From: Akkermansiaceae bacterium
GTDB lineage: Bacteria; Verrucomicrobiota; Verrucomicrobiia; Verrucomicrobiales; Akkermansiaceae
Length of the DNA stretch: 43,003 nt
Assembly: GCA_028822695.1 (NCBI GenBank)
Contig: JAPKDA010000010.1
Location: 1-43,003, forward strand
Direction of reading: 5' to 3'
The notes under the pieces were generated by a model, which saw only the letters and a program-made list of their open reading frames with translations, made no database searches and was not told where the DNA came from. This document shows positions 1 to 43,003 of this stretch, in pieces (position 1 is the stretch's first letter; each line of letters starts with the position of its first letter). A program made the translations under genes and the position numbers.

Positions 1-216
1 CCCAAGGCTTCCTTCAGCAAGCAGGCGATGAACCTTCTCGTATCTTCTTCCCTTGTCATCGGCGGCAAGGACTTCGCATCGTCCCGGCAAACCGTCTGCC
101 ATGTGGGGATTGTGTTGAATATACTGACTTTCGTTGACGACGGCGACAGCCTCTGGATCACCCGTTTCGATGCCGTTGAGAAACGCACAGATTTGATCTT
201 TCTTCTTCGATGCCAT
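1..216 (-). CDS. SnoaL-like (NTF2-fold) protein, partial at window edge
   Basis: The minus strand is open from an ATG at 216 to the left edge, giving 72 codons of the N-terminus; the rest lies outside the window. The segment YIQHNPHMADG resembles the conserved core of SnoaL-like polyketide cyclase/NTF2-fold proteins, small cone-shaped proteins that bind or isomerise small molecules. The N-terminus is charged (MASKKKDQ) and has no signal peptide, so a cytoplasmic protein is expected. No substrate can be named. The family call rests on one motif and on position within the protein. Confidence 0.6.
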   Translation of the reverse strand, partial: MASKKKDQICAFLNGIETGDPEAVAVVNESQYIQHNPHMADGLPGRCEVLAADDKGRRYEKVHRLLAEGSLG

Positions 217-436
217 GGATAAATGCCCCTAGTTTTCTCCAGCAACGATGTAGAGATGCCGTTACCGCCTACAAGCGCCGAAGGTCTGGAGGCTCTTGCG
301 CGAAACATCCCCACCATTTCCCAGACAAGAGGGGAGCGACTGCGTCCCGTCGTCGTCAAAACGCCGCCTCGCCTCAGCGAGCACCCCAAATTAATCCGAG
401 CACTTCCCCCGATCGCCAACTCCGACCACCTCCCCC

Positions 437-778
437 TCACAATTCATCCGAATCCGACTCATCATGCCAAACCGCGTAGTCAGGCCGCTCATCCTTCATC
501 TCGCGATAGAGCCAGACCATCCGATCAAGAAACCAACGTTTCCCGGCGTAGGTGAGAATGATGCCGAGGAGCGTCGGCCACAGCTCCAGTTGGATCAGGC
601 CCCAGACTAGAAATGGCAGGCCGAGAAAGGCCACGCCGCTCAGCAAGTTTGGCATGGTCCGATGATGCGGTGGCACGGGCACCTCTTTGCGGTTCAGCCA
701 GACCCGTTCTCCGAGCTCGGCCATCGATGCCCAGTTGATCGTCGAGGATGGTTTGGGGAACAGGCCTTTCCACGACAA
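437..778 (-). pseudogene. DUF6653-like small membrane protein, 5'-truncated
   Basis: The frame encodes 113 residues from a TTG at 778. It opens directly in what looks like the middle of a DUF6653-type protein: FPKPSSTINWASMAELGERVWLNRKEVPVP, then a hydrophobic stretch (about residues 45-75) and LDRMVWLYREMKD. As I recall the family, members carry one or two membrane segments before this point. Here a TGA lies two codons upstream of the TTG, and the next gene's stop at 803 leaves no room for the missing part. I infer a remnant that lost its 5' end; a short functional protein starting at TTG is possible but less likely. Confidence 0.5.
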
Positions 779-802
779 TCCTCACTCCGTTCGACATCAC
801 CC

Positions 803-2266
803 CTACCCCAAAATATCCTTCACCACTTGAGCCTCTTCCTCCACGCCGGTCAGGCGCTGGTCCAGCCCCTGGTGCTTGAAGGTGAGCTTCCGGTGATCGA
901 TCCCGAGACGGTCTAGAATGGTCGCGTTCATGTCACGGATATGGACCGGGTTCTCGACGATGTTATAGCTGTGATCGTCGGTCTTTCCGTACTCGAATCC
1001 CCGCTTCACTCCAGCTCCAGCCATCCACATCGAGAAACAACGCCCGTGATGATCACGACCGTGGTTGTCCTTGGTGAGCTTACCCTGGGAGTAGATGGTC
1101 CGACCAAACTCGCCACCCCAAACCACGAGCGTGTCTTCCAACATGCCGCGCTGATCGAGATCGTTGATCAAGGCTGCTGCAGGCTGATCGATGTCCTCGC
1201 ACTGCTGACTAATTTTGGACGGCAAGGCGCCATGCTGATCCCATCCCCGATGGAACAATTGCACGTAGCGCACCCCCTTCTCGGCCATCCGCCGGGCCAG
1301 CAGACAGTTCCGCGCAAAGCTTCCCGGCTTGTCGACCTGCGGACCGTAGAGCTCCTTCACATGGTCTGGTTCACCCTCGATGTCCATCAAACCCGGCACC
1401 TCCGCCTGCATGCGGAAGGCCAATTCATACTGCGAGATCCGTGCCTGGATTTCCGGGTCAGCAAACTTGTCATGATTGAGCTGGTTCAGCTCGCTGAGAC
1501 TGTCCAGCTGACTCCGCCGCGCATCACGATCGAATCCCGGCGGGTTCTGAAGATAGAGCACCGGCTCACCAGCACTCCGCAACTTCACGCCCTGATGCTT
1601 TGACGGCAGAAACCCACTCCCCCACAGGCGATCGTAGAGCGCCTGTATCTGCCCACGACCCCGGGAAATCATCACCACGTAGCCGGGCATGTTCTCGTTC
1701 ATCGTCCCCATCCCATAGCTCAACCAAGCACCCAGCGACGGCTTCCCCTGCTGCTGCGATCCGGTGTTAATGAAGGTGATCGCCGGATCGTGATTCACCG
1801 CCTCGGTGTGCAGCGACTTCATGATCGTGATCTTGTCCACGATGCCCGCCGTGTGCGGAAGAAGGTCCTTGTTCACCCAGGTCTGGTGCTCCCCAAACTT
1901 TTCGAACTCAAACATCGGCGCGACACAGGGAAAGGACTTCTGCCCACTCGACATCCCGGTGAGCCGCTGCCCTTGCCGAATCGAATCCGGGAGCTCCGTG
2001 CCGTGCAACTCACGTTGCACCGGCTTGTAGTCGAAGAGATCGATGTGGCTCGGACCGCCGGCCATGAACATGTAGATGACGCGCTTCGCCTTGCCCGGGA
2101 AATGCGGCATGTCGGGCAGCCCCCCGGAAGTCTGCATTTCCGCGCCGGCCGCAGACGACAAGAGACTGGGATTGAGAAGCGTGCTCAGGGCCGCAGCTCC
2201 AAGCCCGTTTCCGGTCCTCAGAAGAAACTGACGTCGTGTTTCGATGAGTGGACTAAATGTTTCCAT
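803..2266 (-). CDS. DUF1501 family protein, Tat-exported
   Basis: A 487-residue protein of the DUF1501 family, a sulfatase/phosphatase-superfamily relative abundant in Planctomycetes and Verrucomicrobia. The N-terminus carries a twin-arginine signal ([12 protein letters not shown] at residues 11-12) followed by an Ala/Leu-rich stretch, so export in a folded state is expected. The core shows [13 protein letters not shown] near residue 70, a histidine-rich HRGWDQHG segment, and near the C-terminus [17 protein letters not shown], all typical of the family. It lies 19 bp after the upstream cytochrome-type gene on the same strand. Such pairs are very common in PVC genomes and are linked to polysaccharide-related loci, but the biochemical role is not established. 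Confidence 0.9.
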
Positions 2267-2285
2267 AGCGGTGTTCGATTCTTGA

Positions 2286-5200
2286 TTAGTTACGGGTCAG
2301 CGACTCGTCGAGGTTGAGGATGGTCTGTGCGATCACCATCCACGAAGCATGTTCGATGGGATCAATCGACTCGTCCCCCGGCGAGTCTCCCACCGAGAGG
2401 TATTCCTTCGCCGATTCGGGATTCGCCTGGAACTTGACCCGATTTTTCTCGAGCAACTTGGTGAGAATTTCCACTTCCCGCGCCACGGCCGGACGGGCGG
2501 TGGCGAGACGATAGCCCAAATCGATCCCCTTCGCCGCATCTCCGTTCCCCGACTTGATCAAGCGCTCCGCCAGAGCCCGGCCTGCCTCCACAAACTGCGG
2601 ATCATTGAGTGTCACCAGAGCTTGGAGTGGCGTGTTCGTCCGTTGGCGCTGAATCACGCACTTTTCACGGCTCGGCGCATCGAAAATCATCATGTTCGGC
2701 ATCGGGGCACTCCGCTTCCAATACGTATACATCGAGCGGCGATAGAGCTTCTCTCCCTTGTCCTGCGGATAACGCAGCCCTCCGTTGAGGCTCACTTCAT
2801 TCCAAATGTTCTTCGGCTGGTAGGGCTTCACTCCAACCCCGCCAACGTGCTGATTGAGAAGCCCGCTGACCGCCAGTGCCTGATCCCGAATGAACTCTCC
2901 CTGCAGCCGGAACCGTGGTGCCCGGGCGAGGAGTTTATTCTGCGAATCCCGTTCCAGATGAAGCGATTCGACCCGCGAACTCCTCCGGTAAGTGTCGGAG
3001 CTCACCAGTTGTTTGATCATCCCTTTGACATCCCACCCGCTCTCCACGAAATCGACCGCCAGCCAATCCAGCAACTCCGGATGAGTCGGCGCGGCGCCCT
3101 GCGCACCAAAATCACCGACCGACCGGACCAATCCCTCGCCGAAGAACATCATCCAGTATCGGTTCACCGCCACCCGTGCCGTGAGCGGATGATCTGGCTG
3201 CGTCAGCCATTGGGCGAGGCCCAGACGATTGGACGGCGCGCCCCCCGGAAATTCCGGGAGCGCTTTCGGCACGCCCGGCTTGATAACTTCATCCTTCTTC
3301 GGAGAATCATAAGCGCCGCGATCGAGAACGTAGGTCATCCGCATCTTGTTCTCCGGATTGTCCTGCATGATCATCGAAGTCACCGGCTTCTTGTTGAGAT
3401 CGGCACGCTGTTTGACGAGCTTCTGCTGTTCCGCGGCCAGCTTCTTAAAGGTCTTGTCCTCCGATCCCAGATAGCGGGCCAACAGAACCTTCTGGTCCCT
3501 CTCACTCCGTTGGTCGGCAGGAGTGGCGAGGATGTCCTGGATGGGGTCCCCCTTCGCAACATCGGCGACTTCCCCATATTCCAAAGCCCGCTGATAAATC
3601 CGCAAGTCGTCCACCTCACCTTTCCAGTTCGATGCAGTTGAGCGGGCCCCGATGCGAAACGGTTGGCTGGTGACGATCGTCGCGCTGAGCGAGTCTGCCT
3701 GCACCTGATTCGAAGAAAGCTTCCCGTCGATGTAGATCTTCACTCCCGCGGCCTTGTGACTGCCGTCGTAGCTCACCACCACGTGCTGCCACTTGTCAGG
3801 CTTGAGAACATCTTCGGAAACGACCTTGAGCGCGTTGGACTGCCAGGTGTTGACAAGATGCGTGCCGATCCGCCCTCCCTCCATCCAAAGATCAAATCCG
3901 CGAAAGTCCGCCTTCACGTCCATCTTCGAAAAAATCGCCCCGGATGGCTTGCCATTCGGCTTCACCCAAGCAGCCATGCTGAAGGCCCGATCGAACTCCA
4001 CATCCACCCCGGCCTCAAACTTGAACTGCGTATCACCGTTGAGCTGCAACGCCTTAGACCCCTCCCGGTCGACAACCTTAAACGCTCCCTTTTCCTTGAT
4101 CGCAATAGCGCCCGAGAGACCGTCCCAGAACTCCTTCTCTGTTGCATCGATTGGGAACCAATGGCTCAAACCGGCAGGTTGCTTCCCCTCCTTGCTCTTT
4201 TGAGCTTCGGCGGAAGCTCCCTCCAGCCAGGCCGTAAACTCAGGCTTCGCCGCGACGTTCGTCCGATAATCTTCCACCTTCCGCTCCCCGCCCTCGATCC
4301 CTTTCTGCATTTCAGCAAGTCGCGCATCCCGCGCCTCATCAGCCACCTCCACGACCGGAGACTGATTGCCATTACGGTTCTGCATTCCCGGGTCGGCCGT
4401 GTTGTTAAAGTAGGCGAAGAACTGGTAATACTCCCGTTGCGAAATTGGGTCATACTTGTGGTCATGGCATTGGCAACATTCCATGGTTAGCCCCATCCAG
4501 ACATTCGCCGTGGTCTGCACCCGGTCGGCGACATACTCCACCCGCAACTCCTCTGCAAAAGCACCACCCTCATCACTGGTCGCGTGATTGCGATTGAAGC
4601 CCGACGCGATTTTCTGGGACACCGTGGCCTCCGCCAGCAAATCCCCAGCCAGCTGCTCGGTCGTGAATTGATCAAAGGGCATGTTGCTGTTGTAAGCATT
4701 GATCACCCAGTCCCTCCACGGCCACATGTCCCGCGGACCATCCGCATGCATCACACTCGTGTCGCCATACCGCGCCGCATCCATCCACGCCAAGGCCATC
4801 CGTTCGCCGTATTCCTTGGAAGCCAGCAAGCGATCGACGACCTTTCCGTAGGCATCGGGAGACTGATCAACCACAAAGGCCTCAACCTCTGCCGGTGTCG
4901 GAGGCAGTCCGGTCAGATCCAGCGTGACCCGCCGAATCTGCGTCCGCCGGTCGGCCTCCGGCAACGCCGAGAGCCCCACTTTGGTGATTTGCTTGTCGAT
5001 AAAGTGGTCCAGAGTCTTGATTCCCGTTTCCCGCTTGGCAGGAACAAAGGACCAGTGGTCGTCGTAGACCGCACCTTCCGCAATCCACGTTTCGAGAATT
5101 TTGATCTGCTCTGCGGTGAGCGTCTTGTTCGCATCCGGCGGAGGCATCAGCTCCTCCAGATCATCGGTTTTGAGCCTCTTGACCACCTCACTCTTCGCAA

Positions 5201-5393
5201 CATTCCCTGGGGAAAGCACCCCGGCATCCAGAGCATCCTCCCGATCGTCGAGACGGAGATCCCCTTCCGACTTCCCCGGTCCGTGGCATTTGAAACACGT
5301 GTCGGAGAGAATCGGTCGCACATCGCGGTTGAAATCAACCGCCGCGACGGGAAGCGCGCTGACGAGAAATACAAGAGGGAATAGTCCTTTCAT
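2286..5393 (-). CDS. PSCyt1-DUF1549-LamG-DUF1553 multidomain exported protein
   Basis: A 1035-residue exported protein with signal peptide (residues 1-18). Domains in order: a planctomycete cytochrome-C-like domain (PSCyt1) with haem motif CFKCH at residues 33-37; DUF1549/PSCyt2 (about 125-335) with a second CxxCH-like motif, CCQCHDH; a LamG/concanavalin-like beta-sandwich (about 440-610); and DUF1553/PSD1 (about 725-985), recognisable by [20 protein letters not shown] and [17 protein letters not shown]. This is the usual PVC architecture and it is co-oriented with a DUF1501 gene 19 bp downstream, its usual partner. A periplasmic redox or carbohydrate-related role is generally inferred; no reaction can be assigned from sequence. 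Confidence 0.92.
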
Positions 5394-5677
5394 GGTGATG
5401 GGGGCTCGATCCGGAAGATCTCTGCAAACCTTCTACAAAAATGGCCGGTAAAGCGACCACATCTTCTGCTGCCCCATACGCGGCTCAGCCCCTGCATCTT
5501 GCCAATTTCCTGATCATCTCCCCCCCTCAATTGTCTGGGGGTCTCGGAAAACCACGAACTCTCGATAGGCCTCTCCACACCCCTACTTCGCCATCACACC
5601 ACGACAAAGGCTACTTCCGAGTAGAATAAGGTGCCGGTTCTTGAAAAGACGGCGCGATTCCGCAGTATAGATAACCG

Positions 5678-6520
5678 ATGAAACCAGCCCTTCCTCTCTA
5701 CGCCGCCTCCCTCACGGCCCTCCTCTCCCTCTCTCTCAGCGCCGAGCCCAAAATCACCACCGAAGTCCGCGAGGAAAACGGGAGGAAGGCAACGTATATG
5801 TTCATCGACGGCGTGAAAGTCCACGAGACCGATCCCGCCAAATCACCACAGCCAAAAGTTGTCACGCCAAAGCCCTACGACGCGGAAGCCGCCAAGGCTC
5901 CGGCCACCGCGACCGTCCTCTTCGATGGAACGGAGAAGACAATGGCCAACTGGACCTCGAAGAACGGAAAGAAGGAGAACCCCTGGAAGCTCGTCGATGG
6001 TGCCATGGAATCCGTGCGCGGCGCCGGGTATGCTTCGACCAAGGATCAGTTCGGTTCCTGCAAACTACACATCGAGTTCGCCACCCCTGTCAACGTGAAG
6101 GGCAACGGACAAGGTCGCGGCAATAGCGGCGTATTTCTCATGGGACAATATGAAGTGCAGGTCCTCGACTCCTACGAGAACACCACCTACCCCGACGGAC
6201 AATGTGGCGCCCTCTACGGCCGCTCCGTCCCCCTCGTCAACGCCAGCCGCCCTCCCGGCGAATGGCAGACCTACGACATCACCTTCACTCGTCCCCTCTT
6301 CGATAAGGATGGCAAGGTCACCCGCAAAGCCAAATTTCACGTCATCCACAACGGCATCGTCATCCAAGACAACGTCGAACTCTCCGGCGGCACCGGTTGG
6401 GCCGGCCCTCACGCGGCAGGCGAATACCGCAAGCACGGCGACACCGGCCCGCTTCAATTCCAGGACCACGGCAACCCTGTCCGCTTCCGCAACATCTGGA
6501 TCGAGCCAATCAAGGACTGA
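5678..6520 (+). CDS. DUF1080 (3-keto-disaccharide hydrolase-like) exported protein
   Basis: A 280-residue protein with an N-terminal signal peptide (MKPALPLYAASLTALLSLSLSAEP). After a linker, the DUF1080 beta-jelly-roll starts around residue 80 with LFDGTEKTMANWTSKNG and contains the family's GNSGVFLMGQYEVQVLDSYEN block, then the typical FRNIWIEPIKD ending. DUF1080 proteins are LamG-like folds; some act as 3-keto-glycoside hydrolases, many are uncharacterised. The gene is divergent from the PSCyt1/DUF1501 pair across 284 bp, which suggests that the three may serve the same extracytoplasmic carbohydrate pathway (inference). Confidence 0.9.
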   Translation: MKPALPLYAASLTALLSLSLSAEPKITTEVREENGRKATYMFIDGVKVHETDPAKSPQPKVVTPKPYDAEAAKAPATATVLFDGTEKTMANWTSKNGKKENPWKLVDGAMESVRGAGYASTKDQFGSCKLHIEFATPVNVKGNGQGRGNSGVFLMGQYEVQVLDSYENTTYPDGQCGALYGRSVPLVNASRPPGEWQTYDITFTRPLFDKDGKVTRKAKFHVIHNGIVIQDNVELSGGTGWAGPHAAGEYRKHGDTGPLQFQDHGNPVRFRNIWIEPIKD

Positions 6521-6561
6521 TCCCGAAAAAAAAGCGTGAGCTTCGCGCAATCCCTCGTTGA

Positions 6562-6978
6562 ATGTCTCCAATGGGTAAGAAGAAGAAGCGCAAGGCCCTG
6601 GGCACCGGGGAAGATCCTCTGGAGAATAAGGCCTTCGGTGCTTTGGACGGTCTCGGCAGCTTGCCAGAAGGACCTGCCGACCCACCTCCAGCCATTCCCG
6701 CAAAGACCTCCAAACGCGGCCAGAAAAACACCAGCCGCGGCCGCGTGGACATCATCCGTCAGACCGCCCATCGCGGGGGCAAGGGAGTCACCGTGGTAAA
6801 GAACTTCATCGGCATCAGCCTCGCCGAAAAGCAAGAGCTCGCAAAGATCATGCGCAAAGCCTGCGGCGTCGGAGGCACCGTCAAAGATGGTTGCATCGAA
6901 ATCCAAGGCGACAAACGAGAAGAGGTCAAACGCATCCTCATCGAAGCCGGCTTCAAACCAGTCTTCGCCGGAGGATAA
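6562..6978 (+). CDS. SUI1/YciH-like translation initiation factor
   Basis: A 138-residue protein. Residues about 60-135 form a SUI1/eIF1-type domain: RVDIIRQTAHRGGKGVTVVKNF, then LAEKQELAKIMRKACGVGGTVKDGCIEIQGDKREEV. The first 60 residues are a basic, proline-rich tail (GKKKKRKAL) not present in the shortest bacterial YciH proteins. YciH-type proteins bind the small ribosomal subunit and affect start-codon fidelity. Start may be the ATG at 6562 or the one three codons later. It follows the DUF1080 gene by 41 bp, probably an independent function. Confidence 0.85.
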   Translation: MSPMGKKKKRKALGTGEDPLENKAFGALDGLGSLPEGPADPPPAIPAKTSKRGQKNTSRGRVDIIRQTAHRGGKGVTVVKNFIGISLAEKQELAKIMRKACGVGGTVKDGCIEIQGDKREEVKRILIEAGFKPVFAGG

Positions 6979-6979
6979 G

Positions 6980-7018
6980 GGATCCCCTTTCGCCAAAGGC
7001 TCTGAACGGCGGGGATCC
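6980..7018. terminator. Inverted repeat between convergent genes, possible terminator
   Basis: GGATCCCC (6980-6987) and GGGGATCC (7011-7018) are a perfect 8-bp inverted repeat 1 bp past the SUI1-like stop codon. A smaller hairpin (CCTTT-CGCC-AAAGG, 6986-6999) competes with it. There is no T-run, so termination is only suggested by position. Another 6-bp stem lies at 7123-7146 nearer the convergent esterase gene. Confidence 0.35.
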
Positions 7019-7157
7019 TTCACCACGCCCCCCCTTCCAACCTCTCCGACCCGTGGCATGCCCCTCTCGGTCATGAACTAAATCCCCCCGACCTCTTGAA
7101 CCGTAAGGTGACTGTCTCGGTCGCTATCCAAACCCCCGGCGATAGCCGCACTTCCCT

Positions 7158-7192
7158 CCGACTTCCGTCCCCCGTCTTCCGGGTTCCTTCAT
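7158..7192. repeat. Degenerate heptanucleotide tandem repeat, copy 1
   Basis: Five consecutive 7-mers: CCGACTT, CCGTCCC, CCGTCTT, CCGGGTT, CCTTCAT. The consensus (pyrimidine-pyrimidine-G-N-N-pyrimidine-T) is shared with blocks at 10185, 17187 and 25064. This copy sits at the 3' end of the carboxylesterase gene and overlaps its stop. Confidence 0.6.
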
Positions 7193-7857
7193 TCCCCACA
7201 TTCACTCAACCACCCCAACACATCCCCCATCTCCTCCTCCGCCAGCGAGTGCCCCAGCCCTGCGTAGCTCTTAAACGTCGGCGCATACCCCGCCCTCCTC
7301 AACGCCTCCACGGTCCCCTCCGCTGCTCTGATCGGCACCACCTCGTCATCGCTACCATGAAAAACACCAATCGGCAGCGCCCCTTCACAACGCGGAGCCA
7401 GCCGCTCTTCCGATTCCAACAGATACCCCGACATCAACAATACTCCCGCGATCCTGGCCTGGTTCCGCAACCCCACTTCCAACGCCATCGCCGCCCCCTG
7501 CGAAAATCCCGCAAGGATCATCTTCGGCGCTGGTTCCCTTTCCATCAACGACTCAATCTGCCGCCGACTCGCCCCCACCGTCTCCCAGTTCACCTCCCGC
7601 GGGTGGCTGAGATCCAGAATGTCGTACCACGCCGGCATCCGCATCCCCGTATTGATCGTCACCGGCATCTCCTCCGCATGCGGCAGCACAAAGCGCCACC
7701 GCCGCGGCAGCGCCGCCTCACACCACATCCGAGCCACATCCTCAAAATCATGCCCATCCGCCCCCAAGCCATGCATCAAGATCACACAAAGCTCCGCCTC
7801 CTCCCGAATCGCTCCAATCTCAAGGCACCGTAGTTCCGATGAATCTGCCATTTCCAT
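7189..7857 (-). CDS. Alpha/beta hydrolase, phospholipase/carboxylesterase family
   Basis: A 222-residue cytoplasmic esterase. The catalytic triad is visible: nucleophile Ser119 in GFSQG, Asp171 in HGSDDEVVP and His203 in YAGLGHS. The oxyanion-side loop is VILMHGLGADGHDF near residue 30. Length and motif order fit the small carboxylesterases (YpfH/EstB type) that cleave short acyl esters or phenolic esters. No signal peptide. Its ATG at 7857 abuts the TGA of a PEP-CTERM relic (7858-7860), which suggests that it once was the second gene of an operon. Confidence 0.88.
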   Translation of the reverse strand: MEMADSSELRCLEIGAIREEAELCVILMHGLGADGHDFEDVARMWCEAALPRRWRFVLPHAEEMPVTINTGMRMPAWYDILDLSHPREVNWETVGASRRQIESLMEREPAPKMILAGFSQGAAMALEVGLRNQARIAGVLLMSGYLLESEERLAPRCEGALPIGVFHGSDDEVVPIRAAEGTVEALRRAGYAPTFKSYAGLGHSLAEEEMGDVLGWLSECGE

Positions 7858-8040
7858 TCAAGCCGAGACTACCCGCCTTCTCCGCATCAACAACCCCAAC
7901 CAGCCAAACGCTCCGAGCACGGAGGTCGCCGGCTCCGGAATCACCTGACGATAATTTTCTGATTTTCGGCAGGGCCCCACGAATAGGTTCCTCGCTTCCC
8001 ATCGAGACCAGCCCCCAGCTCAGGGTTGCTAGTGGGCACC
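7858..8040 (-). pseudogene. 3' remnant of a PEP-CTERM anchored protein
   Basis: Reading the minus strand towards 7858 gives VIPEPATSVLGAFGWLGLLM, then RRRRVVSA and stop: a PEP motif, a hydrophobic helix and an arginine cluster, the hallmark of a PEP-CTERM exosortase sorting signal. The sequence just upstream in another frame, VVPTSNPELGAGLDGKRG followed by YSWGPAENQKIIV, looks like the protein body before the signal and ends at a TGA at 7946-7948. One frameshift near 7946-7955 would join them. No start or long body is present, and the exonuclease gene begins on the other strand at 8071. I infer a decayed gene reduced to its last 60 codons. Confidence 0.7.
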
Positions 8041-8070
8041 ACTTCCACCAAGATCCCTCCCCTACTCCCG

Positions 8071-8769
8071 ATGAGCCGACACTCCCCACGATCCTCCCGC
8101 CGCTCCCCCCGACCTTCCAGTCCCGACGGTGGCAGCTCGAGCAAGAGCGGCAATGAAACCAGGCCCGTCGCACCGACCAAAGCAGAAACCGCCCTCCTTC
8201 CCGCCTTCCCTGAACTCACCGGAGACAAGATCCACATTCCTCAATCGAAAGCCGACTGCGATGCCGCCGTGGAGGAGATTGTTGCCGCCGGCGTCACTGG
8301 ATTCGATACCGAGGCCAAGCCGACTTTCCGGGTAGGCGAAAAATGCGGTGGCCCCCATGTCGTGCAGTTTGCGCTCACTGACAAAGCCTTCCTTTTTCAA
8401 CTTCATCACCAAAATAGCGAGCAAGCCTGCGCCGAACTCATCGCCTCAAAGGAGGTGTTGAAAGTCGGCTTCGGACTGAAAAATGACCACGGCCAAATCC
8501 GGAACCGACTGGGAATCCAACTGACCCACGTTCTCGATCTTGATCAAATTTTCCGCAAGCTCGGCTACCGGGGTCAGATCGGCGTGCGTGCCGCGATGGG
8601 CGTCCTGCTCAATCTGAAGTTTCGCAAATCCAAGTCCATCACAACGAGTAATTGGGCCGCTCGCGAGCTCAGCCGCTCCCAGCTGCTCTACGCCGCCAAC
8701 GACGCCTACGCGGCCCTCAAGATCTTGGAAGCCCTCGAGCGAATACACCCACAGTTGCTCACCGACTAG
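8071..8769 (+). CDS. RNase D-like 3'-5' exonuclease domain protein
   Basis: A 232-residue protein if started at the ATG at 8071; the frame is open back to a TTG at 8026, but that stretch overlaps the PEP-CTERM relic. Residues 1-45 are low-complexity Ser/Arg/Pro-rich. The rest is a DEDD-type exonuclease domain: motif I GFDTEAKP, motif II around FGLKNDHGQIRNRL, and motif III YAANDAYAALKILEAL with the YxxxD signature of the DEDDy group. There is no HRDC domain, unlike full RNase D. Probable role: 3' trimming of structured RNA or DNA 3' ends in the cytoplasm; substrate unknown. Confidence 0.85.
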   Translation: MSRHSPRSSRRSPRPSSPDGGSSSKSGNETRPVAPTKAETALLPAFPELTGDKIHIPQSKADCDAAVEEIVAAGVTGFDTEAKPTFRVGEKCGGPHVVQFALTDKAFLFQLHHQNSEQACAELIASKEVLKVGFGLKNDHGQIRNRLGIQLTHVLDLDQIFRKLGYRGQIGVRAAMGVLLNLKFRKSKSITTSNWAARELSRSQLLYAANDAYAALKILEALERIHPQLLTD

Positions 8770-8806
8770 TTCCCAGGCAAACGACCAGCTCCAACTTAGA
8801 CCAGTT

Positions 8807-10150
8807 ATGATACGTTTCTTGCTCCTCTCCCTGATTTGCGCCTCCCTCCACGCCGCTCCGCCCAACATCATCCTCATCCTCTCCGACGACCAGTCCTGGG
8901 GCGACTACAGCTTCATGGGGCACAAACAAATCGAAACCCCCCAAATCGATCAACTCGCCGCCCAGTCCCTGACCTACACCCGCGGCTACGTCACCGCCCC
9001 CCTCTGCCGGCCCTCACTCGCCACCCTCTTCACCGGCCTCTATACCCACCAACACGGCATCACCGGCAATGACCTCCTCGGCCCAGACGGCAAAAAGAAG
9101 GCCAACCGCAGATCTCCGGACGGCGCAAAACTCCACCAACAACTCTACGACCAGTTCCGCGCTTGCACGGGCATCGCCGACGAACTCGGCAAGAACGGCT
9201 ACCTCTCCCTCCAAACCGGCAAGTGGTGGGAGGGTGACCCCAAGGTTTCCGGCTTCACCCACGCCATGACCCACGCCGATCCACAACGCGGCGGCCGCCA
9301 TGGAGACGCCGGACTCAAGGTCTCCCGCAAAGGCATCGACGACGTCCGCAGTTTCCTCGACACCGCCAAGTCCGAGAAAAAACCCTTCTTCATCTGGCAC
9401 GCCCCCTTCCTCCCCCACACCCCACACAATCCTCCCAAGGAACTCTTCAAAAAGTACAAGGCCCTCGTCGATTCCCCCCATGTGGCCCGCTACTACGCCA
9501 TGGTCGAGTGGTTCGACCAAACCTGCGGTGAACTCTTCAACGAACTCGACCAACGCGGACTCACCAAAAACACCGTCATCATCTACATCACCGACAACGG
9601 CTGGATCCAGTCCACTGATTCGGGCCGCTACGCCCCCCTTTCCAAGCAAGACGTCCACGAAGGCGGCATCCGCACCCCCCTCATGATCAAATGGCCCGGC
9701 CACATCGAGCCTCTCATGGACAAAACCACCCCGGTCTCCTCCATCGACATCGCCCCCACCATTCTGAAACTCGCCGGTGCTGATGTCCCCAAGGCCATGA
9801 CCGGCATCGACCTCCGCGACCGCGCCGCCCTTCAAAAACGCAACACCGTCTTCGGCGTCGACCATTCCCACGACATCAGAGGCGTCGACAAGCGCGTCGC
9901 CAACCTCGAGTCCCGCTTCGTCGTCCAAGGCGACTGGAAACTCATCCTCCACAATCCCGCCAACTTTCCTCCGCCAGGTTATGGCAATATAAGGAATGGA
10001 AAAAAGAACAACCCCGAAGGGAAATCCGAACTCTACAAGCTCATCGACGATCCCTACGAATTATCCAACCTCGCCGACAAACATCCCGACAAAGTCGCCA
10101 GTCTCACCAAGGTCCTCAACACCTGGTGGGACGGATCCGACAAAGACTAA
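8807..10150 (+). CDS. Sulfatase with variant C-x-P-S-L active-site motif
   Basis: A 447-residue arylsulfatase-family protein with signal peptide (residues 1-17). The metal-binding Asp pair is at LILSDDQSWGDYSF (residues 27-28). The formylglycine region reads LCRPSLATLFTG: Cys67-Arg-Pro-Ser-Leu71. Classical type I sulfatases have Arg at the fifth position (CxPSR), so this protein lacks the usual arginine. The C-terminal part has the standard YITDNGW and GIRTPLMIKWPG segments. I recall the CRPSL variant in PVC sulfatases, which makes it a likely subfamily rather than damage. It is followed after 4 bp by a second sulfatase gene. Expected location periplasm; a sulfated glycan is a likely substrate. 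Confidence 0.9.
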   Translation: MIRFLLLSLICASLHAAPPNIILILSDDQSWGDYSFMGHKQIETPQIDQLAAQSLTYTRGYVTAPLCRPSLATLFTGLYTHQHGITGNDLLGPDGKKKANRRSPDGAKLHQQLYDQFRACTGIADELGKNGYLSLQTGKWWEGDPKVSGFTHAMTHADPQRGGRHGDAGLKVSRKGIDDVRSFLDTAKSEKKPFFIWHAPFLPHTPHNPPKELFKKYKALVDSPHVARYYAMVEWFDQTCGELFNELDQRGLTKNTVIIYITDNGWIQSTDSGRYAPLSKQDVHEGGIRTPLMIKWPGHIEPLMDKTTPVSSIDIAPTILKLAGADVPKAMTGIDLRDRAALQKRNTVFGVDHSHDIRGVDKRVANLESRFVVQGDWKLILHNPANFPPPGYGNIRNGKKNNPEGKSELYKLIDDPYELSNLADKHPDKVASLTKVLNTWWDGSDKD

Positions 10151-10154
10151 TACA

Positions 10155-11738
10155 ATGAAACATCTCCTCATCCTCCTTCTCTCTCTGGGTTCCGGGTTCT
10201 GGGCTCCGGTCTCTGCGGCCGAAGGCCGCCCCAACATCCTCTTCCTCTTCGCCGATGACCTCGGCCGCTACGCCTCCGCCTACGCTGACCCGGACAATCC
10301 CTCCTTCAACGACATCGTCTCCACCCCCACCTTCGATCGCATCGCAAAAGAGGGAGCGATCGGCAACAACGTCTTCGTCTCCGCGCCCTCCTGCAGCCCC
10401 TGCCGTGCCGCCCTCGTTTCCGGTCGGCACTTTTTCCGCAATGGCTCCTGCTCCCAACTTCATCACAGGTCTTGGAACAGCGACGTTCCCGACCCTTGGG
10501 ACGACGTCAAAGGCTACGCCAAACTCCTCCAAGCCTCCGGTTACCACATCGGCCTCACCCACAAGAACCACGTCAAGAACGCCCCCTTCGGCAAACAATA
10601 CAGCCCCGCCGGTCGGAAGGTGAATGGTTTCTCCCAGACCGTTTCCAAAGCGAAAGACCACAAAGCCGCCAAGAAAGCCCTCTACGAAGAGTGCCGTGGC
10701 AACTTCCAAGCCTTCCTCAAAGATCGCAAGGACGGCCAACCCTTCCTCTACTCCTTCCACCCCACCAACCCCCATCGCAAATGGACGAAGGGTTCTGGTA
10801 AAGCCCTCTGGGGACTCGATCCCGATTCTCTGACTGGCAAGATGCCTCCCTTCCTCCCCGACGTGCACACCGTCCGCGAAGACCTCGCCGACTACATGGG
10901 CGAGGGCATGGCCTTCGACCGCTGCTGCGAAGTCCTCCTCGAGGAGTTGGAAAAAACCGGGGAAGCGGACAACACCCTCGTCATCATTTCCGGGGACCAC
11001 GGCGCCCCCGGCTTCCCCCGCGGCAAAACAAACTGCTACGACTTCGGCGCCCGCGTTCTCTTCGCCGCCCGCTGGCCCGGAAAGATCAAGCCCGCCCAAG
11101 TCATCGACAAACCCATCTCCCTCATCGACGTCGCCCCCACCCTCCTCGCCGCCGCCGGTCTCCCTCCGGAAGAGGGTATGAACGGACAAAACCTCCTCCC
11201 CGCCCTCGCCGAGGCCGACCACTCCAAACTCCGCGGCTGGGCCCTCATCGGACGCGAAGTCCACGTCCATACCGCACGCGAAGCCCAACTCCCCTACCCC
11301 ATGCGGGCCATCCGCACCGGTGATCACCTCTACATCATGAACCTCAAGCCGGACCGCAGTCCGATGGGCGACCTGCATCAGCTCACCAAACCCAAGGACC
11401 CCAGCTTCGACACCCTCGCCAACAGCACCTACGCCACCTACCCCGACGTCGACGCCGGTCCCACCAAGGCCTGGATGGTCCTCAACCGCTTCGACCCGAA
11501 TTACAAACTCCACTGGGACCTCGGCTTCGGCCAACGCCCCGCTGAAGAACTCTACGACTTGAAAACTGACCCCCACCAAATGGTCAACCTCGCCCGGAAC
11601 CCGGAGTACGAGGCCCAACGCTCCGCCCTCAACGCCCAACTCATGTCCGAACTCAAAGTCAACGCCGACCCCCGCCTCAACGGCGACCAGTTCGACCGTC
11701 CCCCCTACTGCAAAATCGGTCTGCGAAACGGCAAGTAG
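10155..11738 (+). CDS. Sulfatase (type I, C-S-P-C-R motif)
   Basis: Start chosen at ATG 10155, 4 bp after the previous sulfatase, giving 527 residues and a signal peptide (MKHLLILLLSLGSGFWAPVSA). Type I sulfatase features: NILFLFADDLGRYA with the metal-binding Asp pair, and the formylglycine motif Cys80-Ser-Pro-Cys-Arg84 followed by AALVSGRH. Later VIISGDHGAPGFPRGKTNCYDFG and the family's C-terminal LYDLKTDPHQMVNLA are present. It fits the heparan/N-sulfoglucosamine sulfohydrolase-like group often found in PVC bacteria, but the substrate cannot be told from sequence. The 5' coding part (10185-10219) is built from a degenerate heptad repeat. Confidence 0.92.
   Translation: MKHLLILLLSLGSGFWAPVSAAEGRPNILFLFADDLGRYASAYADPDNPSFNDIVSTPTFDRIAKEGAIGNNVFVSAPSCSPCRAALVSGRHFFRNGSCSQLHHRSWNSDVPDPWDDVKGYAKLLQASGYHIGLTHKNHVKNAPFGKQYSPAGRKVNGFSQTVSKAKDHKAAKKALYEECRGNFQAFLKDRKDGQPFLYSFHPTNPHRKWTKGSGKALWGLDPDSLTGKMPPFLPDVHTVREDLADYMGEGMAFDRCCEVLLEELEKTGEADNTLVIISGDHGAPGFPRGKTNCYDFGARVLFAARWPGKIKPAQVIDKPISLIDVAPTLLAAAGLPPEEGMNGQNLLPALAEADHSKLRGWALIGREVHVHTAREAQLPYPMRAIRTGDHLYIMNLKPDRSPMGDLHQLTKPKDPSFDTLANSTYATYPDVDAGPTKAWMVLNRFDPNYKLHWDLGFGQRPAEELYDLKTDPHQMVNLARNPEYEAQRSALNAQLMSELKVNADPRLNGDQFDRPPYCKIGLRNGK
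10185..10219. repeat. Degenerate heptanucleotide tandem repeat, copy 2 (inside signal peptide)
   Basis: Five 7-mers: CTGGGTT, CCGGGTT, CTGGGCT, CCGGTCT, CTGCGGC. They encode residues LGSGFWAPVSAA of the second sulfatase's signal peptide. A 12-base core (CTGGGTTCCGGG) is identical to the copy at 25064. Confidence 0.65.
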
Positions 11739-11751
11739 CCCTCTCCTGCAC

Positions 11752-12006
11752 GTGTCCCTCCTCTCCCGCATCCTCGGCTCCCTCACCACCGCCACAACGG
11801 TCTTTGCCTGGGACGGCACATCGGTCACCTTCCGCAAAGGCAAAGCGTCCTCACGCGTCACCCTCGGCCTCCAGAGCCTCCTCCGCGAAACCCACTCCCC
11901 TTCCGGCACCATCTCCCTCCGCAAAGACGGCCGCATCTCCTTCTCAGACTCTCTCAATCCCTCCCTCCACCAACGCCTCCGCAACATCATCCACAACGAA
12001 CTCTAA
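11752..12006 (+). CDS. DUF3634-like small protein
   Basis: 84 residues from a GTG at 11752, 13 bp after the sulfatase. The pattern FRKGKASSRVTLGLQSLLRE, then SGTISLRKDGRISFSDSL and an ending QRLRNII is what I recall of DUF3634, a family of about 80-110 residues with an N-terminal hydrophobic stretch. The N-terminus here (SLLSRILGSLTTATTVFAW) is only moderately hydrophobic. Function is unknown. Same strand and close spacing suggest co-transcription with the two sulfatases. A further broken frame starts with an ATG overlapping its TAA. Confidence 0.6.
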   Translation: MSLLSRILGSLTTATTVFAWDGTSVTFRKGKASSRVTLGLQSLLRETHSPSGTISLRKDGRISFSDSLNPSLHQRLRNIIHNEL

Positions 12007-12170
12007 TGTGGTTCCTCGCTGTCGCCACTCTCCTCCTCACCCCCCAGCATCACCCGCGCCTCCCAGATCCCGCCTTCCAACACCGGTTTCCCCGCCCGCG
12101 CCCCAGATTACCCCAACGTCAACGGTAACACATGGGCAGAAGGCCGTCGAGCTTTTGCGAATTGTCGAAC
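12006..12170 (+). pseudogene. 5' fragment of an exported protein, frameshifted and truncated
   Basis: An ATG at 12006 overlaps the preceding stop (TAATG) and opens a signal-peptide-like MWFLAVATLLLTP. The frame then runs out-of-phase. If one C is removed from the 6-C run at 12040-12045, it continues as SITRASQIPPSNTGFPARAP and then DYPNVNGNTWAEGRR, a plausible secretory start. After about 12150 the base composition changes to that of the low-GC sulfatase region and no family continues. I infer the 5' end of a gene cut off by the block that holds the third sulfatase. Protein family not recognised. Confidence 0.4.
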
Positions 12171-12214
12171 CGAGAGCAGCTATAGACCATTGTGTTCACC
12201 GTCTTGTTCGGTGT

Positions 12215-13801
12215 TTATTGGCGTAATGGCGCACTTCGCCCGCTGCTTTTGAAGCTATCTAATTGCGTCTTCAGTTTCTTCACTATCTCGGGATACTTGC
12301 TGTATAGGTTTTTCGTCTCACCAGGGTCGGTCTCGAGATTGTAAAGCTGTCCTGGAGCATCCGGGTCGGTGTCTTTCAAGGCATAAGGCTTCATGCTCCA
12401 AGTGATTCGATTGCGATTGTAATCGTTCCCGCCGGATCCTTGGTGATCCAAGTATTTCCACTTACCATCACGGATCGACATCGCTAATTTATTTGTTTGC
12501 TGCAGCATATACTTCCGGACTGGTTTATCGTCAACGCCCAGCAGCACCGGCAGCATATTGTAACTATCCTCGGCAGCATTGTCTGGTAGTTTTGCGTCAA
12601 CGATTGCAGCGCAGGTGGCCATCACATCGGTGAGACTTGTTATTTGATCGCTGGTTGTTCCTGCTTTGACCTTGCCTGGCCAGCGAACGATAAACGGTGT
12701 GCGGTGACCACCTTCCCATTGGTCGCGTTTCACGCCTCGCCATGGCCTGGCGCCGTCGTGCTTATGTGCCTTTCGCATATTCAAGACGGTGGGAACTTCC
12801 GGACCGTTGTCGCTGGCAAAAAACACCAGCGTGTTGTCTGCTATACCCAGACGATCGAGCGTTTTTAGAAGTTCCCCTACTACATAATCCATCTCAAAGA
12901 TAAAATCGCCATGCGGGCCCGCCTTGGTCTTGCCTTTAAATTGATCAGCAGCAAGCGATGGCAGATGCACTGCCTGCATTGAATGGTAGAGAAAAAATGG
13001 TCTGCCAGGGCTGGTCTTTACATGCGCTTCAATAAAATCTTTGCTCTTGTCGAGAAAAACGAGGTCAACTTCCTCATGCTTGAAATTATCAGCGACCATG
13101 CCACGGCGACAATCACTACTGTAAGGATGGTCTGGTATTTTACTTAGATCCAGAAGTTTTGTTGGAGGCACGGGTATGCGGTCGCCGTCGACATATGCGT
13201 AGAGCCAGTCTGTGGTAGGACAGCTAACTGTTCCGTAAAACCGGTCGAACCCTCGATGAATAGGCCCATCGGGAATTGCTCGCGAGTAATCAACTTGCTG
13301 AACGCCTTTTACACTGCGGTCTTTGATGCGATTTCCTTCTTTGTCGAAGAACGTCATGCCGATATGCCACTTGCCGAAGCACGCGGTAGTGTAGCCTTTG
13401 TCACGAAGCATCTGCCCAAGCGTCAGTCGATCCTTCTCGATTAAGCAGGGGCCACCCACACCGACAAATACACTCCCCATGCCCGTGCGAAAAGCCATAC
13501 GTCCGGTAAGGATGCTGTAACGTGTCGGCGTGCAGACTGTTGACGGACTGTGGGCATCAGTGAAAAGCATCCCATCTCTTGCAAGTTTGTCTAGGTGAGG
13601 CGTAGGAATCTTTGATTCCGGATTGTAACAGGCAACGTCTCCATACCCAAGATCGTCCGCAAGAATAAATAAAATATTGGGCAACTGCTTGCCTCGCTTG
13701 TGCGATACTTTGTGTGGCCGCGCGTGCAGGAGACTGAACCCAGTCACCATAAATAATAAAAGAGTAAGGAGCGTGTCCTTTGTGTAATTTTGTTTATTCA
13801 T
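12215..13801 (-). CDS. Sulfatase (type I, C-T-P-T-R motif), atypical base composition
   Basis: 528 residues from ATG 13801 (a GTG four codons upstream also opens the frame). Signal peptide: NKQNYTKDTLLTLLLFMVTGF, then the metal-binding NILFILADDLGYGDVACYN and formylglycine motif Cys90-Thr-Pro-Thr-Arg94 followed by YSILTGR. FASDNGPEVP, GGHRTPFIVRWPGKV and LYNLETDPGETKNLY complete a canonical arylsulfatase. Codon use and base composition differ clearly from the neighbours: sampled lines are about 45 % GC with frequent AT-rich codons, against clearly GC-rich neighbours. Together with broken genes on both sides this suggests recent transfer. Expected to be periplasmic and to need formylglycine maturation. 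Confidence 0.93.
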   Translation of the reverse strand: MNKQNYTKDTLLTLLLFMVTGFSLLHARPHKVSHKRGKQLPNILFILADDLGYGDVACYNPESKIPTPHLDKLARDGMLFTDAHSPSTVCTPTRYSILTGRMAFRTGMGSVFVGVGGPCLIEKDRLTLGQMLRDKGYTTACFGKWHIGMTFFDKEGNRIKDRSVKGVQQVDYSRAIPDGPIHRGFDRFYGTVSCPTTDWLYAYVDGDRIPVPPTKLLDLSKIPDHPYSSDCRRGMVADNFKHEEVDLVFLDKSKDFIEAHVKTSPGRPFFLYHSMQAVHLPSLAADQFKGKTKAGPHGDFIFEMDYVVGELLKTLDRLGIADNTLVFFASDNGPEVPTVLNMRKAHKHDGARPWRGVKRDQWEGGHRTPFIVRWPGKVKAGTTSDQITSLTDVMATCAAIVDAKLPDNAAEDSYNMLPVLLGVDDKPVRKYMLQQTNKLAMSIRDGKWKYLDHQGSGGNDYNRNRITWSMKPYALKDTDPDAPGQLYNLETDPGETKNLYSKYPEIVKKLKTQLDSFKSSGRSAPLRQ

Positions 13802-13948
13802 TAACTTTTGCACCGAACGTCAAAGGCATGTCATCCCCGACCGAGAGCGGGGGTGGATTGGAATTATGTTGATCGAATTGCCCTCATGCGTCAATTCCAC
13901 AGCGGGTCGGGGATTGATCATCGCCGTCTTGTTCGCCGTTGTGATTGT

Positions 13949-14459
13949 TCATGGGTAGAACGCGTAGATGCCGTGGGGGCGAGTGAAATCCTCTGGAGGG
14001 TCGTCGCCCAATCGTCGCCCATTAACAATGTAGGATTCGAACTCATCTCTGAAGTCCAAATACTTCATCTGGTTCGCGGGAACTGCGGAGAGGTCACAGT
14101 TCTTAAACGTTGCCCACGGTCGGGATGTCCCCATCACAAGGCGAATATCTGACAAGGCGCAATTCACGAACGTGAACTTCTCGACCGTGATGCCCTTAAA
14201 ATGTTCGAGATCGATTGGCATCTCCGCGGTCGTAATCAGAATCTGGACAGGTTCCCCGCCTCCGTAGTAGTCGATACCAGCCCCACGAACGATACTTCCG
14301 ATTGTGCCGGAAAGGCTGATGTCCCTGACCCTGTCACCCGCGAGCGAAAACTCGCTGTTAGGGTAGTGCGATCTCCGCCTCCACTTTCTCCAGCGCCATC
14401 TCTGCTTCACGCAGCTCGGAGCGCGTCCTGGCCACAGGCGCCTCATATTCCGCTATGAC
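13949..14459 (-). pseudogene. Unrecognised protein, frameshifted (coiled coil plus conserved-looking domain)
   Basis: I do not recognise the family. The minus strand reads AEYEAPVARTRSELREAEMA, then LEKVEAEIALP and a TAA (14358-14360): a short coiled coil. Shifting one frame continues as NSEFSLAGDRVRDISLSGTI, then a domain with GITVEKFTFVNCALSDIRL and an end at 13949 (PHGIYAFYP). The two halves read naturally as one protein with a single frameshift near 14358. The 5' end cannot be found. The repeated 'F-NC-LS' units recall pentapeptide-like or beta-solenoid stretches, but this is weak. It lies beside the low-GC sulfatase, in a decayed zone. Confidence 0.45.
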
Positions 14460-14621
14460 CCCCGGATCATCAGCGCAGGCCTCTCCAGCCCCAATCTTTG
14501 GGCTATTTTAGCATCTTTCTCCAAACCAAGCGCCCCTCAGCCCACTTTCCCGATAGATCCACCCCCCAAACCCCGTTATTTAATCAACAAAGTTATTGCG
14601 AACGAGTCTCAATAGCGCTTA

Positions 14622-14885
14622 ATGTCCCCTCGAACCCCCATGGCTTTCACCACCGAACTTGAACGCGACAGCGCCCTGAACCTGAGTCAGGCGGCGGTGG
14701 GTTGCGAATTTCAGGTCAAACAGCTCGACGGCCCCGGCTGCAAACAGCTCCGCGAAATCGGGTTCTGCGAAGAAATGCGCGTCCGCAAAGTCAGCAACGG
14801 CCGCAACCTCGTCTGCGCCATGTGCGGCACCCGCCTCGCCCTCAGCCGTGAGCTCGCCGAACAAGTGCTCGTAACCGCAGTTTAA
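14622..14885 (+). CDS. feoA: FeoA family ferrous iron transport protein
   Basis: 87 residues (81 if the ATG at 14640 is used). The SH3-like FeoA fold is recognisable from ALNLSQAAVGCEFQVKQLDG, LREIGFCEEMRVRKVSNGRN and CAMCGTRLALSRELAEQVLV. FeoA is a small cytoplasmic partner of FeoB thought to tune its GTPase or transport activity. The gene is 18 bp upstream of feoB in the same direction, the standard feoAB order. Cysteines in LVCAMCGTRLALS are a variation worth noting but their role is unknown. Confidence 0.92.
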   Translation: MSPRTPMAFTTELERDSALNLSQAAVGCEFQVKQLDGPGCKQLREIGFCEEMRVRKVSNGRNLVCAMCGTRLALSRELAEQVLVTAV

Positions 14886-14903
14886 GTTTCTTCGGCCAAC
14901 GTG

Positions 14904-16982
14904 ATGAGCACCGGGGACGAACACCCGATTCCCAAGGTCGCCCTCGTCGGTCACCCCAACGTCGGGAAAACCACGCTCTTCAACCAACTCACCGGCGAGC
15001 GCCGCAAGGTCGGCAACTACGCCGGCGTCACGGTCGAAAAAATCAGCGCCACCATCTACACGCCACACGGCCACCAGATGGAACTGGTCGACCTCCCCGG
15101 CACCTACTCGCTCACTCCCTCCTCACCCGATGAACGCGTTACCCGCGATGTTCTGTTAGGCGACCTCGACGGAGAAGAATCCCCGCAGCTCGTCATCAGT
15201 GTCGTCGATGCCTCCAGCCTCGAACGTCACCTCCCACTCACCCTTCAACTCATCGAGCTTGGCCTCCCCGTCATCGTCGCCCTCAACCAGGTCGACCGCG
15301 CCGAAGCCAAGGGCCTGCGCCTCAACCCGCAAGTCCTCACCGACGAACTCGGCGTCCCCGTCGTCGCCTGTCAGGCCACCAGCGGCAAAGGCATCGTCCA
15401 ACTCAAACAAGCCCTCCGCTTCCCCCTCCCCCCCGCTTCCGAACGGAGATGGAAAGGCAACGCCGCCGTCGAGCACGCCATCGCCGATCTCACCAAACAG
15501 CTGGAATCGCAGGGTTTGGAGCGTCCCGAGGCCCACGCTCTCCAACTCCTCGGCGAATCGGACTACCGCACCCAGGCCCAACCTCATCTCTCCCGCGTGG
15601 CTCAAGCCGCTGCTCTGGACGTCGCCGCGGACCTCATCAAACAAAACCACAACCCCGAGGAAGAGATCTCGGCCCTCCGCTCCCAAACCATCCGCCGCGC
15701 CATCAGTGCCGCCGCCCACGAGATGGGCGACGAGGGCGAAACCTTCTCCGACAAGATCGACCGCGTCGCCCTCCACCCCATCGGCGGCTGGACCCTCTTC
15801 GCGGCGATCATGTTTGCCATCTTCTGGTCCATCTTCCGCTTTGCCGAAGTCCCCATGGGCTGGGTCGAAGCCGGAGTAGGCTTCATCAAAGACAAAGTCG
15901 GCGGCATGCTCCCGGAAGGCGATCTCAACAGTCTCCTCACCGACGGCATCATCGAAGGCGTTGGCGCAGTCGTCATCTTTCTTCCCCAAATCCTCCTCCT
16001 CTTTTTCCTCATCGGATTGTTAGAAGGCTCCGGCTACATGGCCCGCGCCACCTTCCTCATGGACAGGGTCATGGCCCGCGTCGGCCTCTCCGGAAAGTCC
16101 TTCCTGCCCCTCCTCTCCGGATACGCCTGCGCCATCCCCGGCGTCATGGCCACCCGCTCCATCAGCAGCAACAAGCAACGCCTCCTCACCATTCTCGTCC
16201 TCCCCTGGCAGTCCTGCACCGCCCGTCTCCCGGTTTACGCGATCCTCATTCCCCTCCTCATCCCCAGCATCCTCGGGCAGACCACGATGATGTTCTTCAT
16301 TTACTTCCTCGGCACCGGCACCGCCCTCCTTGTCGCATGGCTGCTCAGCAAGCGCATCGGCATCGGCGAAGCCGCCCCCCATTTCCTTCTCGAACTCCCC
16401 CCCTACCGCCTCCCCGACTTCGGCTACGTGTTCCGACATGTCATCGACCGCGGCCTCGCCTTCCTGAAGAAGGCCGGCTCCCTCATCCTCGGCATCGTCA
16501 TCATCCTCTGGGCCCTCGGCACCTACCCCAAAGCCCCCGAAGGCGAGAGCCAGTTCGACCACTCCGCCATGGGCTGCATCGGCAACTTCCTCGAGCCTGT
16601 CGTCAAACCCCTCGGCTGGGACGCCCGCCTCGGCACCGCCACCCTCGCCTCCTTCGCCGCCCGCGAGGTCTTCGTCTCCCAGGTCGCCGTCTCCTTCGCG
16701 ATCGAGGAAGATGAAGACGACGAAGAGGCCTTCCGCGACCAAATCCGCAGCGCCATCAAGACCTCCGAGAAACCCGACGGCTCGCCCGCCTACCCACCGC
16801 TCGTCGTCCTCTCTGTCCTCATCTTCTACATCTACGCCCTCCAATGCCTCCCCACCACCGCCGTGGTGCAGCGCGAAACCAAATCCTGGAAATGGGCCCT
16901 CGCCCAACTTGCAGGAATGAGCATCTTCGCCTATCTTGCCGCGTTCATCGTCTACCAAGGCGGGACCTTCCTCGGCTTCTGA
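14904..16982 (+). CDS. feoB: Ferrous iron transporter FeoB
   Basis: 692 residues from ATG 14904 (a GTG sits one codon before). N-terminal G domain: P-loop GHPNVGKTT (residues 16-24), switch region NYAGVTVEK, G3 DLPGTYSL and G4 NQVD. A helical spacer follows to about residue 280. The membrane half has the two Gate motifs, typified by GLLEGSGYMARATFLMDRVM with GLSGKSFLPLLSGYACAIPG, and later FAAREVFVSQVAV. FeoB imports Fe2+ across the inner membrane. Length and order match the family. It forms an operon with feoA upstream and a small FeoB-associated protein 4 bp downstream. Confidence 0.97.
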   Translation: MSTGDEHPIPKVALVGHPNVGKTTLFNQLTGERRKVGNYAGVTVEKISATIYTPHGHQMELVDLPGTYSLTPSSPDERVTRDVLLGDLDGEESPQLVISVVDASSLERHLPLTLQLIELGLPVIVALNQVDRAEAKGLRLNPQVLTDELGVPVVACQATSGKGIVQLKQALRFPLPPASERRWKGNAAVEHAIADLTKQLESQGLERPEAHALQLLGESDYRTQAQPHLSRVAQAAALDVAADLIKQNHNPEEEISALRSQTIRRAISAAAHEMGDEGETFSDKIDRVALHPIGGWTLFAAIMFAIFWSIFRFAEVPMGWVEAGVGFIKDKVGGMLPEGDLNSLLTDGIIEGVGAVVIFLPQILLLFFLIGLLEGSGYMARATFLMDRVMARVGLSGKSFLPLLSGYACAIPGVMATRSISSNKQRLLTILVLPWQSCTARLPVYAILIPLLIPSILGQTTMMFFIYFLGTGTALLVAWLLSKRIGIGEAAPHFLLELPPYRLPDFGYVFRHVIDRGLAFLKKAGSLILGIVIILWALGTYPKAPEGESQFDHSAMGCIGNFLEPVVKPLGWDARLGTATLASFAAREVFVSQVAVSFAIEEDEDDEEAFRDQIRSAIKTSEKPDGSPAYPPLVVLSVLIFYIYALQCLPTTAVVQRETKSWKWALAQLAGMSIFAYLAAFIVYQGGTFLGF

Positions 16983-16986
16983 CCCA

Positions 16987-17127
16987 ATGACCTGGATCTC
17001 CCAACACTGGCAAACTCTCACCGCCCTGACCATCGTCACGGCAACCCTTGTCGTGTTCCTCATCCGCGCCATCCGCCACCGCAAAACCCCCGGCTGCGGC
17101 CACAACTGCGGCTGCGCCAAAAAGTAG
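16987..17127 (+). CDS. FeoB-associated small Cys-rich membrane protein
   Basis: 46 residues from ATG 16987, 4 bp after the feoB stop. One membrane helix (about residues 10-26, LTALTIVTATLVVFLIRAI) is followed by a basic stretch and a cysteine-rich tail, GCGHNCGCAKK. This is the organisation of the FeoB-associated Cys-rich proteins (FeoC-like position, PF12669 type). The three Cys and one His could bind iron or a cluster on the cytoplasmic side. Too short for many gene callers. Confidence 0.85.
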   Translation: MTWISQHWQTLTALTIVTATLVVFLIRAIRHRKTPGCGHNCGCAKK

Positions 17128-17186
17128 CGCAGGCCTCCGTCCAGCGAAAGTCAGACGGACCTCCGCTCCGCCTCTTTCCCCAATAT

Positions 17187-17221
17187 CTGCCTGCTGACTT
17201 CTGAATACTGATAACCGGGCC
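17187..17221. repeat. Degenerate heptanucleotide tandem repeat, copy 3
   Basis: Five 7-mers: CTGCCTG, CTGACTT, CTGAATA, CTGATAA, CCGGGCC, in the gap between the feo operon and the convergent GH13 gene. Same length and period as copies at 7158, 10185 and 25064. Confidence 0.6.
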
Positions 17222-17228
17222 ACAGGCC

Positions 17229-19070
17229 CTACCCCAATTCCAAAAACATCGCCGAACACGGCGCCATCGCCGGTAGCGCCAACCCCTCCACTGGCAGCTC
17301 CGATCGCTCCGCCTCCGCCTCCCACTCTTCCGCCAGACGATCACGGAACGTCACCGTCTCCTGCCGTAAACTCAACCACTGCATGGCATGCTCTGGAATC
17401 CGAACCCGCACTCCGCTCATCGCCTTCGTCGTATTCAGATTCACCACCACCAGAAACGTCTGCCCCGAAGGCCGACGCTCGCTTCGAAGGAAGGCATACA
17501 ACCAATGGCCACTCGTCTTATCCAACGCCAAACGCCCAAAATCCCGGTTCTCAATGTTGGCATGGTTCAACCCATAAAACCACCCCCGCTCCAGCGCCGG
17601 CTCTCCACAAAGCCGCACCAACCGCCCATACCATTCCCGCAACTCGAACTCCGCGGTCGTCAATTGTCCTCCATCAAACTTTTTTCCGTTCACCCACTTC
17701 GCCAAGCGCGGCAGCACGCCGTAGTCGAATATTGAACTCCGCCCGTCATCCCCGCTGAATCCCTCCGCCCCGATGGCCGGCTCGCCAACTTCCTGGCCGT
17801 TGTAAACCATCACCGGCCCACCCCCGATGCCAAAGACAATCGCCGATACCGCCCGACCCACATTCGCTCCCCCGCCGCCCCAGTGCTGGGGATTGGCAAT
17901 ACGCACCTCATCGTGGTTCTCCGCATAACGCACCATCGAATGCAGGCGATCCATCGACCAAACCATCTCGTCGATGTCATTCGCCCACTTCGGCCCTTCG
18001 TAAATCTCCTGCAAGCGCTCGTACAAGGGCCCGTCGTAAACCCCATCAAAACCCGACTTCAACAACTCCACCACCACATCCTCATCCGTCAACTTCGCCG
18101 GATCCCCATCATAGGCCTCCGCCATGAAAAACGCCCCACTCTCCCGATCCCGGACCCGCGGGATCACCCAACGCCAGAACTCCATCGGAATCATGTGCGC
18201 CATGTCCACCCGGAATCCTCCCACCCCCATCTGCTGCCAAAACTCCAACACCGCATCCATCTTCCGCCAGGTATCCGGCACCGAGTCCAGATCCGCATCC
18301 GGTCCCGGAAGATGACTCGTGTCCCGCCCCGTCGTGTAATCATGGCCGTAGTTCAACTTCACCGTCTCGTACCAATCGTTGATCGACGGCGCCCAGGTGA
18401 CCGCATTGTTTCCGGTCACCCGGCCGATTCCAGCCTCCGGCGCAAACAACCCATCACAACCCATCTCGTCCCCCGCCGGCAATTTCAACGGCGGTCCGCC
18501 ACCGGGATGAATATGGCTCAAATAATAGAAGTTGTTGTCCCGATGAAAAAATCTCGTGGTGTCGTCATGCTTCCCAAAACTCAAGGTCGGCATCACATCC
18601 GATTCGTAGGACCGCGCCACATGGTTAGGCACAAAATCGATCAGCGCCCGCAACCCAATCTCCTCACAACGCTTCAACAATTTCCGGAACTCCACCAATC
18701 GTCGCGAAGGAACCTCCGCATAGTCCGGACACACGTCGAAGTAGTCTTTGATCGCATACGGACTCCCCGCCTGCCCCTTCAAAATATCCGCATCATCCGC
18801 CGGTCGGTCCGGGTAATCCGTCCCACTCGCCTGCTCCAACACCCCCGTCAACCACACGTGCGTGAACCCCATGTCCCGCAGGGACTGCAACGCCGTCCGA
18901 TCGATGTCCGCAAACTTCCCACATCCATTCTCCTCCAAGGCCCCATCGAACTTCGTCTCCGTCGTCGTGTTTCCAAAATGACGCACCATCAACTCGTAGA
19001 TCCGCGGCCTCACCGGCAACCCGGTCGTCACGTCACTCGTCTTCTCGGTCATCACCAACAGTGAAATCAT
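17229..19070 (-). CDS. Alpha-amylase family protein (GH13)
   Basis: 613 residues. The GH13 conserved regions are in order: region I LIDFVPNH (143-150), region II GFRVDMAHM with nucleophile Asp289, region III FFMAEAYD with acid/base Glu318, and region IV YAENHDEVR with transition-state Asp387. A C-terminal beta domain follows (about 500-613). No signal peptide, so a cytoplasmic enzyme acting on glycogen or maltodextrin is expected; exact specificity (amylase, glucosyltransferase) cannot be decided. Upstream on the same strand, 104 bp away, lies a 4-alpha-glucanotransferase, which supports a role in alpha-glucan turnover. Confidence 0.93.
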   Translation of the reverse strand: MISLLVMTEKTSDVTTGLPVRPRIYELMVRHFGNTTTETKFDGALEENGCGKFADIDRTALQSLRDMGFTHVWLTGVLEQASGTDYPDRPADDADILKGQAGSPYAIKDYFDVCPDYAEVPSRRLVEFRKLLKRCEEIGLRALIDFVPNHVARSYESDVMPTLSFGKHDDTTRFFHRDNNFYYLSHIHPGGGPPLKLPAGDEMGCDGLFAPEAGIGRVTGNNAVTWAPSINDWYETVKLNYGHDYTTGRDTSHLPGPDADLDSVPDTWRKMDAVLEFWQQMGVGGFRVDMAHMIPMEFWRWVIPRVRDRESGAFFMAEAYDGDPAKLTDEDVVVELLKSGFDGVYDGPLYERLQEIYEGPKWANDIDEMVWSMDRLHSMVRYAENHDEVRIANPQHWGGGGANVGRAVSAIVFGIGGGPVMVYNGQEVGEPAIGAEGFSGDDGRSSIFDYGVLPRLAKWVNGKKFDGGQLTTAEFELREWYGRLVRLCGEPALERGWFYGLNHANIENRDFGRLALDKTSGHWLYAFLRSERRPSGQTFLVVVNLNTTKAMSGVRVRIPEHAMQWLSLRQETVTFRDRLAEEWEAEAERSELPVEGLALPAMAPCSAMFLELG

Positions 19071-19174
19071 GTTTCCGCCCTTCTGACTAGCCTCATCGCT
19101 CCCGCTTTTGGACTGCGGTGGCAGAGTGAGGCACGAACCCCGACACCGCTTTCACGCAGCCCCTCCGCTTCGGA

Positions 19175-20908
19175 TCATCGCCCCGTCTCCTCAACCAACT
19201 CCCTCAGCTTCTCCGCCTCTGCCCACATCTCCGGCCGCTCGGTCATGTCCGCTACCATGAACGGCATCCGCACCCGCCAGTTCGAACCTCCCACCGTCCC
19301 CGGCACATTGAATCGCTCCTTCATCCCGTACAAATCCGTGATCATGAACGCCGCATACCGTGAATTGCAACCCAACAATCCCTTCATCATCGCCCACTTC
19401 ACCTCGTCGTCATAAGGCACGTAACTCTTCCGATCCTCCGGCACCGTCAACCCGGCAATCTCACTCAAGATCCGCAAATTCCATCCCGCCCCTCCTCGCA
19501 CCCCGGGATCAGGATCATCAAGACAGTCCCGAAACTCATCCCACATCGCCGCCATCGTTAGATGATCATGCGTCGCGTAGGTCGCAAACCCACACTCGTC
19601 ATAGTCCCCCCCCGCAACCGGGTGCTCCTCCCCATCTTCCCCCCGCTGCACCTCCCAATGCATGACCTTGAACCCCGCAATCCCGATCTCCTTCAAATGC
19701 GGCCGCACGTAGTCGGGAACCGCACCAAGATCCTCCCCCACCACTTCCTTATCACCGGCCGCCTCCTGCACAGCGCGCAAATAACAATCGCCATCCGCGA
19801 GGTTTGATGCCCGATTCTCATTGCTGTCGTCCGGATGCGGCTTGAACCCCGGCAACCTCCCCCCGGTCCGACGCCGCGCTTCCTCGTGGTCGAGCCCGAG
19901 GAACTCCGCATTGCGCCGCGGCCGCCACGGAAAGGAATAGATCCGATAGAACCCCAGAATGTGATCGATCCGGAACACCCCGAACACATCGACCAACTTC
20001 TCAATCCTCCGCTTCCACCACCGAAAGCCATCCGCCTTCAACACATCCCACTTGTACAACGGAATCCCCCAGTTCTGTCCCCACTTCACCGCAAAATCAT
20101 CATCCTTGAACACCCGCTCCGGCGGGGCCCCCCCACTCCATTCGAGGTCGAACCACTGCGGCTCGAAAAACACGTCGTGACTGCAGTAGGAAATCCCGAT
20201 CGGCACATCTCCCATCAGCAACACATCCCGTTCCTCTGCATAAGCCCGCACCGCCCGCCACTGCGTAAATGCCGCAAATTGCACCCACGCAAAGAACGCC
20301 AACTGCCTCTCGGTCTTCGCCGGCGCCTTCACCAACCGATCCGCAATCCATGCCCGTGCCGTCTCCGGACGATTGTAGTTCAAGCTCCACACGCTCCACT
20401 CCTCACTCCCCCCCTCCAAATCCATACACCACCGGAACTGACAATAGTCCTGCAACCACTCCTCCTCCTCCGCACAAAACTTCACATACGCCTCCCACCG
20501 CGCCCCCTCATGCGGAGCCTTCCAAAATCGATCAAAGGCCGTCTCCAAGCCCCCCCGCTTAACCAACTTCACCGCCGCGTAATCGACCAAATCCCCCTTG
20601 ATCACCGCCTCCGGAATCGCCGTCCGGATCCCGTCCATATCCTCCTTGCTCAACTCCTCCAACCCCCTGAGATGAATCAAGGCCGGCTCCAGAGCCACCG
20701 AACTAATCGCATTGTAGGGACTATGATCGGCCCCCGTCTCATTGATCGGCAACAACTGCAAAATCCCCACCTTCGCCTCCACCGCCCAATCCACCAGCTG
20801 CCGCAATGCCTCCGTGTCCCCGATCCCCAGATCCCCATTTCTCCGAAGGGAAGGTACCGGAGCCAACATCCCCGCTCGACGTGTTCGCTGTTTGCTCACC
20901 CAGCGCAC
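19175..20908 (-). CDS. malQ: 4-alpha-glucanotransferase (amylomaltase, GH77)
   Basis: 577 residues from a GTG at 20908. GH77 signatures: N-terminal RRAGMLAPVPSLRRNGDLGIGD, DHSPYNAISSVALEP, the nucleophile region VFGVFRIDHILGFYR, the acid/base region EVVGEDLGAVPDYV and YATHDHLTMAAMW near the C-terminus. The enzyme transfers glucan segments between maltooligosaccharides and releases glucose; it is cytoplasmic. It precedes the GH13 gene in the same direction (104-bp gap), so the two probably form a glycogen/maltodextrin operon. No unusual features except the GTG start. Confidence 0.95.
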   Translation of the reverse strand: MRWVSKQRTRRAGMLAPVPSLRRNGDLGIGDTEALRQLVDWAVEAKVGILQLLPINETGADHSPYNAISSVALEPALIHLRGLEELSKEDMDGIRTAIPEAVIKGDLVDYAAVKLVKRGGLETAFDRFWKAPHEGARWEAYVKFCAEEEEWLQDYCQFRWCMDLEGGSEEWSVWSLNYNRPETARAWIADRLVKAPAKTERQLAFFAWVQFAAFTQWRAVRAYAEERDVLLMGDVPIGISYCSHDVFFEPQWFDLEWSGGAPPERVFKDDDFAVKWGQNWGIPLYKWDVLKADGFRWWKRRIEKLVDVFGVFRIDHILGFYRIYSFPWRPRRNAEFLGLDHEEARRRTGGRLPGFKPHPDDSNENRASNLADGDCYLRAVQEAAGDKEVVGEDLGAVPDYVRPHLKEIGIAGFKVMHWEVQRGEDGEEHPVAGGDYDECGFATYATHDHLTMAAMWDEFRDCLDDPDPGVRGGAGWNLRILSEIAGLTVPEDRKSYVPYDDEVKWAMMKGLLGCNSRYAAFMITDLYGMKERFNVPGTVGGSNWRVRMPFMVADMTERPEMWAEAEKLRELVEETGR

Positions 20909-21009
20909 CCTGTGACATCAGTCGAGTTCCCGCAAGCGCATCCTCCACAGAGCGATTATCAGCGATGAGCTGCCTTTCCCTCCAGCTCCAGCCCCCGCCA
21001 CCGTCACCG

Positions 21010-21612
21010 TCACCCCGTCACCCTCAGAATGGCCCGCCAATATGCCTCTCCACACACCGCTTCCTTGCCATCCAGCCCGGCATCCGCCACGATCTTGATC
21101 AAAGGCGAATGGTCATCCAATGGGGAAACAACAACTTGAGCGAACAAATCCAGATCCTGCCACAACCGCGTCCGTTCCGAATCCACCGAAGCATCGGTCG
21201 ACTGTCCGGCATTGGTCCGGCTCCAAGCCGGAGTCGGGTTGTCCCCCACGTTCCCCGCCGTGAGATCCTGCACCCGGTGCGGCAAGCCCCGCGTCAACAC
21301 AAACACCACCACCTATTCTTACAAATGGTTAGACGCCAAATACGACCGTAGCGGATTTCTAATCTTCGCAAGACAGCTCGCGTAGCTGGTCGTCCCCGCT
21401 CCCAAACTCGCATCATCCAGATCAAATCCGCGCACCCCCGGTCTCGCCCCAACATAGTGCTGATAGACCGCTTCACTGTCCCCCGCCTCGGAGTTGTCAA
21501 TCACGAGAACCTGGTTCGGAATCAGACCAGCCACTAGACCCGCCGTCGCTAACAAGGCGAAACGCCAGCGAGGAACAGACGTGCCACGACTCGTGGCAGG
21601 AACTTCGAACAC
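21010..21612 (-). pseudogene. TIGR03790-like protein, two in-frame nonsense codons and 3' truncation
   Basis: One continuous minus-strand frame (all codons in phase) gives LIPNQVLVIDNSEAGDSEAV, VGARPGVRGFDLDDASL, then SYLASNHL, TAA, GAA, TAG, then VVVFVLTRGLPHRVQDL and DASVDSERTRLWQDLDL. This matches what I recall of TIGR03790 proteins from Verrucomicrobia, which have VLVIxN, RPGVRxFDL, a TKGLPHR motif and ASVDSELTLLW. CAA-GAA-CAG (Q-E-Q) to TAA-GAA-TAG explains both stops by C-to-T changes. The total of about 200 codons is well short of the family, so the 3' part is also lost. The N-terminus runs over a palindromic block and may not be original. Confidence 0.65.
21556..21598. repeat. Two adjacent palindromes (possible dispersed repeat)
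   Basis: GGCG-AAA-CGCC at 21556-21566 and TGCCACGA-C-TCGTGGCA at 21582-21598, a perfect 8-bp inverted repeat with a 1-base centre. They lie 15 bp apart, at the 5' end of the TIGR03790-like relic. The pair resembles repetitive extragenic palindromes; only one copy is seen in this window. Confidence 0.5.
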
Positions 21613-21702
21613 TCAACTCCCTAAACCATCATCGTGTCTCGAGAGCGGGCAGGCGGAACGACATCGTGGTCAGCCCCCTGCAAATTGCGGAGATTGTCAT
21701 TA

Positions 21703-21721
21703 CGTAAGGGTGAAACTTACG
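21703..21721. promoter_or_regulatory. Short inverted repeat CGTAAG/CTTACG
   Basis: CGTAAG (21703-21708) and CTTACG (21716-21721) form a 6-bp stem with a 7-base loop in the 230-bp space between the TIGR03790-like relic and the 3' end of the O-antigen-ligase-like gene. A second small stem, AGGGG-AAT-CCCCT, is found near 21811. Either could be a terminator or binding site; nothing further supports a role. Confidence 0.25.
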
Positions 21722-21842
21722 GCTTGGGACCACCTCCCCTTAAGCCCCTGAAAACAAGCGGGTTTTCGATGAATTACGGATTCGCTAAGCATTGCCGCCC
21801 CGCGAAATATCAGGGGAATCCCCTATGTCACGAAAACTCTGC

Positions 21843-23132
21843 CTAGCCACCCGGGAGCACGTGAGAGCCCTTGGGTTTTTCTTCCCGGCCGACCCTCCCC
21901 ACCGCCATCGCCGCCGGAAAAACCAACAATAATGGCTCGATCCGACCACTCGAAAACACCGAGAAAACGTGGCTCCCGTCGAAGAATAGCGCGATGCAGA
22001 AGCCCCCCAGCAAAGCCAACCAAAGAACCTCACCCCGCTGCGCCAACTTCCACGCCGCCTGCACCCCCATCATCAACGCCAACAACATCAGCCCGGTCCC
22101 GATCGCCCCCGTCAGAAAGAACTGCGTCACGTAAATACTGTGCGGGTGCTCGATAAACCACCCGAGCTCCTCTTCCGGAATCGTCGACGCATGCCCCATC
22201 CCTTTTCCGATGACCCCATCCAACCCACCCATCTGGTTGAAGAACCATCCGTAAATCTCAAACCGCCCCGTCTCCCCGCGCCCGATCAAATCCTTCGCCG
22301 CCTCGGTCCCCGACTGCACCCACATTAACACTCCAAAGAAGGCCAATGTGGTTCCTCCGCTAACCAACACCGCGGGCACTGTCTTGCGCTTCTTCAGCAA
22401 CAGAAACACCAACCCCCCAAAGCCAAACGCCAGAATCGCCCCCCGACTCTGCGATGCCAACATCCCCAGCACTACCACCACCAGGGCCGCCAACCACCCC
22501 CAGCGCCACTTCCCACCTTCCGTCGTCTGCCCAATCACCACCAGCGCCCCGAAGCTGAACAACAAGCCTGTCAGCACCGGATTCAGCCCATGATCATAGA
22601 CCAACATGTGCCGCAACCGATCCTCCGCCACGCTCCGATCCGCATCGGAGTAGTAGACCAGCAAACTATACAAACTGCCCAACGCCGCGATCACCCCCAG
22701 CGTCGGCAGAATCCATCTCCGCACCAACGCAGACTCCGCCACCGCCAACATCCCGCCCAACAGAACCATCATCATCATCACATCCAGCCAGTAGCCCTCC
22801 GACACCGCGTCCCCCTCTCCCCCACTCCACGAGCGACTCAGCCATTGATATACCAACAAACCCACCGCGATATAGACCCAGCTCTCCCGCCTCATCACCG
22901 CCTTCAGGCTCCCCAAATTCAGCAACACCCCAGGCAGCACCAACACAAACAGCGACAGGCGATGTATCCCCGCGTCCGACGAAAACCAATATGCCCCCAG
23001 CCAAAGGGTCAGCCCCACGGCCAACACCGGCTGCCGCCAAGCGCCCGAAATCCGCGCCTCATTTTCGCCCACCATCGCAGCGCCCAACCTAGACCCCTCC
23101 TTAGAAATTCCAAAACAAAACAAACCCGCCAT
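21843..23132 (-). CDS. O-antigen ligase-like polytopic membrane protein
   Basis: 429 residues with about ten to twelve hydrophobic segments. The Wzy_C/O-antigen ligase signature is seen in the SQSRGAILAF helix, a large loop ending in GKGMGHASTIPEEELGWFIEHPHSIYVTQFFLTGAIG (split here by hydrophobic residues), with the His-Pro-His-Ser in place of the classical HNxxL. Such proteins ligate or polymerise surface glycans at the periplasmic face, or transfer glycans to proteins. The start may be ATG 23132 or the Met at 23075 (MVGENEAR). No glycosyltransferases flank it, so the substrate is open. Confidence 0.85.
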   Translation of the reverse strand: MAGLFCFGISKEGSRLGAAMVGENEARISGAWRQPVLAVGLTLWLGAYWFSSDAGIHRLSLFVLVLPGVLLNLGSLKAVMRRESWVYIAVGLLVYQWLSRSWSGGEGDAVSEGYWLDVMMMMVLLGGMLAVAESALVRRWILPTLGVIAALGSLYSLLVYYSDADRSVAEDRLRHMLVYDHGLNPVLTGLLFSFGALVVIGQTTEGGKWRWGWLAALVVVVLGMLASQSRGAILAFGFGGLVFLLLKKRKTVPAVLVSGGTTLAFFGVLMWVQSGTEAAKDLIGRGETGRFEIYGWFFNQMGGLDGVIGKGMGHASTIPEEELGWFIEHPHSIYVTQFFLTGAIGTGLMLLALMMGVQAAWKLAQRGEVLWLALLGGFCIALFFDGSHVFSVFSSGRIEPLLLVFPAAMAVGRVGREEKPKGSHVLPGG

Positions 23133-23147
23133 CTCCTCTCGAGGATA

Positions 23148-23323
23148 GGGGATGGTCGCTCCGCGCCGTCCAGTGTATTGACGATCGCCAACGGAACAAA
23201 CACAGGAGCTTCCCTAAAACACAGCGCCCACGGAATTCCTCCGGTCAGACGCTGGTCAGGAACTCCCACGTGTTGATCCCCAATCACCATACAAGCCCCG
23301 GACGGCGCGGAGCGACCGTCCCC
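23148..23323. repeat. Long inverted repeat, 24-bp arms around 128 bp
   Basis: The arm 23148-23171 (GGGGATGGTCGCTCCGCGCC plus GTCC) and the reverse complement of 23300-23323 match at 23 of 24 positions. The spacer is 128 bp and holds further partial self-complementarity (AGGAGCTTCC against GGAATTCCT). No open frame of note lies inside. The element occupies the gap between the O-antigen-ligase-like gene and glcD. It could be a miniature inverted-repeat element or a structured transcript; no target-site duplication was seen. Confidence 0.75.
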
Positions 23324-23424
23324 AACCTCCTCCTCCCCAAATCAGCGTCCTCAGCGAAATCAGTGGTCAAATTCCCCTCATCTCTCGCCGTGACCTCCCC
23401 CCCCTTTCCCGCTAAACCAAGTCC

Positions 23425-24792
23425 GTGATCGAGTCCCTGCAAAAACTCCTCCGCCCCGACCAGGTCTCCAGCCTCGCCGAGGTTCTCAAGACCCATTCCA
23501 TCGACAAGTGGGATGCCTCCCACCTCCCCGACCTCGTCGTCTTCGCGGAAAGCACCGAAGATGTTTCCAACGTCCTCCGCTACGCCAACGAGCACAGCAT
23601 CCCCGTCACCACCCGCGGCGCTGGAGTCGGCTACGTCGGCGGTTGTGTTCCCATCAAGGGGGGCATCGCCCTCTCCGTAGCCCGTATGACCGAGATCCTC
23701 GAGCTCAACCCCGCCGACGGACTCGCCGTCGTCCAACCCGGCGTGATTACGGTCGATCTCCAAAACGCCGCCCACGACATCGGCTGGTATTACCCGCCCG
23801 ATCCCGCCTCCCTCAAGGAATGCTCCCTGGGTGGAAACATCTCCACCAACGCCGGCGGCCCACGCTGCCTGAAGTACGGCGTCACCCGTAGTTATGTCAT
23901 GGGCCTCGAAGTCGTCCTCGCCAACGGCGACATTCTTCGCACCGGCTCTCGTTGCCACAAAAACAAAACCGGCTTTGACCTCCCCGCCCTCTTCACCGGA
24001 TCAGAAGGACTGCTCGGTGTCATCACCGAAGCCACCCTCCGGCTCATCCCCCACCCCGAGCGTCGCGCCATGCTCACCGCCACTTTCGATACCTTCCCCG
24101 CTGCTGCCAACGCCGTGCAGGTCATCCTCGACTCCGGACACCTCCCCTCCGCTCTCGAAATCACCGATGCCTTCACCCTCCGCGCCGCCCGGGACTACCT
24201 CGGCCCCGCCGCCCTCCCCGATGGCGAAGCCCACCTCATCGTCGAAATCGATGGCCGTGATGCCGCCGTCACGTCAGAACTCGCTGAACTAGAATCACTT
24301 CTCGTCAGGCTCAAGGCCCTCGACGTCGAACAACACACCGACCACTCAGCCTGCGAACTCATTTGGCAACTCCGCCGCGACTTCTCCTACTCCCTCCGCC
24401 ACACCGGCCTCACCAAGCTCAACGAGGACATCGTCGTCCCGCGCTCCAAACTCGTCGAGCTCGTCGAGTTCGCTCAGGACCTGCAACAGAAGACCGGCAT
24501 CCCCATCGCCTGTTTCGGCCATGCTGGTGATGGTAACATCCACACCAACCTCATGGTCGATAACTACGAAGATCCTAGTATCCGGAAAACTGCCGACGCC
24601 GCCCTCGACCTCCTCTTCACCTGGGTCCTCGAAAACCGCGGCGTCATCACCGGCGAACACGGCGTCGGCCTCGCCAAGAAACCGTGGATCAAACATGCCC
24701 TCGGCGACACCTCCTTCCAACTTCACCGAGCCCTCAAAAATACCTTCGACCCCAAGAACATCCTCAACCCCGGAAAGTTCCTCGACGACTAG
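23425..24792 (+). CDS. glcD: FAD-binding oxidase, GlcD-like glycolate/lactate dehydrogenase
   Basis: 455 residues from a GTG at 23425. The PCMH-type FAD domain shows PVTTRGAGVGYVGGCVPIKG and GGNISTNAGGPRCLKYGVTR (residues about 55-160), and the C-terminal FAD-oxidase domain has CFGHAGDGNIHTNLMV and GVITGEHGVGLAKKPW. GlcD-type enzymes oxidise glycolate or D-lactate and pass electrons to a quinone or ETF. glcE and glcF are not adjacent, so the physiological 2-hydroxy acid and partner are unclear. Cytoplasmic or membrane-peripheral. Confidence 0.93.
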   Translation: MIESLQKLLRPDQVSSLAEVLKTHSIDKWDASHLPDLVVFAESTEDVSNVLRYANEHSIPVTTRGAGVGYVGGCVPIKGGIALSVARMTEILELNPADGLAVVQPGVITVDLQNAAHDIGWYYPPDPASLKECSLGGNISTNAGGPRCLKYGVTRSYVMGLEVVLANGDILRTGSRCHKNKTGFDLPALFTGSEGLLGVITEATLRLIPHPERRAMLTATFDTFPAAANAVQVILDSGHLPSALEITDAFTLRAARDYLGPAALPDGEAHLIVEIDGRDAAVTSELAELESLLVRLKALDVEQHTDHSACELIWQLRRDFSYSLRHTGLTKLNEDIVVPRSKLVELVEFAQDLQQKTGIPIACFGHAGDGNIHTNLMVDNYEDPSIRKTADAALDLLFTWVLENRGVITGEHGVGLAKKPWIKHALGDTSFQLHRALKNTFDPKNILNPGKFLDD

Positions 24793-24804
24793 CCCCAACG
24801 TGGC

Positions 24805-24892
24805 GTGACCTGCCTGCCCTCCGAATCGCTTCGCGAAGGACGGGTCCCGGTCACAGGCCTACTCCCCGTAGCGAAACAACTTCGTTGTTTCG
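24805..24892. repeat. REP-like hairpin cluster
   Basis: GTGACC (24805-24810) pairs with GGTCAC (24849-24854) around the palindrome CTTCGCGAAG (24829-24838). Next comes CGAAACAAC-TTC-GTTGTTTCG (24872-24892), a perfect 9-bp stem with a 3-base loop. It sits 12 bp after glcD. The second hairpin may terminate glcD transcription, although no T-run follows; the two-hairpin layout is REP-like. Confidence 0.5.
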
Positions 24893-25063
24893 GCGGTTCC
24901 AACCCCCCCTCGCCCAATCACCCCCGTCGCTCATTCCCCATCCCCCGGCGGACAAACACCCCAATCTCCCATTTTCCGCCCGGTGCCCCAAACGCATATC
25001 CCGCACTTGCCGCAGCCGTCGTCGTCAAAAATTCCCGTCGTGCCGTGTTCATTTCTTTGTATT

Positions 25064-25098
25064 CTGGGTTCCGGGCTCCGATTTTCGGGTTCCCTGAT
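25064..25098. repeat. Degenerate heptanucleotide tandem repeat, copy 4
   Basis: Five 7-mers: CTGGGTT, CCGGGCT, CCGATTT, TCGGGTT, CCCTGAT, upstream of the DUF1080 gene. Shares CTGGGTTCCGGG exactly with copy 2 in the sulfatase signal peptide. Confidence 0.65.
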
Positions 25099-25155
25099 CC
25101 CCTCTATACGCGAATCCGAGAAAGAATCGCTCTAGTGAAATCGTCATATAATTCC

Positions 25156-25848
25156 ATGAAACTGCTTCCTGCCTCCATTCTCGCTGCCGCACTGATCCTC
25201 AACGCCTTCGGTGAGAACCCCCAAGCCAGCATCGACGGCACCGCCCCCGGTTGGCGGGCCATGACCGAAGAAGACTTCACCGCCGTCAACTGCAAGCCCG
25301 AGACCTGGACCTTCCACAAAGACGGCACCATCAACTGCACCGGCAAGCCCGTCGGCGTCATCCGCACCAAGAAGGAACTCACCAATTTCGAGCTCGTCCT
25401 CGAGTGGCGTCACAACAAGCCCGCCGGCAACTCCGGCGTCTTTGTCTGGGCCATCCCCAGTTCCATCAAGACCCTCGAAGCCGGCCAGGGCCGCCTCCCC
25501 CAAGGCATCGAAGTCCAAGTCCTCGACCTCGCCTACGGCGGCAAAAACCCCGCCGACTGGTACACCTCCCACGGCGACGTCTTCCCAGTCGGCGCCGCCA
25601 AAATGACTCCCTTCGCTCCCGTCGCCCCCAACGGTAAACGCAGTTTCCCCTCCGCCAAAACCACCAAGGGAGTTGGTGAGTGGAATCACTACTACATCCG
25701 CGCCATCAACGGTGAAGTCCGCCTCTGGGTCAACGGCACCGAAGTCTCCGGCGGCACCAACTGCAAACCCGCCACCGGCTTCCTCTGCCTCGAGTCCGAA
25801 GGCTCCCCCATCGACTTTCGCAATCTCCGCCTCCGCGAGCTGCCGTAA
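25156..25848 (+). CDS. DUF1080 (3-keto-disaccharide hydrolase-like) exported protein
   Basis: 230 residues from ATG 25156, which gives a clean signal peptide (MKLLPASILAAALILNAFG). The DUF1080 jelly-roll follows: GWRAMTEEDFTAVNCKPETW, the KELTNFELVLEWRHNKPAGNSGVFVW segment (about 75-100), GIEVQVLDLAYG and the C-terminal GSPIDFRNLRLREL. It is the second DUF1080 protein of the window, shorter than the one at 5678 and lacking its N-terminal linker. Likely periplasmic glycoside-related function (family knowledge); the neighbouring glcD and the epimerase gene are compatible with sugar catabolism but do not prove it. Confidence 0.9.
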   Translation: MKLLPASILAAALILNAFGENPQASIDGTAPGWRAMTEEDFTAVNCKPETWTFHKDGTINCTGKPVGVIRTKKELTNFELVLEWRHNKPAGNSGVFVWAIPSSIKTLEAGQGRLPQGIEVQVLDLAYGGKNPADWYTSHGDVFPVGAAKMTPFAPVAPNGKRSFPSAKTTKGVGEWNHYYIRAINGEVRLWVNGTEVSGGTNCKPATGFLCLESEGSPIDFRNLRLRELP

Positions 25849-26081
25849 TCTCCCCGCGGCCCCGCCGCTCTTCGGCGCTCACCGCCCGTCCCCAAGTTTC
25901 ACTGCCTCCAGAACTTCCCCACTCTCCCGGTTCCCGCGGGACCACTCAAGGCGTCAGTCACCTGATCGACCAAACATCCATCGGACGAGGTCAGTAGCAC
26001 CCTATCCGTGCCGGCCACAGTGACGACAAGACTGTGTGTCACTTCCGCACGCGCTGCACTTATCAGCCCTCCCAGTGCCAG

Positions 26082-26939
26082 TCATCCCCCATACACCTCC
26101 CGATAGACCTCCTTCAAAAACGCCAAGCCCTCCGTCGCCAATTCCTCCGGAGAACCCGCCAGCTTGCGCCAAATACAAATCAACTTCGCAATGTTCTCCA
26201 TGTCAGGATCAAAGGACTCGATGGTAATGCAGTCGTCGTAACCAACTTCCTTCAGTGCCAGGAAAAACTCCTTCCACGGGACCAGCCCCCGACCAGGAAT
26301 GCCGCGCTGGTTTTCACAGGCATGCACGTAACCCAAATGGCTTCCGGTATCGCGAACTGCCTGAGGAATATCATCCTCTTCCCGGATCATGTGAAACGTA
26401 TCCAGATGCACCTTCATATTGGGCATGTCCACCGCCTCAATGAATTTCACCGCATCCTCCGCGATGTTGATGAAGTGTGATTCAAATCGATTCAGCGGTT
26501 CGATCGCGATGATCAAATCTGAAGTCTCCTGCGCGTATTCCGCGGCTTTCCGGCAGGCCTCCACACCCCACTCTCACTCATCCTCACTCCGTTTTTTTCC
26601 CGAAAGATACCCCCACCCGCAATAAATCGCCCCGCCAAACACCACCGCCCCGGCGTCATTACTCAAGTCAATCAACCTCCGGGTCAGTTCATGCCCCTTG
26701 CGACGCACCTTTGCGTCTGGAGAAATCACATTGTGATCCAACGGCATTCCGTAACCGGTATTGATCCTCAACCCCAAATCATCCGCTGCCTGTTTCGTCT
26801 GCTTCGCCGGAAAATTGTCCGGGTCAAAAGGAATCAGTTCAACCGCGTCAAACCCCAACCCCTTGCACTTATCCAATAATGGCAGGTCTTTTTCGGTGAA
26901 CGTCTCGTTAAACAACAGTGAGTGGATCCCAAAGAGCAT
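26082..26939 (-). pseudogene. Sugar (phosphate) isomerase/epimerase, TIM barrel, one in-frame TGA
   Basis: From ATG 26939 the frame runs through a single TGA (codon 122, 26574-26576) and on to 26082 without phase change; 285 residues in total, the family's usual length. N-half: MLFGIHSLLFNETFTEKD, GFDAVELIPFDPDN, GAIYCGWGYLSGKKRSEDE. C-half: EWGVEACRKAAEYA, AIEPLNRFESHF, MKVHLDTFHM, ENQRGIPGRG and the end-of-barrel TIESFDP. These are D-tagatose 3-epimerase-family catalytic segments (metal-binding Glu, Asp, His, Glu). The TGA sits where relatives typically have Trp (DEW-x-W), so TGG to TGA is the simplest reading. The gene is otherwise intact, so the lesion is recent, a sequence error, or is read through. 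Confidence 0.75.
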
Positions 26940-27007
26940 TCCCCTCGATATCGGCGTTTGCACCTTGGTACAAGGGACAATGGGGACTCCAAGTGCCCCG
27001 AATCCCT

Positions 27008-28009
27008 TCAATCCTTCGTCCAAATCCGTGTGTTCAGGTTCAGGTCCTGCACGATGTTGAAACAACACGCCATCTGCCCGAGAATCGCCCGCATCTGCAC
27101 CCGGTCATGTGCCGGCCTCTTCAGGCCGCCCTCAAACCAATTCCCCTCGTTCGAGAACCCAATGAACACATTCGACTGTTTGAAGGCAAAACGCACCCCG
27201 TCATTCAGTCGGGCCCTCAACGCCAGCAGTCTCTCCTGCATGTCCGGGGTCAGGATGTAACGCGCCTCCACCGCATCCTTGCCACGCACCACGAAGGCTT
27301 TTTCGAAATCTGGATTTTCCATCCGCTGTAAATTCCCGCCCAAGCTCTGCAACTTCCGTCCAAACCATCCGAAGTTCTTCTCCGCCACGTCGGGCAGCAC
27401 CGCCAACTCACTGCGGAAGTGCTTGTGGAAGTCCGCCACCAGGAGGATCCCATTAAAAATTGTCACATAGTAAGTCTCCGATCGCCCCTTTGAATCCCGC
27501 CGCGTCCGCCGCTCCTCGGCATGCACTTCGGAAAACATGATCTCCGTCTCCCCGATTCGTCCCGCAAACAAATCCTCCGAATGGTAGCGATCCGGTCCCG
27601 AGTATAGCCCACTTGCGTTGAATGTCTCCTCCGCCAGTCCCCCCGCCGGCTGGTAATCCATGTCCGGACTCACCGCCTTCACCATCCCCGCAATCACTTC
27701 ATGCTTGTACCGCGATCGATAGGTCGCCGCCAGCGATCCGAAAAACTTGTAATGAATGATCACCCCCCCGATCACGAAGCCCACCACACCAACAAAGAAG
27801 AGTGGCGGCTCAATCGCCCCAAGCAATACCCCGGCCAGCACGCTGCAAAGAAAGGCCATCCCCAGCATCCCCCATCCCTTGCTCCGCTTCGCCAATACCT
27901 CGAGCCGAAAGGCTTCCAGGCCCTGCATCACATCGTCCATCCGATCCGCCAGATCGTCCGCATCCCAATTCGAGGGGCCCGGCGGTGGCGAACTGTTAGA
28001 ATCGGACAT
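27008..28009 (-). CDS. DUF3137 membrane protein, LemA partner
   Basis: 333 residues from ATG 28009, which overlaps the LemA gene by 14 bp; longer frames upstream run over LemA. Two adjacent membrane helices (about residues 45-85: GMLGMAFLCSVLAGVLLGAI and FFVGVVGFVIGGVIIHY) are followed by the DUF3137 domain with FGSLAATYRSRYKHEVI, TYYVTIFNGILLVADFHKHF and a C-terminal ILGQMACCFNIVQDLNLNTRIW. DUF3137 genes often follow lemA. The pair is membrane-bound; the function is not known. Overlap suggests translational coupling. Confidence 0.88.
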   Translation of the reverse strand: MSDSNSSPPPGPSNWDADDLADRMDDVMQGLEAFRLEVLAKRSKGWGMLGMAFLCSVLAGVLLGAIEPPLFFVGVVGFVIGGVIIHYKFFGSLAATYRSRYKHEVIAGMVKAVSPDMDYQPAGGLAEETFNASGLYSGPDRYHSEDLFAGRIGETEIMFSEVHAEERRTRRDSKGRSETYYVTIFNGILLVADFHKHFRSELAVLPDVAEKNFGWFGRKLQSLGGNLQRMENPDFEKAFVVRGKDAVEARYILTPDMQERLLALRARLNDGVRFAFKQSNVFIGFSNEGNWFEGGLKRPAHDRVQMRAILGQMACCFNIVQDLNLNTRIWTKD

Positions 28010-28553
28010 CTTGCGTCTTTCGTTGATCCGACGGCGTCTCGAACCAATCCGCGGTCTCGAAGCCGAACACTTTCGCAACAATGCTTCCCGGAAACATCTC
28101 CACCCCTTCATTCCAATGAGTCACTGCCGCATTGTAGGCCCGGCGCGAAGCCGCCAACTGCGATTCGATCTCCGTTAAATTCCGCTGCAGGTTCAAAAAT
28201 TGCTCCCCGGCTTTCAATTCCGGATAGGCCTCCGCCAACATCATCAGCCGCGACATTCCTGCCCCCAGATCCTGTTCCCTCTCAAATCGTTCCTTCGTCC
28301 CCACTGCTGAAGATTCCACCCCCTGCCGCGCTTTGATCACGTTCTCGAAAACCTCCTTCTCGTGCGAGGCGTACGCCTTCACCGTCTCCACCAAGTTCGG
28401 CACCAAATCCCAACGCTTCTTCAACTGCACATCAATCGAGGCAAAGGCATTGCGCACCGAATTCCTCCGGCTCACGAAGCCGTTGTAAATTACCGCACAA
28501 ATCACCAGAGCCAATACAGCAATGACTGCCAAACCAATGAGTAATCCTTCCAT
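27996..28553 (-). CDS. lemA: LemA family protein
   Basis: 185 residues from ATG 28553 (a GTG two codons upstream is an alternative). One N-terminal membrane helix (LLIGLAVIAVLALVICAVIY) is followed by a long helical domain with the LemA signatures YNGFVSRRNSVRNAFASIDVQLKKRWDLVPNLVETVKAY (given here as family pattern), AYPELKAGEQFLNLQ and TEIESQLAASRRAYNAAV, ending KVFGFETADWF. Topology: N-terminus out, domain in cytoplasm or periplasm as in other LemA. Function unknown; co-operonic with DUF3137. Confidence 0.95.
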   Translation of the reverse strand: MEGLLIGLAVIAVLALVICAVIYNGFVSRRNSVRNAFASIDVQLKKRWDLVPNLVETVKAYASHEKEVFENVIKARQGVESSAVGTKERFEREQDLGAGMSRLMMLAEAYPELKAGEQFLNLQRNLTEIESQLAASRRAYNAAVTHWNEGVEMFPGSIVAKVFGFETADWFETPSDQRKTQDVRF

Positions 28554-28936
28554 CCGCACCCAGTTCTAAACCCCAGACCAGCGAAGCTCGATTACAATTC
28601 GCGACAGCGCTTGGAGCCTGACCCGAGACCAATGGTCAAAAAGCCAGCCGGAGCGGAGAATTTGCGTCTCGCCAACTGTCGGATCCCCCCACACTGATTT
28701 TGGCTATTTTTCGTCAGGAGACGCCCTTACGCCAATTAAGCACTAGTGTTCAGCAGGTTATGTGGTCCGGCCCATTCCGGGGCCCTCATCTTGCGCTCAA
28801 TCGATTTTCGTTAAAAACTCACCCATTTCCTCAGTATTATCCCACGTTCCAAGACCCCTACCATGACTCGTCTTTACCTCTCCCTCCTCTCTGAGACCAC
28901 CGAATGGACACTTCCCAACGAGCACAAAACCCCTTT
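28554..28936. other. 383-bp intergenic region
   Basis: Lies between the start of lemA and the end of cdd, so it should hold the lemA promoter. No gene was found. A 25-codon plus-strand frame (ATG 28863, MTRLYLSLLSETTEW, ending across the cdd stop) has no detectable family and is probably chance. A GGCCC/GGGCC inverted repeat occurs near 28768-28785. Confidence 0.5.
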
Positions 28937-29341
28937 CTAACAGCAGTCTAGGCTCTCCGGACCGAACGAATCAGGAAGAAGCTCTCTCAAGCTTGCCTCA
29001 CGAACAATTGTGCCATTTTCGTCTCCAAGGATGATCTCCAAGTCCTGGGAAAACTCCCGCAACACCTGTCGACAGGCGCCACAAGGCGATCCCCCCCCAC
29101 GAACACTCAGGGCGAGATGGGTAAAGTTTTGGGCGCCCTCCGAAACCGCCTTGAATACCGCCGCCCGTTCCGCGCAAATCGTGAGACCATAAGACGCGTT
29201 TTCCACATTACAGGCGGAATAGAGAACACCCTCGGCCGTCCGGAGGACCGCCCCGACCGGAAATTTCGAATACGGCGCATATGCCTTCCTGGCAGCCACT
29301 GCCGCCAAACGCACCATCTCCTCTTTTTTACTCTGCTCCAT
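28937..29341 (-). CDS. cdd: Cytidine deaminase
   Basis: 134 residues, the size of homotetrameric bacterial cytidine deaminases. Zinc site: Cys56-Ala-Glu58 (ICAERAA, Glu58 the proton shuttle) and Cys87/Cys90 in PCGACRQ. The substrate loop FPVGAVLRTAEG and NVENASYG are present. It deaminates cytidine and deoxycytidine to uridine and deoxyuridine in pyrimidine salvage. Last gene of a four-gene minus-strand operon, 23 bp after deoD. No anomalies. Confidence 0.96.
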   Translation of the reverse strand: MEQSKKEEMVRLAAVAARKAYAPYSKFPVGAVLRTAEGVLYSACNVENASYGLTICAERAAVFKAVSEGAQNFTHLALSVRGGGSPCGACRQVLREFSQDLEIILGDENGTIVREASLRELLPDSFGPESLDCC

Positions 29342-29364
29342 GATATTTACTCATCTGCCACGCT

Positions 29365-30081
29365 CTATCGCCTTAATGGCACACAACTTTCCAACGCGAT
29401 TTTCATCATCTCCGTAAATCCCGTTTCTCGATCCGCGGACGAAAGACTCTCCCCAGTGCGGATATGATCCGAGACCGTGCAAACCGCCATGGCCTTCGCC
29501 CCAAACTCCGCAGCCACCCCATAGAGCCCGGCCGCCTCCATCTCCACCGCATACACCCCCATCTTTTCCATCGTATCAAAAACCGCCGGATCCGGACTGT
29601 AAAAGAGATCCGCCGAGAACAGATTCCCAACCCGCACCTTGAGATCAAGGCGTTCGGCCGCCTCCACCGCCCCTCGCAAGAGCCCAAAGTCCGCCACCGC
29701 TGCAAAATCCATCCCTCCAAAACGGGTCCGGTTCACCACCGAATCCGTACAGGCGCCACTCCCCAGAACAATATCCCGCACCTCAACTTTGCGACTCACC
29801 GCCCCGCAGCTACCCACCCGAATCAAATTCTTCACGCCGTATTCCGTGATGAGCTCCTTCGCATAGATCGAAATTGATGGAATCCCCATTCCGCTCCCCA
29901 TCACAGATACGGGGACCCCTTGGTAGCTCCCCGTAAAGCCGAGCATGTTGCGAATCCCATTCACCTGGCGGACATCGTCCAGAAAAGTATCCGCAATGAA
30001 TTTCGCCCGCAATGGATCGCCCGGCAGCAAACAGGTGTCTGCAAAATCACCTGGCTTTGCTTCAATGTGCGGTGTCGGCAT
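29365..30081 (-). CDS. deoD: Purine nucleoside phosphorylase, DeoD type
   Basis: 238 residues, matching the hexameric DeoD type. Features: the N-terminal [28 protein letters not shown] with the phosphate-binding GDP-Arg, [26 protein letters not shown] and the [10 protein letters not shown] substrate segment; general acid Asp in TVSDHI. It cleaves purine (deoxy)ribonucleosides to base and (deoxy)ribose-1-phosphate. Located between deoA (52 bp upstream) and cdd (23 bp downstream) in the salvage operon. Cytoplasmic. Confidence 0.96.
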
Positions 30082-30133
30082 GAAGGCGTTCTAACCCGGA
30101 TCACAGACGAGGGAAATATCCGCCTTCGGGAAT

Positions 30134-31432
30134 TCAGCTCGCCACGACCTCCTGCACCACCGGCCCCACCTCACCATTGGGCTCTCCGATCTGCATCGCC
30201 CCCTTCACCCGCCTCGCCGCAATCGCCCAATCCACCTCACTCTTCGCATGGATCATACAAACCGGCTGGCCAGGCTGCACATCAGTCCCCAACGGCAGAA
30301 ATCCACTCAAACCGACCGAGTAATCGATCGAATCATCCGCTTTGCGACGCCCACCCCCGATCTCCACCACGGTCAATCCCAGCTCCCGCGTCTCCATCCT
30401 GATCAAGGTCCCGGCTTCCTCCGCTTCCAAAGGCCTTACCACCGCCGCCTGCGGCAAATATTCCTCAGCCCGCTCCATGAAATCCGTAGGCCCCCCGAGA
30501 GCGGCCACCATCTGACCAAATTTCTCTGCCGCCGCCCCCGAAGAAAGCGCATTCCTGATTTCCTTCTCCCCCCCGAGCCCTCCCAACTCGATCAACTCCG
30601 CGGACAAACGCACACTCAACTCCGTGAGACGCTCGTTCGAAATCTCCCCCCTCAACAAACGCACACATTCCAAGACCTCCAGGGCGTTGCCAGCGGTCGA
30701 TGCCAAGGGTTGGTTCATGTCCGTCAACAATCCCGTCGTCGGCACCCCCGCGCCCTTGGCGACCCCCACGATGCTACGCGCCAAAGTACGGGAGCCCTCG
30801 TAGGTCGGCATGAAGGCCCCCGAGCCCGTCTTCACATCCATCACCAAACCGTCCAAACCCTCCGCCAACTTTTTGGAAAGAATCGAGGCCGTGATCAGAT
30901 CGATCGACTCCACTGTCGCGGTCACATCCCGCACCCCATAGAAGCGCTTGTCGGCCGGCGCCAACTCCGCAGTTTGCCCGATGATGGCCACCCCGACATC
31001 TTCCACAATCCGTTTAAAATCAGCACCTTCGGGATTAGTCCGATACCCGGGAATCGAGTGCAGCTTGTCCAAGGTCCCACCCGTATGACCGAGCCCCCGA
31101 CCAGAAATCATCGGCACGTATCCTCCGCAAGCCGCCACCAATGGCCCCAAGATCAGGGAGGTGCAGTCGCCCACGCCCCCCGTCGAATGTTTGTCCAGTA
31201 CCGGACCATCCAATCCATCCCATCGCAACACCTGACCGGAATCCCGCATCGCCTCAGTCAGGACAACCCGCTCATCCAATTCCATCCCCCGAAAGAACAC
31301 CGCCATCGCAAAGGACCCGATCTGGCCCTCGCTCACCGTGCCATCCGCAATGCCTTGTACGAAAAACCGGATCTCTTCTTTCGCGAGACTTTGCCCGTCA
31401 CGTTTTTTTCGGATGATTTCTTGAGGTAACAT
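30134..31432 (-). CDS. deoA: Thymidine phosphorylase
   Basis: 432 residues with the pyrimidine nucleoside phosphorylase family layout. The family signature is in the phosphate-binding loop [10 protein letters not shown] near residue 85, and [20 protein letters not shown] and [13 protein letters not shown] follow. The C-terminal domain includes [13 protein letters not shown]. It converts thymidine plus phosphate to thymine and deoxyribose-1-phosphate. Start ATG 31432 lies 33 bp after the transporter gene's stop, supporting one transcript. Cytoplasmic. Confidence 0.96.
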
Positions 31433-31465
31433 GTCTCTACGTCTTCAGATGAGACAGCCTCGCCC

Positions 31466-32704
31466 TCACAGCCCCAAAAACAACCCTGCAATTGTCGCAC
31501 TCATCAGGTTTGACAGCGTCGCCGCCGCGACAGCGAGGAGGCCCAATCTCGCAATGTCCTTTCGCCGACTCGGCGCCATGCTCCCCAAGCCGCCAATCAG
31601 GATCGCAATCGAGGACAGGTTCGCGAACCCACAAAGCGCAAAGGTCACAATCGCACGCGTCCGCTCAGAGAGGTCTTCTGCCACTCCCACAAAATCTCCA
31701 TAAGCAACGAACTCGTTAACAATCAGCTTTTTACCGATGAAGCTGCCACCCGTCATCGCCTCCGCCCAAGGAATCCCGATCAACCATGCCAAGGGCGCAA
31801 ACACCCACCCAAGAATCAGTTCCAAGGACAACTCTTCATGGCCGAACCAACCACCCGCCGAAGACAAAGCCAAGTTCACCACTGCTATCAAACCAATAAA
31901 CGCCAATAACATCGCCCCCACATTGAGCGCCAGTTTCATGCCGCTCGAGGCTCCCATTGCCGCCGCATCCAACACGTTCTCCGGGTCCTCACCCTCCTCA
32001 AATTTCATCACCCGATTATCGGGCTTGTCTGTTTCGGGAATGATCAGTTTGGCAAAGAGCACCCCGCCAGGCGCCGCCATGAAACAGGCCGCCAAGAGAT
32101 ACTTCAACTCGATCACTCCACCCGCTTCCCTTCCCAGCTCCACATAGCCCACCAGGATTGATCCCGCCACCGAAGCAAGGCCTCCAACCATGACCGCAAA
32201 CAGCTCAGACTTAGTCATTTTCGCAATATACGGCCTCACCACCAGCGGAGCCTCGGTCTGGCCCACGAAGATGTTTGCAGCGGCAGAAAACGACTCCGCG
32301 CGGCTGGTTCCCAACAGCATCTGGATTGCTCCACCGAGAATCCTGATCACGAAGCCCATCACCCCGAGATGGTAAAGAACCGCAATGAGAGAGGAGAAGA
32401 AGATGATCGCTGGCAGAACCTGAAAGGCAAAGACGAACCCCAGTGTTCCCGAGCTCTCCGCAAGACCTCCAAAGACGAAGCCCGTTCCCTGCTTCCCCAC
32501 ATCGATCACGGCGTTCACCCGCCCCGTGATCCACCCCAGAAAATCTTTCCCCCACGGCACCCACAAAACAAATGCCCCGATGGCCACTTGAAACACAAAG
32601 GCCCCGAACACAGTCCGCAGCCGAATGCTTTTCCGGTTCTTGGACAGCATAACCGCAACGCCAAGAAGTGTCGCCATGCCAAGAAGGCTCACCAAAATCT
32701 GCAT
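31466..32704 (-). CDS. nupC: Concentrative nucleoside transporter (NupC/CNT family)
   Basis: 412 residues, strongly hydrophobic with about nine to ten membrane segments. The CNT core is clear: LGGAIQMLLGTSRAESFSAA, FVGQTEAPLVVRPYIAKMTKSELFAVMVGG (family pattern) and SAGSILVGYV, then FALCGFANLSSIAILIGGLG near the C-terminus. CNT proteins import nucleosides with H+ or Na+. It is the first gene of the operon, feeding deoA, deoD and cdd, which degrade the imported nucleosides. An inverted repeat upstream (32815-32837) may regulate it. Confidence 0.93.
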   Translation of the reverse strand: MQILVSLLGMATLLGVAVMLSKNRKSIRLRTVFGAFVFQVAIGAFVLWVPWGKDFLGWITGRVNAVIDVGKQGTGFVFGGLAESSGTLGFVFAFQVLPAIIFFSSLIAVLYHLGVMGFVIRILGGAIQMLLGTSRAESFSAAANIFVGQTEAPLVVRPYIAKMTKSELFAVMVGGLASVAGSILVGYVELGREAGGVIELKYLLAACFMAAPGGVLFAKLIIPETDKPDNRVMKFEEGEDPENVLDAAAMGASSGMKLALNVGAMLLAFIGLIAVVNLALSSAGGWFGHEELSLELILGWVFAPLAWLIGIPWAEAMTGGSFIGKKLIVNEFVAYGDFVGVAEDLSERTRAIVTFALCGFANLSSIAILIGGLGSMAPSRRKDIARLGLLAVAAATLSNLMSATIAGLFLGL

Positions 32705-32814
32705 CTCTTATTCGTAGCTAGATTTCCCTCCATGCCGATATGAATCCCGTCGGTCTCCCTTCCTCTCCGCGGCTCCAAGGAGCTTTCTGGTCTTATTGTA
32801 GTTGATGTAAATGA

Positions 32815-32837
32815 TTGGTTATAAATTAGTTAACCAA
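32815..32837. promoter_or_regulatory. Operator-like inverted repeat upstream of the nucleoside operon
   Basis: TTGGTTA (32815-32821) and TAACCAA (32831-32837) form a perfect 7-bp inverted repeat with a 9-base AT-rich spacer, in an AT-rich pocket of otherwise GC-rich DNA, 111 bp before the nupC start on the minus strand. Position and symmetry fit a repressor site or part of the promoter. It also lies 45 bp past the gdh stop, so a role in gdh termination is possible but no T-run or strong stem supports it. Confidence 0.4.
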
Positions 32838-32881
32838 CCAATTGCTTCTCGATCTCGGCCCCTTGGATCGACCAAGTCGCA

Positions 32882-34144
32882 TCACGGGAACAGGCCGCGG
32901 ACTTGCTTCACCTTGACAACTTCACAGATCCCCAAACAGAGCGCCGCCATGCGATGAGACACTTTTTTCGAGCGCACGAAGGTCAGGAACCGCTCGAAGG
33001 CTCCCTCCATATGTGTCTCGAGTTTCGTGAGCACCTCACGTTCACCCCAGTGGAAACGTTGTAAGTTCTGGACCCATTCGAAGTAGGACACCGTCACCCC
33101 TCCCGCGTTGCAGAGCACATCAGGGATCACGAAGATATCACCGCGCTCCTCAATGATTGTATCCGCCTCCGGTGTGGTCGGGCCATTCGCGGCTTCCGCC
33201 AAAACTTTGCACCGAAGCTGTGCTGCATTGGCCTTCGTGATGACCCGCTCCACTGCAGCTGGCACCAGCACATCGCATTCCTGCAAGAGCAACGCCTCCG
33301 GATCGATTGCCTCCGCTTCAGGAAAGCCTGCCACTCCTCCATTTGCGACGACATGCTTATGCAAAGCGCTGACATCCAGCCCTTTACCGTTCCAAATGGC
33401 TCCAGTGATGTCCGAGATGCCGCACACATGCATCCCAAAGCCGCTCATCGTTTCGGCCGTGTAATGCCCCACATTTCCAAATCCTTGGATGACCGCCGTC
33501 GCACCCGTAACGGTGATCCCCAGCTTGTTCAGAGCGCGGCTCGCGAGGAACGCCACCCCGTGGCCCGTCGCTTGCTTCCGGCCAGCCGATCCTTGCAACT
33601 CAAGCGGCTTTCCAGTCACGATTCCCGGCACGAGATGCCCAGCGTAGGTAGAGTAGACATCGACCATCCAAGCCATGGTCTGCTCGTCGGTCCCCATGTC
33701 CGGTGCCATCACGTCGACCTCTTGACCGATGAAAGGCAACATCTCCATCGTGAAACGGCGCGTCAGCTTTTCCTTTTCGCGGGTACTCATTCCCCTTGGG
33801 TCACAGGCAATCCCTCCCTTCGCACCCCCATAGGGCAGTCGCATCAGCGCACACTTCCAATTCATCCACATCGCCAGGGCCGCGACCTCCCCAAGATCAA
33901 CCGACGGATGATAACGCAACCCGCCCTTCACCGGCCCCCGGGACAAATGATGTTGGACCCGGTGTCCAAAAAACACCTCCGTGCGCCCATCATCCATGCG
34001 CACAGGCATGGTCACCGTGATCAACCGCTTCGGCCACTTGCAGCGTTCCCGGATATCCTCCCCGAGTTCCAGATAATCAGCCACCCGATCGAACTGTGTC
34101 GCGGCCATTTGAAAAACCGGACTCTGCAATAACTGTTCCTTCAT
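32882..34144 (-). CDS. gdhA: Glu/Leu/Phe/Val dehydrogenase
   Basis: 420 residues from ATG 34144, chosen because GGAGGTGATT precedes it directly. The dimerisation domain has GGLRYHPSVDLGEV and the catalytic-lysine loop RLPYGGAKGGI; the Rossmann domain shows VIQGFGNVGHYTAE with its nucleotide-binding glycines, and LAEAANGPTTPEAD. It interconverts glutamate and 2-oxoglutarate plus ammonia, or acts on branched-chain amino acids; the sequence fits hexameric NAD-type GDH best. Cytoplasmic. Single gene, divergent from the selenoprotein candidate. Confidence 0.94.
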   Translation of the reverse strand: MKEQLLQSPVFQMAATQFDRVADYLELGEDIRERCKWPKRLITVTMPVRMDDGRTEVFFGHRVQHHLSRGPVKGGLRYHPSVDLGEVAALAMWMNWKCALMRLPYGGAKGGIACDPRGMSTREKEKLTRRFTMEMLPFIGQEVDVMAPDMGTDEQTMAWMVDVYSTYAGHLVPGIVTGKPLELQGSAGRKQATGHGVAFLASRALNKLGITVTGATAVIQGFGNVGHYTAETMSGFGMHVCGISDITGAIWNGKGLDVSALHKHVVANGGVAGFPEAEAIDPEALLLQECDVLVPAAVERVITKANAAQLRCKVLAEAANGPTTPEADTIIEERGDIFVIPDVLCNAGGVTVSYFEWVQNLQRFHWGEREVLTKLETHMEGAFERFLTFVRSKKVSHRMAALCLGICEVVKVKQVRGLFP

Positions 34145-34154
34145 AATCACCTCC
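34145..34154 (-). promoter_or_regulatory. Strong ribosome binding site of gdh
   Basis: On the minus strand GGAGGTGATT lies immediately before ATG 34144, a near-complete anti-16S match. It decides the start: the in-frame GTG two codons upstream overlaps this site. Such sites are rare among the other genes of this window. Confidence 0.8.
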
Positions 34155-34315
34155 AGCCAATAGAAGCCAGCCTCTCTCCGCGAGCGAAATTGATCAACTC
34201 GGCCTTCTCCGCCTCCAACAGTTCACAGCCCCAATTGCTGTGATTTACATTTTCGGAATAGCGGACCAACAGATCCTCTCCTATCCTTAGCCAGATCAAC
34301 GCAGTTTCCACTACC

Positions 34316-34897
34316 ATGAAATTCCATCTCCACATCCCTCTCCTTGCCCTCGCCGGCCTCTTTGTCGGCTGCGACGCCGAGCAAGCCACACAAACCCCTG
34401 ACGACGCTCCTCCCGCAAAGGAGCGGGTTGCGGATCCGAATGCGAAGGCCGCTCTAGAAGCCCAAGTGGTCGGCAGCAAGCTCCTTGGAAACACCGTCCG
34501 CTTCGCTGGCGACTCCTTCCAGCCCGCTGATCTCGACTTCGTGCCAGAGGCCTACTTCGTCTATTACTCGGCCAGTTGGTGAGGACCCTGCCGCGCCCAT
34601 GCTCCACAGTTAGTGGAGTCCTACAAGAAGCACATTGCCGACAATTCAAAGGTTGCCATGATCCACATCAGCTACGACGAGGATGAAGCGGAGGCCACCA
34701 AGTGGGCCAAGAAGGAGAGCTTCCCCTGGCTCACCGTTTTGGAGCCCCAGCACAAGGCCTCCGGCCTCGATCAATTCGCCGGCGAGTTCATTCCCGAGTA
34801 TATTCTCATTTCCCAAGAGGGCAAAGTCCTCGCCAAGGGGAAAGACGAGTGCTTGGAGAAGATCTCGGCCATGAACAAGTCGATCGCCTCGAACTGA
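34316..34897 (+). CDS. Probable selenoprotein: thioredoxin-like lipoprotein with W-U-G-P-C active site
   Basis: One unbroken frame of 193 residues with a TGA at codon 89 (34580-34582). It reads VYYSASW-TGA-GPCRAHAP, exactly the WCGPC site of thioredoxin-fold proteins with the first cysteine replaced by TGA; Cys92 resolves. Both sides are clearly one protein: before it a lipoprotein signal (LALAGLFVGC19) and a linker, after it the nucleoredoxin/tryparedoxin-like VAMIHISYDEDEAEATKWA, FPWLTVLEP, and IPEYILISQEGKVLAKG with cis-Pro context. A SECIS-like hairpin follows at the right distance (34602-34618). I infer selenocysteine insertion (Sec89). Likely a periplasm-facing thiol or selenol redox protein. 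A nonsense mutation of TGC/TGT is the alternative. Confidence 0.75.
34602..34618 (+). promoter_or_regulatory. Bacterial SECIS-like hairpin
   Basis: CTCCAC (34602-34607), loop AGTTA (34608-34612), GTGGAG (34613-34618): a perfect 6-bp stem. The loop starts 25 bases after the TGA, inside the 16-37-base window known for bacterial SECIS elements, and has G at the second loop position as expected. It lies in the coding sequence, as bacterial SECIS elements do. Confidence 0.6.
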
Positions 34898-34940
34898 GCC
34901 CGTCATTGACGCCCGGGCAGGGGGCTCTATCGTGCCGGCC

Positions 34941-35117
34941 ATGAAATTAATCGTTGCCTTTGTTGTGCTCTCCCTCCTGAGCTCCTGCAGCCTCCTGAAG
35001 GTCCCTGTGAGAACCCTCAAGGCGGTCGGGCGCACCTTCGGCATCACCGCCAATGACGCCTCGCTACAGATTAATAGTGATCATCTGGAAATCTCCCCTG
35101 ACGAATATTCAGATTAG
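34941..35117 (+). CDS. Small lipoprotein, unknown function
   Basis: 58 residues from ATG 34941. A short basic-hydrophobic signal (MKLIVAFVVLSLL) ends in a lipobox, LLSSC16, so the mature protein is about 43 residues tethered to a membrane: SLLKVPVRTLKAVGRTFGIT, then an acidic tail (LEISPDEYSD). No family recognised. It follows the selenoprotein candidate by 43 bp in the same direction and may be co-transcribed. Confidence 0.7.
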   Translation: MKLIVAFVVLSLLSSCSLLKVPVRTLKAVGRTFGITANDASLQINSDHLEISPDEYSD

Positions 35118-35183
35118 TAAGATGTCTCGCTGAGTCCCCCCGCAACCGTTGCGCGGTCTGCACGGCGCCCCCCTTCCAGAGAT

Positions 35184-35609
35184 CTAGTCCGCAGGCATTC
35201 CACAACGAACCCTGCGCTGCCCCTCACCGAGCGAGGAGATTTCGAACCATTTCGTGCCTCGTGGGAGGAGGCCACGGAATTTATTCGCCCACTCCGCGAC
35301 GACAACCCCCTCCTCGAGGAGATCGTCCCAGCCAAGGTCGAGCAGCTCCGCCTCTGCCTCGACGCGGTAGAAATCCAGATGAAACAAAGGTTCCCGCCCG
35401 CCCCGGTATTCATGCAGGAGCGAGAAGGTCGGACTCGTCACTTCGCCGGAAAACCCCATTCCCCCGGCCAAACCCTTCACAAATTGTGTCTTCCCGGCCC
35501 CCAAGGGGCCACAAAGGGCCACACAGTCCCCTTGGTGTAGTTTTCCCCCTATTTCACGGCCCAATTCGTACATTTCGGCCGGTGTTTCGCAGGTGTATTC
35601 GTCCCCCAT
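35184..35609 (-). CDS. tsaE: tRNA threonylcarbamoyladenosine biosynthesis ATPase TsaE
   Basis: 141 residues from ATG 35609, within a longer open frame whose upstream part covers the rplU region and is not coding. Walker A is GPLGAGKT (34-41), followed by QFVKGLAGGMG and the TsaE-typical SPTFSLLHEY and FHLDFYRVE, ending with a D-x-x-EEGVVVAEWANK block. TsaE is the small ATPase of the TsaBDE complex making t6A37 on ANN-decoding tRNAs. Divergent from rplU by 129 bp. Cytoplasmic. Confidence 0.93.
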   Translation of the reverse strand: MGDEYTCETPAEMYELGREIGGKLHQGDCVALCGPLGAGKTQFVKGLAGGMGFSGEVTSPTFSLLHEYRGGREPLFHLDFYRVEAEAELLDLGWDDLLEEGVVVAEWANKFRGLLPRGTKWFEISSLGEGQRRVRCGMPAD

Positions 35610-35738
35610 GGAGAAGCACCCTGAAAGCTCCCGACCGGTTTTGCAAAAATTTCTTGCTCCGCCGGGGTCGCTGTGGTGAATTCCCCGCCCGCCCAGCCCC
35701 TCCACGGAGCCCGCGCCACACCCCAACCAATTTCCCAG

Positions 35739-36053
35739 ATGTCTTACGCAGTAATTAAAACAGGCGGTAAACAATACCGCGTCCAAGAGGGCGACAAAAT
35801 CGACGTCGAAAAGCTCGCGGTCGATGTCGACGACGATATTCGCTTCGTTGAGGTCCTCCTCGTGAACGACGGCTCCTCCACCAAGGTCGGGGCCCCCTTT
35901 GTCTCCGGTGCCACCGTCACCGCGAAAGTGGTCGACCAATTCCGCGGCCCCAAAGGCGTCGCCTTCAAATTCAAACGCCGTAAAGGATACCACAAGACCA
36001 AGGGCTTCCGTCGCTCCCTGACGAAGCTCGAGATCACCGGTATCGCCGGTTAA
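35739..36053 (+). CDS. rplU: 50S ribosomal protein L21
   Basis: 104 residues, the normal L21 length. [21 protein letters not shown] at the N-terminus and [20 protein letters not shown] at the C-terminus are diagnostic. L21 binds domain regions of 23S rRNA near L20. It is followed by rpmA after 41 bp, the conserved rplU-rpmA pair. Start chosen at the ATG giving the canonical [10 protein letters not shown]; the frame extends upstream without homology. Confidence 0.98.
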
Positions 36054-36094
36054 TCCTCCCACTCTTCACAACCTCTTTCCAACCACCTCTCGAT

Positions 36095-36349
36095 ATGGCC
36101 CATAAAAAAGGACAAGGATCCGTTAAAAACGGTCGCGACTCGCGCAGCAAGCGCCTCGGCGTGAAAAAGTTTGGCGGCGAAGTCGTCATTCCCGGCAACA
36201 TCATCCTCCGCCAGCGTGGCACCAAGTGGCACCCCGGCGCCAACGTCGGCATCGGCAAGGACCACACCATCTTCGCTCTCGTCGAAGGCAATGTGTTCTT
36301 CGATCGCAAAGGCCGCCGCGTCAACGTCGCCCTGGCTGAAGCCAACTAA
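36095..36349 (+). CDS. rpmA: 50S ribosomal protein L27
   Basis: 84 residues. [20 protein letters not shown] starts with the mature-type N-terminus (no cleavable Firmicutes-type leader), then [22 protein letters not shown] and [16 protein letters not shown]. The N-terminal tail of L27 reaches the peptidyl transferase centre. Paired with rplU, with a strong intrinsic terminator 25 bp after its stop. Confidence 0.98.
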
Positions 36350-36374
36350 GCGGCCAGCGCCCCTACACTTTCCC

Positions 36375-36401
36375 AACGGCGACCTTCGGGTCGCCGTTTT
36401 T
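36375..36401 (+). terminator. Rho-independent terminator after rpmA
   Basis: AACGGCGACC (36375-36384), tetraloop TTCG, GGTCGCCGTT (36389-36398), and a T-run to 36401. A perfect 10-bp GC-rich stem with a UUCG tetraloop closing the rplU-rpmA operon; the clearest terminator in the window. Confidence 0.93.
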
Positions 36402-36448
36402 GCGTGGCCCTCTCGGCGCCCAGGCCCCAGTCTTTGCTCGCCAGAGCA

Positions 36449-36898
36449 ATGTTCAATCTCGTCTTCTTCGAACCCGAAATCCCCCAAAATACCGGGGCCG
36501 CAGGCCGCCTCTGCCTCGCCACAGGTTCAACCCTTCATCTCATCAAGCCGCTCGGCTTCTCCCTCGACGACAAAGCAGTCCGACGCGCCGGCCTCGACTA
36601 CTGGAAGGAGGTTCCCCTGAAAGTCTGGGACTCCCTCCCCGATCTCCAGGCCGCTCATCCTGACAGTCGCTTCTGGCTGCTGAGTACGAAAGCATCCCGC
36701 ACCCACTGGGACACCTCATTCCAGGAAGGCGACTTCTTTATCTTCGGCCCCGAGTCCCGTGGTCTCCCCGAATCCCTCTTGAGCGAGCATCCCGATGAAA
36801 CATTGAAAATTCCCATGCAGGTTTCCAGCACCCGTTCCCTCAATGTCGCCACTTCCGCCGCGATCGTCCTCTACGAAGCCTGGCGCCAAATCCAGTAA
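36449..36898 (+). CDS. trmL: tRNA (cytidine/uridine-34-2'-O)-methyltransferase TrmL
   Basis: 149 residues from ATG 36449 (the frame extends further upstream over the terminator area but this start gives the family's MFNLVFFEPEIPQNTG). SPOUT-fold knot: FEPEIPQNTGAAGRLCLATG, LIKPLGFSLDDKAVRRAGLDYW, FGPESRGLPESLL and the C-terminal RSLNVATSAAIVLYEA. TrmL 2'-O-methylates the wobble nucleotide of tRNA-Leu isoacceptors using SAM. Size is typical. Separated from rpmA by the terminator. Confidence 0.95.
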   Translation: MFNLVFFEPEIPQNTGAAGRLCLATGSTLHLIKPLGFSLDDKAVRRAGLDYWKEVPLKVWDSLPDLQAAHPDSRFWLLSTKASRTHWDTSFQEGDFFIFGPESRGLPESLLSEHPDETLKIPMQVSSTRSLNVATSAAIVLYEAWRQIQ

Positions 36899-36977
36899 CG
36901 CCGGCTGCCCATCACGGCGCAGTCTCCCCGCAAATCCAGCCGCTCACGGGCCCGGATCCTACATCCACGATCCCAGC

Positions 36978-37193
36978 CTACTCCGATTCGGAGTCGTCTG
37001 AAGTCGCTTTGATGTCCTGCAAAGCAGCAATGAAGTCCCCAAGGATTTCAGCCGGCACCATGATCGTGTCACGGTTCCCAGCCACATCCTCGGTGATTTT
37101 CACCACCCTGCCTCGCTGATTCTCCTTCAGGTCCAAAAAGAACACTTTCCGGTCCGCAAGAATCTTCTCCGTATGCAATAAATCGCTATCCAC
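36978..37193 (-). CDS. DUF3276/PUR-like small nucleic-acid-binding protein
   Basis: 71 residues starting at GTG 37193, chosen because GGAGG (37202-37198) lies 4 bases before it; an in-frame TTG at 37226 is a weaker alternative. The segment KILADRKVFFLDLKENQRGR, VVKITEDVAG and MVPAEILGDFIAALQDI follows the PUR/DUF3276 pattern (RKVFFxDLKxN, hydrophobic strand, FxxAL helix), known from Bacteroidetes and spirochaetes as ssDNA/RNA-binding Pur-alpha-like repeats. The acidic C-terminus (SDDSESE) is usual for such proteins. Function in this organism unknown. Confidence 0.7.
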   Translation of the reverse strand: MDSDLLHTEKILADRKVFFLDLKENQRGRVVKITEDVAGNRDTIMVPAEILGDFIAALQDIKATSDDSESE

Positions 37194-37197
37194 CTTT

Positions 37198-37202
37198 CCT
37201 CC
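37198..37202 (-). promoter_or_regulatory. Ribosome binding site deciding a GTG start
   Basis: GGAGG on the minus strand, 4 bases before GTG 37193. It favours the GTG over the TTG at 37226 as start of the PUR-like protein. Confidence 0.6.
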
Positions 37203-37280
37203 TATCGTTCGTTGATTCTTTTGCACCCTCTAACACCACAGGGGAGACGTCAAATTGAAAACATCAGGAATTCAAGAGGT

Positions 37281-37648
37281 CTAAGGACTATTGATTGACT
37301 CGCCCTCTCTTTCCCCCGCCCCACCGATCGACCCCAGCCCCAAGGCCGCGCCCCCCACTCGGGATTTCTGGCGCGAGATGGCAACGCCCACCAAGCCCAT
37401 CACCGCTAGAACAATCCCCAACAAGACCATCCCACCCCCCCACGCTCAGCATCAAGCCGCGGGTCATGATCTCATTCAGGGCCTGCATTTGCTCATCGGA
37501 CTTGATGCGCCCCGCCGTCTGCTGCAGCACCTCCCTCATATTTACCCCACGTTTGAGCATGAACTCCCACAGTAAGGAGGGAGCCCAAAGCCATGAGGAT
37601 TGTCCCGAACACCGCTGCTCGGAGCCAACGCCCGCCAATACCATTCAT
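37281..37648 (-). pseudogene. Two-helix membrane protein with two +1 frameshifts, coupled to trpS
   Basis: The ATG at 37648 overlaps the trpS stop (ATGA). The frame starts GRWLRAAVFGTILMALGSLLTV, a membrane helix, then breaks. Removing one G from the GGG at about 37572-37574 continues as EFMLKRGVNMREVLQQTAG and IKSDEQMQALNEIMTRGLML. A second break follows at a run of seven G (37435-37441 on the plus strand as C); with six G it continues GMVLLGIVLAVMGLVGVAIS, a second helix, and ends at TAG 37281. About 120 residues in all, helix-soluble-helix. Family not recognised. Both lesions are +1 in G runs: decay or base-calling error. Confidence 0.6.
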
Positions 37649-38610
37649 CGCAAGCCCGCAGCCTTTCTCACCCGCTCCAGCACCCCCTGCGCCGTCTCCC
37701 GGGCCTTCTCGGCGCCTGCCGCAAGAACGCGGTCCACATAGCCAAGATCACCTTCGATGGCCTCCCGCTTCTCGCGGAAGGGCGCGAAATACTCCCAGTA
37801 GGCTTCCCACAAGCGCTTCTTGAAATCCCCGTAACCAAACCCACCTGCTTGGTGATCCGCAACCATGGCCGCGTAATCGCCTTCGCTCGCCATCAATTTA
37901 TAGAGATCCAGGATGACTGAGCCCTCCGTCGACTTGGGCTCCTCCACCGGAGTCGAGTCGGTCAAGATCTTCATCACCGTCTTTCGAAGCGGCTTCTCCG
38001 ACCCAAAAATCGGGAGGGTGTTGTTGTAGCTCTTGCTCATCTTCTGCCCATCCAGCCCAGGAACCTTCGCCACCCCTTCGCGAATAATGGCCTCCGGCAA
38101 CACCAAGGTCCCTTCCCCAAAGCGCTCATTGACCTTCCCCACCAGATCCCGCGTTACCTCTAAATGCTGCTTTTGATCGTCTCCCACTGGCACCTTGTTG
38201 GAGTCATAGAGCAAAATATCCGCCGCCATCAGCACCGGATAGGCAAAGAGCGCATGACTAGCCGAGATCCCCTTCGCCACCTTGTCCTTGTAGGAATGGC
38301 ACCGCTCCAGCAACCCCATCGGGCAAACCGTGGACAGAATCCACGCCAACTCGTTCACCTCGGGCACGTCGCTCTGACGAAAGAACAGGGCCTTCTCCGG
38401 ATTGAGCCCGCAGGCTAAAAAATCGATCGCCATCTCCCGCACGTTCGCCTTCAGCTCCGCCGGATCATGCGTGCTGGTCATCGCATGGTAGTCGGCGATG
38501 AAGTAATAGGCGTCCCCTTCCTCCTGTAGCTGCACCGCAGGCTGCATCGCGCCGAAGTAATTGCCCACGTGGGCTTTTCCACTGGGTTGAAGTCCGGTCA
38601 GCGTTCGCAT
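37645..38610 (-). CDS. trpS: Tryptophanyl-tRNA synthetase
   Basis: 321 residues from ATG 38610 (the long upstream open frame covers the SDR's antisense strand). Class I synthetase motifs: HIGH-like PSGKAHVGNYFGA (9-21) and KMSKS (190-194). Trp-binding region FIADYHAMTSTHD and ADILLYDSNKVPVGDDQKQHLE are typical of bacterial TrpRS. It charges tRNA-Trp. Its TGA overlaps the ATG of a small membrane protein, suggesting coupling. Divergent from the SDR gene by 135 bp. Confidence 0.97.
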   Translation of the reverse strand: MRTLTGLQPSGKAHVGNYFGAMQPAVQLQEEGDAYYFIADYHAMTSTHDPAELKANVREMAIDFLACGLNPEKALFFRQSDVPEVNELAWILSTVCPMGLLERCHSYKDKVAKGISASHALFAYPVLMAADILLYDSNKVPVGDDQKQHLEVTRDLVGKVNERFGEGTLVLPEAIIREGVAKVPGLDGQKMSKSYNNTLPIFGSEKPLRKTVMKILTDSTPVEEPKSTEGSVILDLYKLMASEGDYAAMVADHQAGGFGYGDFKKRLWEAYWEYFAPFREKREAIEGDLGYVDRVLAAGAEKARETAQGVLERVRKAAGLR

Positions 38611-38745
38611 TGCGAGCGTTGTAGCAGCCTGTGGCCCTTCGGCAAGGCCCGGGGTCGCCGTCTTCCCACACATTTTAACCCCGATTCGGCTCGTCGCTGA
38701 CTCTTCGTCATTGCGTCGAAGCGTTCCGGAGGAAATTCTCTGCCC

Positions 38746-39462
38746 GTGGCTACACTCTCCGGCAAATCCATCCTCGTCACCGGGGCTTCCAGCGGCATCG
38801 GCCGAGCAATCGCCACCGCCCTCCTCGCCCAAGGCGCCTCCGTCTTCGGCATGTGCCGCCGGATCGGTAAAGTCCCCGACGGCGTCACGCCCATCTCCTG
38901 TGACTTCCGTCAACCCGAGCGCATCGCCCACGCTTTCGAGATCCTTGACGCGGCCTGCCCCCAACTCGACGCCCTCGTGAACAGCGCTGGAGTCGCCTAT
39001 CTGTCCCGACTCACCGACGGAGATCCCGCCGACTGGGCTGAGATGTGGGAAGTCAACGTGCTCGGTCTCGCCTTCTGCAATCAAGAGGCACTGAAGCGCT
39101 TCCCCTCTACCGGAGGGCGCATCGTTAATATCTCCTCCCTCTCCGGACACCGCGTCCCCCCGACCGGCGGATTCTATGCCCCCACCAAATTCGCGGTCCG
39201 AGCCATGACCGAATCCCTCCGTAATGAGTTCCGCTTGGATGGGTCCCCTCACCAGATCTCCAGCGTCTCCCCGGGCTTCGTCGATACTCCCCTCGTCGAT
39301 GGCTACTTCAAGGATCGGGAAGAGGAACTCGCCCAAATGAAATCCTCCATGCGGATGCTAGACCCGGAGGATGTCAGCCAAACCGTCCTCCACATCCTGC
39401 AAGCCCCTCCCCATCTCGAGATCGGTGATATCACTCTCCGAAGTTCCGACCAGAAGGTATGA
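38746..39462 (+). CDS. Short-chain dehydrogenase/reductase (SDR)
   Basis: 238 residues from a GTG at 38746. Classical SDR: cofactor loop TGASSGIGRA (12-21), NSAGVA (79-84), catalytic Ser in NISSLSG (about 131), Tyr144-x3-Lys148 (YAPTKFA), and PGFVDTPLV at 195-203. An acidic residue is absent after the second strand (GMCRRIG), which favours NADP(H). Substrate cannot be assigned. Cytoplasmic, monocistronic. Confidence 0.92.
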   Translation: MATLSGKSILVTGASSGIGRAIATALLAQGASVFGMCRRIGKVPDGVTPISCDFRQPERIAHAFEILDAACPQLDALVNSAGVAYLSRLTDGDPADWAEMWEVNVLGLAFCNQEALKRFPSTGGRIVNISSLSGHRVPPTGGFYAPTKFAVRAMTESLRNEFRLDGSPHQISSVSPGFVDTPLVDGYFKDREEELAQMKSSMRMLDPEDVSQTVLHILQAPPHLEIGDITLRSSDQKV

Positions 39463-39465
39463 TAA

Positions 39466-40725
39466 TTAAGGCTTCTTAACGTCCTTTGCGGTCGGCACGT
39501 CTCCCATGCCTCCATCCCTGCATCTGGAAAGCGATGCTAGGACATAGCCTGTCCCATAAGGTTGGTGGTACGAATATAATGGATAGTCCCACCAGGACCC
39601 ATTCTTCTCCTGCTTCTCCAACAGGATCTTCGCTAAGTTCTGATAATAAACCAACCGGTCTGTTTTAGGAAGAAACTCTATACAGTCAGTGGCATAGAAG
39701 TGGCCGTAGTAATAAAAGTATCCCGAATTGGAGAAATGACTTTCGTGTGGAACTGGCCGCTTCCTGGCGATATCGACCCAACCGTTTCTCAGGATGAGCC
39801 TCTTCAACCACTCCGCCAAGATCTCGTCGGTCACCTTCTCGTCGCCGAAGAAGCGAAGCGCTGCCAAGCAGGCCTGGGATCGACATAACGAACCAGCCGG
39901 TCGGTTAATTGGGTAGCGGGGACGATAGCGGTGGCTGTCGGAATAGACGTAGGCGAAGTCTGGAGTCTGCTGACGAACCAAGAAACGTACCCCCCGGTCT
40001 ATTTCCCGTTCGGGGAGCTTAAGGCCCATCACTTCCCGCCCCTCATGCATCGCGATCATGGCCGTCGCCGTCGTGAAACTCGTCGGCAGGCCGGAGGGCT
40101 TGCGGGTAATGGTGCTATCCAGATCCAAGTATCCCCAGCCCCCGTTGACGTCCTCAAAGCGCTCCAGCAAGTCGACCTGCTGCTGCCCAAGAGCCCGCAG
40201 AGCGCTACGCTTGGGCTCGTCACCGGCCCGATACTCGTAGAGCGCACACAGGGCCCGCAATCCGTAGGCGTGTCCCCACACATTATAGGTCGTCGTCTGC
40301 TCCGCACGACGCAGTCGGGGCAGTTCCTTCAGAAACCAGGCCTCCGCCATGTCGATGGCGGCTTTCGCCTCCGGGCGCTGGTCCCTTGATTTCAAGAGAC
40401 CATAGAGAGCGAGTCCCGAAGTCCCCGATCGGAAGGCGTGGTGAGCTCCGGGAATCGGGGCGTAAATGTTCAAGCCCTTGGTCTTCGTCGGCCCACCCCA
40501 GGATCCATTCGCATTTTGACTTGATATCAAGTAATCCGCCCCACGTCGAATCGCCGCATCTAGCCCAGCAGCAGTCGCTGGTGTAATTTCGGGCAAGGGG
40601 GGAAGTTCCGACTTCCAAGCCGGCTTGGACTTCTCCGGGGCCGCGGTCTCTTGGGAGACTGCGCAGCCAGCACCGACAACCAACAGGCTGCAGAGCGTCG
40701 TCCGGAACCTCAGCCCCCCATTCAT
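39466..40725 (-). CDS. Prenyltransferase/squalene-oxidase-repeat-like lipoprotein
   Basis: 419 residues. A lipoprotein signal (TLCSLLVVGAGC, Cys21) is followed by an alpha-alpha toroid with QxxNGSWG-type repeats: SSQNANGSWGGPT, FEDVNGGWGYLDL and EKQEKNGSWWDYPLY, typical of the terpenoid-cyclase/prenyltransferase fold. The catalytic DxDD motif of squalene cyclases is not seen, so it is more likely a binding or structural protein than a cyclase. PVC genomes hold many such proteins of unknown role. ATG 40725 overlaps the stop of the HlyD-like gene (ATGA), so it is the third gene of a coupled operon. Confidence 0.85.
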   Translation of the reverse strand: MNGGLRFRTTLCSLLVVGAGCAVSQETAAPEKSKPAWKSELPPLPEITPATAAGLDAAIRRGADYLISSQNANGSWGGPTKTKGLNIYAPIPGAHHAFRSGTSGLALYGLLKSRDQRPEAKAAIDMAEAWFLKELPRLRRAEQTTTYNVWGHAYGLRALCALYEYRAGDEPKRSALRALGQQQVDLLERFEDVNGGWGYLDLDSTITRKPSGLPTSFTTATAMIAMHEGREVMGLKLPEREIDRGVRFLVRQQTPDFAYVYSDSHRYRPRYPINRPAGSLCRSQACLAALRFFGDEKVTDEILAEWLKRLILRNGWVDIARKRPVPHESHFSNSGYFYYYGHFYATDCIEFLPKTDRLVYYQNLAKILLEKQEKNGSWWDYPLYSYHQPYGTGYVLASLSRCRDGGMGDVPTAKDVKKP

Positions 40726-42137
40726 TTTTTCTCTCCCCCTACCAAGACGACCTGACCGGCCTCCAGGCCACTCAAGATCTCAATCTTGCCATTCGCCTCG
40801 GCCCCTAGAGCCACCACCCGGCTTTCCGATGCCCCATCCGCCAATTTGATCTTCACCGTGTAGGTCCCGTCGCTCTCCTCCTTCAAGGCTCCAACCGGCA
40901 CCACCAGGGCATTATCCAGCCGCTTCGTAATCAAGGTGATCTTCCCCTTCATTCCCGCCACCAGACCATGCTCCTTGAGACCCTCAGACGGAGTCAGCTC
41001 CACGTGATACTTGCTATCCACTCCAGGATAGACCGCCGCAGACTTCAGGGTCAGAGGGATGCGGCTCCTTGGAGCCGCGGTCGGGGAGAAGTAGCCCTCC
41101 TTGGCCTTCTGAACTCCGGCGATCACTCCTTCTTCCGCAAATGCATGAAGCTCCATGGCCGCACTCTCCGGGACCACCGTGGCATAAACCGCCTTGGAGG
41201 GCACCAAGCCACCCACCTTCATGAACTTCACTGCGTTGGCGGGAATCCAGCGCCCATTCTCAATCTCTCCGTAATACACGCGGCCCGCGACGGGCGATTT
41301 CTGAGCCAGTTTCCCCCGATCCGCTAGGACTTCAGCCTCCGCTTCCCTAGCTCGCTTGTTTTCCACGCGCATTTTCTCGACCTCAAGGCTTTTCTGCTCG
41401 AGGGCTCGGGGGAGGATCTCGCTATGAGTGGTCCAGATCAGCTCAGCATCCTTGAATCCCTGCGCCAGATCCGTTGCTTGTCGTGGAAGCTCGACCTCGA
41501 GAGTGTGTTTCGCGCTGATCTCCGCCCGCCGCACCGCGTACTTGGAATCGTCCACCGCGTTCTTCTGTCTCTTCAGAATGATCTCCTCAGTCTCCTCCGT
41601 CAGATCGTCTTCCTCGTACATCTTCAGCAGTTGTCGCAACTCCTCCTCCTGATTCTCCAAGCTCCGCTTCGATCTCTCTACCGACCGGGCGGTAGCTTCC
41701 TCGCCCATTGGGCGACTTACCGTCTTAAAATACTCCAAGTCCTCCTTCGTCCGCTCAAAGTTCCGCTTGGCCACTTCAAGCTTCCACGTCGTCGATTGCT
41801 TGAGGTTCGCCAACTCCCGTTCCGCATTCTTCAACGCGAGGGATCTCAGTTTCGCGGCGACCTTGTCATCCGCAATCTTCCGGTCAATTCCCTCCAAATC
41901 CAAAGTCACCACCGCTTCGCCTTCCTTCACCGCTGCTCCCTGCTCCTTGACACCAAGGATTTTAAGCTCCGTCCAGCGATCAAGTTCGATCTTGAGTATA
42001 TGACCAGCGCTAGGGAGTAGAACTCCATCCAGTTTCACGGTGGCTTCGAACGGGGCAGGCTCCAAGGTGATCTCCTCCGCCCACATCAGGGGCGAAAGTG
42101 CACAAAGTAGAACCGCGGGTATCTTCAGGTATTTCAT
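40722..42137 (-). CDS. HlyD-family periplasmic adaptor-like protein
   Basis: 471 residues with signal peptide (MKYLKIPAVLLCALSPLMWA). Layout is that of membrane fusion proteins: a short N-terminal half-lipoyl segment (TVKLDGVLLPSAGHILKIEL, GAAVKEGEAVVTLD), a long coiled coil (about 85-285, very charged), the second half-lipoyl SPVAGRVYYGEIENGRWI, and C-terminal beta domains ending LVVPVGALKEESDGTYTVKI and ILSGLEAGQVVLVGGEK. No transporter or outer-membrane channel gene is adjacent. Both ends overlap neighbours by ATGA, so it is translationally coupled to the methyltransferase-like gene before and the toroid lipoprotein after. Confidence 0.88.
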   Translation of the reverse strand: MKYLKIPAVLLCALSPLMWAEEITLEPAPFEATVKLDGVLLPSAGHILKIELDRWTELKILGVKEQGAAVKEGEAVVTLDLEGIDRKIADDKVAAKLRSLALKNAERELANLKQSTTWKLEVAKRNFERTKEDLEYFKTVSRPMGEEATARSVERSKRSLENQEEELRQLLKMYEEDDLTEETEEIILKRQKNAVDDSKYAVRRAEISAKHTLEVELPRQATDLAQGFKDAELIWTTHSEILPRALEQKSLEVEKMRVENKRAREAEAEVLADRGKLAQKSPVAGRVYYGEIENGRWIPANAVKFMKVGGLVPSKAVYATVVPESAAMELHAFAEEGVIAGVQKAKEGYFSPTAAPRSRIPLTLKSAAVYPGVDSKYHVELTPSEGLKEHGLVAGMKGKITLITKRLDNALVVPVGALKEESDGTYTVKIKLADGASESRVVALGAEANGKIEILSGLEAGQVVLVGGEKK

Positions 42138-42844
42138 GGTTGTTGAGGGCGTCGTTTGGGTTCGTATTCGCCATTTCGGGCGAGCCAGATGGTGTGCCGG
42201 CGGCGTTGTTTTCCGCGACTAGCCGCTGGGACTTCCGCCCGACTCACATCAAACCCAGCCAAACGGAGGCGTTTTTCGAAGGTCTTGTCCTCCTTGGAGG
42301 ACCAAACTGCCAGCAATCCTCCCAACTTCAACGCCGCTGCGAGGCTAGTTAGTCCTTCTTGTGTGTAGAGCGCATCATTGTTCTGCCCCACAAAAGCTTC
42401 CAGACCGTCATCCGTATTGAGCAAGATCGCGTTAAAGGCCTCGGTGGACTTGCCAATCAGCTTCCCGACATCTCCAAAATGGTACTCCACCCGCAGATCC
42501 TCCCAGAGGCCGGGATGCAAGTGGCTCAGGTGGGCCTTGTTCCAAGCGACCATTTCCGGCACCACTTCGGCCACCGTGAATCGGGCCCCCTTCTGCGGAA
42601 GCGAGCGACAGGCCTCCGCCAGAGTGTAGCCCAAGCCCAGGCCTCCGATGAGAACATGCGGCTGCGTAGCCAGTCGTATTGGCTCACAGCCCAAACGAGC
42701 TAGCTCCACCTCGGAACCGTGCGAGAAACTCGTCATGAGTTGCGCCCCGTTCGCCTTTAAGAAGTAGTTCTCGTCATGTGAATAGAGCTCTAAATGATCC
42801 CCTGCAGGGGTCGTCGCTTCAGCAAGAAGAACAGTCGGTTTCAT
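42134..42844 (-). CDS. Spermidine synthase-like methyltransferase-fold protein
   Basis: 236 residues from ATG 42844 (the frame extends 49 codons upstream without signal). A spermidine-synthase/Rossmann fold is indicated by VLIGGLGLGYTLAEACRSLP (SAM- or dcSAM-binding glycine loop), FTVAEVVPEMVAWNKAHL (acidic residue at the end of strand 2) and YHFGDVGKL, NAILLNTDDG. The catalytic Asp set of true spermidine synthases (D-G-x-x-Q, YH-E) is not seen, since LELYSHDENYFLKANGAQLM replaces it. Hence the activity is uncertain. First gene of the three-gene cassette. Confidence 0.8.
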   Translation of the reverse strand: MKPTVLLAEATTPAGDHLELYSHDENYFLKANGAQLMTSFSHGSEVELARLGCEPIRLATQPHVLIGGLGLGYTLAEACRSLPQKGARFTVAEVVPEMVAWNKAHLSHLHPGLWEDLRVEYHFGDVGKLIGKSTEAFNAILLNTDDGLEAFVGQNNDALYTQEGLTSLAAALKLGGLLAVWSSKEDKTFEKRLRLAGFDVSRAEVPAASRGKQRRRHTIWLARNGEYEPKRRPQQP

Positions 42845-43003
42845 GATTTGGGGTCGGGCGGGTGGAGTCTTGCCAATTCTCCAAGGATTTCGAGCAAAAC
42901 GAATCGCAACGTGAATTCTCGCGTCATCAAGGGTTCTGTGGCCGTCTTTCCTTGTCAGTTCGACTTCCCCTGCCCTAGAGTTAAGCGTCATGTCAGAAGA
43001 AGA
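42845..43003. other. Right-edge intergenic region
   Basis: Upstream region of the three-gene cassette. An ATG at 42990 on the plus strand begins MSEE and runs off the window, so a divergent gene may start here; 14 bases are too few to judge. Confidence 0.3.

Follow-up and report, generated by a model that had tools for sequence, protein, structure and literature searches.

Thioredoxin, thiol-disulfide-isomerase-like, and Trx-like 1 selenoproteins with selenocysteine (Sec) in a UxxC motif have already been described from the Sargasso Sea (PMC1088965), from GOS (PMC2398784), and in a catalogue of 119 prokaryotic selenoprotein families which, in the portions of its text available, contains several UxxC thioredoxin-like bins (PMC13188914). 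The same portions give the criteria for a bacterial SECIS element (bSECIS): a loop of 3 to 9 nt on a stem of 4 to 16 bp, a G within the first two loop positions, a distance of 16 to 37 nt from the UGA to the apical loop, and a minimum free energy (MFE) of −7.5 kcal/mol or lower. Here, a candidate of this kind is analyzed in a 43,003-nucleotide stretch of DNA (the window; contig JAPKDA010000010.1 of assembly GCA_028822695.1) from an Akkermansiaceae bacterium, for which an earlier note had proposed a Sec-containing lipoprotein thioredoxin.

A thioredoxin gene with an in-frame TGA

The gene occupies positions 34316 to 34897 of the plus strand, starts with ATG, and ends in a TGA terminator (34895-34897). 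Read through, the frame yields 193 residues, and codon 89 (34580..34582) is its only internal TGA: MKFHLHIPLLALAGLFVGC...YFVYYSASW-U-GPCRAHAPQLVESYKKH..., followed by the terminator. The internal TGA lies at the first active-site position of a W-TGA-G-P-C motif and is read here as selenocysteine U89 of UGPC, whereas the resolving cysteine of the UxxC motif, C92 (34589..34591), is invariant across the family alignment. The Pfam domain Thioredoxin_8 spans the TGA (residues 81-171, E = 2.5e-10), placing homology on both sides of a UGA at the redox position. The earlier note's account of one frame, with TGA replacing the first Cys of WCGPC and homology on either side, was correct in every sequence detail, and its expectation that automatic annotation would split the gene is borne out by standard ORF calling, which produces fragments at 34316-34582 (88 aa) and 34613-34897 (94 aa).

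To follow the TGA among relatives, 195 Akkermansiaceae genomes were searched. Every match listed, down to an E value of ∼1e-20, bears the TGA, and a hand count among the matches listed places TGA-bearing homologues in at least 64 of the 195 genomes. From the fetched loci, 73 distinct family genes were taken, and in 73/73 the aligned codon is TGA; a TGA there was required for extraction, and the unselected evidence is the match list of the 195 genomes. The codon is embedded in S-A-S-W-U-[G/P]-P-C or close variants, and the frame downstream is intact in all TGA homologues. The nearest homologue among the relatives is that of G007, a genome of the same genus, at 62% identity, and a second family member is present in the source genome itself (C161:21005-21460). 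In a sample of 388 genomes from the phylum, TGA forms were found only inside Akkermansiaceae and stop-less forms elsewhere, among the matches listed.

In distant homologues the site is Cys (TGC/TGT), one base from TGA, which would suit a Cys thioredoxin gene that had recently acquired a nonsense mutation or that contains a base error. Against this stand 73 genes, drawn from many independent genomes, that share the TGA; the paralogue on C161, which has it too; the intact downstream frames; and the covarying hairpin described below. The joint conservation of TGA and hairpin refutes a pseudogene or error, to which we assign a practically nil probability. A misread base at 34582 in particular is excluded because dozens of assemblies, made independently, have the identical TGA, as does the second copy in the source genome.

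The gene lies in a conserved neighborhood. On the minus strand upstream is what we take to be a Glu/Leu-type amino-acid dehydrogenase gene (32882..34150), found on the same side with 87% identity in G007 and 75% in G036, a genome of another genus. Directly downstream, on the plus strand, is a short putative lipoprotein without a Pfam family (34941..35117), and a similar short lipoprotein-like frame is present at the matching place in G036. The downstream block (35673..36349, plus strand) presumably encodes ribosomal proteins L21 and L27 (rplU/rpmA). The order dehydrogenase, Sec-thioredoxin, rplU/rpmA and, further along, a gene assumed to be tryptophanyl-tRNA-synthetase-like is kept in G007 and G036. 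At the orthologous locus in G036 (L203, ∼8865-10850, minus strand), three Sec-thioredoxin genes are arranged in tandem, and clusters of two occur in several genomes of group g16. A different protein of the AhpC/TSA-Redoxin type (355 aa), with FWGHW-TGA-GPC, is also a candidate selenoprotein; its gene adjoins a Sec-thioredoxin gene in G114 (L043:2087-3151, minus strand).

A covarying hairpin downstream of the TGA

The putative SECIS element occupies positions 34601..34619 of the plus strand and has the sequence GCUCCAC-AGUUA-GUGGAGU, in which a 7-bp stem (34601-34607 with 34613-34619) closes a loop (34608-34612) that starts 25 nt downstream of the TGA and carries the key G (34609) at its second position. 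By itself, the hairpin folds at −9.9 kcal/mol, and its 6-bp core folds at −7.9. The 5-nt loop on a stem of 6 to 7 bp, the AG at the loop start, the 25-nt spacing, and either energy thus fall within all four published bSECIS limits cited above. The hairpin of the earlier note (6 bp, with a G in a 5-base loop 25 bases after the TGA) was thereby confirmed, with a stem of 6 to 7 bp.

Folded as a single sequence, the window hairpin is unremarkable (64 nt, z = −0.93), and its significance derives from comparison across homologues. In 69 homologues, the region after the TGA folds better than synonymous recodings, with a mean z of ∼−1.4 at +15 to +21 nt; the excess is limited to hairpin-containing windows, and z is near 0 further downstream. 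Across 66 distinct sequences, both sides changed at 6 of the 7 pairs (3.3 in shuffles), double-sided changes filled 26 cells compared to 5.4 (SD, 2.0) in shuffles, and 84% of helix cells were paired compared to 31 to 50% with the partner slid, where the shuffle counts are not to be read as probabilities because the sequences are related and protein coding. The compensatory changes include a loop-adjacent C-G replaced by G-C (codon GTG to CTG) and a U-A replaced by G-C (codon GAG to GCC). The loop begins with AG in 73/73 TGA genes and with AGTT in 71/73. An Rfam search returned no match for the hairpin, and a search of the source genome with the loop/stem core found a properly placed in-frame TGA only at its two Sec-thioredoxins.

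The stem lies within a conserved peptide (APQLVE), and some members break one pair, which would suit a hairpin that is a by-product of protein conservation. The synonymous positions, however, are frozen far beyond codon usage: the loop codon for Gln is CAG in 64/64 cases (45% elsewhere in the same genes), that for Leu is TTA/TTG in 62/62 (14% elsewhere), and that for Val is GTG in 60/60 (24% elsewhere).

A natural control is provided by 90 Cys homologues from Akkermansia and other Verrucomicrobiota, collected by a contig scan with the family alignment, which retrieved Cys homologues only because the alignment was back-translated with Cys; the same scan with the window protein as query gave no match. 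The codon at this position is TGA in 73 homologues and a Cys codon in 90. The Cys homologues share the domain and a SASWC[GP]PC motif with the Sec family but have TGC/TGT at the active site and lack the CAGTT loop sequence (0/90), and Leu at the loop-equivalent site is TTR in only 11/62 of them. One of them (L100) retains the identical peptide APQLVEKY, encoded with CAA CTC GTG. This case and the absence of the loop from the Cys homologues weigh against the by-product reading, which we consider vanishingly improbable, and in favor of a SECIS element supported by covariation, the synonymous-codon test, its absence in Cys homologues, and its MFE. The scenario that the earlier note would have found damaging, namely, related strains with TGC/TGT and no conserved hairpin, does not apply to the nearest relatives, which have TGA and a hairpin conserved with covariation.

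The genomes of L100-L102, which are Sec-like Cys homologues, had been expected to have lost selA; this expectation was rejected, as selA is present in them, that of L100 included. In those genomes, the hairpin therefore goes with the TGA and not with the genome. At least two changes of Sec/Cys label are needed on the family tree, whose columns are too few to place L100-L102 as Sec-to-Cys reversions. In genomes of the Akkermansia-like group g3 (e.g., G046, L195), the homologue is almost the same as the one in Akkermansia muciniphila (L104, L109), from which the taxonomic family searched is deduced to be Akkermansiaceae; no selA was found in g3 genomes among the matches listed.

Sec-decoding machinery and its co-occurrence with the gene

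The source genome encodes a tRNA-Sec with a UCA anticodon at the end of contig C175, and SelB (313.9 bits) and SelA (481 bits), both on C56. No selD match above the cut-off was found in this draft assembly (94.66% complete, 226 contigs), which is most simply explained by a gap in the assembly. Of the four genes that the earlier note had named as a check, selA, selB, and the tRNA-Sec gene (selC) were thus found and selD was not, and the lack of selB/selC that would have spoken against Sec is ruled out. SelD is a known selenoprotein in the catalogue text available (PMC13188914). In relatives, it has one internal TGA in 15/15 cases searched (L090-L099 and others), and SelD is itself probably a selenoprotein in Akkermansiaceae.

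Among the matches listed for the 195 genomes, selA and the TGA-thioredoxin occur together in 58, the TGA-thioredoxin alone in 6, selA alone in 12, and neither in 119 (Fisher P of ∼2e-30, ignoring kinship). Accordingly, selA is present in 58/64 TGA genomes and in 12/131 without a listed TGA member, the count of TGA members being a lower bound. Five of the six TGA genomes without a selA match are 70 to 86% complete, and the sixth (G059) is 96% complete. The selA gene is split or fragmentary in G093:C5, G101, G074, and G080, where the Sec machinery is possibly decaying or broken by the assembly.

An open frame is expected from any read-through, including one in which near-cognate suppression or a genome-wide recoding lets UGA stand for Trp, Cys, or Gly. 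Such a reading must accommodate the TGA that terminates the same gene, the presence of tRNA-Sec(UCA), SelA, and SelB, a hairpin with the geometry of a bacterial SECIS, and a gene whose occurrence follows selA; we consider it very improbable. The Sec insertion that the earlier note had deduced is instead supported by TGA conservation, the covarying hairpin, and the Sec machinery, and on this genomic evidence the window gene is almost certainly a selenoprotein gene decoded by SECIS-directed Sec insertion. SelB and Sec-tRNA(UCA) would recognize the hairpin, which starts ∼19 nt past the UGA, and insert Sec at residue 89, after which the ribosome would continue to the TGA at 34895.

Predicted protein, possible role, and comparison with known systems

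The protein begins with a predicted lipoprotein signal peptide (34316..34372, plus strand) whose lipobox, L-F-V-G-C, ends in the putatively lipidated Cys19 (34370-34372). Lipoboxes, judged by eye, are also present in the close relatives L021, L022, L023, L027, L028, and L033 (LLASC, LVLGGC, LFLGSC, etc.). The part of the earlier claim of a membrane-anchored periplasmic lipoprotein that concerns the signal is thus corroborated by relatives; the anchoring and periplasmic location are predicted. Most other members have no lipobox and carry a signal peptide and a short ARTWTSADG... domain instead. In one of the two members tested, this domain resembles SHD1 with an E value (0.0088) that does not reach the Pfam cut-off, and the assignment of the N-terminal domain of the paralogues to SHD1 is a lead only. 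Two Sec-thioredoxins of ∼390 aa in total (L029, L030) have a long N-terminal extension, in which a charged stretch that may form a coiled coil comes after a hydrophobic N-terminal segment.

AlphaFold2 predicts a thioredoxin fold (pLDDT, 89.3) with UxxC at a helix start. The structural neighbors are tryparedoxins, ResA, and StoA, with which the sequence profile matches agree. The protein scores far below the NCBIfam cut-offs for dsbE (31.2 versus 123.15 bits) and ResA (25.7 versus 170 bits), and the term ResA-like refers here to its fold and presumed function only. A homologue of the DsbD transmembrane protein is present in the source genome, and exported ResA/StoA/TlpA-like proteins are reductases.

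We propose that the protein works in the envelope as a thiol-disulfide reductase, with a selenol as its nucleophile. The product would be exported, lipidated at Cys19, and face the periplasm, where it may act as a tryparedoxin/ResA-like thiol-disulfide reductase: U89 would attack substrate disulfides or oxidized sulfur/selenium groups, C92 would resolve the mixed intermediate, and recharging would probably proceed via a DsbD-type membrane electron carrier. The protein could instead be an oxidase or isomerase (DsbA/DsbC) or a peroxidase-coupled carrier, as the nearest solved sequences are tryparedoxins, which feed peroxiredoxins, and UGPC/UPPC motifs are compatible with either redox direction. 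Nothing decisive stands against these roles, although the DsbD homologue and the reductase activity of ResA/StoA/TlpA-like proteins point the other way; we regard them as a sizable minority prospect and a reductase role as moderately probable. More tentatively still, and on balance doubtfully, Akkermansiaceae outside Akkermansia might have evolved their own envelope selenol-thiol relay, in which lineage-restricted, tandemly duplicated Sec-thioredoxins (lipid-anchored and SHD1-like forms) would be the main reductants of the periplasm and contribute to the retention of Sec decoding.

These results add a well-supported selenoprotein family to a bacterial group that selenoprotein reviews, in the text available, do not mention, and they show that standard gene callers report such genes as two pieces. 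Sec forms with a SECIS and Cys forms without one, in a single thioredoxin family near the gut genus Akkermansia, offer a natural comparison, and the question of why envelope thioredoxins would use selenium becomes testable.

The earlier note did not recall such a protein as described. UxxC thioredoxin-like selenoproteins are well known, and in that respect the claim does not hold; the particular family, with its lipoprotein and fused forms, was not found in NCBIfam or in the available text of the 2026 catalogue, which does not mention Verrucomicrobia, lipoproteins, or the periplasm (PMC13188914). None of the curated NCBIfam selenoprotein models matched the family in general, and two single members matched weakly, one to TsoB and one to TUGYCR. 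The strings SASWU and WUGPC were absent from the literature text searched, which excludes sequences in figures and supplements. The kind is therefore known, and the Akkermansiaceae family is apparently uncatalogued and lineage restricted, although the Trx-like bins of marine metagenomes may already include members without a named host.

Compared to known systems, the family resembles the ResA/StoA/TlpA (DsbE) reductases, its structural and sequence neighbors, in having an exported or membrane-anchored thioredoxin-like domain, but those enzymes use Cys rather than Sec, and the window protein falls far short of their family cut-offs. Tryparedoxin, the best solved-structure match by both sequence and fold, is eukaryotic and has Cys, not Sec, in its active site. 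With the described UxxC selenoproteins (PMC1088965, PMC2398784, and PMC13188914, as far as their available text goes), the family shares the thioredoxin fold, a UxxC motif whose first residue is Sec, and a bacterial SECIS in the coding region right after the UGA. Those entries are broad superfamily bins from metagenomes, whereas the Akkermansiaceae family is distinguished by its SASWU[GP]PC...APQLVE core, its lipoprotein or N-terminally extended forms, and a range of one bacterial family within the samples searched.
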